Part shown: piece by piece, positions 1-64,000 of the stretch
How the letters are laid out: each line of letters starts with the position of its first letter
Numbering within the stretch: position 1 is the stretch's first letter
Assembly: GCA_012861695.1 (NCBI GenBank)
Contig: JAAOOA010000028.1
Coordinates: 7,356,470 to 7,420,469, forward strand
DNA: 64,000 nucleotides
Origin: Trematomus loennbergii
Lineage: Eukaryota > Chordata > Actinopteri > Perciformes > Nototheniidae
Direction: 5' to 3'
Program-made: the position numbers and the translations under genes
The notes under the pieces: generated by a model
Told to the model about the DNA's origin: nothing
What the model saw: only the letters and a program-made list of their open reading frames with translations
The model's database searches: none

Positions 1-27
1 TTTCCTGGAGGATATGTACCCGACTAT
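1..27 (-). CDS. Possible start of the asic C-terminal tail exon, cut by the window edge
   Basis: After an AG at 28-29, the minus strand reads nine codons, IVGYISSRK, open to the window edge. Exon 8 ends in phase 0, so this would give DYLYE followed by IVGYISSRK. The ASIC3-type tail starts with a V-L-G-Y-F-like stretch rich in Lys/Arg, which this loosely resembles. The pyrimidine tract is weak and only nine codons are visible, so this is a guess. The real exon may lie entirely outside the window. Confidence 0.2.
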
Positions 28-408
28 CTCTTGGAGGGAGCCAACACTTGACATTTTTACATTCCACTTTATTTATGCATGTTACTATTAAGAAATAAGG
101 TGTTTATTCAAGTTATTATTGAGCTTTACAGAAGCTGATGGGCAGATATGTTACCTTGATGGTTCATAGAAGTAGTTTCGTATTTAGTGTTAAACGTAGA
201 CTATTTAATTAAGATTAAAAACAACCAATAACATATATTCAGGATATAGTTGTCCTGGAAATATTTAAAATGATGTTAAAACATAAGTCAATTAACTGTT
301 AAGTGGGTTAGGGTTAGGGTTTAACAGGGTTTTTGTACAAACATTTTTTTTGTACATTAATTATTGTTTACACTTTTATATCTTAATTTCTGAAAATGAT
401 CACTTTAC

Positions 409-488
409 CTCATATAAGTAGTCAAATATTTCCAGTATAGTTAGGACGCTGGCTCCGATGAACAGTCCCATCTGACCTCCAATGTCAC
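409..488 (-). CDS. asic1c: asic exon 8: pore-lining second membrane helix
   Basis: Encodes the second transmembrane segment, beginning [14 protein letters not shown] and ending DYLYE. It contains the Gly-Ala-Ser selectivity-filter triplet that defines ENaC/ASIC channels. The acceptor is ttctag and the donor is GAG/gtaaag. The 80-nt exon completes the split Gly codon from exon 7 and ends in phase 0. In the ASIC family the next exon encodes the intracellular tail. No convincing tail exon is seen to the left, apart from a weak candidate at 1-27. Confidence 0.95.
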
Positions 489-3400
489 CTAGAAGGAGAG
501 ATGAACAGATATGTGAGGGTACAGGGATGAAACAATAGCGTGTGACGGTGTTTCCTATGCACCTTTCACTTCTCATTCAGTATCTTCAGTAATCTCAGAA
601 TTGTCAAAAGTGTCCAACCAGCCCCAACTTCTCCTCAGACACAACCACAGCTGCCCTTGCAAGAGCATCAGATTATGAAAATGTGTTCAGCCTTTTTCAA
701 GAGTTCAAAGAGGAAACCTCAAAGCACCGGGCGTGAACACACGATGTGAAATGTGCGGCGGCGGCGGCCGCTGAGAGCGCTGATACCGAGGTCAACCACA
801 TTTTTCTGTCACAATAAACCGTAAACGGCGAGAATCTTACCGAGGAGCCCGGCAATTTCATAGGCTTTCTTCTGCTCAATCTTCTCGTAATTCAGAGCTT
901 CAAAGAAGATGTCCATTACCAATATATTTTCTCTGGAGAGAGGACAGACAAGATCACACCCAAAGAGTTTATTGCTGTTATTACATTACAGCAAATAGCA
1001 CCTCTCATTTCCTGTGTAACTATCTTTCATTATTGTTACATTGAAGGTGAACGATGGAGACCCAGGTCATGCTATGCCACAATATACCCATCCATTAACA
1101 GAAGAAAAGAGGCTAAGAACTGCTACCGTATAATACTTACCAATATACTGCTCAGTTTTGTTGAATTTCTTAGCCAGATATTTAGCAGATGCCTTACTGG
1201 GGATCTTAACCATGGACAGCTCCTTGCCATAGCGAGTCATGTTGCAGGGGGTCTCACACACACAGTAATCGTTGTCTTTCTCTACCAAAAAGTCTGTGGA
1301 TGATCAAAGTCATTTCAAGATATTGCGAAGAATCAAACAAACCTGCACACAGAGGCTCTCTAAAAATATCCCTGCACACAACTGAAGAAACAACATACGC
1401 TGCCATCGTTCACTTTCCATGAAAGCAAATAATGACTGAAGCTAGAATACAGTGGAGGGAGAAAAAAAAACTCGTAGGGATTTATTTAACATCGACAAGG
1501 CAGAGACACATCACAAATCTTCCTAATGGAATTTTTATACAATCATTTTACTTTATTATGTTTTGCTTCAGCACTGTCTGAGATCAAAGTAATTTCAAAT
1601 TAAAGCTACGGAGGCATTATATTGAAGCTTGAAAAGTCTCATGAAACTGCCGCTGGACACAAAATGATCACACTAATATTTCTTACTTATGCAATAAAGT
1701 GGGGGGGGCTCACCTAAAGCTGGGTCGGCACAGTCTTTGTACTGCTCAGGTGTGCAAACTGTTGAGGTCCCTGTTTGAAATAACAATAATTATACATATG
1801 ATATAAAAAAAACACATTGGGAAGAAGTATTCACAGCTATATTTTTGATTTGGTACGTCTTTCTGAAATCATACCAGGCATGTGAACCATCCTGCAGTTG
1901 CAGTTCTCCAGCAGGTACCGAGTTTCACAGTCAATGCGGCAGGCGGTGATGCTGTACGTGGAGAAGAATTCAGAGTCTATGGGAGTAGACTTGCAATCTC
2001 CCCAAGGCGGAGGGAGGTACTGAAGCTGAAAGAGAAAACAGCACATGTTTTCCCTCAGTATATCAACAGACAGGATTACAACCAAAAACATAATGCAAGC
2101 CCAGTGCAGTGCAGCCGAGGAAATACAAAAGAAGACAACAAGCTGACAAAACCCAACACAAATGTCTCTCACATAAAAAAATAAATACAGAAGCATCACA
2201 ATGTGCACTGCGACAGTATTGGAACAAAATGTCTGTTCAGACCAACTTTATTTCTCACGTATAGCAGCAAACAGGCGTCATGCATTGCGTATCATAACTG
2301 ATGCAGGTCTAGTCCCCGGTAGGAAGCAGAATACCATGGGAATAGAGACAGGCCTAATACAAATCTGTAAAATATGTAGATTCAGACAGGACACCACAAT
2401 TAATAGACAAACCGTACAACCTGAGAACAGAATTCAGAACAATAAACAGTATTTGAATGGACAAATAAATGAATTGTAGCGATTATACAGAGCTTTATAT
2501 CTTATTTTAGGGAACATTTGATGAATTCCTCATGACTAAATGACTCCTCATAAGCATATAAAAGTGTTTTTTTATTGTAAATTAACTATTGAGATTTTCT
2601 ATTTTAAACCCATGAGTTTTTTTTCTAAAGCTACCCCTGGACTGCAGCCTTGTGAATTAAACAATGAAGTGAAGTCAGTGGGCAGTCTCATTAGAGTAGA
2701 TTCTCATTAAAGCAGGTCATTACATTTACGAGTAACTCAGGGAATTCTAAATGAATCCACTAATGAGGAATATCTAATGCCTGAGTTTTAACTTTTTGGT
2801 TCACAGTAACCATTGGACCCATGGTGCTCGTCTCATAGCGGCAGAAATGTGCCCCGTGTGCAGAGCTTACTTAAACACTCTTTTTTTTACCGACATTTAC
2901 CCACCAACAAGACTTTCAGACAGCTTTTAAAGTCTTGTTTACAGCAATTAAATGGTTAGGACTCATTTTCTTGACACAAACAAACCAATTATTTGTGAAG
3001 GCTAGTGCTGCTTGCTTGGAGCAGATAGCTTCTAATTGCAGAGGGAGGTAGCCAACAGTCTAAAGGTTTCTTCCTGACAAAACTTCACAGAGAGATGAGG
3101 CTGCTGTTGTCACATTAACATACACTGTAATTCCCAGTCATCTCCCCCAGCGCTAACAAGGCTAACTCTGACAATCTAATGTTCATTTAGTCAACAGAAA
3201 GTGACAGAGATAGAGTGGTGTTCGCTCAAGGAGTGGACTTAAACTGGCAAACATTATTAAGCCGTTATTGAACTCCATTTCTAGCCCACAGACTCTCATA
3301 ACAGGAGTGTCGGAAAAAAACAAAAAACTATTCCAGAGTCTTCATGGGTAATAAAACCTAATGAATCACATTGTCTGGCCCCTACAGATGATATTAAGTA

Positions 3401-6400
3401 GCGGTCCAGTGGATCGCCCCGATAACATAAAGGCATAACAAGACAAAAAATGCAAACAGAACTCTATATGGTCGAGAGAGGGTAAAGCCAAACAACAGCT
3501 TTGAGGAAGATACAGACTCGGATTAATGGATTCAAGCTGGAATGAAACCCATTAACTGCTTTTTACTGACAGAGAAGACAAGGGGCAACAGACTGTAGAT
3601 GTTGGATGTCATTGCTTCAGCCACACAGAGGGGGACAGATGGATCCATTCCTTGGGGGGGGGGGGGGGGGGCAGCAGATACGCTACCCTCTGCTCTTGGC
3701 TGGAAACAAACGTTTGGAAGCCAGGGGCGACCCCGAAGACCAGCTGATGGAGGAAAGGAGGCTCAGACTGAGTGTGAAGCTGTACCTTTATGCCGGCCTC
3801 ATAGGACATCTCATCTAGGGCGAGGGGGTGAGGGAACACAGCCCATGTCATTATCAGAATAAGGAGGAGGAGCAACAGCAATGTGAGGGACAGGAAGTGA
3901 TCAACCCCTTTCGGACAAGAGAGTAGTAAATAGAATAAAGAGCTAGGACTCCCAGCAGTGCAAGAAAACTTTTCATCATCGGTATAAATTAAAGATACTA
4001 ACGCAGCGCCAGGAGTTTTTATGTCTCTCATCTGGCAGGTTACCACTATTAAAGGTCGCGTCTAAATCATGACTCAGGGATGCGACTGTTGCCGTAGTCA
4101 TGACAGACGTCATACCCATGTTATTATTTTTAGCGGCAACCAAAAGTGTTTAACATTTTTGATTGTTTGGATCCTTTTGGGAGTTTTTCCTTGTAAGTTG
4201 CAGGGGTCTAGGGACTCTACAGTCCATAAAGCCTGCTGAGACCAGCGTAATTGGTGATATTTGGCTATATACACAACATTTGATTGATTTAATCTGATTC
4301 TACACTGGTGGGTTGTCATTTAGTCACTCTATTCTAATATCCACTCGAGCTCGGGCGACCACAGAGTTCAGTTTCAACCATTACATAATTGTGCTATAAA
4401 ATTGCCTCTCAGATCTCACCAGTCATAGCTTCCTATTAAAAATGAAATTCCTCACTGACAGAGGCTTCACAAATGAGACGTCTAGAAATCACAAGTGCTT
4501 TGTCCAGATGTCAGTTATTACACTGAGAGCAGTGTCACTGTACTCGTGTGAGACTGATTGAAATTAATGCTGGCCAGACTTTAATGACAGTCTAATTAAT
4601 TCAGCACATCTTTGAGGTCGTAAACACGTCTTTTAGCTGCCACTGGTGTGGGCGCTCGTGTCAAGATTATAAATGACAATCCATGTACTTTTGTTTTCAG
4701 GAGGAAACTTTGCGATGTGATTAATAGATCAGATTCACTTCTTAGAGACTGCTGAACGATGATACATTTGGAGCACTTGACACTCCTACATAGGTGAAAA
4801 ATAAACATTACACATTCAAATACTGCTTCCCAACAATATCATTTCTCATCTCTGTGGTGTCCAAATGTCTGTTTTAGGGCACCAAACTCAGCCTCAATAA
4901 TCCCATGTTATTCTGCTAAAACAAAACGGTGGAAGGATGTATTTGATCATTTATCTCATGCTCATGAACTGACCAAGACCATTAACTTAAGGAGCAAAAT
5001 CATTTAAATTGGGCTTGATTAGTTTCTCAAGTAATAATTTAGATTTACTGCTGGGGTATCAATTATTTCGAGACTTCACAAGGACTCATGGATATTATAA
5101 TGAACCTGCGGCATAATACAGAAATGCACTTGATCTCAAAGGCAATCCTTGCAAAATCCTGAAATCCTTTGTGGCACGGGCGCCATTTCCTTGTGTCTTA
5201 CAATGAGGGTTTTTCTCCTTGTCAGAGTATATTTCCCTATTCTTTCCCTGTATCCATATGAAAATGAGTGGGGTTAGGCTTGTGTGCTTATTCTAGTGTA
5301 GAAATAAGAGGCATGATTTGAATGTGTTGTCTTGGCAACATAAAAAAAATGCAGTACAGTTTGATTAATTTGGATACGATGTCCATGTGAGCTCAGAGTT
5401 ACGACCTTGAACAACAGCATTCCGATCAATTCAGGCTCAACTGTAGTTATTACTTTTCATCCTTCACGATATTTCAGGGCTAGAATCAAATTTTCTGCAA
5501 AACCCGCTACAGGCTCTTTTGCTTCCTTTGATATTTTGTGCTAAAACTCACATTTGCTAAGTCCTTAAATCCTAGTGCATTTTAAAACATGTGGGTCAGA
5601 TTTCTCATCTAATGCTGCATGCCTTAAGTGTTAATGAATTAGGAACACAAACTAATGATGACAGGTGCTTCTTTTAATAGGTCAATTTAACATCAAAACT
5701 TCAGGATCATTTAAATATTTCTTTCTTAAGAAAAGAAAGTCATGAGAGGTCAGTTATTTAAAGTGAATCTGATTTTGGCTTTGGCTGCCAGATGACCAAT
5801 TTCGCAATCATTTTTAACGTTACCATTAACATTAAGGGTTTTAATTATAAGAAATGATAAGATTAACTAATTATAAGTAATCTTTGCTTGAAACACGTTG
5901 AATTCGTTTAGTTTTTTTTATTAATCAGATCAAAGCTTGTTGATCGTGGCTGTGTGAATTCTGCTCTCTTTAATTGGCCAGTAGACACATTTCATAGCAT
6001 TCGAATAGGCTGTATTGTTTTTTTTCCTCCACAAACTGAAAGCAAGGAAGACATTTCTAGCTGCCAGATATTTGTGTGTAGTGTGATAGTCTCAGATAAG
6101 CCCAGTATGTTTGTTTTCTTAAATCTAATCATTACTAGGTCTTGCTCTACCAATATTCCTTGGCTGCTATAATCCCTAAGTTTGTACCCTGAACCCCTGG
6201 GTGTTTATATAACACCTTAACAGCACATTTCCCACTCAAGGTAAACCAACGATCTGATTTTGCTCCAGGCTCTGAGACACAGAGGTAATGGGCACTGGCT
6301 GGCAAGGATTTGGGGACAAACACAGAATGAAGCGGAGCGGGAAAAGGTTGAGGCCGGAGTGGAGGAGGCTGAACATTAGGTACCAGTTGCTGCTGACATG

Positions 6401-9400
6401 ACACAAAAGTTTGAAAACCAGGGGCCACACCAAATCCCAGTTGGTCAATGAAGGGCGGCTCGTCCTGGCTGTGGATCTGAACCTTGATGCCTGCTTCGTA
6501 GGAGGTCTCATCTGTGGATACAGCACGCCAGAATATATAACAACAAATAAGATAAGAAAACCTGGGAAAATATTGTGATTATGTTATCTTAATAAAGTAA
6601 TACATCCTCCTGTTATATAAATGATTTGTGACGAGAATAGTTTGGATTTTCAGTGTAACCACTCAAGATGGAGGGATTTTCACAAGGATAAAATGTTACC
6701 GTTTACTGTTTTATACTGACCTGTCTCTCCCCAAACAGGCAGGTATTCATCCTGCTGGATGTCCAACATGATCTCCAAGCCGTTCCCCGTGCCGCCTTTT
6801 AACGTGGTCAACAAAGGGTTGCCGTCTTTTCCAGAGTTGAAAGTGTAGCATTTTCCGTAGCGTGTGTAAATCTGTAAAGAAAGAGCAGAGAAAAAGAAGG
6901 AGCGTAAATGAAAAGTTAAAGCCTTTCCACTGTGCTGTGGTAAATTGTGCACCTTTACAAGATGTATTACATGTCAGCCTGTAATTGTGCAGGACAGCTA
7001 ATCATTGCAGAGGCTTTGTGATTATCAGAGAAACAGTACCGACTGGCACCTGGCTCTGAATTGAGGAATGAATGAGCTTTCCTTCGCAGCAGCCGCAGCT
7101 ATCAATCTTCACCCAATGTTACTCCAAATTTCCTCTGAGTATCTTAAGAAAGAATGTACTATATTGCCGTCATTATTGCCGTCAACACCTGAGGTGAATG
7201 TTCTTGGGACACACACACAAACTCTCACATATTTGTGTGTCTTGACTTACCGCTTGATGTGCAATCTTTACAGTACATTGCCTCACACAAAATATCTTTC
7301 AGATCTAATTAAATGACTTGTTTTCAGCTTTTGCTTTAGAGTCACAGTTGACAGATATTTAATGTTTTTCAAGTTTATGGATTTTCACTGTGATTGGAAA
7401 ATTCTCCACCCTCTGCAAAACAAGTTGCAATAAATCTGCATCACGATTGTAAATGTTGACAGTTGAAACTGAACTCTAGAGTTTGGATCAAGACTACGAA
7501 AACTTACAATTCTGAAAATGGCTTAAAGGATTGTGTCAATTCAAGCTAAGTCTATCAGTTTGAGATAAGATTACCACACAGCAGAATTGATTGGTTATGC
7601 AACACTATGAGGAACTTCAATATCTGTTATTCATGCATTTCATGTCATGGTTTTGGATTTATGTTTTCATTTTCCACTTTTTTATTTTTGAAATGTTTTC
7701 CTCCTTGTGTTTGTCTGATCCTACTTCCTGTGTTTGCCTTCCTGTCGTTAGTTTCCCTGGTTTGTCTGATGGATTGTGTTCACCTGTTGCCCTTGTGTTT
7801 CTGCCTCCCCTGCCCAGCTGTGTCTTGTCCTGTGATTACCCTTTTGTGTATTTAGTCTTGTCTTCCCCTGTGCTCCATGTCTGTTTGTCTCTCCTCGTCT
7901 ATGTTACCTGTCCGTCTCTTGATGTCCATGCTCTTGTCCATGCTACCTGTCACGCTCCATGCTTGTTCCTGAGGTTTTCTGTCCTGATCGGTTTTGGTAA
8001 TGTTAAGTTGTTCCTTGTTTTCTGTTGTCATCAGCTTTGGGAAATAAAGCTCGCTTTTTGTTACCTAACCTTTTAGTCCTCTTACTGCATTTGGGTCCTA
8101 TTTTCCCCACCCCTGACAGAAAAATCTGCACCGTTTTAAAGAAAAGAGTTCATCACAAGTTTATCAAAGTTACAACAATATCTGCTTGTTGGTGTTGGTG
8201 GCAAAAAACTTCAACATCAGATTCATCAAGCCAGATTGGATTTTATTTCAAAATGTAACATCACTTCCTGAAAATATAATAAGGGGAATTCAAACCACAT
8301 TTTTTATAAATGGTTATTTTCAGAACTAGGTCATTCTCAGTTTTTCAAACTTCCATCTAAAACCCTCATTGTTGAATTTAAATAGTGATTTGCTAAATTG
8401 AGCCACACTTCCTACATTAATGATCATGGATGTCCAAATATCCTTCCTTAGCAAACAATAATTGGCCGTACAAACACTGTAGCATCCTGACATGATGCTT
8501 TTGTGGCTGTCGAGGTTTTTCTTCACAACACCAGTAGCACTGGATTGTCATCCAATGGTTAATTTTCACTACCCAGTGTGCTGAGGTTGGGGTGATAGGG
8601 CTTCTGGCAAAAATTCAACCAGCATGGCGAAGCTGATCTCCAGAGATAAGAGTCAGTGTTCCACGTCCAGACACAGACAGATGGGCATGCAGCTCAGATA
8701 GATAAGACAGCTTTGGTCCTTTCCCCCTGCTGGCTGTATAATGAGGTCTGCAAGAGTACTGTAACTAGAGACCTCTCTTTAAAGATTCAGATTTAAGTTT
8801 AGATAAAAAGGAGCTTCATTCTGTCACATCGCAGCCACACCATATATCTCTCTCTCTCCAAGCACAAGACAGTTTAAATCCCAATTATGGCTCCATGCAA
8901 TCTGACCGTCATGCTAGAGATTGCAGAGATTCTGCATTGGTATCTGCAAAACAGGGAAGCCAACGTTGACAGCTGACATACTGCAGTGTGCAAGACTTTG
9001 CATTTCAAATATATTCACTGTAGTAGTCATAGTTACAGGTTAGGTTTTTATGACGCTGTATATACTAATATATCTGGTTAAATGAAGATCCAGTGACAGG
9101 TTACTGCTTTAAATCTACCAGTGTGTCCCAGATTTAAATTATTCTCAGTGCTGTAGAAATAAATTAGTCGCTCTGCAGGCGGATTTCTCACTGTAGAAGT
9201 TTCTCTGTTGAGACTTTAATATTTTCTGATGATGTTAAAGGCTGTTTTGAAAGCATTGGAGAAAGAAATATTACTATTGTGAATAGTGTGACAATAGCAA
9301 ACATCATCCAATTCCTCCATGCAGCATACAGTGCTTACTTAAAACGTAATTAACGTTTTCTTTTAGGCTTTGCTGCATTTTCAATACACACTGCACATGC

Positions 9401-12400
9401 CTTCCAGATGTTTAATAAGGGAAGCTACATTTTTAATTTGAACTGATTTACTTGTTTGAATTATTAATGCTCAAATGTTTCTACCTTTCTATTGTTGTCA
9501 CGGGTCGTAAAGCAAAAAGGCGTTAAAGCAACTGTGAGTAAGAATTGCCAGGCAGAGTATAACCAAAGGAGAAACTAAGAAGAGTGTAAAGAAGACAACA
9601 ACGTCCTTGATGATGACATGCCGTGACATTTTCACCACAACATGAAGGAAGCATTTGTTTCCGGGACTGACTTTTGTGGACGTTTAGTTTAATAAAGAAA
9701 ACATCTGTCACGTGTGAGAGGTAAAAACAGTAAAGGCTTGTTTTCAGCTTTGAAGCTCAAAAACACCCTGAGAGATTGAGGGTGGGTCGTCAAATACTTC
9801 CATGAATTATTAATACACCTTGTAAACAACCATTCATATCCACAGCTGACAACCACCATCTTTCTCTCTGTACATACAGTGCTGAAGTTTTTGTAGGTGC
9901 AGGATTCCCCTCTGAACCTGCACTCCAGCAGCATGTCCTCCAGCTGGTGGCCGAGGCGTCCCATCATCTCTGTGGTGTTGGTGCTGAAATCAGGGGGCGG
10001 GGTGTAGTTTTTGAAGTCCAACAGGTTCAGGAGACCCTGTATGTGGCTGTCTCTGAGCAGGGACACGCTCTGCTCCACCACTGTGTGATTGGGGTACATC
10101 AGGTCCATCCAGTAGCCGCTGTGGTACAGGTCATCCTTGGTCAGAGCGGACATGCGGAACACGTTCTTGTTGCAGAAAGTAACAGCTGGGAAGGACATGT
10201 TGTGAGCCCACACCATGTAGATCTTGGTGATGGCAGGGTAGGACATCAGGTAGAGGATCCGATTCCAGGACAAGGTGCACAGCAGACTGATACAAAGGAA
10301 GAAGGCCATGATCCAGATGACTCGCTGCAGTTTCGACTTGTCCGGAAAGAAGATAAACTTCAAACCATGCACTTTGGTTCTCATTATGAAATCCACAGTG
10401 ATCTCTTTCAGTGTTGGTTTAAGTGATCTGGACTTCTTTTGGACAGGAGTCTCTTGGGCATCACTTTCTTTAAGCGGTGGTCCCATGGCGACTGTTTCGG
10501 ATATTGGTGCTTTAACCATAATTGCTTCTGTTAAGGTGGACGCTTCTTTACTAATTGCTGTTTCTTAGATTCCAACCCTACACATGTCCAATTCACACAC
10601 AACCATCTCCAGGTTTAACTATCACGATTTCCAGGTAGCAGCGACTGGAGTCCTGATGTGAAGCTGTCCCACTGTTCACGCTTGAAAATGATTTGCCGAA
10701 AACAAAGGAACTGAGCTCCTTTGGGGAGGTAAAATTGATTTACATAATGATTCCTTTATGGGAAAAACAGCTGAATCAGTCCATTAATAAAAAAACATCA
10801 TGCGTGGCCATCATCAAGAGATAAATGGACGTGATAATGGCAGATGTTAGCGACGGATTCACTCCCAGAGGCAATCACTTTGAAAATTCGGAGAGGCTTA
10901 CCCCTGTTGCTCTGATCTTTTACTCCTCCATCTCCCTCTCCAGTGCCAGACAATACTTGCAGATTCCGGTGGTTTCTCTCTTTGTGCCGTAGCTGCCCAG
11001 AACCCAACTCCTCCCTTTTTACACAGATTGAAGAGATGCTTTTTAGACTGTTGACTTGCAGCCTGCAGAAAGGAGTATAAAGCTTGTTGCCCCCCTACAC
11101 ACTCTCTCTAGAGTCGAATGGAGAATGAGGTGGAGCCAGTGAATGAAATTGTTTTCCTCCGGTGATGAAGTAGACCTCCGATTGTATAGAGAGGCGGGGA
11201 AGTATCAATCAAAGTACACATAATTGTTATAAAGAAACTCTCAAACAGAAAAATATTGGAGAATCTGCAGCTCGCTCCTGGCTCAATACATCTATATAAT
11301 TGATAACTGAGGGGAGCCCGCTAGTTGGATAAAAACACAGAAAAATCCCCTTAAAAATGTGTTCCAGTATGGCACATCCTCGATCCTCTTTTCTGCCAGT
11401 TTCAAATATAATTTCACAAATGCAATGTAATGAGGGCTGACATGCCGCAGCATGCAGATGTGACTCTGACTAAATAAAAGGTGCTTTGCTCCATTTATGT
11501 GAGTCTATAAAAGTATTCTGTTTGGCAGAAGGGTCACATTCGCACTGAGACTATTTTCCATTATGTTAGCTGGAATCTTTTCATTTTATAATGTGACTGT
11601 TGGCTAAGTAAACTGATTACAGCTGTGGTGATCAAATACACATATTCTGAAAAGGAAACATGGAGACAATGTTGGATAACTGTGTGTAATTGAGGTAAAG
11701 GGTCCCCATTTTAAGTTAAGCAATACATTGGACTGTATACATTTGATTGGATTGGCATTTTCAAAACATTTGAATTTATCTGCAGCCAATTTAATAAAAG
11801 ACTAAATCATTTAATTATAACAAAGAGAGAATCATGCAGAACAGTTTTGTCTGTGTTCAAAAGTTGTAACATTAATGAATGTCTGGATACAGAAAAGAGA
11901 AGCCTCATTAACAGCACAGTGCTAACAGTTGTTGTCCCTGCTATCTTTCAGGGCTTTATGGTCAAAAAAAGAAAAACATCTAAATGAATTGCAGGGGTCC
12001 AGCTTCCCTAACAGCTATTGGATTTCATGTTTGCACAACACCTAATTTGTTCTTACTGGAATGCAACACAGCTGCTTGACATTGCTTTCTCTTTAGCCTT
12101 ATGTTCAAAACTTTTTATTTTTAGAAACAACCAGATGGGCTGTGTTTAATTGCACTATTAAAGATTCTCTTTATGTTTGGGAAAGATTCATTCAAAGTAA
12201 ACAAAACGCTGTATTTTGGCATGAGTGTAGATAACTATGTCAGACACAATAACAAAGCAAAACAAAGAAGAGAAAAATACTAATGCTTCATGAGCGCTCC
12301 GCCAGTAACTAACTCCAACAATAAAACCTTATCAGAGTTAAAGCTGACTGCCTGGTTTCTCCACCTATTGGCCAGCTGCATGGACTTCCTTTATTCTTGG

Positions 12401-15400
12401 TTTCTTTGGAAAAATGTCAATAGATATGAGGTGCATTGAGCTGCTAATTTAATTACTCAAGCTCCGTTTTCCTATAGAAGCCAATCGGAGGCGGACGGCT
12501 CTCTGAATTGTCCTTCGTCAGCAGTTTGAACCACAGTGCAGTTTCATTACTCCCAGCTGCAGAGGTTACACACAGGCAATGCATGACAATCATCATTACT
12601 CTGTTTAATGTGCTTCCTGCAGATTTCCAACAATCAGCTTCACGTTTTTCTATCACCTAATATGCGTTATTGATTAGACGCTGTACTAAATTTGCTTGAT
12701 TTTGCATTTTAAACATTTACATTGTAGACCTTTGAAGCCTTGTTAATGATCTTTGCAGTAATGTTTATCTTTCTATATTTGAGTTGTCTTCTTTCTGTAC
12801 TTCTTTTTGTGCAACAAAGATTTCCTCTCTTCTGGACTATTGGGGATGTTTTAAGATCCAGCTCACTCTCTCCTGTCGGACCCTTTTTATTACGCTGCTC
12901 AGAGACACATAAACATTTGTAAACCCCTCACACATTATTGTAATCTGTATTCTTTAGTCAACCAGTCGTCATTATCCATGCGCAGAGCTTTGCACTGGTA
13001 TAACTTCATTTATTAATCAATCCTTGGACTGCTGCCCTCTTATTTATGTCAAGTAAATAGTGCTGCACTCCCAGGGCTTCATCACTCCTCCATCCCCTGA
13101 GTCCATGCAGGATTTGGTGAAAAAGCTTTCTGCTCCTCTGTCCCCTCAACCTGAACATGATACAGCCGGAACTGGAAAGTCCAGAATGATTCTCCTGCGG
13201 GATCATTTACTACTTTTCAGAAAACTGAAGACAGCATCTGTGAGGGTTCATTTTGGCATTTTACCACTTCTCATGTTGATGGTGTGTGTAAGAATTACCT
13301 GTCTGTAACTTGGTGAAGTATTGCTGTTTTTTTTTTGAGAATGAATGTACATTTTGATAATCAAAAAAGCTTTTTAGTCATCCTCTCAACAAGAATACCC
13401 AACATTCTCAAGTTTTAGCATCAATTATAAGGATTTTCAGCTTTTTGTCTTAAAGGTGCCCTATTATACTGTTTTTCATCAATATATTATAGGTCTTAGA
13501 TATATCCAAATCATGTCTCTGAAGTTTTTGGCTCGAAATACCAAACAGATCGTGCATTGTAGCATCCCATGAACCCCTCTGTTTCAGCCCTGTTTCAAAA
13601 GTGCTGATTCTCTGTCTGTTAATTTAGATGAAAATAAGGAGCCACTCCCACGCTCCTCTGAGAGATATTTGGTTAAAAAGAACATAATGGTTCTCTAGGA
13701 GGAGATTCATGTGATAAGGTAGGGGGGGGGTGACCTTGGTTGGTTATTGGCTAATGGTTACACAAGCCAAACAATTGTTATGACATCATAAAGTGGCCAA
13801 AATCTGATCAGCTCATTTTCAGACAGGTTTTTATATAAGTGGATCAGGACAAAAAGTGAGCGAATCTTTCTTCCTGAAACTTTCAGAATCTCTTTACACA
13901 GAGGGGACACATGTTTATGTATTAAAAGACATGAAAAAGTGGATTTAGCATAATAGGTGACCTTTAAACCTGCTGTAGCTGTACATGGGTGTAGCCAAAA
14001 CAAGCTGAAAACACAACACTGACATACTGTATATCCACCTCTCAGGTTGATGGCAAACTTCTAAGCAATATGTGTTGAGTCTCACCATTGTGAGCCACAA
14101 TCTATGTTTTATGCTGTGGCCGTAACGGCAAGTAGTTGCTTATTTACATTTCGTTTTTATGCTGCTGCAACGCAAACATTTCCCAAATTGGGATCAATAA
14201 AGTACTATCTTATCTTATCTCATTCATCTTATTTCGAATGGACACAGTTGAGTTACTTGGTAAACAAACTTTAGTGAGTGATGTGAGCTGCTTTGCATCC
14301 ACAATCGAGGACATCATGTTTGCAAAGCTTTTAACTTGGCCACTTGAGGCAGTGCAACAAACTTTAACCACAACACTGACTTACAGTATAATGAGTTCAT
14401 ACGTTTAAGTTGGTAGAGAGAATGTGTTGACAAACAGTTGTATTTAAACATCCAGCAGACATGGAGCTCTTTCACAGCAAACATTTCTTTAAAAAAATAA
14501 ATGTCAGCAGTATCAATGATTTTCTTGGTAAAGAGAAAGGAATAATGCAGTGGAGTGTGTAGCTTTGTTTCCAATATGTCTGTATTTCCCCCTGGCTTGT
14601 GTTACTGCAAATAAAACATGACAGTACAAGAAGGTCAGAGTATTTCTAATCTAATCAATGAAACAACAAAGCTTACCTATCTGATGTAACACTCTGCAAT
14701 GGTGTGTCTGCCCTGAACTGCAGTGCTTTAGAAATATTCATAACGTGACTTGTGTGTGACTTACTTTGAAGCTGTCTTTATTTGTAAAATCCGTTCCCAA
14801 AATCATTAATTTAATTAAAATAACCCCTCTAAGACAGCACTGCAATCACTGAAGACTACAAAGCGCTCCAGGCTGAATCAAATTATTTTTTGGAGTCTGT
14901 AAAATCGTTATCCTCCTTATGAAAACACATTTCTTCTGCTCCCACATTTCTATTGTTATCTTTCTGAGGATGCTGAGACATGTCCTATTTGTCTCAGTAT
15001 TCAAGCATGTAATTAGAGAATCATGGTGTGATACAATTTGCCAAATTGAGAAGCTGATTGCCATTTGATGGAAAAGTAGAACTATTTAAAAGATAACTAT
15101 CCCTCAGATATGTACATTTACTGTCCAGCCTTGAGACCGACTCAGTGATCCCGGATACTGTCAGGAAATTACACGAACAATCCTCTTTTATGTCAAAGCC
15201 TGGCTGAACCCCAGAGGTCTCATTAGAGGAGGGGCAGAGTTTTGACTGAGAAGAAGGGAAGAGATCCTTCAAGGACCAGTGAGAATGAAACACCAAATGA
15301 AATCCTGGCAGCAATTATATTCACTTCAGATACACACACAGCTCGGACAGAGAAGAGGCAAGCACTAGAAAGTATAAAAAAAAGCTATATCCAGTATTAT

Positions 15401-18400
15401 TGTCCAGATACTGTACAGCTAAATTGATTAGTTTGTATTTCGATTGATAGACAGCAAGCAAACATGCCAACATCAATTGTGAAAATTATATTATTCTTCT
15501 ATGATCGAATGATGATGAACGATGATAAACACAATATTCTGGGTGTTTCGGACTCTAAGACAGAAAAAACAATCAGTTCATAATACTAGCTCTGACACAT
15601 GGGCATTGTGATCAGCATGTGTCCACAATGTTACAGGCCCAATGATGAATTAATTAAGAAAATAATGGAAAATTGACCTAATATATGAATTAATACAATC
15701 TTCTATCTGTCAATCAAGGAATCTATCATTTACTTTCAGATCAACATAAACAATTCTTTATTTTTCTATTTAATGTAGAAAGTAAAGTGACTGCAACACA
15801 TTAGATCGATCTACTTAATGAATATAGGATCATTGAAATAAATACAGTTTACAGTTCTTTAAAATAAATAAAATCAACAATTAAAGCTTAAATAAATAAA
15901 GCTGATTTGTTGGATATTACGGAAATATTCCACATCTATTGCAGCAAAGCTTTCAACCATTGAGTAATTTCACAACTCGGCTACCTTGAATTTCTAGACC
16001 ATACAAATCAAGTCCAGAGAAAAACCTAGAAGTCCTCTGTAAGAATGTGATTTAGGACCAAATACATGTGTCTGTTACAGAAGAGAGATGGTTAGATCCA
16101 AAACACTTGCAGTCAGGGATGTCACTGTGCTGAACGGGCAGCTTCTTTAGCAGAGGGAGACATCTTGTGGCCTGCCTCTAAATGAAACTAACCTCATTGA
16201 AAAGCAAGCGGCAGCCACTTTGTATTCTGCACGAGTATTGCCAGGGAAGCAAAAATTGATTTTAGCTAAGAGGGGCTTATACTTTGAAATACCTCATATA
16301 AAATTAATCAAAAGGGGGAAACATTGGCATTTCCTTGGTAAGAAAAAAAAGGGGGAGAGTATATTTAACATAAATCTTATTGTGCAAAAGACTATTTGAT
16401 CTTTTAGGTTCAGTAAGGGGAAATACAAGACTTCACCAGTAATTGTAAACATCTCTGACACAGCACATATACAGTAACCCCCCCCCCCCCCCACCTCGGT
16501 AGACCAGGTGGAGAGCAGCTGCAGTCTGTATCAATAAAAAACAGATGCTGCCTGCTACACCTGCCATCTTGTTCCCCTGTTCCATTCCAGGCAGGATCCA
16601 AATAAAAAAAATAAGTGCGCTGTCACTCAAGCTTTCAGTCCGCAGCCCGCAGTCCCACTTTGATAAACTCACTTCTCATATTTCCTCCCCGGTACCTCCA
16701 TTTGCAAGGATAATCTCTTTTTTTTTGAGCATGTTCACATCTTGTTTGCTCAGCCGGAGGCTTTTGGTATACTTTCCTGAATCCATTTTGCCCGCTTTAC
16801 CCCCAAAAAGCTAAGCATCGTGAGCACTTGCCAGCTGCGGGAAAAGCACCATAGAATAATAGCAATGCATTAAGACTTAGCCTTGTCTCAGGTGAACATA
16901 TTAGGAATTCAAATCATATTCCTAAATATTCGCAAGGTTACACATTCACTCTGGCTCTTTCCAGCATTCAAAGAAATGTCATTACATCCTTTAAATGTAA
17001 AGGATTTTTTTAAACTGAAATGTGTGTTACATCATTAATCATTGTTCCCAAAAAACAATTAGCTATTTCTATCAAACTGTCATGTCTGGCTTCCCCTGTA
17101 CAGTCAGTGACTGGTGGTGTCAAGGGGAATCTCAGTTTACTTGAAAGAAGATAGCAATACAATACTTCAGGAGCATGACATTGTAACTATTGGCTCAGAG
17201 AGAAGGGTATAGATCACAGAGGCCATTAGTGGAAACAAATATATATATGGGCAGGGAAGGTAATCCAAGATCAAAAGGACATATGATATGAAACCACGAG
17301 TCATTCTATAGCCCATAGTTCAATATGAAAATATGGGTGTTAAAAGCACTAACACATGCTTTTGTTTGGAAATGACACTGTGCCAGAAGGCTGATAATCT
17401 ACAACACAACATAATGGCACTATTGGTTTTGGACAGAGCCACTCTTGTGTCCAATGTCTCCACCTAACAAGCCAATTAACTTAAGAGGGTTCTGTCAACT
17501 GGCACCTCCAATGTCTGCCTCTGGTAGTATCTGCGCCCTGATGTGCAAGTCAGCAAAAAAGCGTCCCCGTGCTATGAATTCCTCACTATTCCTCTTCAGC
17601 GCCATTGATCGGACTGCCAATACTGCACTTAGAGTAACAGTGGCTCCGGCACTGGCCTTCACTGACACTGAGTAATGGAACAAACACATTAGGTATTTGC
17701 TATCTGGCCTGTCATCCGCACGCACCGCCTCATATTTGTTTATTCTATTGTTTGAACTGCGGAGCTTTATTTTTTAGCTCCCTATACTTTTCATGCCCGA
17801 GGCAGCACTGTAATTCTGTGCTCCTTCGCACATCTCTTCCCTTCATCTCTCCTAACGCTTCTAGGTGTGCATCCCGGCTCTGGCTTCATTTCAAAGCAGG
17901 CTGAATCACAATGATGGTGTCGGTCCTCTGCTGAGTCCCAGTCCCACTTCGATCTAAGCACAGCACCGCCTCCTTTGCCTTTTGCTTCCACCTTGTCTTC
18001 TTAGCTCTCTCCTTCAACTCTATGTCTTACCCAACACCCCCCATCCGAGCCCTTTATCCATCTCTCTTGTTATAAGCTGCCACTGTCCCTTTTTCCTATC
18101 TTCAACACTGCCTATTTTCTTTCTAACACTCAATCCTTCCTACTGCTTCCTTTACTCACCTTTCTCTTTCCTTTGACCTCCAAAGCCTCTAGACTATACT
18201 GCAGTGGAAGTAAAACTCCACATCCTGCTTCTGTTTCAGCAGACCCTGAACAGATCCGCAACCACCACATACAGAACTATAATTAAATATAATGATGTCA
18301 ACACAATTTGATACCTCAACAGTAAGGTCAATCACACAACACGAGTTCAACACTTAAAGGATAAATGTGTTAGAATCAACTCTCCGCATTAGGCCCATCC

Positions 18401-21400
18401 AGCTAGAGCTCTGAGCTGGTGATCGATTGAAATTATATCACGCCAACTTCAGCATGAATCCTGCATCACTGACAGATGATTTATTTGGTCCGAGCCAATC
18501 TTGCAGGTTTAATCCACAGCAGTGTGATGGGATGTGTTGGGGGGGGCTGACACTTTTGAGTATTAATGAGGCAATCAATCATACACTAGCTCGGAGACGG
18601 TGTGTACTGCAACAAGATGGCGGCGTGATACAAATATTGATAATTAAATAAAGCTTCCACTGAAGAAAGTTGTTCTGCGAGCGGTATGTTGAGATCTGAT
18701 ATCGTCTTTAATGTGTTTAGTGATGCACTGTCTGACCTGTACAAATAAAAACTTGTATACTATGGAAGCGTTCAGTGTAATCTGAACAAAGCTTAATGCC
18801 ATAGTTCACTTACAGATTGATTCATGGACATTCAAAGCTATCTTGCTGTATATATTTTTAGCACTCGTTCTCCTCCAGTGAATTACAGCATCCCCCCCCC
18901 AAAAGATATTTCATTACTTTATGCAGAGGGAATAATTGCTCGTGGGGGCCCTGATATTTCCTCTCCAAGATTTCTCAATACCACTGCACCCATATCCAAC
19001 TCATTAGTAGAAACATCTGCTCTTTCCTGTCACTGAAGACATGCTGTAGTTTCTTCAGCCAGTCTTTCTTTGTGTGACTTTGATACAAATATACAGACAT
19101 ATCACAGTAAAACATAACAAATATTTAACTGAGATTGAAATATCATACAGGTAAGGGAGAGCAAAAATAAAAATATTCTAAGGGATTCAAATATGAAAAG
19201 TTCATATTCTATTTGTTTCAATGTTTTGCTGATTTAACGCCAAATCCAAATGCAAAACACTCAAACCTAAAACGCTAAACTAAAAGGCATTTGAATGATG
19301 TTATGCATATACTTCCTTTTCCACATGCAGAGAGCTAATTATCAGATGTTGTCTAGACCTTGCGTGAGTCATCTGGCAGTGATGTTCCTGAAGTATATAA
19401 TGGGTAATCTCAATTCCATCACATCTCATCTCCGGTGAGGGGGACTGCCTCTGAGCCTCCCACAGTAAGATCAGCAGGCCGAGGAAGGGAATTCAGGCAG
19501 CTCCATGAATATTTAATGAGTCCCCTCTATACATAGGCCCTCAGAGCATCTCCAGTTTCTGACATTTAGCTGAAATTTGTCCTTTCTACATTGGGATGTG
19601 AAAGAGCCAAGGTCACTTGACTGACCACATCGATATCAAAATCTGCCTTCATAAGCTTACATGAGCTGCTTTGGTTTTGGGAACTCAAATCCGGTTCACC
19701 ATTTTCATAAACAAGTCTGAAGCTCTTTTTATAGTAGATGTTAAGTTTACTATGAGATCTATTGAAACTATTCTCTCTCACACAAAATAATTGTATTGCC
19801 ATTTTAGACGTACTAAGTAATTAGTATAAATCATTTCCCTCACTTTCACTTGTACATCCTGACAAACCCATCTTGGTGCTTGGCTATCATCCCTCAAATC
19901 GATGGCCCATTTCATAGAAATACAATACTTTTCCTGTCTCTCCTGTTTCTGCAGCAGGACGATTGAGTTCCATTCAAATTCTGCTGACATGATTATTCTC
20001 TCTGGTGAAGTTTATAATCAAGAACGAAAATAATCTGGGATTTAACCAAAATAAAAGCATAAAATGCTCAGACAAAACACTAGAACATTTGGTGCCATTA
20101 CTACTATGAAGATTATTCTTCTGAGGTATTTACAAAAATAAACAATACCGCATTAAAACTCTACTGGTTTTCAAAACACCATATGTTTGCTCCATAATGC
20201 ATGATGCGTGATGTCAGGAGAGATTTGTTGAACCATATGGTAACTCAGTAGTTTACATCTTTCCGAGGACAATTTTAGGGAAGTATCTCTCATTTCTCCT
20301 TCAAGAAAAATCACTATTAGTAGTAGTCATAAAATGAAGAATTGGACACAGTATAATTATTGCACCATAAAAGCCGTACACATATCTTTCTGCTTTTGGC
20401 ACCAGCTCTTGTAAGAGGGATCAAATATGGCTTTTTTTTAAATTGTATTTAACCTTTATTTAACCAGATAAAAACATTGAGATAAAATCTCAAAAAGCTT
20501 TATTAGTATTCCTTAGAATTGTTACACCCCATACCTGGTTTTCCCCAGGAGCTGGTGAATCTTTGGACAAACATGCCATTAATTATTTACAAAGGAAGGA
20601 TTATGGGACCATTACTGAAGAAATAATGAAGAAATGACAACATAATTTGAATGAAAGGGACTTCTTTAATGAAAGATATCTGATGTGTATGTCTCATCAT
20701 GACAATTCTCATTTTATAAAGAGAACAACTCTCTTAGTTTCGCTGTAATGTTTTCTGGTGTTCAAGAACATAAACTGACTCATAATTAAATGTATCGTGG
20801 GCAGAATGAAGAATTTAAAGTGGAGCATTATAGTGACTATCAAAAAGCTCTCAGTTGTTGGCCATGTTGCCGTTCAAGGTTTTCTTTTAACATTCTAACT
20901 TAAAGTAAAAAAAACGTAAAACATTATTTTAGATAATCTGATAAATATTTTACAAACTAGCATCCATCCTACTGAGAAATTACAAAGTATGAAGGATACT
21001 ACCAGAAGATAGTCCTCTTACAGCCTATAGGATGAATGTGTTTCCCGTAATATTTTATGACGCAGCTAGAAGAAGCCATACTTACTGCGGTAAAGTTCTC
21101 TGAACCGCAGTCCTTGCCTCTATATTTGCAGTCGAGCAACATTTCATCCATGCTGTGGCTGGCCCTCTGTACAAACTCCAGCATGTTGAAGGACTTGCTG
21201 GGGAAGAACTTGCTGTTGTCCGTGGGCTGCCCCACAGCGGCCATGAAGTCATCAAAATCCCCTTGCTCCACACCCAATAGACCGGCCATCCAGAAAATGT
21301 CATTCCTCAGAATCTGGGACTTTCGATAGCTGTTGTAGTTGCAGATGGTGATGGCTGGGAAGTACATGATGGGCACGTCCATCTCATCGAGGATAGTGAC

Positions 21401-21610
21401 ATGGGGGTACTGGTAGTACTCGATCACACGGTCAGCCACTTGGTAGAGGAATATGGAAAGGGAGGAACTAAATGCGGCGGCCCAGAGCAGCCGTCGAATA
21501 GTCACTCCACCGGGCAGGAAGACGTGGCTGAGGCCGTGGAGGGAACAATTGGCCCCGTACACTGTGATGTCCGATGGCGGACGAGGAGCTTCTTCTTCTG
21601 GGGCTCCCAT
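409..21610 (-). CDS. asic1c: Acid-sensing ion channel gene (asic1c/ASIC3-like), whole locus, C-terminus missing
   Basis: Proton-gated, amiloride-sensitive, trimeric sodium channel subunit of the degenerin/ENaC superfamily, acting in the plasma membrane of neurons and sensory cells. Each subunit has short cytoplasmic ends, two membrane helices and a large cysteine-rich extracellular domain. Coding exons join as 21086-21610 (or 9878-10519), 6721-6871, 6384-6511 (or 3687-3814), 1875-2025, 1714-1770, 1141-1293, 841-930 and 409-488. All junctions are GT-AG and in phase. The part seen is 445 residues from exon 1a or 484 from exon 1b, against about 510-530 for complete ASICs. The tail after DYLYE lies beyond the left edge. 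Exons 4-8 read like ASIC1; exon 1a reads like ASIC3. I infer the teleost asic1c gene. A phylogeny could move it to another ASIC1/ASIC3 paralogue, but the ASIC family call is secure. Confidence 0.93.
841..930 (-). CDS. asic1c: asic exon 7: extracellular wrist and start of second membrane helix
   Basis: Encodes [20 protein letters not shown] followed by [11 protein letters not shown]. This is the highly conserved ASIC segment linking the lower palm to the second membrane helix. The acceptor is ccagag and the donor is CTCG/gtaaga. A start two bases earlier at the upstream AG would reach a TAA within a few codons, so position 930 is the right exon start. The exon is 90 nt, phase 1 in and phase 1 out. 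Confidence 0.95.
1141..1293 (-). CDS. asic1c: asic exon 6: lower thumb and palm
   Basis: The 153-nt exon reads [20 protein letters not shown] and continues through [20 protein letters not shown]. It supplies three thumb cysteines (YCVCETPC) that pair in ASIC structures, a conserved NMT glycosylation sequon, and the [11 protein letters not shown] block. A second sequon, NKT, lies near the end. Acceptor tccacag and donor ATTG/gtaagt are strong. The sequence is clearly ASIC1-like rather than ASIC2-like: it has DFLVEKD and TRYGKEL, where ASIC2 has an AEKD/TRYNKEL form. Confidence 0.95.
1714..1770 (-). CDS. asic1c: asic exon 5: short thumb exon
   Basis: The 57-nt exon encodes [18 protein letters not shown] with split Gly and Asp codons at its ends. 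It contains two cysteines of the thumb disulfide ladder and the CTPEQYK motif common to ASICs. The acceptor is aaacag. The donor gtgagcc runs straight into a C tract on the transcript (G tract on the + strand at 1701-1708). Confidence 0.94.
   Translation of the reverse strand, partial: GPQQFAHLSSTKTVPTQL
1875..2025 (-). CDS. asic1c: asic exon 4: thumb domain
   Basis: The 151-nt exon begins [13 protein letters not shown] and continues through [21 protein letters not shown] to RMVHMPG. It carries the thumb cysteines and the YLPPPWG signature of vertebrate ASICs. Acceptor ctctttcag and donor CCTG/gtatga. It starts in phase 0, so it can be joined to either exon 3 (ending CQQQL) or exon 3' (ending QEQR) without a frameshift. 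Confidence 0.95.
2026..3686 (-). other. asic intron between exon 3' and exon 4
   Basis: Non-coding sequence with no recognisable gene or element. Its start, just after the exon 3' donor, contains an 18-base C run on the transcript strand (+ strand G run). Confidence 0.7.
3654..3671. repeat. Homopolymer G run (C run in the asic transcript)
   Basis: Eighteen consecutive G on the + strand. In the asic pre-mRNA this is a C run beginning about 15 nt after the exon 3' donor, close enough to affect use of that splice site. Confidence 0.9.
3687..3814 (-). CDS. asic1c: asic exon 3': alternative, probably mutually exclusive copy of exon 3
   Basis: The 128-nt exon reads [20 protein letters not shown], then [20 protein letters not shown] and EQR. 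It has a clean acceptor (cgccctag) and donor (AGG/gtagcg), and the same entry phase (1) and exit phase (0) as exon 3. It matches exon 3 at 33 of 43 residues, although many codons differ at third positions, so the protein has been conserved. Including both copies would add 128 nt and break the frame, so use of one or the other is expected. The QSEPPF and QEQR residues are closer to ASIC2 than to exon 3. The leading Asp-Glu pair of the acidic pocket is kept. The 18-base C run lies just downstream in the transcript. Confidence 0.82.
4614..4703 (-). pseudogene. Decayed fragment of an exon-1b-like asic first exon
   Basis: The minus strand reads [16 protein letters not shown], then [14 protein letters not shown]. 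This aligns with the HG-motif region of exon 1b, which has [15 protein letters not shown] and then [10 protein letters not shown]. At the DNA level about 26 of 35 bases match around the HG motif. The first membrane helix, finger region and splice donor are gone, and an in-frame stop follows at 4596-4598. It sits between exon 3 and exon 3' on the same strand, as expected if exon 1b through exon 3 were tandemly duplicated and this part decayed. No trace of a second exon 2 was found in 3815-4613. Confidence 0.6.
6384..6511 (-). CDS. asic1c: asic exon 3: palm and beta-ball segment
   Basis: The 128-nt exon reads [20 protein letters not shown], then [20 protein letters not shown] and QQL. This matches the canonical ASIC1 sequence ([16 protein letters not shown]). 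Acceptor tatccacag and donor CTG/gtacct are both good. Phase 1 in, phase 0 out. The Asp-Glu pair at its start belongs to the acidic pocket that senses protons in ASIC structures. It is the constitutive-looking copy of the pair of exon 3 variants. Confidence 0.94.
6721..6871 (-). CDS. asic1c: asic exon 2: finger/palm segment shared by both N-termini
   Basis: The 151-nt exon reads [20 protein letters not shown], then [16 protein letters not shown] and [22 protein letters not shown] supplies a conserved extracellular cysteine, and [15 protein letters not shown] is an ASIC signature. Acceptor ctttacag and donor ACAG/gtcagt. It begins in phase 0, so both first exons (ending ENFTA and NFST) splice to it in frame. 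Confidence 0.95.
6872..9877 (-). other. asic intron between exon 1b and exon 2
   Basis: About 3.0 kb of non-coding sequence, containing the probable solo LTR. Nothing else is recognisable. This is also the downstream end of the 14.2-kb intron that follows exon 1a. Confidence 0.75.
7643..8118 (+). mobile_element. Probable solo LTR of a fish retrotransposon
   Basis: A T-rich stretch begins TGTCATGG and ends CCTGACA, giving TG...CA ends with a short terminal inverted repeat. It has an AATAAA signal at 8043 shortly before the 3' end and the long pyrimidine-rich body typical of fish LTRs. It lies in the asic intron between exons 1b and 2. The flanking 5-mers do not match, so boundaries or age are uncertain. 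The open reading frames in it are low-complexity and not genes. Confidence 0.45.
9878..10519 (-). CDS. asic1c: asic exon 1b: alternative, ASIC2b-like N-terminus
   Basis: Encodes 214 residues up to donor ACT/gtatgt, then exon 2 in frame. The protein has a polar N-terminus of about 45 residues, the HG gating motif (TKVHGLKF), a first membrane helix ([18 protein letters not shown]), the finger start [10 protein letters not shown], and [12 protein letters not shown] with two paired cysteines. Residues [21 protein letters not shown] and [12 protein letters not shown] match mammalian ASIC2b rather than ASIC1 or ASIC3. An in-frame TAA lies upstream, making 10519 the first ATG. A second ATG at 10486 (residue 12) has a stronger context (GCCATGG). 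Several glycosylation sequons are present. The histidine and Asp found before and in the V-T-x-L-D-E motif of proton-gated ASICs are absent ([11 protein letters not shown]). It could be a modulatory isoform, as ASIC2b is. Confidence 0.9.
10520..13449. other. Intronic / upstream region of exon 1b
   Basis: Sequence immediately upstream of exon 1b, also inside the intron after exon 1a. It should contain the exon 1b promoter, but no TATA box or initiator could be assigned. No other gene is seen. Confidence 0.5.
13450..13967. mobile_element. TTAA-flanked miniature transposon, family A, complete
   Basis: A 510-bp element with TTAA on both sides. The left end reads AGGTGCCCTATTATAC and the right end GCATAATAGGTGACCT, an imperfect inverted repeat. 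Its interior, read on the minus strand, is shared with the copy at 43441-43690. TTAA duplication is the hallmark of piggyBac-type transposition. There is no transposase. Confidence 0.75.
14165..14225 (+). repeat. LINE-type 3' tail with TCTTA repeats
   Basis: TTTCCCAAATTGGGATCAATAAAG is followed by a short TATCTTATCT microsatellite. This is the usual end of many fish non-LTR retrotransposon copies. Upstream coding sequence is not recognisable. Confidence 0.45.
16478..16492. repeat. Homopolymer C run
   Basis: Fifteen consecutive C on the + strand in the long asic intron. Confidence 0.85.
20440..20560. repeat. Degenerate fish interspersed repeat
   Basis: Contains TTTAACCTTTATTTAACCAG followed by an ATTGAGATAAAATCTC stretch, a pattern seen in many dispersed fish repeat copies. 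The family could not be assigned. Confidence 0.35.
21086..21610 (-). CDS. asic1c: asic exon 1a: ASIC3-like N-terminus
   Basis: Encodes 175 residues from an ATG in good context (ATCATGG) to donor GCA/gtaagt, then exon 2 in phase 0. It starts [20 protein letters not shown] and has the HG motif (LHGLSHVF) and a first membrane helix ([21 protein letters not shown]). Next come YPHVTILDE, with the His and Asp used in proton gating, and the finger start [10 protein letters not shown], then [12 protein letters not shown]. The pattern ARRPxSDI-NCS-HGLxHVF, the FLYQVADR end of helix 1 and SMDEMLLDC match mammalian ASIC3 better than ASIC1 or ASIC2. This is the upstream-most exon seen and probably marks the main promoter. 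Confidence 0.93.
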
Positions 21611-21900
21611 GATGACCGAGAGTTTCCAAATGGGCGATGGCTGGATGCAAACTTGCAGTTGTAATGTCTCGCTGAATAATGGTGCTGACAGGGAGGTTCA
21701 TCCAAACTAAATGTACAAGGGAGGATGGTCGACACAGGGTCTAGTTTCCTCTTCACACCCGAGGGAGGGGAAGAGTTGGATATCTGGAGCTGGGAAGTAG
21801 CGATGGACGTTCGTATCAACCAATCCTCATTGAGATCTTAGAGGGCACAGTGAATTCTAAAGATCCGGTTTCATTTGGGAAGCTAGACCTAATCCCACAG
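21611..21900 (-). other. Likely 5' untranslated / promoter region of the asic 1a transcript
   Basis: Somewhat GC-richer sequence directly upstream of the exon 1a start codon. No TATA box could be assigned, and the transcription start cannot be placed from sequence alone. Confidence 0.3.
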
Positions 21901-24900
21901 CGGGAATTGGGGGATGCATCAGAAAGGGATACGTCAGAGACAGGCAAAGATCAAAACCAAATACAATTCTATTAGCAACCTCAAACTATATCAATTGCTT
22001 TTGTGCTTTTATAAAATGCAGGGAAGGTTTTTAAACACAAATGCAGGATATTGTGCATCTCTAACTCGGACTTAAAGGACCACCGTTTTGAATTCAGAAG
22101 ATTTCATAGCTATTTAAATTTGTGAAAACAACACTGTGACTCAATCAAAACCCATTGAAGACATCACACAGGTGTGGTAATCTAGATTTAAAGAAAAGGT
22201 TGTTGTTCTTAGCTCCAGAAAAGTTGACATTTTGTAGACACAAAATGTCATCGAGCCCAATGAGCATCACATTTAGTTACAGCAGCATAAACAAAGCTTG
22301 AGCCGGCATGTACAACGACGATAATCTATTAGCCACAGCTACACTATGGGAATGGTGTAGTGCTTTTCTTAATGAAATCTTAACAGACCTTGTTGTGAAA
22401 GGCCATTGTATAACTCATTCATGGTTCCTATTAAGCTGCAGCTGGTGAGAGTATTCCATCCTGGCAGTCATCTTAGAGTGACGTTTATAATCTAAAGGCC
22501 GCCATGATCCCTCCTGAACTTTCTTATAACGATAACACATAATACAATGACATGAGTCACTCTAGAGAGTCAAAGTAAGCATTCATCTACTGTACGCATT
22601 CTCGATAATCCCATTAAATCCATTTAAAGGATCATAAAAACACATTCAGTTCTAGTCTATACAACCATAGCTGATCCCTTAAGTTTGCAGCACACATCAT
22701 CTATCTTGCTGCAGCCCCCCTATCATGTGTTTTGTAACAGCATCAATTATTAATGCGTTCTCCACATAGAGGTTCTCCAGCATACATTTCAGCTCATGGG
22801 CAGAGGTGTATATTCGCAGAATGCAGACCTGAGGTTATTTCAGTTCATCCTGATAAGCATTGGTCTTGACTGAAATTGATTTGCTCAGAGCAGCAATAAT
22901 TTAAAATGAAGTTAATAAGCTAACTTATGTTAGAAGCTAAGCAAAGGGCTCTAACCGTCTGTCAGGACTATTTCAAATAAACCCGGTTGAACCATTCACC
23001 CCTGTTTGTCTCGGCTTTCTTTACCGACGCACCAATCTCTATTCATCATCCACACCTCTTTCATCTTACATACATCACTTTATCAAGCCTTTTAAAGTAC
23101 ACATCCATTTATCCTCTCACCCCCCTCTATAATTCCCCTCCTTAGATCAATTATCTTGGTAGAGGCCAAAAGCGGGATGAAGAAGAGGGAATATTGGACT
23201 AACATTCAGGTGGAGACAGACAGGACACCCAATGAATGATAATGCTGCTCCGTACCTGCTGGATGTGTAAATAAGCTACTGTTTGCTATCACCATTTTAA
23301 CTTAAAGGTCAGTATTGTGTTCACAACCTCTTTCTTCTGCCCCCAAGTGGACACAATTATTACTTTTTAAGAGACATTGGGTCTTAATAAAGTGTTTAAA
23401 CACAGTTACATTTCATACTGATTGATGTGACCTTAACTAAATCCCAATAGTCAAAATATGATGTATGCAAACTTTATGTACTGAGCTATGTTTTGGCAAC
23501 TGGCAAACATTTGCCCATCACCATGTTCAGTGAATAATAATAATACATTTTATTTGTATAGCACAACGTCATCTGAACATGGTACAACATAAGTAGTCAT
23601 TCAGCATTCCTTAGGAGAATAAATCAAAATGGACCGGGTCTGTCTGCTGTTATGAATTTATAAATTGACAACCAGGAGAGGGAGTTCAAAACAGCTGGCC
23701 ATAAAATCAAAACAGTTGGTTGTAAGATTCTAAAATTCTCCTGAAGAAAAATGATTAGCACAATTTACAAGACAAATGCTGGGAAAATATGCAAGTGGCT
23801 GGTAGATTTGTATCACTCACCAGTCACCATGCACCAGCCAAAAAGAATGATAGTATTTTATTGAGTGGTACAATTTTAACATTTAAATGTTACATTTGCA
23901 CCCTGCGGCAAGGTGATCATTGTCTGTGGGTTCATCACTGCATACGCCCCCTTTTGCATGACATGAAGTCTTTTAATCAATTGTTAATGTCAAAATATTG
24001 ATTGGAGCAGCTTTAACCGGTCTAACATTACCAATGGGATTGCTATTGTGGGTCTACACTTAACACTGACACACAGCCCTCGCTTCATCGTTGCGGGGCC
24101 ATAAATGGATTGTACATAAAGTGCAGGTTGTAATTACTACATACTTTTACATTTGCAACTTGTTGAAAACATGTATTCAAAATAAATAAAAAAGGCACTG
24201 CTCGTGACAATCAAAAGATCACTTTCTGGCATATTAATAAAAAAGTAAGGCCAGTGCATTAATGAGGAAATAATGAAAATGTTCAAAAATGCTATATTTG
24301 ACAACAAAATTAACACATATTTTCCTGGTCCTGCTACAAAACCTAATCATTTCCTCGGCTGTAATTTTCCACAAGACGTTATTAAAATCTGCTCACTATC
24401 AGATAACTTAATAAACAAGCACTGAGACACACAGCACCGAAAACATACAATAACCTCTCTTTGGAAGTAACAGTAAGTTCAAATAGAAAAAGTTCAGAAA
24501 TGAATTACCTCATGCCAGAGCTGCAGTATGCTCTAGCTGAGCATTCACACTATGCTAGGCAAAATACAACCACATCTCAAAGCTGATGTTTGAGTTTACT
24601 TTACAGTTTTAAAGACATTTGACCCACAGCAAACTTTCCTTCAGAAATATGTCAAGTGACTGAGAGAAAAGTAATTTAGACAATGTCAGGTTTAGCAAGA
24701 GCACATCAAAACTAGAAGTTCATACACAGGACAGTTTAAAGAAGGTGCTGCTTTAAACTAGCTCTTTTATGCAGTTTTCTGAGGCATTGGATTGTTCTCA
24801 TTAAGTATAAATAAAGCTTTTCCCCATGCACATGTAAATTGAGCACTGAGTGCATCTTTGCTGTTCTTTTACCTATGGGTAAAATTGAGTAATCCTTCTT

Positions 24901-27900
24901 AGACTACAGCAAATTAAGAAGTGGACAAATCACATTTAGGTAGTTAATAGGCGCACTCTGGGCAAAGTGCAAGCGGCTCCTCAATCAATACACTGTGGAG
25001 GTTTTCCAGATACTTTAAGTTAGGTGTACTGGTTAATGCACTGCCGTAACAAATCAGCAATTCAGTACATCATGACTTCTCTGCGAGCCCGAAAACACTT
25101 TCTTTAACTCTACAGTGAGAAGAAGCCGAGGCTGCATTCACACATGTCGAGATTACTGATATCTTCAGAGACTAAGTGCTCTTTCTCATCAGCCGCTTTG
25201 TTTCCTCACTGTGTGCAAAATGTCAGAGTTACAGTAGTCTGCTGGATGTGACGGCAGACATGTGAGGGAGGGCTACAAGAATGGCATTTTTATAATGCTG
25301 AAAGGTCATTTAAATACTGAAAAAAGGTCTCAACCTGTCTCTCTTCTCCTCAAATTATAATTACCTTCCCTCTTGTTTTTTCAACCCGAGTAACCCAGCA
25401 ACCTCCCAGCCATCAAAATGTTTGAGATTCTAGTGTGAAGGACTATTTTCTGTATCTTTTTTGTGAAAGAAAGCTCACAGGTCAAGAATAGAACAGTGTT
25501 TTTGAATCTGAATTTCATAAAGTGGACACGTCAAGTCACATAGACTTTATCCAACCATCTGGCAACTCAGTCTTTTCTATTTTCTTTTTCTTTTATGTAG
25601 CTCCAAAATCCAACAGCAAGGAGTTTTCAAGTTTGAAAGTGCTGAGCTGACATATTTAATGTAATGACACATTTCACAACAACAGTCTTGACTGAGATAA
25701 TGATGAGCAAGTACGCAAATAAACTCATTAAAATGCAGGGACAGAGCAGCATGCTGGGATTCATATCAACATTTTTTAAACCCTAGACCCCAAACTACTC
25801 AGCGTTAAGCTTTAAGGTATCAAAGTATTCCTCTTCAGCCACCCATAGGTGAAGAATGCTAAATAAAGAATATTTCTGAGCCTTAAAGTTCATTCTTGAT
25901 CTTAGACGTATCTTGACAACCAAAAAAGCCTCAACTCAAAGTCTGTTTACTAGCTTTTTTTAGCTGCTTCAAATTGCATCAAACTGAACAAACTCCATGC
26001 TGAATGAAAGGTTTAGAAATCAACTAAATATAACTGTTTAAGAGCCAGGAAATGGTTACCAATAGATTGAAACAAATCAATTAACTGTAAGATCGTTTTT
26101 GAATGCTCAATCAAAGCCAGTGCATTATTTTTTAACCAAGAAATGTTTTCAAAAACATAATTGTTTTAATTGCCTGAGACCGGAGAAAATGGACTATAAA
26201 TGCAAATGTATTTTCCAGAACAAAACAAGTCTTTAAAATGCCAATAAATACTTGATCACTTTTTAAAATAAATCCAGTTTGAAATGTTGGAATGATATCA
26301 GTTGTATCACATCTCATATTCCAATTAAGATTTAAAAAAGGGAAATCAACATCCATCCCAATCAGTCTTTCCCAACTGAGCACAAGGGACAACTCTAACA
26401 TACTTTATTACCGGCAGTATCTGCAGCTATTTATCTCCTCCTCAACTTTCACTTCATAAAAGCAGCTTTTGCCATTTATCAAAATCTGGGTCTTCAGTGA
26501 AAGTAGACTCCAGCTGGTTTCACTTATTTGAAGCAGGAAATGGGCAACACGTACACGTAAACAGAAAATTCTATATTTCAGTATTGACCCTAACACATGA
26601 ATTCCTAATGAATTGGGTAGCATTAGAACAAAGGGAATATGCTATAGCTTTTGTTTGCACAGCAGAGGTGAATGCTGTGCTGTGGACTTCCTTCACAAAG
26701 AGTGGACTATGACTTCTGTAAAAATCCCTCCCGTTTGATTTAATGCCTAATTCCATGCTGACAGTTAATCGTGATGCACAAGCAGAGAACTTCATACAGC
26801 TGCCAAACTAATCACAGAGAATAAAAGGCGGAAAAGCTTCACTGTGGGTACTTCAAAGGACCTTTCAAAATGTAATTTTTGTCCATCTATGAGGGCAATT
26901 AGCTGTAAGTACAGTTAAGGGGAATGGAAGGTGACTTTTCCCACATCCATTTTAGAGAGACGTTTGGAAACAACACTTGAGATGAAAATAATACCTAAAA
27001 TGGCATTTACATACCGACATGCCCTCACAGACCTTGACTTTTAAGATTGAACTTTTAAGAAATATATAAAACTGATTTACAGGTCCGTCTTGGTGTCAGG
27101 GAACATTGCACCCTGTCCGCAGAGAAAGCCATTTTATATGATTTTAGGAAACTCAGTCCAGATTTGTCAATGTCAAATATTATCTGTGCCAAAAATAGGG
27201 ACAAGTCGGCCAAGGCTCTAATCTTAAGCCTGAGGAGTGACCCACTACCTAATCTTGAAGGTTATTTTCTATGGATGCACTTTAATGCTCTGATAACAGA
27301 GGAGTAGGGATGGGAACCCAACCAGATATCAAAGGGGCCCCAGGCCAAAATATTAAAGACCACAGTATAATGGGTGCACTATACAGTATACAGTAGACAA
27401 CTATAAATAACTACTGATACACTACAAATATTATTTATTCATAGATTACTATATACACTTAAGGGAGATTTCATATTCCATTTACTATTCCAAAGCTCTG
27501 ACCAAACCAAATATAACTGACATCACTATTGTTAACACAACAAAAACAATGTTTATTCTCTTCTGCTGAAGTACATCAAAGACTTCAAGACATACTTTAG
27601 ATATTTTGAGCCTTTGCCAAACAATTAGAGGAAAATGCTTTGACAGGATCTGCCAATTATCAATGCTGTATTATTAAAACATAGATAAAGGCTTTTATAG
27701 AACAACAGATAACACAGGGACAAAATGGTTTAAGAAGAATGGATTGAAAACGGTTAAGGGAAAGCTTTAATAGTTGTAGTGCATGAGGGTGAGGTAGGTT
27801 TTTTATACTTTTCAGCCTATACAAATAAAGACATTTAAATGCACTGACATCAAACTATGAAGCATAAATCTCTGTGTGATGAATGTGTCCCGATGAATAT

Positions 27901-28540
27901 CAGATGCCTGTGTTATTCATTCTTTCTAAACTACACTCAGGAATATTATTTATTTGTATTGACATTTAAGATTTGTTTCCAGTGAGTTATTATTGAGTTT
28001 ATTTGCCATTATTCTATTCAGTTATATATTCTCCTGGGCTATCCAGGTAATAAAGCTCTAGTCGGTATTTGCTGACTTTGCACTGACTTAGTGGAATTTG
28101 TATTAAATGGTCCTGTTTGAGCTTTACTCTCAAATCAATACCGCTTCTATTTAGTATCGGTAGCTCTAAACCAAAGCACTTGCCTGCAGGAAATTGCAAT
28201 GTCAAGTGTCATTATACAACCTCAATATCCACAAGTCCTCCTCCTAACTTCACAGAAGAATGTCAGGCAGGCCCACTTACTTAAATCACAGGTAAAAGCC
28301 TCAGTGATGTTTCTAGGATTGATAGATTTGATTTCTATACATGACAGTAATCATGGTGGAGTTATCAAAGGTGACAAAAGAACATGAGATAACGCTGGTT
28401 AACATGCAGTTTGAGGACCGTCCTGGAATCCCAGTGGCCAGTCTGTAAAACAACATCGAGTCCAAGAGTCTCTCGCCTAAATGATAATGTCTAAACTGCA
28501 TCCAAGCAGACTGAATCAAGGCCCCTATGCTAAATTCAAG
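21901..28540. other. Upstream intergenic region with no recognisable gene
   Basis: AT-rich non-coding DNA. A weak dispersed-repeat signature (AATAATACATTTTATTTGTAT) lies near 23535-23575. Only short frames without splice or domain support were found. Confidence 0.5.
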
Positions 28541-28690
28541 CTGTCAGGGCAGGATGTATAGTGGCTTGTCTCTAAATTGGAAAGCAGCAGTTTCGATTCC
28601 AGCCTGGCTCCGCTAGTTCGCATGTCAAAGTGTCCTTGGGAAAGATACTGAGCCCCAATTTGCTCCATAGGCATAGCAATCGTAATGTTA
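28541..28690 (+). mobile_element. tRNA-derived SINE
   Basis: Contains a tRNA-like B-box region (GTTTCGATTCCAGCCTGGCTC), then the tail CATGTCAAAGTGTCCTTGGG...AAGATACTGAGCCCCAATTTGCT, which is characteristic of a widespread fish SINE. The A-box region is degenerate. It is followed at 28705-28850 by a TTTATTGTCATGTG stretch resembling a LINE 3' region. Confidence 0.65.
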
Positions 28691-28898
28691 GTGTATGTAT
28701 ATGTGTGTGTGTTTCAAGGCTTTTATTGTCATGTGTGCATAGCTACAGTGTAGTTATGACAATGGAAATCTTAGGTCAATAGAATATAATAGAAACAGAA
28801 TATGATATAAACTGTGCAGAATAGTCTATATACAGTAATTGGAATATTGATATATGTGAGTTGCAAACAGATGAATGTTATGTATGCTCTTTAAAAAG

Positions 28899-29039
<141 letters not shown>

Positions 29040-31003
29040 GCACCAGATTAGATCATGAGTAGTTTGGCACCCTGTACGGCAGCCCTGCCATCAGTGTATG
29101 AATATGTCACTAAATGTTGGCATGAGGTGTAAAGGCTCTTTGAGTGGTGGGAAGACTAGAAAGTTGCAATTTAAATGCAAGTCCACTTACTATTGACCAG
29201 TAATGACCACTTTTCCCGCTTCATGATTACAGGTATCAATTGCACCACACTGTGAAATGGCCCACTGCAGGCAGCCCACTGCTTACAATAATATTACTCA
29301 CAATATGAGGGAGACCTTATACATTAAAGTGACATTAAAGGGAATGCACTTGGGAAACTGCAATAATTAGCCACGACAATTGACAAATGAGGACTAAACC
29401 TTTATTATGACACCTGAGATATCTCCATGACAACTTTAGGATGTGGTTTGAAGATGTAGAAAAAGCAAGATAGATAACCTTGATTCAAAAGACAGCAGTA
29501 CTTTTCATACAAATCCATGAGTAAGAGCTCTTCCTGTCTGTGAATCAGGACTATATTCCTGAAGAGGTCGTTGTTGTGTTGATTGATGGAATCCATTAGA
29601 TCTGTCATCATTAGTCATCACAGCTAAGTAGTCTAATCCCTATAGTCAATATGAGAGGTTTAAGGGGAATGCTGATTTCATTAAATAGACTACAGTATTT
29701 AGGCAGCCCTACAGTATAATGTGCTTGTGCTGTACACAGTCAGCTAACTGGATTAGCAATGACAGTTATGCATGGGTGTAAAGTTAGCATTTAGAAAACA
29801 ATCTTTCTCTGATTCGCTCCCACAGCCATGAATTGTAACGGCTAAAAATGGCTTTGGACTGATTCATTAACTACTAGACGGAGCTTGATTGTTTTGATGG
29901 CTGTCGAAAAGACGTCTGGGAGAGTAAACAGAGGAGGCAGAATAGCAGCGAGGGGTGTGACATCCCTGAAGTGCTGCCTGGTCCCGTCTACTGTCTCCCC
30001 CTCAGGGAGATTAGCAGGGAGGCCGTCAGAGGGAGGCTGACACCTGCGCTGCACGGATCCTCCGCAGAAAGTCACTCTCTCCCTCCCCTGGTAGTTGGTT
30101 TGTTGTATTTTTACGTATTTTATAGATTGCAACATTTTCCCTAGTGTCAGTGTTTATATTAAGTAAACATCAGGGCTTGACGAAATTTCTGTCAGGTAGA
30201 TAAAGACATTTCTTTTTGGCAACAAGGTGAAAAGACTTAAAGTTAATGCCCTCTGTCCGTGGTCCCAGGCTATAAAGACCTAAGGCCATTTTAGATCGTT
30301 TGATATTTTAATGGACCTCACCTTTCAACCAGACTCAGGCTAAGAGTAAATCATTATTTTAATATCTAAAATATATTGTGAGAATCAGACATTAAAAGTC
30401 CATGCAAGATTTGATATCGTACGTGATGCGATTTAGCAGGAGGGACTATTTAAACGACTCTGGCCCATTCACTTCAAAAAAATCCGATTAAACTGGTATA
30501 CAATCAAAATGCTAGTGAGGTAAAAGTGATAACAAACCGTATGTTTTCTGTTTTTTTTTGACAGTCAACTTTAAACTCAGACAAAATAAATGTTGCTATA
30601 GTTCAGCTTGGGAATCATTGGCATTTCAGTCTGTACTTTCACTGATTGCCAGAATCTTTCCCCGTTACATCTAATCGTACAATGTGGAAAATAACTGTCA
30701 CCCAGCTGCAGGCTTGAGTTAACTAATCAGGCTATCTCCGGCAAGTAATAGCTGTGTATGGAGCATGAGGAATTCAATTAAATTGGGCAAGTAAATATTC
30801 ACTCAGCTACAACTTGTGACATTAATCCTCAGGAGCTGGGCCATACTTCCCCTGGGATTAACCCAATCGGTCTTTCTGATGGTTAAACAAGCAGGACAGG
30901 ATCAAGGACACCGAGGCGTATACATATGAAACATGTCATACACTATTTAAATATTTGTAATTAATAGTTCAAAATGGCAAAAACTAATTCCCATGTTCTA
31001 GAG

Positions 31004-31541
31004 CAGGGGTGTCCAAACTTTTCTCACCGAGGGCCACATACAGAAAAACATAGGAAGGGCTGGTCCCCTAACTAGAGGTGAGGTATATTTGCCTCATCAA
31101 TTAAGTTATAAGTTGGAAAAATCAATCAAATGTAGGTAAATTATTCTTGATACTTGAAAATGCTTTAAGAAAAAACAGCCTACATCCCAGCTCTCCAGAG
31201 GGTTTCAGTTATTGTGTTGGCAGCTCATTCCTTAAAACAGAAGCCTCAGATTGCAAATCATAAGAGGAAATATGAAGGGTGTATTTCAAGGTTGTTATGG
31301 AAATAAAATAAAATCAACTTAGATTCGTTAGAAAATGTTTCCAACTTTAATTGACTGAATTTATTTGAAAATTGGGCTAATTAACACATGAATACTGTGT
31401 AATATATTTGAACATACATATTTAAGAAGTACAATATAAGACAAGCAGAAGTTTTATTTGTGGGCCATATTTCATTATACTTTTTTAATTTGCTGAGGGC
31501 CGATTCAAAATGGTCCGCGGGCCGTAGTTTGGACACCCCTG
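31004..31541. mobile_element. hAT-type miniature transposon
   Basis: Ends are CAGGGGTGTCCAAACT and AGTTTGGACACCCCTG, a perfect 16-bp inverted repeat of the hAT (Charlie-like) type. Flanking 8-mers TTCTAGAG and TTCTAGAA match at 7 of 8 positions, as expected of an aged hAT target duplication. The 538-bp interior has no transposase. GAGGGCCACAT and GGTCCGCGGGCCG lie next to the ends. Confidence 0.85.
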
Positions 31542-32867
31542 TTCTAGAAAAATAAAAAACAGTGCCCAAACTCTCTTGCTGTTGCTCAGTTATTACCTCC
31601 ACTTTTTTACTGCTTTTTCTGGCCTTCTACTCTCCGGGGCGATGTGTACAGAACCTGTCTATTAAGCTTTATAAACTGTAAACTTTGAGGACCAACTTTT
31701 CATTTCACAGCGGTGCGGAAAATAAATAATACTAAACTTTTGCAGCTGCTACAGGGGTGTAAGATTTCTTTCCATACAGCACCAGAGCCTATTGTGTTGA
31801 ATGTAAAGCTATTCTCAGAGCAGATCTCTTCCTCTCTTTTCGTCTGGGCCCTTTGGCAGACAGTGAAGTGAGAAGCTTCCATTATCCTTCTCAACTGCTC
31901 CTTAACAAGCTCTCCTGTGTGCCTCAGAGCTATCTGCCATGCATCTCCACTGTTTATCCACCGAGCGTTTGCTCCAGACACAGTCCCCAAAAATGGTCTT
32001 CTCCCCCTGGGTAGTGCCGTCTTCTGTGATTCTCCAACAGAAAGATACTTTTAAAATTCAAACAGATATATTTCCTTTGTATATTTGTGAAAAACACACT
32101 GATGCTTAAGCGATGCTAGTTGATATATCTGAAGATACAAACTAAAAAAGGATTTGTGCTCCTAACGTTTGACATTTGTCTACTTCAATTATTGGGTTTA
32201 TTTGGTTATGACAGCCTAATGAAGTGTCAGTGAGTACACTGACACAGTGATGAAAGCACTTCAAAGAATCTTTTTGTGCCCGGATTTAATTAATAGAGAC
32301 TGGCAGCAGGTGGCAATGTTTATTTAGCCAGAGATACAGTATTGTGGAAAGGTGCTTTGTGTCGGAAACACTGATTGTGAACGAGAAAGACTCTTGTAAT
32401 GACTACTTAGGCAACAGAATACAACATCTAAGCCATAAATTGTACCTTAACAATAATAATGACGTTCAGTTTGTTTCCATTTCTGTATGCCTGTTTTTTT
32501 GTTCCTTTTATTGTTTATTTCTTTTATATGTGTGTTTTTATTGCTTGAAAAGTGTTCTATGAATAAAACACTAACACAAAATAGTATTATCGTCAATAGC
32601 TTTGTAGCCTCAGCAGATGTGACAGAGCTTTTGTACTGGAATGCATATGTGTACATAAAAATGTGGCCATGGTGTTAACCTTTTCATTTGCATTTCAGTG
32701 CAGAAAAGCATATATATTAACTCTGCATGCATAGTGGAAGCAGCAGGCAGATCAACTTAAAGTATTGGAAATCTAACAAAGCTTACAGAGCTTAAGAGTT
32801 AACCAGGAAACAAGACACTAATGAATCGATGAATAAAGTGCTGTTAAATTGTACTGACAATGTGTGA

Positions 32868-33144
<277 letters not shown>

Positions 33145-33422
33145 TGAATTCCAGTCATAGAGCCCCAAATGATGTGTTAGCAAACACTCTGTCCGAGTCC
33201 AGATCGTGTCGGCAGAGGAGCCTCCAAATGAGGTCTCGGCGGAGACTTGTGAGCTCTGTGAAATGTGATACATTTGTTTTATTCTCATAGATGTCACATT
33301 CAGTTGTTTCATTTTAAAATGACTCAAGCCACCGCATTCAAACAAAGTGTCTTTCCACCTACTCCACAGCATTAATGATAACTGTCATTTATTTAATCTG
33401 AAGCAAATCTTATCATAATATA

Positions 33423-33947
33423 CAGAGATGGCAAAAGTAAACACATCCTTTACTCAAATAGAAGTACAGATACTCGTGTTTAAAAATACTCTGGTAAAAG
33501 TAGAAGTACTGACTTAACTTCTTTACTCAAGTAAAAGTAAAGAAGTATGGGCTTCGAAATGTACTTAAGTAAAAAGTACCCATAACTACCAGCTGTTTTA
33601 AAGAGTAACTGACCTCCCTTTATATTAATAGAACAATAATGTCATTGTTAGCTAATGACTGTTTCGATGCTGAACAACGGCAACATGACAACGTTTTCAT
33701 TGGTCCCTCTTCTTTAGAGAAGACCAGGAAATGATGGATACACGGATCGTGTTAAAATCAATAGGCATGCAATGACTCTAAATAATAATGATCACGCCAC
33801 CAAACACAGATTAAAACTAAAGTAACAAACCTGTTTGGAAAATGTAAAGAGTAAAAGTAAAAAGTTGTCGGAGTAAAGTACTGATAACAGAAAAATGTAC
33901 TTAAGTACAGAAACGAAGTATTTGTACTCTACTACTTCCCACCTCTG
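33423..33947. mobile_element. hAT-type miniature transposon with perfect 8-bp target duplication
   Basis: The left end is CAGAGATGGCAAAAGTA and the right end is ACTTCCCACCTCTG, with the identical 8-mer ATAATATA on each side (33415-33422 and 33948-33955). The arms are rich in the motif AAGTA (ACTCAAGTAAAAGTA, TGTACTTAAGTA), a family common in fishes. The element is 525 bp and non-coding. Confidence 0.92.
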
Positions 33948-33955
33948 ATAATATA

Positions 33956-36900
33956 ATAATTGGACCAAGGGCCAAATAAAACACACAATAAGTGCCGAAA
34001 GGCCGTTCAACTAGTCCTTGCAGAAGAGGAGCTCGTACATTTTTGACACCTGAGATTTTCACTTTAATTTGAGTTCACTCTTGTGAGAGATTACAGTGGG
34101 TCTGTGCCTGTCAGAGGCGCTGGTACATGCCGCTGGAAGAGGACTTGGCTTTCCACCTATTACTCCCAAGCTGCCATGACCAATAGCAAACAGGAAGGTA
34201 AACGAGCCTGTCCACCCATGATAAACGCTGTGAGGCCAAATCTGTGGGCGAAAGAAAAAGCCAAAGCCATGTGCTGCCATTTGTCCGTCTGAACACAGGC
34301 TCTAATTGAATGACAATATGTTTCTCAGACTCTGCTGAACTGCGAGAGAACGGAAAGAGAGGAGCGACGTCCTAATGAGGTATGTTAGCTACACCACTTC
34401 AAATTTATATCGATTTGCTGGTGTAACAACAGCAGTTAGGAGGCAATTATGTACATAATCACAAGTATCTTTGCAGAATATAGACTTCTTTGTACACAAA
34501 CCAGATGCTCAATCAGTCTAAATGTATAGAAAGGCTGTTAATTTAAGTGATCAATTGGTCTTTAGATCATTCTGTACTCTCACACTGATTATGCAGTATG
34601 CCACCAGTGTGTGAGAAGACAAACACAGGGTTAGGTCTGTTTCAACACGGATTGGTCCAATGTTCTGATGGATGAGACGGGATGACTTTGGTTTCAGGGC
34701 TGCAGCTTTTTAATTTGTGAAGCATCATTAGCTAGAGAAGAATCCTGCTTGTAGCTCAGGGGGTAGGAAATCAAATAGATGCAGCACAAAGAGATACCTC
34801 TTCATCCATCTAGTTGCTGTGGTAGCTATCACAGCTGGTAAGAAGAGGATATTATTCATGCATAACAATGCAACGTGAAACGCCACTGTTGACGGAAAGC
34901 TGCACGCGGTGGCTCTTGTGCATGAAAACTACCTCTCCATGTAAATGATGTGGCTTTTGAAAAACACAGGAATACAGAGTGAGCTTGAGTCGAGCACTAT
35001 ATATCCTGGACGTGTCATCCTATCCCCCTCCTACACACACAGCATTGTGTGTGGGCATGCAGTGTCAGGCTGGGGTCTTGCTTATTGCCGCAGTCACTAT
35101 GTAAAGTAGATTCATATATGCAAACAGATTCACATTTGCCTACAGGGTAAAAATAGTTGTTTGCAAGTTGTCTACTCCACACCACTAACACGACTACTGT
35201 TCAGATCTTGGTGTCATCAAGTTGATTTCCGGCTGAGTCATAATTCTACAATGGGAATGTACATTGAATATTTAATAGGACTCAAAGTTCAGACATGATT
35301 TCATAGGGGCAAAAAATGTTGCTGTTTTTTTGCTTGAATAAGGGTTGAATAAGCATTTTTTATTTGCCTCCCGTGTTTTGAAGAATAAACACTCTGCGGC
35401 AGTGGATGCTTTTTTTCTTACTCAAGCCCACTCATATGGCGCCGTTTGATTTCCCCCCAAATCAATTGCAAGGAAACAATACAATGAAGAGCCCGAGGCA
35501 AACTCTGGTTCTATTGAACACATGTCTACATTGTGATTGCTCCGGGAGATTTAGGACAATCATGGCATACACAACATTAACATGTTTTCTTCTTTTAAAA
35601 AGGACACTGAAGGGATTACACTTCTTCCAAGTGTTTATTTAAAAAATGTAAATCACCTCAATAAACACAAGCCTGGTGTTCATCACTTAGCTTAGAAATG
35701 TAAGATGACACGCTTTACTTGATAAATAAATCTTCAATCATCCTCATCGCTTACGTTGAACTTCAGCAGCATTATCAGTTTTAACAAGAAAACAAATATT
35801 GGAATAGAGAAACCAGGTTTGCTACGTGGTGGTTATGTCATCAAACCACACTAATATGAACTGGTATGTTGCATGAATACATATACCATTATAGCATGGA
35901 TATTAATGCATGACAGAAATAATTTATTGCATACAGTACCTCCCTTGCAAAGGAAAGGGCGTCGAGGTAGTTAGCTAATTGGCTAAATGCATTTCTTTTT
36001 TAATCGGAAGGGAGGTGTGTACGTGTCATGTGGTGTTGCCATACCGCCATCAGTGTAAAGAATCGGTTATAAAAACCCAGCGGGCTATTTATAGAAACAT
36101 GTCGATGGGCAGGTTGGTGATTTAAAGCAGCACGGAGCAGGAACCCTTAGAGGAGATTTACTACGGTCGTTACCAAAGGATTTTCTCTAGAAAAGGCAAA
36201 GGGTGGGTTTTTGAATCGTCATATTATATTTGAATTGAAAATACGATGGTGAGAAGTAAAGGGGCCTCAGTGAGAAAATGAAAGTATGAGCGGTAAGCTT
36301 TAATGGTTTTGGCCCCCATGACCACTATTTACAGCAGGCAGAGGCAACATATGATGAGAGATAATTAAGCGTTACAGATAAATGGCCTGAGCAGTGGCTT
36401 GCAGACTTTAAATGGTTTTCCCTGTGAGAACTTTTATTGTTTTACTCTGCACACGTTGATTGAATAGTATTAATAAAAGCATATATGACATCTGACGCTG
36501 GTTGCACAGTCAATCTCAGAGGATCTGTCTCATGATGTGCTAAATATGCTCCCACTTAAAACACTTTAAAAACCTGAAAAGTTATAGTTCTTTAAACAAT
36601 TAACTGAATCAATTATTTAAAACCTTTTCAGGAACTGTTCATTCTATTAGTTCTTACAAAAAGTTAAATTGGTTATTCATGAGGAGGAACATTTCCCCTT
36701 GTCAATAACACTTCCCTCACAAAGTGATTATGGGAACTGAATGATTCATTAAATTGACAGCACAGTAGTCATGGCTCTATGTCTGTGCCATAACATGCCA
36801 GTTCTTGTCTCGTCATCTCCTTAACTTATCAAGTTGTTGCTGTTATCTCTCATTTCTCCAGGCATCCATGTAATGAGACTCTAATCTTGTTATCATTAGC

Positions 36901-37953
36901 TTAATTACCGTGCCCACCTGGAAATTGATGTATTGTATCATGTTGGAAGATAACTAGTCACAATTGTGTAATTGCAAGACCTGAACAGTACAAAGTCTCG
37001 TAAGACCAACAATTAACTTCTAGATGTTGATTAAATATCCAACACAAGGGAACCATCTCAATGAACTTCTGATGGGCTTCATACGTGTGATGTTTCAATG
37101 GATGGTGGCTAGTGCAGTTATTGGCAAAGCTACAAAAAGATTGGGTAGCCTTTGACATTCAGAAAAAAAAGACACCTTGTCAGAGGATCACTGCACAGTA
37201 AATCATCATTTCAGTTAACTCTAGAGACGTTCAACACACAAAAACGGGCTCAAATTTGACTTGCGATAATTACAACAAACCAACGCATAAACAAAACCAG
37301 ACAAACCAAAATGATCTCTACCTAAAGTTCAAATTGGGGTTATCTCTGACTTGTTCGTAGGCCACAAATGAAATCAAGTTAAAGCTGGTACTGTATCCCT
37401 GAGGATTTTAAAAGAGCAAGCCAACACTACCCTTTTCACATATACAGTATATATCCATATTTAAAAAAACAAATTCAGAGCACTCACATCCCAAACTGCA
37501 ACTAAATACTGTCAATTGCACACTCATAACATAACAAAGGTATTCAGGCGCTTCAAGGAATTCTGGCAAAATATGCGATATCTGGATTTTCCCATTCTGT
37601 AGGATCCAGGATCAATAAAACAGCTTTCTCCACATACCGGATGATTCATTTCAGTTTTTGAAAAGGCACAGACTGTCATCGCAAAGAAACTACAGACAAC
37701 AAAAACATATTTCTTTGCGAACACATATCTTTCTCGTGGTTGCGTATCATAAAACGCACAAATCAGCAGAGTGATTCTGTACTCATGGTATTTTTCTAGA
37801 AATCCAGTTACTCAATATGGTTCTAATGTTTGGGACAATTCAATAAAAAAGCATTTGTTAAAAATGTACTTATGCTGGCAGTGGTGGGTATACTTTGTAA
37901 GCAATCTAAGGGAACCATACTGGCAATTGTCTATGTCTGCACTTTTTCTACAT
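33956..37953. other. Non-coding region
   Basis: No gene, RNA or element could be recognised in this stretch. Confidence 0.5.
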
Positions 37954-38477
37954 TTAAAGGGGACCTATCATGCAAAATACACTTTTGCACATCTTTTATA
38001 CATGAATATGTGTCCCCGGTGTGTCAGGGAACTCACCAAGTGTCAGAAAACACAACCCTCTCTCTTTTCCTCCATACCCAAATCTCTAAAAACGGGGCTG
38101 CAACGGAGCTGATACAGATTTGAAATTGTTCTGACGTCAGAAACAGGGAGCTCCGCCTATATGGGCAACTCTCCACCTATCAGGGGAATGGGGGATTGGG
38201 CCACGGCCATTGCGCTCGAAAGCGCTGGAGACACTGTAGTACATATGCCAGGCCTGTAAGTGGCGCTGTAGTCTGCCACAAAAGCAGCGAAGAAGACTTC
38301 TCACAGAATCAGCCCCTGCAAAAACAGGGCTGGAAAAGAGCAAATAGAGCGAAATGAGGCATGGCTAAAATGCATGATCTGTTTGGTATTTTGAAAAAAA
38401 AAACTTCACAGACATGTTTTATATAGGTATGGCCCTACAATATATTATTCAAATATAGCATGATAGGTCCACATTAA
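37954..38477. mobile_element. TTAA-flanked miniature transposon, family B, copy 1
   Basis: Ends are AGGGGACCTATCATGC and GCATGATAGGTCCACA, bounded by TTAA at 37954-37957 and 38474-38477. It is nearly identical along most of its length to the copy at 60066-60584 but has a different central segment (about 38190-38280). Confidence 0.85.
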
Positions 38478-39824
38478 GTTTGAACACAAATCATCCCTTG
38501 ATTGAAGTCATTATCGCAAATCACTTCAAATCCTTTAGATGAAATACCTTAACAATTCATCAAACCATCACATATCATCGAGGCCTGTTTTAACAACAAT
38601 GAGCAACCTCTATTTTCTGTACATTTCACACATTGAATATAATGTAGGCTTTCATGGATATCCTGCTTTAAGAAAGCCTTTACTGTTTGAAAAGGGGTCG
38701 AGCATAGATATTAAACTGACTGTTTTGTGCAGTACAGTATGTTAATTTCTATCTGTGTACCTGGATAATGGCTGCCTCTTTGAAAGGCTTCAGAGAACTC
38801 TGTCTTTGTGGGACATTTAACTGCTTTCTCTTTCCGTTCTCTAATTGTCTTATCTCTTTATGTTGTTGTCATGGGGATGATTTTTACATGTTTATGTGAT
38901 ATCCTTCAGCCTTTGAAACATATCACATTTTGCTTCATAACAGTTGAGGAAAGTATCTTTAAATTATGTTTTACTTCCCTTCTACAATTTCCTCTGTCTG
39001 GCTTTATCGGTCTGTGTGTTTCTCAGAGGGACTGTGATAAATCTCATTACAGTGTGTGCTGTCAAGAGCCAAGAAGGTCAATACGAAAGCAAACAATAAA
39101 CGATTCGTTCGACGAAGACTCAAAAACGCTGGATTATTACAGGGGAATGCAAAGATCTGATCTAAATCCACCAGTCGATTCCATTTTATGTAAATCAACA
39201 AGAATCAGTGGATTATCTGTAAGTAATCCTCTGTAGAGCTTTATTTTTCATTGCATGTAAGAAATAATACAGACTCCTCATGTCACATAGTAATAAAAGG
39301 AGGAGAGAAAACATCATTATTATTCTGGCAGTAAGTAAAATAGATGCGATAACACAAAATAATAAGACCCAGTGCAGCCGGTGTAACCTGAGGTTTCATC
39401 GTTTGAATGAATAAACACACACCAATTCAACAGACATCAATTCAGTACATACCTATGTTTATATATTCAGGAAAATGCTAAGGAAGGCGTTGCTGTTAAA
39501 CCTCATTATGGTCATTATTGCAGCAGCGCCAGGGAAATTGTTTTTTGAGCCCTTCCTAATTATAAAGCTGGTCTCGTCCTGTCTTGCAGACTCTCTCAGC
39601 ATTCATGATTGAAGGTTCGGCAAAGAATGAAAGCACATTTTCTCTTCCCTTCTATTGAATGAGAACAGTGGTTTAATCAGGTCTGGTTTAATTAAATGTC
39701 CAAATGTAACATTTAGACTCAATTTCATTTGTTTTTCTTTCGGGTAGAAAAGTGGAGGTTTTCCTCCTCATCACTCCACCGCTCCCATGTTTTTTGTGTG
39801 TTGCCATAAGTTATTCTCTCTCCG

Positions 39825-40115
39825 TTGGTGCGCGGGGCTAATGCTAATGCTAATGATGCTAATGCCAGCAAATACAATGGCGACTTCACAAAACTTTTCA
39901 GAGTTTTACGGGGCGTGGTTTGCAATTCGCCCAGCCAATCGAAATTGGTACTATTTTCTCCCCAGGATAGTACCACCTCTCTAGCAGGCACTAAAAATGG
40001 GGGTAAAAGTTCTCGGAACTAAGTACTCTTTTTGGTGTGAACGCAATATTCCAGGCACTATCGGAACTAAATGGGAAAAGTACGGGTAAAAGTACTCCGG
40101 TGTGAATGCGCCTAT
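39825..40115. repeat. Probable degenerate miniature transposon
   Basis: Contains TTGGTGTGAACGC and CCGGTGTGAATGCGCC motifs, repeated GGAACTA/AAAAGTAC units and a short (GCTAAT)n run, all common in fish DNA transposon relics. Terminal repeats and target duplication could not be defined. Confidence 0.4.
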
Positions 40116-40324
40116 AGTGACATGTCTTCACCGAAGGTCCACAATATCTGGATTAGGAATTTGATTTAAAAAATATACTTTTATTATTTTTGGTGCAGGA
40201 CTAACAGCAATAATGAAGCTGAAATAAAGCAAAGCTACAATACGATTTCTGGTCACTAGGGGGCAGATCATGAAGTTCATAACGTTAACGGACATTTTTT
40301 CAATGTATTTGACATCCACTAGGC

Positions 40325-40705
40325 TTAAAGGTGGGGTAGGTAATTTTGGAGAAACCCGGCTCGAGTGCGCTAGAATTTGAAAATACACAGCCGGAAAAAA
40401 TCTGCCACTTCCTTACAGAGCCCCTCCTCCAACACACACGAACGCGCACATGACCAATGAGGGCACGAGATAAGTTTGTGCACAGATGGAAGGCTGACAG
40501 GCAGGTAGGCCATCCAGTTACTTTAGCCGGGCTGGCTAAAATGATTGGTCGTGCTTTTTAAAGCGCTACGGCTTCCACAGATGAATTATTTTAATGTATT
40601 TATTGTCAAAGCACTTAAGATATTCATTGCTATCGGGATGTTAAGAGCATTCCATGGAATATAACAAAAAGTGTTTCTGAAATCAATTACATACCCCACC
40701 TTTAA
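40325..40705. mobile_element. TTAA-flanked miniature transposon, family C
   Basis: The left end AGGTGGGGTAGGTAAT and right end ATTACATACCCCACCT form an inverted repeat with one mismatch, bounded by TTAA on both sides. The element is 373 bp and non-coding. Confidence 0.85.
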
Positions 40706-43440
40706 TGTTGGTTCATTTCCAATAAAATGTTGGTTGACGTAAATCAATAAATACATTGATATAATATATAGACTATTTATTTATTGAATTACCAGAAATG
40801 ACATGTCAGGATGTGGACATATCGCTAAGCCCTAGCGTCAGAGGCATTATACTAGATGGACTGGCTGTCGCTAGAACAATTTGTTCAGTGCTTATTTTTT
40901 GCCATTAATTCTTATAAGAAATATATTTTGTTGTTACCTTAAAGTTCCGTCTACGGCTGTTACTGTAGCTGTGAAATCAACATTGGCGTGAAACAGAGAA
41001 GAAACCCATTCATATTGAATGTTTACTTGCAAGCCAATTTAAAAGGTCAGTAGTTGCTTGTCAGTAATGTACAATAAGTGTCTTGGTAATGTGTGCAGAC
41101 CTTTAGAACCACATGAGGTGAAACAATTCACAATCACAGAAGACAGCTATATGGAGCCTGGTGTACCTCATAGAGCACAGTCCACCTACATGTGACTCGC
41201 ATTGGGCTGCAATCAACAGCAGAGAGGAGAGATTTACAGGTGGCTGCCATGAGACAAATCACTTGTCAAACCGTACACCATGTGACTAACCAGCTCTTTT
41301 ATGAGGCTGTCCACAGAGAGCAGTCAATCTAGTTATTTTCTGGGTTGTTGCACACTGAATCATATGTCTCTAAATCTGTTGATCAGGTGTTAAATTACTG
41401 TATGCTGAGGAAAAAATATCAGTGAGGAGGAGGATGACTCAGTGCACCTTCCAGGATGTTGAAGCTACTGTAATGCACAAATACAGGTCTTGACATTCTG
41501 TATCATTAAAAAATATTGTTCACAGTGCCATCATGGATTCTCCCCCTCTTAAAAAAAATATATATTTTAAATATCCTCCTCACTCTTCAGTGAGGCATCC
41601 CTGTCTGGAGTTCCATCTCAATTCCCGCACTGCATTGTCAGATGTAATGAAATTAAATTGATCAAATGTGCTCCCATATATTTAGTTAACATGATTTCTT
41701 TTTCTGCTTAAGTGGAGAATGTCTCATAATTAGGGCTGGGTATTGTTCAAAAATGTCAAACAATACTTAACCTTAATGATATTCTAAAGCTGAACATTAC
41801 ATTTAAAATAGCAGAATTGCAAAATAGATTTTGCAATGTCATATTAATGTGAGGCTCCATAAAGAGTTAAGTTAAAAAAAAGCATGTTGAAGGTGGCCGA
41901 AACGCACCTGGCTTAATTTTCTAGATGTCCGGGTACATTTGGAGCAGGTTTCCAAAGAACGACCACAGCAGCCTGTGTTTAATTCTGACCCACAAACCTT
42001 TGCTGTTTGTCATCCTCTCACTGTCCCCCTTTCCTGTCTGCCTTCAACTGTTCAATACAATAGGCAAAAAGCCAAATACATATATAAAAACAAAACTGAA
42101 AGTCTTACCATGTCATACATAAAGATGGAATGTAAAGCTCATTTGGATGCAAATTCAAACAAACATTGGGCAAATCTTCAAAGCCTCAAAGCCAAGGCAG
42201 CAGTTCCACATTGCATAAAAGATTATAGTATTGTTTTTCCAGGATGTTCGCAGTAACAATATTGACTGAGCTGTCAGAATGAGATTCAACTGAAACTTTT
42301 CAAAAGGCTATGAGTTTTCAAGCATTAAATGATCACTTAACAAAACCACTCATTCTGAAAATACATTGCATATGCTACTAAAAGGGTAGATATTTTTTAC
42401 AACCACAATTTAACCAAGATGACAACTTTCTTTAACATAATGTACTGCTTTAAATAGGTGTTCTGTAAGCTATGACCCTTCAGTATGGTCACGAAGCATG
42501 AAAGACTGTTTCTGTTTAAACTGAGTCGCTGTATCTAGTGTAGGCAGATGTCAGTAAGGCATGAAATGAGCATTGCCCCCTGTGAAGGCGTCTCTGCAGC
42601 AGGTAATGTTTCTCACTGCACAATATAAGCCTGCCTACAGTAGCTCCATACAGACTGCAGCTGGTCTACTCTCTAGAAATAGATATGAATATATGAATGC
42701 AGATAGATGTCGTCATTCGTCAAAACTTGGTATTCTGGTTTCCAATGTTAGTTCAAGAAGTAATGAAACCTCACTTTCAAGCATGGCTATATGCAGGTAA
42801 ACAGACCGTGTGAACATCAAAAGTATCACACCGCATTGGCCGAAAAACAAACTCTGAACCCAAGGCTTTTGTCTGACAACGATTTAGCTTGAAATTGATT
42901 TGATAACTAGATACTTGTGAAACAGTTAGAGATGCAATGATACAGCTACTTGAACTGGAGATCTCTAACCAGGACTATTCAGGTGAAAATCTTAAAGTGT
43001 TGACATGACATTAAGGAGAGTTTAACTGAGAGATTATTAAATGAATGTGACTTCCTTGAGTAGCCTTGCCACTCACAGTTCACTCGTGGCTGTAAAGTGG
43101 CGGTACTGAGTCATTTGGAAAGATTGGCTGAACATGGACACTGGCTTGAAGAGAGCACATTAAATCGGAGAACAGCTCCAAGTTTCATGTTGGCCGTTAA
43201 TTTACGTTAATGAGCCTAAACTGATATAATCAACCATCTGTGATGTTTATCATTTGATGGCAACAGTTAGTGCTATAAGTGTGAAGCATGATGCCGAGAA
43301 GTCAGAATTGATAATTGACATCTGGTTTCAGAGAGGAAAACCAATCAAGACCCAAGTCTACAAGCAACCTTATTTTTGCATCCATCAACACGTAGAATCT
43401 GGGTGTGCTGTAAACGACGGCTCCTTCACACTGACAGACT
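40706..43440. other. Non-coding region
   Basis: No gene or element recognised; only short unsupported frames. Confidence 0.5.
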
Positions 43441-43690
43441 TTAAAGGTCACCTATTATACAAAATCGACTTGTTCATGTCTTTTATACATAAACATGTGT
43501 CCCCTCTGTGTAAAGAGATTCTGAAAGTTTCAGGAAAAAAGATTCGCTCTCTTTCTGTCCTGATCCATTTATATAAAAACCTGTCTGAAAATGAGCTGAT
43601 CAGATTTTGACCACTTTATGTCATAAAGATTTTTGGGCTTGTGTAACCATTAGCCAATCACCAACCAAGGTAAGGTAGTGGGGTATCATT
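43441..43690. mobile_element. TTAA miniature transposon, family A, truncated copy
   Basis: Starts TTAA then AGGTCACCTATTATAC and follows the reverse complement of the element at 13450-13967 through the TGTGTAACCATTAGCCAATC region. The similarity then stops and no second terminal repeat is found. Confidence 0.75.
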
Positions 43691-45230
43691 AAAAAGACTA
43701 ACCTGGGGTGGAGAACGGCTCAGTAATCCTTCCATTTCCCTTAAGCCACTAAACAACACCCTCAAGTCATGATGGGGAAGAAAATTGTGATGGGAAACAA
43801 CTGCGAAGTCGCTGTGTGAGCGTGGAACACGGACAGCTGCTCACTAGATCAGCTTCAGCAGGGGTATCTCACTCCATCACCACCGCATCGGTGAACACAT
43901 CACACACACGGAGAGAGCCTGCATCAATCATACACCACACCACGGGGAACTCAAGCTTTCAGTCCCTGGGGGAAAACTTTTGAGACGGTGTCAAAATCCA
44001 ACAAAATATCAACAAATGAGCCTTGGGGTAGAGCACATTTTCAGTGGAGAAATAAAGAAATAAATCCACAGACTCCCTGTTGATACTGGTGGGTGCACTT
44101 CCTTCCGATGCTTAATCCAATCTTAAACAACTAGATACACTCTGAAGGAGGAAAATTCAGGGTGGGGATCAAAAGGGAGAGAGAGGAGAAAGAAGCCAGA
44201 GGGAAAAAAAGTCGGGTTTATTTTTTGAGGCTTCAGTGCACTGAGTCAGGATTAAATATGTGGTTCCTTCACAGCAGCAAATGGCTGATGAGGATATTAC
44301 AGACCACTGGTTGATGCGATACAAAGTGGAAATGTTCAACATTAATAGGAAGGGTCAAATCAAGGTGAAAGCAGACTACAAAATACATAAATGTACCTGT
44401 AGCATGACACAATTCTATCAAAAATACAATTGAAAAGGCTACCCACAGTAGATCTAGTAGCGAGGAACTCCAATACACTGCACACTATTACTGAAATGGA
44501 AAATGTGCCTGTTTTCTGTCCTGCTGTGTCAAAATCCAGCTTGAGAAGAAAGCATCTTGCAGCAGCGACTGTGTGCTCTGATCTGGAGAAACAAAAAGGC
44601 GCTATAAAGACGAGGAGATGGCTACATGCCAAATGTGGAGGACAGAATGGTTAAAGAGACGTGAGCTGCATGTGTTCTGCGGAAAGCTGGAGGTAATTTA
44701 CGAAGGCCACAATAATTACGTTCAATCAAACCAGCAGGCATTGTGGCTTTTCTGATGCTCCTACAGCTGCAGAGAAAGCTGCCCAACCTTCTCCTTTGGG
44801 GGTCGTTTCACCAGCATTGGTTTTGTACTGAAATAATCACAAAATCTCAAAATGTCCGAGGGGACTAAAACATAGCATTAGACCTCCTATCTGCTCTGAA
44901 GCTTAACGGACAATTGCAGCATCATTTCAGGTTTTATTTTGAGGTATACATCTTTTTTGTATTCCTTGTCTGCAATGCGTGTCCTTCAGTTTAGTTCAAA
45001 TAAATACTTTTTTAGGGGTACATGGAGTTTTCTCGTTTCTTCAAAGGGTTTTTATGAATTTTTGTAAATTATCAAATGTTTGGGTCCAGCCCTACTTTCA
45101 CGTGTCAATCTGTGATGATGGCCTGTTGGTGTTTCCAAACAGTCAGTAGAGATGTTAACCGCTGTGAACAAGAAGCAGAACATTGTGTTCTCTATACATA
45201 GGACCAGCAGCAGAGAGGCCAGTTGCTTCA
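43691..45230. other. Non-coding region
   Basis: No recognisable gene. A short frame on either strand near 44360-44654 has no domain or splice support. Confidence 0.45.
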
Positions 45231-45233
45231 CAT

Positions 45234-47690
45234 GCAGTACAAAGGTAGTCAGCTGCGACCCATTACTGCAAGAGTAATTCACCAAATCAAGACACATTGT
45301 GTTTTTGACAGTTATGTTTCTTAATAAATTGTATAAAAGCAATAACCAAGTTAATGATGAATTGAAATCCACCAACATATCTGTTGTTATGCTACTGTTA
45401 CAAACAAAACTCTTCTCATAAAATGTAAATACTCCCTATGCAAGGCTTAACTGAGCTCAAATTCAACCAGCTTGTCTGTTTGGGAGCTTTTATGAACTGC
45501 ATTTTGTCTGTGTTCTTGCATTATTGCAAATTGTGTGTCAAATTTAATTTAGCAAGTATTGCTTTCTGATTTTATTGTGCATGAATGGAGAAGTTTAGGA
45601 GAAAAAGCAACATAAAAAAACAAGATGAGATGATGAGCTGATAGCAATCAGGAAAATAATTGCCAGATCAATTTACTGTAAAATGAAAAACCTCATTAGC
45701 TGTGGTTGTGGTATTTTCTTTAGTTTTTCATCAGAATTGCGTGGCTTTCAAAATGCTTCATGATTGCGGTATTAATAGATCATAACATATATTAATGTAC
45801 AGCACTTGGAGAATAAGAGGGTTGAGAAAAGTTAAGTTATAAAACAAAGATAACCACATCTCCCTTTGTTAATACTTTGCATTCAGCCTCAAACCATGAT
45901 TAACAAATCAGAAATGCTATTAGGACAAATGGACTGAAATATGAAAACATCCCTGGTAAAACATGATCCATTAAGCAGATAAAGTCTTCATATGCAGTAC
46001 AAAGCGGGGACCCATTACTGCATGAGTATTCACCAAATCAAGACATATTGTGTTCTGACAGTTATGTTTCTTAATAATGTATATAAAAGCATTAACCAAG
46101 TTCATAATAATAATACCGAATACACCAACATATGTGTTATTATGCTACTGTTCCAAAGAAAACCCTTCTCAGAAAATACAAATGAAACTTCAAAGGACTC
46201 ATCCCTTACCCTCTGTCATTCATGCACACACACAAACTAACACCGACATGTCATAAAATAATTAAAGGAGATAAGGACAGTGCAGGCTTGAATGCTAAAT
46301 GACTTCCTTCTTTGATTTTGCTTAGACCAGCGAGCTTCCTTTTAATTCCCAGGGAGAAAAAAGTGAAGGTTCAAAAAGGCGCTCTGATGCAGACTTGAAA
46401 CAGTTTGGATTTTAATATAATGCTCAGGCCGTGACATGTTCCATGGTGTGCGTGTGTGCGTGTGCGTGTGTGCGTGTGCATGTGCGTGTGTGTGAGTGAG
46501 AAAGACATGATTTCTATGCTGGGTGCATATGTGTGTGGGAGGCAGCGTGGTGTATTTGTGCGTTTCTGTTTAACGAGTGGGTGAATAAGTGCATGCATGG
46601 AAATGTGTTTTTCGGCATCAGTGTGAGTCTTTGTGTTTACACAAACATTTATTTGCTCTTCCAGGTCGTGTCTTGAACATACACCGGCTGAATTTGACCT
46701 TTCAACGTGGTCCGAAGCCTCAAACAAGCAGTAGATAATGAAAACTGTGACAGAGATCAATTCTCTCACTCCCTCTCTTAAGCTCCCGCGGGTTTCCCAC
46801 TTGCCGCTTTTCTCTTTGCCGTAATACTGAATTCATTGACCTCCTGCACTATGAAACTTCTCTGCTGAAAACTTTAGCCTATCATCAGAAGTATAATGAA
46901 GAGACTGATAATTAATTAATGCAGTCCCCCCTGTGTTAAAGACAGCTGAGTAGATAATGCTCATATCTGCATCTGTAATAGGGAGCCACGCTTCAGTGCT
47001 TGTGATTGTGTCCAGAGAAAACAGCTGATGTCGAAACAACACAAGAAGTCTCCATCCCTCTACATTCCTGCACCCCTACACCAGAAGGGAAAAGCAAGTC
47101 ATTGGGTTATCCATTGGTACATTATGTACTAAATGCATTTTTGTAATATTCGTGTTCTTTAATTCAAAAGAGATCTATTAAATGCAGGTATTATGTTTGT
47201 CTGTTTAGGTGGATGACAAACATTGCCTGTGTTCTTGCAATATTGCAAATTGTGTGTCAGATGTAATTGAGCAAGTATTGCTTTCTGATTTTATTGTGCA
47301 TGTATGGAAAAGTTTAGGAGAAAAAGCAACAAAACAAAAGGCGAAAAGCGGATATGATGAGCTGACAGCAATCAGGAAAATAATTGCCAGATCAATTTAC
47401 TGTCAAATGAAAATCCTCATTAGCTGTGCTTGTGGTCTTTGTTTGTCATCAGAAAATGCTTCGTGGTTGCTGAATTAATAGATCATAAAATATATAAATG
47501 TACAGCACTTGGAGAATAAGAGGGATGGGAAAAGTTATAAAACAAAGATAACCACATCTCCCTTTGTTAATACTTTGCATTCGGCCTCAAACCAAGATAA
47601 ACAAGTCAGAAATGCTATTAGAACAAATGGACTGAAATGTGAAAACATCCCTGGTAAAACATTATCCATTAAGCAGATAAAGTCTATTCA
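45234..47690. repeat. Tandem segmental duplication, second copy interrupted
   Basis: Block X (about 45234-45430) is repeated at about 45990-46185. Block Y (about 45505-45985) is repeated at about 47195-47685. Shared stretches include AGCAAGTATTGCTTTCTGAT and TCAGGAAAATAATTGCCAGA. Order is X-Y-X'-Y'. X' and Y' are separated by about 1 kb, while X and Y are only about 75 bp apart, so the second copy gained an insertion or the first lost sequence. Function is unknown. Confidence 0.8.
46446..46496. repeat. GTGTGTGCGTG-type microsatellite
   Basis: TG repeat with regular GC units, inside the extra segment between the X' and Y' blocks. Confidence 0.9.
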
Positions 47691-48029
47691 TTTTTACCTG
47701 GCGCTCCACAGCAGCATGGCGGTGTGAGGGAAACTGAAGGTGGTTGTTAACTTTTGCCCCTGTGAAACCTGTATGTATTAATAATGATTTAAATCCACCC
47801 AATGTCCTCCTTATCAGCCCTTCATTAACCCTTAGATGCACGAGTGACTGGACCCTACACTCTTCCATAAGTGGGTCAAAAAGGACCCGTATTAGAATAA
47901 TATGTGTTTTTATGCCATTTTTGTCATTTTGGTTAAGAAAAATTACTTGTATAATATTTAGTATTATATTTTGGTTCGCACAAGAAATATTTCTTTACAT
48001 TTTGAAAAAAAACGTTTTGAACATATTGA

Positions 48030-48540
48030 TGCAAAGATCCAACCCTCTCTTACCTGCCCTTCAGCTGAACGACCTATCCTACCTTTCCTCCCACCTTGAC
48101 TCCTCACACACTCCAGATCATGGCACCACATTACACCAGTCCTCAAAGACCTTCATTGGCTTCCCGTCTCCCAACGCATCAACTACAAAATACTGGCCCT
48201 CACCTACAAAGCCCTCCACCATGAACAGGGCTGGAGGGCTGGAGGGCTGGAGGGCTGGAGGGCTGGAGGGCCAGCCCCCCCCCCTCTATCTCACTGTTCT
48301 TCTCACCCCTACCAACCCCCGCGGTCCCTCAGATGCACCTCAGCCGGTCTCCTGTCCCCCCCAAGTCCAAACTAGGCAGCATTGGGGACAGAGCCTTTTC
48401 ATTGGCAGCTCCCAGGATCTGGAATTCCCTCCCCCAGGATCTTCGCTATTCCAGCCCCTCACAGTATTCCAGTCCCTTTTCAAAACTCATCTCTTCTCCT
48501 CTGTCTACTCATAGCCCCCCCAAAAAAAACACAAAAACTA
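48030..48540 (+). pseudogene. LINE reverse-transcriptase C-terminal fragment
   Basis: The + strand reads HITPVLKDLHWLPVSQRIN, then YKILALTYKALH. After an interruption it reads GDRAFSLAAPRIWNSLPQDLR, then FSKLISS. These are hallmark segments from the end of ORF2 of fish L2/Rex-type non-LTR retrotransposons. The coding frame is broken by a 9-bp tandem repeat, by a frame change and by loss of all upstream domains. An A-rich tail follows near 48523-48540. It is nested inside the TTAA element. Confidence 0.8.
48229..48271. repeat. 9-bp tandem repeat (GCTGGAGGG)n
   Basis: About five copies of GCTGGAGGG inside the LINE fragment, explaining its interrupted reading frame. Confidence 0.9.
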
Positions 48541-49940
48541 CAATTTCTTAAAATGTACATTTAAAATTTAAATGGCATGATATCCAAAACATGTTTTTTT
48601 ACAAAAATGTAATTACAAGAAAACCACCTCACCGGGTCAAAAAATACCCACTTATGCATCTAAGGGTTAAGTTAGAGAATATAAACAAACCTCAGTCAGG
48701 TTCAACACACATGACCTTTTAAACTCCAGCTGTCAGTCTGTCTCACTGAACACTGGGGGATATTTTCAGGCACCTTCAGCCAGGGGAGACGGAGAAAAAT
48801 GCAACACGAGTGTAGTAATACCCGTGTTGTTTGCTCAGTCAATATTGCACTTGGCTTTATCTAAACTTCCTGAATGCCTGAGGCTGATTGATACAGTAGT
48901 CCTATTTTATCTACTAACAGCAATTCAAGTCGCACAAAATCTGAACTAAAAGACGATTAGGTAACGAGCCCTGGAAACGAAATATAAATTCAGAGCCACC
49001 TCTCTGGATTCTGCACACACCTAACAGCTGTCAGCAGGTGAAATAATCCCTCACACACTTATCACAGCCAGACTAATAGATCCCCACGCATATGCCATGG
49101 GGACAAATCTCTCTCAGCTGTCAATCTCGCGCCACGGGGAGAAAAGTAATAAGAATAAGATATGAAAGGAATTACTTATCAAGCTGAATGTACTCACAGC
49201 AGGGCAACAACAAATAAAAAAACAAATCCAGTACTTCCACCTCCCGACCCAGCAGGTTTGACAGACGTGTCCTAAAGGATTTAAGGAAAAATAAAGGTAC
49301 AAAATGGCAACAGAATTGGCTGCCCAAGAGACTTCAATTTCCTGACGTGTTTCCAACCACAAGCAGAGACTGAATAAAGTGATATCATGGTGGCATCGGA
49401 GAGAATGATCTGAAGGAAAGCATCTTGCAAAGACTGGCACACTGCTGGCACCCGTTTACGCTCCTTTCATCTTTTAACAAATGTGTTTTAGCGCATGATG
49501 CAAAACTATGGATCTCACACCCATCAGAAGTATGATGTATTTCAGTTGTATTCACAAATCTCACTGAATAAAAGGCAGAATGTGATTTTATGTTAGGAAT
49601 ATTTTAGTTGCAAGAAAGCTCCCTATAATTTAGAGAATTTAACACATTTATACAAGATGTATAGACTACCTTAGGTAATATGTGCTGTTATGGAAAACTC
49701 AGAGATGTTCTGGCTGCTCTTGTGTGCATATTTCAACTGCAATACTACAAAACTACATATTTCTCATATTCTCCCAATGTGCATACTAGTCAACGTATTG
49801 TCACAAATTAACTGTCCGCACTGTGCCATTTGAATAGCCACAATACTAAGCCTGTCTTTTCACAATTATATGTTGTTCAACAATTTTACCTAGTAACACT
49901 TTACTTTAACCTCCCTATGTATAAGCACATATAAGAACAT

Positions 49941-49988
49941 GTGTGTGTGTGTGTGCGTGTGCGTGTGCGTGTGCGTGTGTGTGTGTGT
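49941..49988. repeat. (TG)n microsatellite with GTGCGT units
   Basis: TG repeat interspersed with regularly spaced GCGTGT units. Confidence 0.92.
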
Positions 49989-50624
49989 CTCTTATGTACA
50001 AGCTCAATCCCAGCACATACACACATGCAGCAAAGTCAGCGAACCGCAGAGCAGAAAGATGGAGAAGAGGAAGTGAACTTGAAGATTTCTCGAAGTTGAC
50101 AGCAACTTTGTACATTACTGTAAATACTGTAGTCAAACTGTTGCGAGTAAGAAGCCAATATTTCATTAATACACCTGTAAAACAAGCATAAACATCTAAA
50201 CATGTAGAAAGGCTGTAATTTAATCGTCTCTGTCTGCAGTCTCTCATCCCCCGCAGCTGTGATCAACACAATCACAGCACGCTAGCTTGGCTATTAGCAA
50301 CGGTAACAAACAAGCCAACACAAAATAATGAGTGAAGTTTGCCTATTTTGCAAATATAGACTCTTTTTATCTACTCTGAATTCATTCTTTAAAAAATAAC
50401 CAATAAGAGTATTAATAAAGAACCAACCCAATAAGAAGCATTGAAAAGAGTTGTAGTATTGATAATATTGTCACGATACCCCTAACATAGGTGAGGGATA
50501 AGCCAATAAAGCCCCTTTGTATTGTATTGTATAAAGTAGTGTTAGCTCAGCCTTCAGCAACACACATTTAAACATCAATGCCTTCATGCACCAATATTTC
50601 ACATGTCATATGTTTTATCGACCT

Positions 50625-50626
<2 letters not shown>

Positions 50627-50722
<96 letters not shown>

Positions 50723-50731
50723 TGTGTGTGT
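50627..50731. repeat. (TG)n microsatellite
   Basis: About 105 bp of TG repeat with single CTG and ATG interruptions. Confidence 0.96.
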
Positions 50732-52199
50732 CCAATGTTTTTTTTTATATTCCATAGAGACAGGCAGAGACAGACATATCTACAGAAAGCTGTGAGTGTG
50801 TCTGTCTCTGTTTACTGTGTTCCCTTTCCTCCATCTATCTACATCAAAGCTTTGACAGTATAGTGAGCTTTCCCACTACTGTGTTATCATGCGTTACAAC
50901 TCCAACTTGCACATCAGCCAAAGTGTAACAACTTTGAGCTTGGGCGCTATTTTCTCACGCAGCAATTAGCTGAGCACCCTGCAGGGTTTCGCTTGGAGTC
51001 TACAAGTCCACACTCAAAGACTGCTGACAAAATATTTCGCCACGTGAGGACCATTAACCTAAACAATCGCTGTGGTCTGCAATATGTCTGCTTTACAGCT
51101 ACTGTACAGAAGCTAAAGAACTCTCAATGGGGGGAAATTATGCTCACGATTACTATTATAAGAAGAATGAGATGTGTAGCTCTGAAGTGTAACATTAATG
51201 TATCCTTGTTCTGCACACAAAGTATTTCAGCAAGTAGAGAGCAAACAGCTTATAATAAAGTTACAGAGGTGAAGCAGTCAGTATAGTTTCCTGCCAAAAA
51301 GCCAGAAGGGGAGGAAAGCCAAAACAAAGCTGCATGGTAGCAAAGTAATATACTCAAATTGTGATGCATGCTTTATGATGTAATTGTGCAAAGTGGTTTG
51401 CTATGTAGGAGTGGGTGGACAAACTAAATGTGTAGCATTGCATTTTTATAAACACGGTAATGGTATTTATAACGATACACTAATTATTCAGTAAATTCAA
51501 TTAAGAAATTGTTTGAATAACCATACGCCATTTCATCACATAAAAATTGTTTCACTATATTTAAAAGGTTAATCATTAGTTTTAATAAATAAAGTAATTA
51601 TTACCGCTAATTGATAGTTAGCAGCATGTAAGCAACCAGTTAATAGTCGATGTGTGTACCTTATACAAAATATGTTACCAAATATTTCCGTACTTCCAAA
51701 GAAAGAACAAAAACAACTGCCTATCACGAAACGACAGTTAAGTTAAAAACTAATTATTAACACGAGTATACCAAAAGATAAAAATATTTGACTTTTCCTT
51801 TCACTTTATCAACTGACATATCTGGTTATTATATACTGTAACCATGAGTTCTTCCTCATCTCCTGTTGTTGATATTCCTCTTCTCCTCCTGCTTACTTCA
51901 ATCTCCACCTCACCATTTCCACACGATCAATGCTAAACCTACTTTCATGTTCTTAAAGGCGTCACAGCCACAGAGCTAGCCCGAGGGCGGCAACAACAAC
52001 AAACAAACACAGAAGGGCCTGGTGTTAGAAACAGCATTACACTCCATCACATGAGGTGGACTCACATACTGAAAACAAATTGGGAAAAGCTTTAAGCGGT
52101 AGAAATCTTGTAGGTCGACTGTATTTAGAATCACATTACATACGAAAGATTTATTTCAGAAAGGAGTGAATAAAGGTGCTGATGAGGATTTGACCCCAC

Positions 52200-52345
52200 A
52201 GAAGAAATCAAGTCCACCAATATTAAGTACTACATTACACTACATTACATTACATTACATGTCACTTGTTAGACGCTTTTATCCATAGCGACTTACATAC
52301 TCAATACTTTGGGCAATCCCCACAGGAGCAATTTGGGGTGAAGTG
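52200..52345 (+). repeat. Fish dispersed repeat with (TTACA)n
   Basis: A short (TACAT)n run is followed by AGACGCTTTTATCCATAGCG and ACTTACATAC, then GAGCAATTTGGGGT. The GACGCTTTTATCCA-AGCGACTTACA core is very common in fish genomes. Confidence 0.6.
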
Positions 52346-55300
52346 TCTACTAATGTTGGTATTTGACTGTGTAAAGGTAATTTGCGGAGTTAATATGCAA
52401 TTGACTTTACTTTAAACCCGGTGTAAATCTGTACCTGATACTGTGAACATATTTGGTTACACAGATACAAGTCATATTGATAAAAGGCTTATGGGAGTTG
52501 AATCCCTTTGCTTATCCATCATGACCTGACGCAGCTACACTCTACCCTATTGAATCCCATCCAACTCTCACCTTAGATGTTGATGCTTGAATTCACAACA
52601 TACATACGATAATAGTACTTAGAGAATATAGAGCAGACTGAAGGTTTGGTATAATGACACTGACAAGCTTTCAGTGTCAATATGAACAGACATCGTCATA
52701 TTCACATGTTATTCTAGCCATCTGTCCTCAGTTGAATCCCCAAAGGTTCAGCAAGTCTGGTAGACAGCGAATTCCCATAGAACATTACTCCTTGATCATG
52801 AAAGCGCCTTAAAGCACAGCCAGAACTCTGGAGGATCCTTCCTGAAATCAAAACAAAAAGCCTCCTGACACAGTGGGGTCACTGACTCATAGTATGTCTG
52901 GGTGCTCTGTAAACAGAGCGGACCCTCAGGTCAGACTGACAGAACAGATGCAACCATTACTGCGTCTGGGTGTGTCACAACCTCTCATAAATATCTCCAC
53001 TGCACCACAGATGGGAGTTGTGAGCGTAACGCATTTACTGCAGCAACACTTAGATTTGACTTCTCTGAATTCTCCTAACTCATGCAACCACAAACCCACA
53101 CACACCCACACACACACAAATGCACCAATGTAATCAATAAAGCTTGGTTTTGCCTCTGCTCTTTTATTCCCCTTTGCCATCCACACTATTTTAATTCTGT
53201 TCCTAATCCTGAGTACAGAGGCCCAGGTAATTACATATGTTCAACCCCAGTCCCCACTGCAATATAGCAGGAGACTTGCAAAAAAAAAAAAGCTCCAGCC
53301 TCTGTTTGTGCTTCTCTACGTAACAAAGGGACAATGCGGCCGCTCATGCTGCTTTCTGTCTGACAATGTGAGTGGGCAATGGCTGTACACAGATCTGATG
53401 AGGTGCCTGGGGATCTCATACATATTGTGCGCTCTAAGGCTGATCTTTAATTTCCAAATACACGAGGGAAGGATTTATGTAGATATGGATGTCTATGAAA
53501 ATTATTGCAAAATGTTGGTAGTAAAAATCAACTATTATTCATGGTTAGTTAGCATGACAAAGGTACAATAAAAGGACTGTAAATACTGATTGTTACATGG
53601 GATAATGTCAGCAAAAAAAAAAAAAACCCTCCCTAAAGAGTCTGATTTGCTGCGATTTGTTTGAAATGTGGGGCACATTAAGTTCTTTATTAGGAACCAA
53701 GCTACTCCATTAATCAAGGAAGTGTTCCTTCTGAGCTTACATCCAGCTGAGGCTGGCTGGATAGCTGATAGCTGGTGGCTGCGTGATGGATTGTGTGTGT
53801 ATTGTGTTCCCTGAATGAGAAGCGCTGCTCTCTGGTCCGGGGGAGCCTCGGTGGCACTCAGCCATGAGAAATTAGCTGAGTTTGCCCGACATTTTTCTGC
53901 TTGACATGAATCGGCAGATCCACACGGGTCAAAAAATAACACACAGTCTGGGCTGGGAGTAAAAGTGTGTGGTGTGACTCATCATCTCTTCATGTGAAGA
54001 TGCTTAGAATAGTTGAGAGGCAGTAGTGTTCCCATCTGCCTGAGAGATAATACACAATGTTACCGGAAAGTAATCTGTTTAAATTTAAGAAAAGAACATT
54101 TTAAATAAGGTTAGGGGACAAATGTAGCTTTTAGCGTAAAGGTTTCAAAACTCACTGTAAACAACCTGTTCAGCACCAAACTGTTGACAGACACTGTTAG
54201 CAATTACCTGGAGAAATTGGCTGAGTGGAATTAACAGCTAAATAGACAAATATTTTGGTGGTGACCAACAACAGATGTAAAAGAGGGTGAATATTTGACT
54301 TGTATTTTTAGATGCACCAAGGGGGTCAATGATGTGCACAGACTTGACATCTGACTTGGCTTAATTGTATTATTGAAGCATGATGATTAACAGCGTATGC
54401 CATAATCAAATACGAATGATAGAAAGTATTCTCACGAGCCATCGCTGATCAGGTGGAGAAAATAACTTGGTTAGGCCTGCACCAGCATTGTTGATAATGA
54501 TGGGTTTGCCATGGCACTAGTGTTGCCACAGAGAGCATGTTCTTCACTGTATTCCCCATTGGATACTTCATCAACATCAGTTAGATTAACTGCCAATTAT
54601 GTTTCATATTGCAAGTCAGTGAACCAAAAGCAGCATGAGTAAGCTGTTTGGCACACAGTGCACTAGAGTACGGGCCTGAAACTAGTGCTCTCTTTTCTCT
54701 TAAATTGATAATTGATTCTGCACATTACAGTGTTCATTGTCACTTGACTTAACGACTGCGGATGGGCAATTTCATTATTATAATTAACAACCACTTTGAT
54801 TAATAAGTTATAAGACATTTACTAACTTCAGTCACAACCGTTATATTTCTAAAATTAGATTTAAATTAGATTCTCTGTGAATGAATTGATCATTGTGAAT
54901 CATCAGCAACAGTTGGCAGGACAGGAGTTTGTGCGGGGGCCGCTGACAACAGCCTACTCACCTCTAAGCATACGGCTAATGTTCCGCACTTTCACTAAAG
55001 ACAGCAGGGCAAATTACTCTAATCAAGAGAATGTTTTAACATGCTGCCGATGAAGGGCAACCTGCTTCGGGCAATGACTGTTTGATTTTGGCAAATGTTA
55101 GGGCTGTTTAAATATCACATACAATTTGTATTCACAAGTCGCAGAACCCTGAAAAGGAGGCAAAAATAGAAGCCAGAGGGGAGGAGAGCAGGGAATTTGC
55201 TTGTGGTGCTGGACGTTTGCTGAATCAATGAGATAAACATAAGGGCTCTGAATGTCAGAGTTTACATCTACAAGATTGAAGACTTACATTTGGTCACTGG

Positions 55301-55460
55301 CAACTGCTCTTAGAGAAAATTCCATTTAAAAAGGTCAGCCTCAACCCTGCTCATACTGAACTGAATGTCTGGGTCCCTGTGTGGCTTCGGCCTCCTGTAT
55401 CAAAAAGCATGCAATTGACATAAATGTCTTTATAGAATCGGAGGGATGAAGCCCTCTTTA
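52346..55460. other. Non-coding region
   Basis: No gene recognised. It contains short CA-rich (53090-53115) and poly-A (53281-53292, 53613-53626) stretches only. Confidence 0.45.
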
Positions 55461-55461
55461 A

Positions 55462-56180
55462 TGGTCACACATGCAGAGCACACAGCACACACAGTGAAAT
55501 GTGTTCTCTGCTTTTAACCCATCCTAGTACCAAGGGTGTTTCTCAATGTCGAGGAAGGCTGCTCCAGAGCCACTATTTCAAGGATGCTACGTCATCGAGT
55601 CCCGCCGAAGGACTGTTCCAATGTCCAGGATGCTTGGAATTCTACCGAGGCCGGCGTCCTACGTTGCGGGAAATTTCGAGGCTGCACATGTGTATCCTCC
55701 GCGGTCTTAAAATCCCCACAATGCTTTGCGCACGGACCAATTTCCAAATCTTTCGGAAATCGCGCTCCATTTAAGGCGGGGCCTCGCATATGACGCACAA
55801 CTGCACACCTGTTAGCCTGTTCCACAATTCTTCGTTTTCCGAGGCTAGGAAGGATTCTTGCATCGCTTCTGAAGGACCTGACTCGGAGGGACTTGTCCTA
55901 CCAAGGAAGCATCCTCGACATTGAGAAACACCCCAGGAGTCTAGTACTAAGAGCAGTGGGCAGCTATTGTACAGCGCCCGGGGAGCAATGGGAGTGGGGG
56001 GGGTTTGGGGGTTGTCCGGTGCATTGCTCAAGGGCACCACGGCAGGGCAGGAGGTGAACTGGGACCTCTCCAAGTACCAGTCTACACTCCATATTTAGGT
56101 CTGGTCTTGTCAGGGACTTGAAGCAGCGACCCCACAGCTCACAGTCCAAGCCCCTACTGACTGAACCACTGCCGGACGTT
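55462..56180 (+). mobile_element. Fish retroposon, split by a younger transposon
   Basis: The left part has CACAGCACACACAGTG and TTTTAACCCATCCTAGTAC. The right part has AGAGCAGTGGGCAGCTATTG, GCGCCCGGGGAGCAATGGGA, TTGCTCAAGGGCACCACGG and a terminal CCCCTACTGACTGAACCACT. In this order these are a well-known fish dispersed repeat. The sequence is interrupted at 55534-55933 by an inverted-repeat element. CTAGTAC occurs on both sides, consistent with the insertion point. Confidence 0.7.
55534..55933. mobile_element. Inverted-repeat DNA transposon inserted in the retroposon
   Basis: Left end GGGTGTTTCTCAATGTCGAG and right end CTCGACATTGAGAAACACCC are perfect inverted repeats. The 400-bp interior has no transposase. 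CTAGTAC lies just outside both ends, but about seven extra bases (CAGGAGT) on the right prevent a clean definition of the target duplication, so the superfamily is unassigned. Confidence 0.8.
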
Positions 56181-59100
56181 TCATGAAACCACACATTTCT
56201 GGTTACCACAAAAAACTGTTATATCAACAGAAATGTCCCTTCTCAAACTCCTGGATCCAGGATTAAGGTATTATGAAACAGTCGTTTCAATTTAAAATGT
56301 GGTCTCATTGATAAGAGCGATGCTCTCCATCAATGACTTTCTAAATCGGCCCAACATTTGCGGGGGTGTTATTAAAAGTCAACAATGAATTCTCTGCTTA
56401 TTCAATCCTGTAATTCAATAACACCTAAACAAAGAAGATTAGCTAAAACCCTTGGCAGTGACAGTCGCTTATTCATACAAGTCGCTGCCAGGGTCCTTGC
56501 TGCGGTCCGATGGTTGACTGCAGCTTCAGAAGGAGGCCGGGACGCCTTATGGACAGGGCTCTGGCTGGGATTAGATTTACAACTGAAGACCAGGTGGCAG
56601 TACAGTAGGAGGCTCTTGGCAGGAGGCGCTCTTGTGAGACTGGAGGGAAGGAGAATGTTATCCTGCTGGCTGAGGGAATTGTTTCACACCCTTTGGTACA
56701 AGCCAAGCACCCTTCTGCCAGAACAGGCCTGAGGCATGTGGGACTATCACCAAATCTGGAAGGGAGAAGCTGAACTTCTAAATTATAAGGCTCTGCAATC
56801 GAAGCGTTCCAGCAAGACTTTATGTTTGGATTGTCTATTTAAGATGGCCACTATTAATTTTATTTTTCTCTAAATTTGTCATCTAAATATATCCCCCTGT
56901 TAATGTCCCTGTATAAGAGATGTATCAATCTATACACAGGTGTTCTAATTAGGTAAGTCTTCTGGAGGAAAATCTTTCGATGCACAGCATGTGACGCATG
57001 TTACACTGCAAGCATACATTGTTTTGATTTGGCTAGATAACAAGTAGTATTCAGAATTTAGAGTGATGAGCAATAACCTAGTATGTTAACAGAGCATTAA
57101 AAGACAAAAAAAAACATCACAATATTGGTGATACTATTTGTTAGGAAAAATATCACTCGTCACCGGCTTGAGCTTCAATATCAGGATACATGTATTTATT
57201 ATCCTTGGAATGGAAGTAGTCATCACACACAGGGCTGCGTGGGACAAATAGTTCCCCGAATAGTGTCCTTGACATGCTTATATACAAGAAAGTATTACAG
57301 TCACAAGATGCAGAATACCGGTTCAAAGCAGTATTCAATGTTTGGTTCAGATTAGCTAAAGGCCTGCGTAAGCAATAAACATGACAGTCATATGTCTATC
57401 TCCATAGAGGCTGAATCATCATGTTAATCACATAGCTATCATGCCTAAAACAGTGTGTCCTGACGCTCTTATGGGTAATCATACATCCTGTCATGTAGTA
57501 CACAGCTACGTAGGGCCTTTGTTATCATGTGCTACTATGATATTAGAAGAGAACATTCAGTATTTTCCCAACACTAATTGATGGAGGAATGCAGGGCAGA
57601 AACACCACAGCGGTGAAAGCAGAGCATCAAATATTTTACCAAAATAAAGCATCCTACAGACGACAATTAAACATACGGAAATGTATAGTTTATTTGTTTT
57701 AAATGAAGACAGAAGGAATATGCCTGTTCTGCTTGTAGGCAATGTTCACAGTGAGGTTCTAGTGTCAGGCCCGGCGCTGCCTTCATGTGCCAAACATGTC
57801 AGAAAATGGGCCTTTGCATTCTCACTAGACAAGAACATGGCAGTTTTCACATTGGCTCTAGTTTGCAGACGATAGAGGAAATTGGGCTGGTAAATGAGAT
57901 TGGGTGTGGGGTGTGAGTGAAGGAGGTAGAAGGCATGAGTGAAATCCTCTTTTAAAGGACTGGAGGAAAGATAGTCTGCGACAAGCCTGAATGAGGATGG
58001 ACCTAAACTGGCAAATTAGGAGGAACAGCAGTCTCAGTGAGCATTGCCCCTGCTCAGAACCAACTCAAGCAGAACTGCCTCTGATAATAGGTTAAAAAAA
58101 CAACAACAACAAAGGTCTCAAATGAGAAGCATACCAATGAGCAATACTGCATAACAATATCCATCCAATCACAATCTGCCTGCAACACTCTTCCCTCCAA
58201 GACACAATCCCAGACTCCTATTTCTCTCCGTCTTCAAAGCTATTCCAGATTTTGTATTTCCTTTGAGAATTAATTCAGCCAACGGGAGTCTGTCCAAATC
58301 AAAGTGAAACACTCTTAACCCTTCCATGTGTGGTTTGTCCAGAAAATCTCCGGTTTAAAATTACAGCAATGTTCCAAAACGTCATGTGGGCAGATTCCCA
58401 TGGATCCAGCTAATCCTGTCACATGTTCCATTATTCTGGTTTGACTCATTTGATATTTCTTTCTTTTCTACTGTTTAGTAAATCATGTGTGAGAGAAGGG
58501 AAGATGATGTAACAGATGAAATCAACCCTTGAAACTGTAACTAAAGCAACAGCAGCATATAGAATGACAACATGGAAATTAGAGAGGAAATATGAATTAA
58601 TGTTCCAATAACTATGCCTGTGTAGTTACAGAATGAGGTTAGTGATTCTTATATTAATCATATACTGAAATACAAAAATGTACTTGTTGGAAAATATCAC
58701 TTGCCAACAGCTTCCCATTAGTAAAGCCAACTGAGGACGATTATCAGACCCATAATGACTTCATTAGGATAATGAAAGAGCCAAGGCTGAATTTCTATTC
58801 TGCATCTTAAACCCTTGTATTAGGTTTGCCACTGGCAATTTAGATTAGCGGACCCAAACACATACTCAAGAAATGCATAAAGTAGATAAGACATTGCTAT
58901 TGCAGACTGACAGAGGTTATACAACATGTGCATCCAAAATAACTGCTGTTGAGAGTTTAGAGGAATGTAAAAGCACTAGATGAACACAGCAAAGTCTATT
59001 TGGAAAGTGACACATTTTATTGTGCTGGCGCTGAACTACAGAGACCGCTGCTTGACCGTCTTTGGATTGGTTGAGGCCAACACTGATACCGAGTTTAAAA

Positions 59101-60065
59101 AAAGGGATGACCACTAGCATTTTCTTCAACATATTGTCATCCATCATTTGTTCTTTTAAAGAATTGAAAAGAAGATTCATACAATGAGTTTTCTCAGCCT
59201 GCAGGTTTGAAATGTACATCAGTTATGTTGTTGTCAGTTGTTATTGGTTGTCTTGGTAAACTATCCTGAGCCTGACTGAACAGTACTGAACCCCGAGCCA
59301 CAGCTTCTCAGCTCTGCTCAGGTTTGCACTGTGTAGGGAGCTTTTTGCCACTATTACACTGTTCTGTGAATGTTCCCAGTGAAACGTCCTTGTACATGTT
59401 GAATTATTCCAGAAGGCAAACACTTTCTGCTGGAGTGAAGTAAGCTGAACAGTTTGACGCAGCTTCTCTGTGAGCCAAGTTTAATTGTTTGGATCTGTGG
59501 CAAATGAGTCCTTCTTGTGTGCGATGGGTGTTTTGGGACTTCTATGTTATCTATTCTGAAGAGCTCGATTTAGACAATAGCTTTTGCCTCTTTTGTAAAA
59601 CTGGCCTCATTGAAATCAAATAATGACTGATGACTTAAAGCTTTAAAATGACCTATACCCACACAGGTGATTCCAATAGTTTTGCTGATTAGACTGAGGA
59701 TGAAACTGTGTTAAGCTATGCTTTGATTAAAAGGACATCACTTAACTTTATGGACCAATAGTAAGTGTAACAGGGTAAGTGGTCCCGCCTTTAACAGGTG
59801 CAGAAGATTAACAGGATTTAACGTGGGAAATGTCAATAAAGCCTAATTTGTACCCACATAGTCCAGTTAAGAGGTTTAACAGGCAACATATAAAAGCACC
59901 TGTTTAGGTGGCTGTTTAGGGTCTTTAATATCAAGGTGTTTATACTGTACCAAATAACGTGAAAAATGAAAATCTCTGGCTCTCTTTATATATAGACCTC
60001 AGTTTTCAGGGTACCAAAAGTAACTCGGTGGATATAAACTGAGAAACAAGTAATCAAATGTAACA
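56181..60065. other. Non-coding region
   Basis: No gene recognised. A GC-richer open stretch at 56385-56732 on both strands has no recognisable domain and no splice support. Confidence 0.45.
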
Positions 60066-60584
60066 TTAAAGGGGACCTATCATGCAAAATGCACTTTTGT
60101 ATGTCTTTTATACATGAATATGTGTCCCCGGTGTGTCAGGGAACTCACCAAGTGTCAGAAAACACAACCCTCTCTCTTTTCCTCCATACCCAAATCTCTA
60201 AAAACGGGGCTGCAACGGAGCTGATACAGATTTGAAATTGTTCTGACGTCAGAAACAGGGAGCTCCGCCTATATGGGCAACTCTCCACCTATCAGGGGAA
60301 TGAGAGGTTGCCGTGGCATGGTAACAGCATGGTAACAGCATGGTAACATGACGCTCGTGACTCGCCCCCCTCCTTTGCAGGGGGGCGTGGTCAGCTGCAG
60401 CTCATTTGCCACAGAATCAGCCTTTGCAAAAACAGGGCTGGAAAAGAGCAAATGGAGCGAAATGAGGCATGGCTAAAATGCATGATCTGTTTGGTATTTT
60501 GAAAAAAAAACTTCACAGACATGTTTTATATAGGTATGGCCCTACAATATATTATTCAAATATAGCATGATAGGTCCACTTTAA
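60066..60584. mobile_element. TTAA-flanked miniature transposon, family B, copy 2
   Basis: Ends are AGGGGACCTATCATGC and GCATGATAGGTCCACT with TTAA on both sides. It matches the element at 37954-38477 except for the centre. Here the centre has three copies of the 11-mer GCATGGTAACA (60316-60348) and a hairpin made of CGCCCCCC and GGGGGGCG (about 60363-60388). Confidence 0.87.
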
Positions 60585-61019
60585 GTTGCAAAAACAAATG
60601 ACAAGTACTTAAAGTATTAATAAGTGTCTTTACTGTTAATGTATCACGGCAGCCATATTTACTTTTTGTAAAATGTATGGCACCGCAATAGGCTGAGAAA
60701 ACAAACCTCTTTGATCCAATGATTGTGAACCCCTTAAAAAAAAAACTGTTAATTAATATAAACTAAAAACTAGCACTTTTAGCTCATAGTTATTGTTTTA
60801 CATTACATATGCTTCAGAAGAGAAAAACATTTAAATATGTCTCCATATTATATATGATATAATATATATTCCATATTTTACTCCATTCTATTTCTATGTA
60901 AATACTGCTATATTTTACTATATTTTTTAATATTATTATAGTTTTCCTAAAATAGTTCTCTATCTGTGTTTTTAATTTTTTAATTTTACTTTTATGTATG
61001 CACCATGACATCAAGTCAA

Positions 61020-61075
61020 ATTCCTCGTACGTGTCAACCTACCTGGTAATAAACCTGTTTCTGATTCTGATCAAT
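61020..61075 (+). repeat. LINE-type 3' tail
   Basis: ACCTACCTGGTAATAAACCTG followed by TTCTGATTCTGATC resembles the end of fish non-LTR retrotransposons. The adjoining coding part is not recognisable. Confidence 0.45.
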
Positions 61076-61391
61076 ACATAAGGGTGACATTGTACACATG
61101 ATGCTGGTGTGTAAGTAATACATTCAACATGACTAAGCCAGTGATCATAGCCAAGATGAGGACAAACAAAATACACTGGTTGAAAATCAGGGCGTCTAAT
61201 CCTAGATGCAAAGAACGTTTTTTTCAATCTTTTCAAAATGTGGCACACAGACGCATGCAGTGTGCCTCATGAAGCGGTTGTAAACAAAGGTGTTGCTTTG
61301 AAACGGTAATAAAAGCGTGGCAAAAACAAAATGGCAATGAATCACTGATCATTCATTTGCAGCGCTCCCCATAAATTCATGATGGTGGTCG

Positions 61392-61447
61392 TTACTCATC
61401 CTCAGCTCGAAGCATGCGAATGAGGTCGACGCTCTCGTCATTAGCCT
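61392..61447 (-). CDS. Possible terminal exon of an unidentified gene
   Basis: After a good acceptor (TTATTTCACAG), the minus strand reads a split codon and then ANDESVDLIRMLRAEDE and a TAA stop. The stretch is CpG-rich and codon-like compared with its AT-rich surroundings. If real, the gene lies to the right on the minus strand and would be a head-to-tail upstream neighbour of the asic gene. The protein was not recognised, and no upstream exon could be identified up to 64000. It may be chance. Confidence 0.22.
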
Positions 61448-64000
61448 CTGTGAAATAAGCACCGCCTCTCAGTGGGAAGTTTGAAACAGCAGTAAGAAGC
61501 AACAGATAATAAAACATGGACAAGGCTATCTGCTTTAATTTATATGCAGTCAGAGAGTGATCTGCCTCAGGCGTGTTGGGCCTGACTAAGCAGAGTGAGT
61601 GAGACATTGAGTTGTCTGCAGAAAGCCTTCCCACAACCCACTGAGGAGAAACACATCTCCTTCGGCTCTGGATAGCTGCGCAACACTGACCGAGACTCTT
61701 TTGTTTGTGCAAGAACATCTTAACATGACCCTGACTGGACATCACAGCAACCAAATGGCTAGCTTGTAGAGTAAACAAGGATTTCAAAATAATCTGTGCA
61801 ATAGCGGCATTGTCAAGGGACTACATCTGGGGAACATGTAGCCCTAAACCAGCCATTAGGGAAAACTAGTTCATCTAACAAAGCAGCCATTTCTTAATAA
61901 CAATTACTGTTTTAAGTGTTCGCTGCGAAATGCCTTTAAAAAGAAACGTTCCCCCATGGCTGTCACGCATAGAGAATACTAATGGACTTCATGTGTTGAT
62001 ATGAGAGAGGCAGAGGCAGAGAGGAAGATGGAGATGAAACGAAGAGGGATGAGGAGGACATAGCAAGAGAGAAAGAGAGATTCCCTTGGCTTTCTGGGAT
62101 ACATAAATTATCTGACTGCTGCATTTGTTAAATGCAAAGAGGACATTGTAAGTGCAGTGCTCATTATTTTAGTAATTACTGTATTCTGAGGCACACAGTA
62201 ATCACTAAAATAACTGTTCTTTTATGTCAGAAATGTTCCAAACAAAGCCATTCAAAGCACAGGCATTTAGAGCTGAGAAGGGTCTCTTTAAGCCAATATG
62301 CACACATCAACTAAAAACAAACACAGAATATGAAGGTCTTCAAAACTGATAATACTTTTGCACATGTGTTAAATAACATGCTTGTATTCTGTTAGTTTCA
62401 AATGACACTGCCAGTAATTTTCTGATCAAAAGCTGTGGATGGCGTAGCATTGGGCAAAGTGTGAATCAGCAGCAGCGAAGGTTTACTAATCGGCAGATGC
62501 AGAGAAAGAGACCGGAGACAGGAAGGTACGAACTGTGCAGAAGAATAGAGACACTTTGAGATAAGCACAGTTACAGAAAATGCAAACTCGATGACTCACC
62601 ACTCCTCCTCGCATGTATCGGTACAAAACATTTCAGGTAAGGTCATTACAATTACAGATAACAATACAGAGTCATAATTCAGTGCTGTGCTAACTGAGAT
62701 TGTGTTTCCCTATCTCTTGCAGGCTTTCAATTCTGTCAATGTCCTCCCCATAACCCCTCCAGCTCACTTAGTGGGGGCTTTGGCTCTCCATTATTGTGTT
62801 ATGTTGAAACTACTGCAAATCTAAAGATTGGCATAGTGGTGATACAGACACTGTGTGATTTCACTGAGAGCAAGCTGAGAGAACACATTCACAACTCCTA
62901 CAGCGCGTTCTGCAATAACACAATGCCTGTTGAGACTGACCTGCATTAAAACCCACAGGTGGCATGTAGGTTTCAAAACAAAGCCATTAATAAATGAGAG
63001 CCATTGTTATTTTGAATTAAGCCAAACAATGAACTCAGCCCGGGTCACATTTCGATATCCATGACAACAGTCAATTTAGCACTTTAAAAAGGGTGTGACT
63101 GTGAATACACAAATTGACATTTGAGTGTGCGCACAGCAACAACCTGGCACCTGAACCGAACAAACCATCAAACACTCAGAGAACTGCAGGATTTACATTC
63201 CCAAAATGAGCTTCTGGTGAGAATCCTGTCCCCGGTGAAACCATTATTTTATATCCTACAGTTCCACAGCCATAATGAGTCTCAGGGGAGCGCATAGTCA
63301 TAACAAACTTCTCCCTGAAAACAAAAAAGGAAAGACTAATAAATTGGAGAGTGTTAGTTGTCAGATTGTCGATCAATCACAAAACAAGTGTACACAGGAA
63401 ACATTATACAGCATCAGTCTGAGTTGTTATGCTACGGGCTGTAAAACCTTTAAACGTGCTACAGAGACTCCAAACCATTAAAGAAAAATATATATCTACA
63501 GTATAAGCGTAAACAAGTAAGAGCTGATATCCAATTAATTTGTGTTCCTTTAAACGCATCTCAAAATGACAGTTTTTGAAAGGTAGTGAGGAGAATGAAG
63601 TGACAGAATTCCACAACGCAGTGAAGGAGGAAACTTTAAGCTACGAGGAAATGCAAATAATAAAAATGAATCATTTCTACAGTATTTTTAAAGTGAGACA
63701 AAGTGAAAGCGTTGCAATGAAATAACTCGACTGCAAACTCAAGATCAATTTTAACTTTACTTAATGAGATGGTCATCTTTGAGTAGGTCGGCTTGAGTTA
63801 AATGCATTAAGAATACAGAAGTGCTTTTAAATGACTGAATTAAATATATGAACATATACAATATATGAATAACACGTACTGTATGAACAACTGCCAAAAA
63901 GATTGGTTGAGGAGTGCTACTTCATGAATGCACGTATTAAAAGACATGTATTAACAGACAATAATCAGACCAAAAAAGAGAGAGGTAAGACTTGAACTCA
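61448..64000. other. Non-coding region to the window end
   Basis: No gene or element recognised with confidence. Confidence 0.45.

What the first reader, a model, noticed from the sequence alone, without database searches (positions are those of the whole stretch)
3687..6511. Two intact copies of asic exon 3, probably mutually exclusive
Exon 3 (6384-6511) and exon 3' (3687-3814) have the same length (128 nt) and the same phases (1 in, 0 out), with working GT-AG sites. They agree at 33 of 43 residues while many synonymous positions differ, the pattern expected when both copies are kept as protein. Inclusion of both, or of neither, shifts the frame, so one-or-the-other splicing is required for a working channel. 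I know of no described mutually exclusive exon in the extracellular domain of a vertebrate ASIC.
Basis: partly seen in the sequence, partly recalled or inferred. Interest (0 to 1): 0.86.

Follow-up and report, generated by a model that had tools for sequence, protein, structure and literature searches.

The report
Ancient either-or exon in fish acid sensor
A fish acid-sensing ion channel gene carries two interchangeable versions of one small exon, one resembling the ASIC1 version and one the ASIC2 version, so a single gene can probably make two different acid sensors, and the second version recurs in relatives as distant as sharks and frogs.

Summary
On the minus strand of an asic1c gene lie two intact 128-nt copies of exon 3 (6511-6384 and 3814-3687), same phases, GT-AG sites, 33 of 43 residues shared. 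Synonymous change is saturated (26 of 28.6 sites) while protein is kept; both or neither shifts the frame. Window exons 1B-6 translate identically to Trematomus bernacchii ASIC1C, so this is an Antarctic notothenioid or near kin.

The pair is neither local nor recent. Listed public ASIC1C models of teleosts nearly always carry one copy or the other; models of sister species identical over exons 2 and 4-8 differ in exon 3 (Anguilla, Oncorhynchus, Syngnathus). The second copy (B type) also occurs in ASIC1C genes of sharks, rays, reedfish, coelacanth and Xenopus; the first (A type) in sturgeon, gar, bowfin, caecilian, turtles and birds. ASIC1 rows are A (103 of 103), ASIC2 rows B (41 of 41). One fish gene can thus probably choose by splicing between forms otherwise fixed in ASIC1 and ASIC2.

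Not shown: RNA evidence; whether the pair predates the ASIC gene duplications (43 columns, AU p 0.064-0.148). Against: window exon 7 is one base short, and exon 3' has Val at an otherwise invariant Gly.

The parts
6384..6511 (-). asic1c exon 3 (A type, ASIC1-like), 128 nt
   Evidence: identical to the corresponding part of Trematomus bernacchii ASIC1C X1
3687..3814 (-). asic1c exon 3' (B type, ASIC2-like), 128 nt, alternative to exon 3
   Evidence: relatives in ASIC1C isoforms of many fishes
6721..6871 (-). exon 2, spliced to exon 3 or 3'
1875..2025 (-). exon 4, joined by exon 3 or 3'
1714..1770 (-). exon 5
1141..1293 (-). exon 6
841..932 (-). exon 7; its junction with exon 6 is one base short of the reading frame in this window
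409..488 (-). exon 8; the rest of the coding sequence was not found in 1-408 and probably lies beyond the window
9878..10519 (-). alternative first exon 1B
   Evidence: 100% to T. bernacchii P0115
21086..21610 (-). alternative first exon 1A
   Evidence: 89% to P0120
6223..6383 (-). intron just downstream of exon 3, similar in translated contigs of other fish
   Evidence: P0060 to 6223, P0085 further; shorter in Solea P0028
3589..3686 (-). intron just downstream of exon 3', with weak donor; patchy similarity to other fish contigs
   Evidence: P0011, P0020, P0021; beyond the first 9 nt the separate matches are weak, E about 0.06

Best explanation
Exons 3 and 3' are a mutually exclusive pair in asic1c, a gene that falls with amniote ASIC3. 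Each transcript takes one 43-residue cassette (residues 237-279 in human ASIC1a numbering, near the acidic pocket and in the beta-ball; numbering and placement partly recalled). The wrong number of copies shifts the frame, so two-copy and no-copy transcripts yield early stops and would be removed by nonsense-mediated decay. The A cassette is ASIC1-like and the B cassette ASIC2-like. Choosing B replaces the acidic residues D253 and D259 (by Ser and His here), Cys275 by Ser, and the end QQQL by QEQR, which should shift the pH dependence of activation or desensitization. Shown: intact frames and sites, saturated synonymous change with conserved protein, either-or use in most listed public models, B-type exon 3 in ASIC1C of sharks, reedfish, coelacanth and Xenopus, similar flanking introns in other fish. 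Inferred: splicing in this animal, decay of misspliced RNA, the functional effect. Also inferred, less surely: that the pair is at least as old as bony vertebrates and that one copy or the other was lost elsewhere.
For: Sequence and frame. Identity of the gene: exons 1B-6 identical to T. bernacchii ASIC1C X1; all 43 ASIC1C/ASIC3 rows on one side of a branch, SH-aLRT 94; tree without exon 3. Either-or use: of 116 listed proteins nearest to ASIC1C/3, 80 carry A alone, 31 B alone, 2 both in full (P0002, P0003), 2 both in part (P0004, P0122), and 1 is an intermediate (Coturnix); a 117th row, P0208, is an ASIC4. Six pairs of rows are identical over exons 2 and 4-8 but differ in exon 3 type, among them two Anguilla and two Syngnathus species. 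On the tree without exon 3 the A/B label changes at least 11 times within ASIC1C/3; counted on 27 teleost rows alone it changes 8 times, as expected if both are available in one gene. Depth: B in 20 teleost rows, 8 cartilaginous-fish rows, Erpetoichthys, Latimeria and Xenopus. Exons 3 and 3' have the two weakest donors of ten by a recalled matrix, -0.19 and -1.07. Intron sequence after exon 3 matches translated contigs of other fish well, that around exon 3' more weakly. Function: PMC12658276 (passages only) reports that D259N and E254Q shift desensitization pH and lists D253 among residues with published effects.
Against: No RNA was examined; public isoforms are predictions. As printed, the window gene is frame-shifted at exon 6/7 whichever exon 3 is used. 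Exon 3' of this species has Val at an invariant Gly and Met at 239, and B exons vary more than A exons in teleosts (mean 5.1 against 0.5 differences per pair; 20 and 41 rows), so B may be under weaker constraint, or dead here. The donors of exons 3 and 3' are matched or beaten by 10% and 15% of the 3833 GTs on the strand, so they could also simply be poor sites. No notothenioid B protein was listed (five notothenioid rows, all A). No listed model shows both types within one non-teleost species. The exon tree has 43 columns and its bootstrap had not settled: a teleost-only origin (A and B of teleosts one clade) is disfavoured by 22 log units but p-AU is 0.064; one clade of all ASIC1C/3 exons has p 0.148. 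PMC12658276 calls its beta-ball effects small.
Confidence: 0.82

Rival explanations
1. A teleost-side tandem duplication of exon 3, with the second copy drifting by convergence towards the ASIC2 sequence. It would still be a mutually exclusive exon but younger (this rival concerns age and overlaps with the best explanation).
For: Both copies in one model are seen only in teleosts (P0002, P0003, P0004, P0122); the AU test does not reject teleost A plus B as one clade at 5% (p 0.064).
Against: B-type exons in ASIC1C genes of sharks, rays, reedfish, coelacanth and Xenopus; saturated synonymous sites; the free exon tree puts all 39 B rows on one side, 84/95, and loses 22 log units when teleost A and B are forced together.
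Confidence: 0.12
2. Exon 3' was copied into asic1c from an ASIC2 gene by exon transfer or gene conversion.
For: B of percomorph ASIC1C and shark ASIC2 differ at a single residue over [32 protein letters not shown].
Against: ASIC2 exon 3 rows (12) form their own clade, 98/86, in 96% of 200 bootstrap trees, and no ASIC1C B exon lies within it; B exons in several old ASIC1C lineages would need an early transfer.
Confidence: 0.05
3. Exon 3' is a relic or a poison exon in this species: spliced in rarely, giving frame-shifted RNA, with no protein made from it.
For: Val at an invariant Gly; one base short at exon 7; weak donor; no notothenioid B protein listed.
Against: Open frame, GT-AG sites and unchanged length after saturated synonymous change; intact B isoforms across teleosts. 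T. bernacchii P0115 is normal at exon 6/7, so the missing base may be an allele or assembly slip.
Confidence: 0.15
4. Chance similarity or an assembly duplicate of exon 3.
For: None found.
Against: 38 of 128 nt differ, no repeat family linking the flanks of the two copies was reported, and relatives of each copy occur in other genomes.
Confidence: 0.01

Closest known systems
Mutually exclusive exon pairs in other proteins (AMPA receptor flip/flop, Nav exon 5N/5A, Drosophila Dscam; all recalled)
   Same: Homologous tandem exons, each encoding the same piece of the protein, one used per transcript.
   Different: Here the pair lies in the ectodomain of an ASIC, is 128 nt long so that the frame enforces one copy, and its two types match two paralogous genes, ASIC1 and ASIC2.
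Known ASIC splice forms: ASIC1a/1b and ASIC2a/2b (differences recalled), human ASIC3 C-terminal variants (PMC7801124, passages)
   Same: Same gene family; splicing changes channel properties.
   Different: Those change the N-terminal part or the C terminus, not an internal ectodomain cassette. Alternative first exons 1A and 1B are also present here and add to the choice.
ASIC1 and ASIC2 paralogues
   Same: ASIC1 rows carry the A cassette (103 of 103) and ASIC2 rows the B cassette (41 of 41).
   Different: In fish asic1c both cassettes sit in one gene.

Membership tests
Mutually exclusive exon pair | Adjacent homologous exons of same length and phases with GT-AG splice sites | tested here: met
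Mutually exclusive exon pair | Both copies kept as protein | tested here: met
   (saturated synonymous change, dN 0.135) and intact B in 31 ASIC1C/3 rows; weaker for this species (Val at invariant Gly)
Mutually exclusive exon pair | Both or neither incompatible with the reading frame | tested here: met
Mutually exclusive exon pair | Transcripts contain exactly one copy | tested here: inconclusive
   public models: 80 A, 31 B, 4 with both in full or part, 1 intermediate, of 116; no RNA reads examined
ASIC1C / ASIC3 clade | Protein groups with ASIC1C | tested here: met
   exons 1B-6 identical to T. bernacchii ASIC1C X1; ASIC1C/3 rows on one side of a branch, SH-aLRT 94, unrooted
ASIC1C / ASIC3 clade | Full-length open reading frame through the second membrane helix | tested here: not met
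   window is one base short at exon 6/7; T. bernacchii P0115 and four other notothenioid rows are normal there
ASIC1C / ASIC3 clade | Proton-gated current | not testable with these tools
   needs electrophysiology

The most novel reading that the evidence does not exclude
The either-or exon pair is older than the vertebrate ASIC genes. The ancestral gene chose between A and B by splicing; after duplication ASIC1 kept only A, ASIC2 only B, and the ASIC1C/ASIC3 gene kept both, still in use in teleosts, with B lost in amniotes and A lost (or unseen) in sharks. A splicing choice was thus turned into separate genes.
Probability: 0.4. Interest if true: 0.78.

Novelty: new member of a known kind. Interest (0 to 1): 0.63.

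Why it matters
ASIC1 and ASIC2 differ in proton sensitivity (recalled), and the residues responsible are still being mapped. Fish seem to keep a natural 43-residue switch between ASIC1-like and ASIC2-like sequence in one gene, with ten substitutions here including two acidic residues near the acidic pocket. It gives a ready experiment: two isoforms that differ only in that cassette. If the age holds, it would be a clear case of a splicing choice turned into separate paralogous genes in an ion channel family.

Tried and rejected
Structure prediction of a B isoform (P0006) and an A isoform (P0120) on 38-row alignments failed: mean pLDDT 47.9 and 51.1, so nothing was drawn from them. The request to search the window's own genome did not complete. 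I found no route to other species' DNA, so dN/dS across species, nucleotide trees and splice-site comparison were not done; intron similarity was read only from translated contig ORFs and gene models, several of them unnamed, so their distance from this fish is unknown. I did not search for intron base-pairing, and did not scan the viral or genome contig collections. Literature: ten searches. I saw listings only, apart from passages of PMC12658276, PMC8388743, PMC7801124 and PMC10507113; 'asic1c' or its long name occurs in 4 held papers, of which I saw titles and abstract starts. Two papers looked up by DOI are not held, so absence from print is not established. An import from ASIC2 and an assembly duplicate were considered and rejected. 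Protein searches listed only the best 120 of 184, 691 and 1084 hits, two of the three queries were B exons and the third held one, and the database is clustered at 90%, so a row hides isoforms that differ only in exon 3: counts are not frequencies, and absence of a type in a lineage is weak evidence.
Full report
The sequence. The gene lies on the minus strand. Exon 3 is 6511-6384 and exon 3' is 3814-3687, so exon 3' comes second in the transcript, after an intron of 2569 nt. Both are 128 nt, start in phase 1 and end in phase 0, with AG before and GT after. The peptides are (D)[42 protein letters not shown] and (D)[42 protein letters not shown]: 33 of 43 residues agree. Of 38 nucleotide differences in the 126 bases of whole codons, 26 are at third positions. 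By Nei-Gojobori 26 of 28.6 synonymous sites differ and dN is 0.135; dS cannot be computed. With 38 random changes, 25% of 20000 runs stay open and none keeps within ten residue changes.

The gene. Around the pair I placed first exons 1A (21610-21086) and 1B (10519-9878) and exons 2, 4, 5, 6, 7 and 8; the rest of the coding sequence was not found in the window. Exons 1B, 2, 3, 4, 5 and 6 translate to exactly the start of Trematomus bernacchii ASIC1C isoform X1, P0115; Notothenia, Pseudochaenichthys and Eleginops are next by exon 1B. The window is therefore from a Trematomus or very near kin. A third first-exon type known from other fishes was not found in the window.

One or the other. Splicing in both copies gives a stop at residue 277, neither at residue 244, of the 1A isoform; either copy alone stays open through exon 6. 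The donors of exons 3 and 3' score lowest of the ten exons by a recalled frequency matrix, and both lack G at +5, as does exon 8; 10% and 15% of the 3833 GTs on the strand score as high. The intron between them is 2569 nt long, so crowding of splice sites does not explain exclusivity; the frame, regulated weak donors and decay of wrong products are the likely means (inference).

A caution about this window. Exon 6 ends one base into a codon and exon 7 supplies one base too few before GAA AAT, so as printed every isoform shifts frame there; P0115 and four other notothenioid rows read YIGEN at that place. This may be an assembly slip, an allele or real decay. Exon 3' also has Val where 38 aligned relatives have an invariant Gly, and Met at 239, which among the listed B exons only Coryphaenoides shares.

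Relatives. Three protein searches drew on exon 3' of the window, exon 3' of Halichoeres P0006, and exons 2-4 of shark P0128 (the best 120 of 184, 691 and 1084 hits listed; 271 different proteins in hand). I call A the type with D259, Q260 and C275 (human ASIC1a numbering, recalled) and B the type without D259 and with S, T or V at 275. Genes were assigned by the nearest of 69 reference rows, exon 3 masked. Of the 271, 7 short contig ORFs could not be assigned. The rest: ASIC1, 103 of 103 A; ASIC2, 41 of 41 B; lamprey, 3 of 3 B; nearest to ASIC1C/3, 117, of which one (P0208) is an ASIC4 by its name. The other 116 are 80 A, 31 B, 2 with both in full, 2 with both in part, and 1 intermediate (Coturnix, H259 with C275). 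The four with both are Knipowitschia P0002, Coregonus P0003, Coryphaenoides P0004 and Coilia P0122; the Coilia second copy is B-like but keeps C275. In P0003 the stretch between the two copies looks like intron read through.

Spread. The 31 B rows are 20 teleost rows (among them Halichoeres, Takifugu, Menidia, Epinephelus, Amphiprion, Nothobranchius, Gasterosteus, pipefishes, salmonids, Scleropages, Anguilla and Pygocentrus), 8 cartilaginous-fish rows, and Erpetoichthys, Latimeria and Xenopus. A in ASIC1C/3 is listed for 41 teleost rows, and for sturgeons, gar, bowfin, a caecilian, turtles and birds. So both types occur in osteoglossomorphs, elopomorphs, otocephalans and euteleosts, mostly in different species of each group, which places the pair at the base of living teleosts or earlier.

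Trees. Without exon 3 (227 columns, 69 rows) the 43 ASIC1C/3 rows, A and B alike, fall on one side of a branch of an unrooted tree (SH-aLRT 94; only 8 of 60 inner branches starred; Xenopus and Pelusios are long and their places unsure), so the B rows are unlikely to be ASIC2 genes misnamed. On that tree the A/B label must change at least 11 times within ASIC1C/3, and six pairs of rows are identical over exons 2 and 4-8 yet differ in type, such as Anguilla anguilla B with A. rostrata A. These pairs are across species, not within one. The exon-only tree (43 columns, 74 rows, 48 different; bootstrap not settled) puts the 39 B rows together against all A rows (84/95) and ASIC2 in its own clade (98/86); the intermediate Coturnix and ASIC4 rows fall on the A side. 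Forcing teleost A and B together (31 rows, one set of identical rows left free) costs 22 log units (p-AU 0.064), forcing all ASIC1C/3 together 16 (p 0.148). I chose the A/B rule after seeing the sequences, so the grouping is descriptive.

Introns. Translated contigs of other fishes continue to match the window past exon 3: for about 160 nt in P0060 and further in P0085, with a shorter match in Solea P0028. Around exon 3' the likeness is weaker: the donor-side reading VAY recurs in P0020, P0021, Scleropages P0126 and Coregonus P0003 (VVY in P0011), and patches further on match with E near 0.06 in P0011 and P0020. Conserved flanks are a mark of regulated exons (recalled), but P0060, P0085, P0011, P0020 and P0021 have no species name, so part may reflect short divergence.

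Function. Exon 3 covers residues 237-279. Glu238, Glu242, Lys246 and Glu254 are the same in both copies. D253 becomes Ser, D259 His, C275 Ser, and the end becomes QEQR. In human ASIC1a, D259N and E254Q shift desensitization to more acidic pH, and D253 is listed among residues with published effects, though beta-ball effects are called small (PMC12658276, passages). B should thus change the pH dependence; direction and size are not predicted. Solved ASIC1 and ASIC2 structures cover this stretch; my own models failed.

Verdict. An ordinary kind of device, a mutually exclusive exon, in an unexpected place and apparently very old. That exon 3' is a real alternative exon in teleost asic1c I hold at about 0.9; that it works in this very animal at about 0.75; that the pair is older than living bony vertebrates at about 0.6; that it predates the ASIC gene duplications at about 0.4. 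Public predicted isoforms already contain it; none of my ten searches of held papers turned up a description.

Noticed in passing
window 932 and 1141: The exon 6/7 junction of asic1c is one base short of the frame, while T. bernacchii P0115 is normal there.
   Followed up: partly
window 21610-21086 and 10519-9878: Two alternative first exons; a third type seen in other fishes (starting MKGSSEESIES) is not in the window.
   Followed up: partly
window 4718-4644, minus strand: Inside the intron between exons 3 and 3', a short stretch ([13 protein letters not shown]) resembles the start of first exon 1B of relatives (E 0.015 at best): perhaps a relic, perhaps chance.
   Followed up: no
window 3654-3671: A run of 18 G (C in the transcript) begins 16 nt into the intron after exon 3'; such C runs can bind splicing factors (recalled).
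   Followed up: no
window 32792-33372: Long GT/CA repeat, inferred from two ORFs made largely of Val-Cys repeats.
   Followed up: no
ASIC1C rows of teleosts: B exons are far more variable than A exons (mean 5.1 against 0.5 residue differences per pair; 20 and 41 rows).
   Followed up: partly
ASIC1C tree: Fish ASIC1C falls with amniote ASIC3 on one side of the tree, whereas a zebrafish review treats zASIC1.3 (asic1c by recall) as a paralogue of zASIC1.1 (PMC8388743, passages).
   Followed up: partly
lamprey P0123-P0125: Lamprey ASIC rows with three different first exons share one B-type exon 3, as if the multiple-first-exon layout were already present.
   Followed up: no
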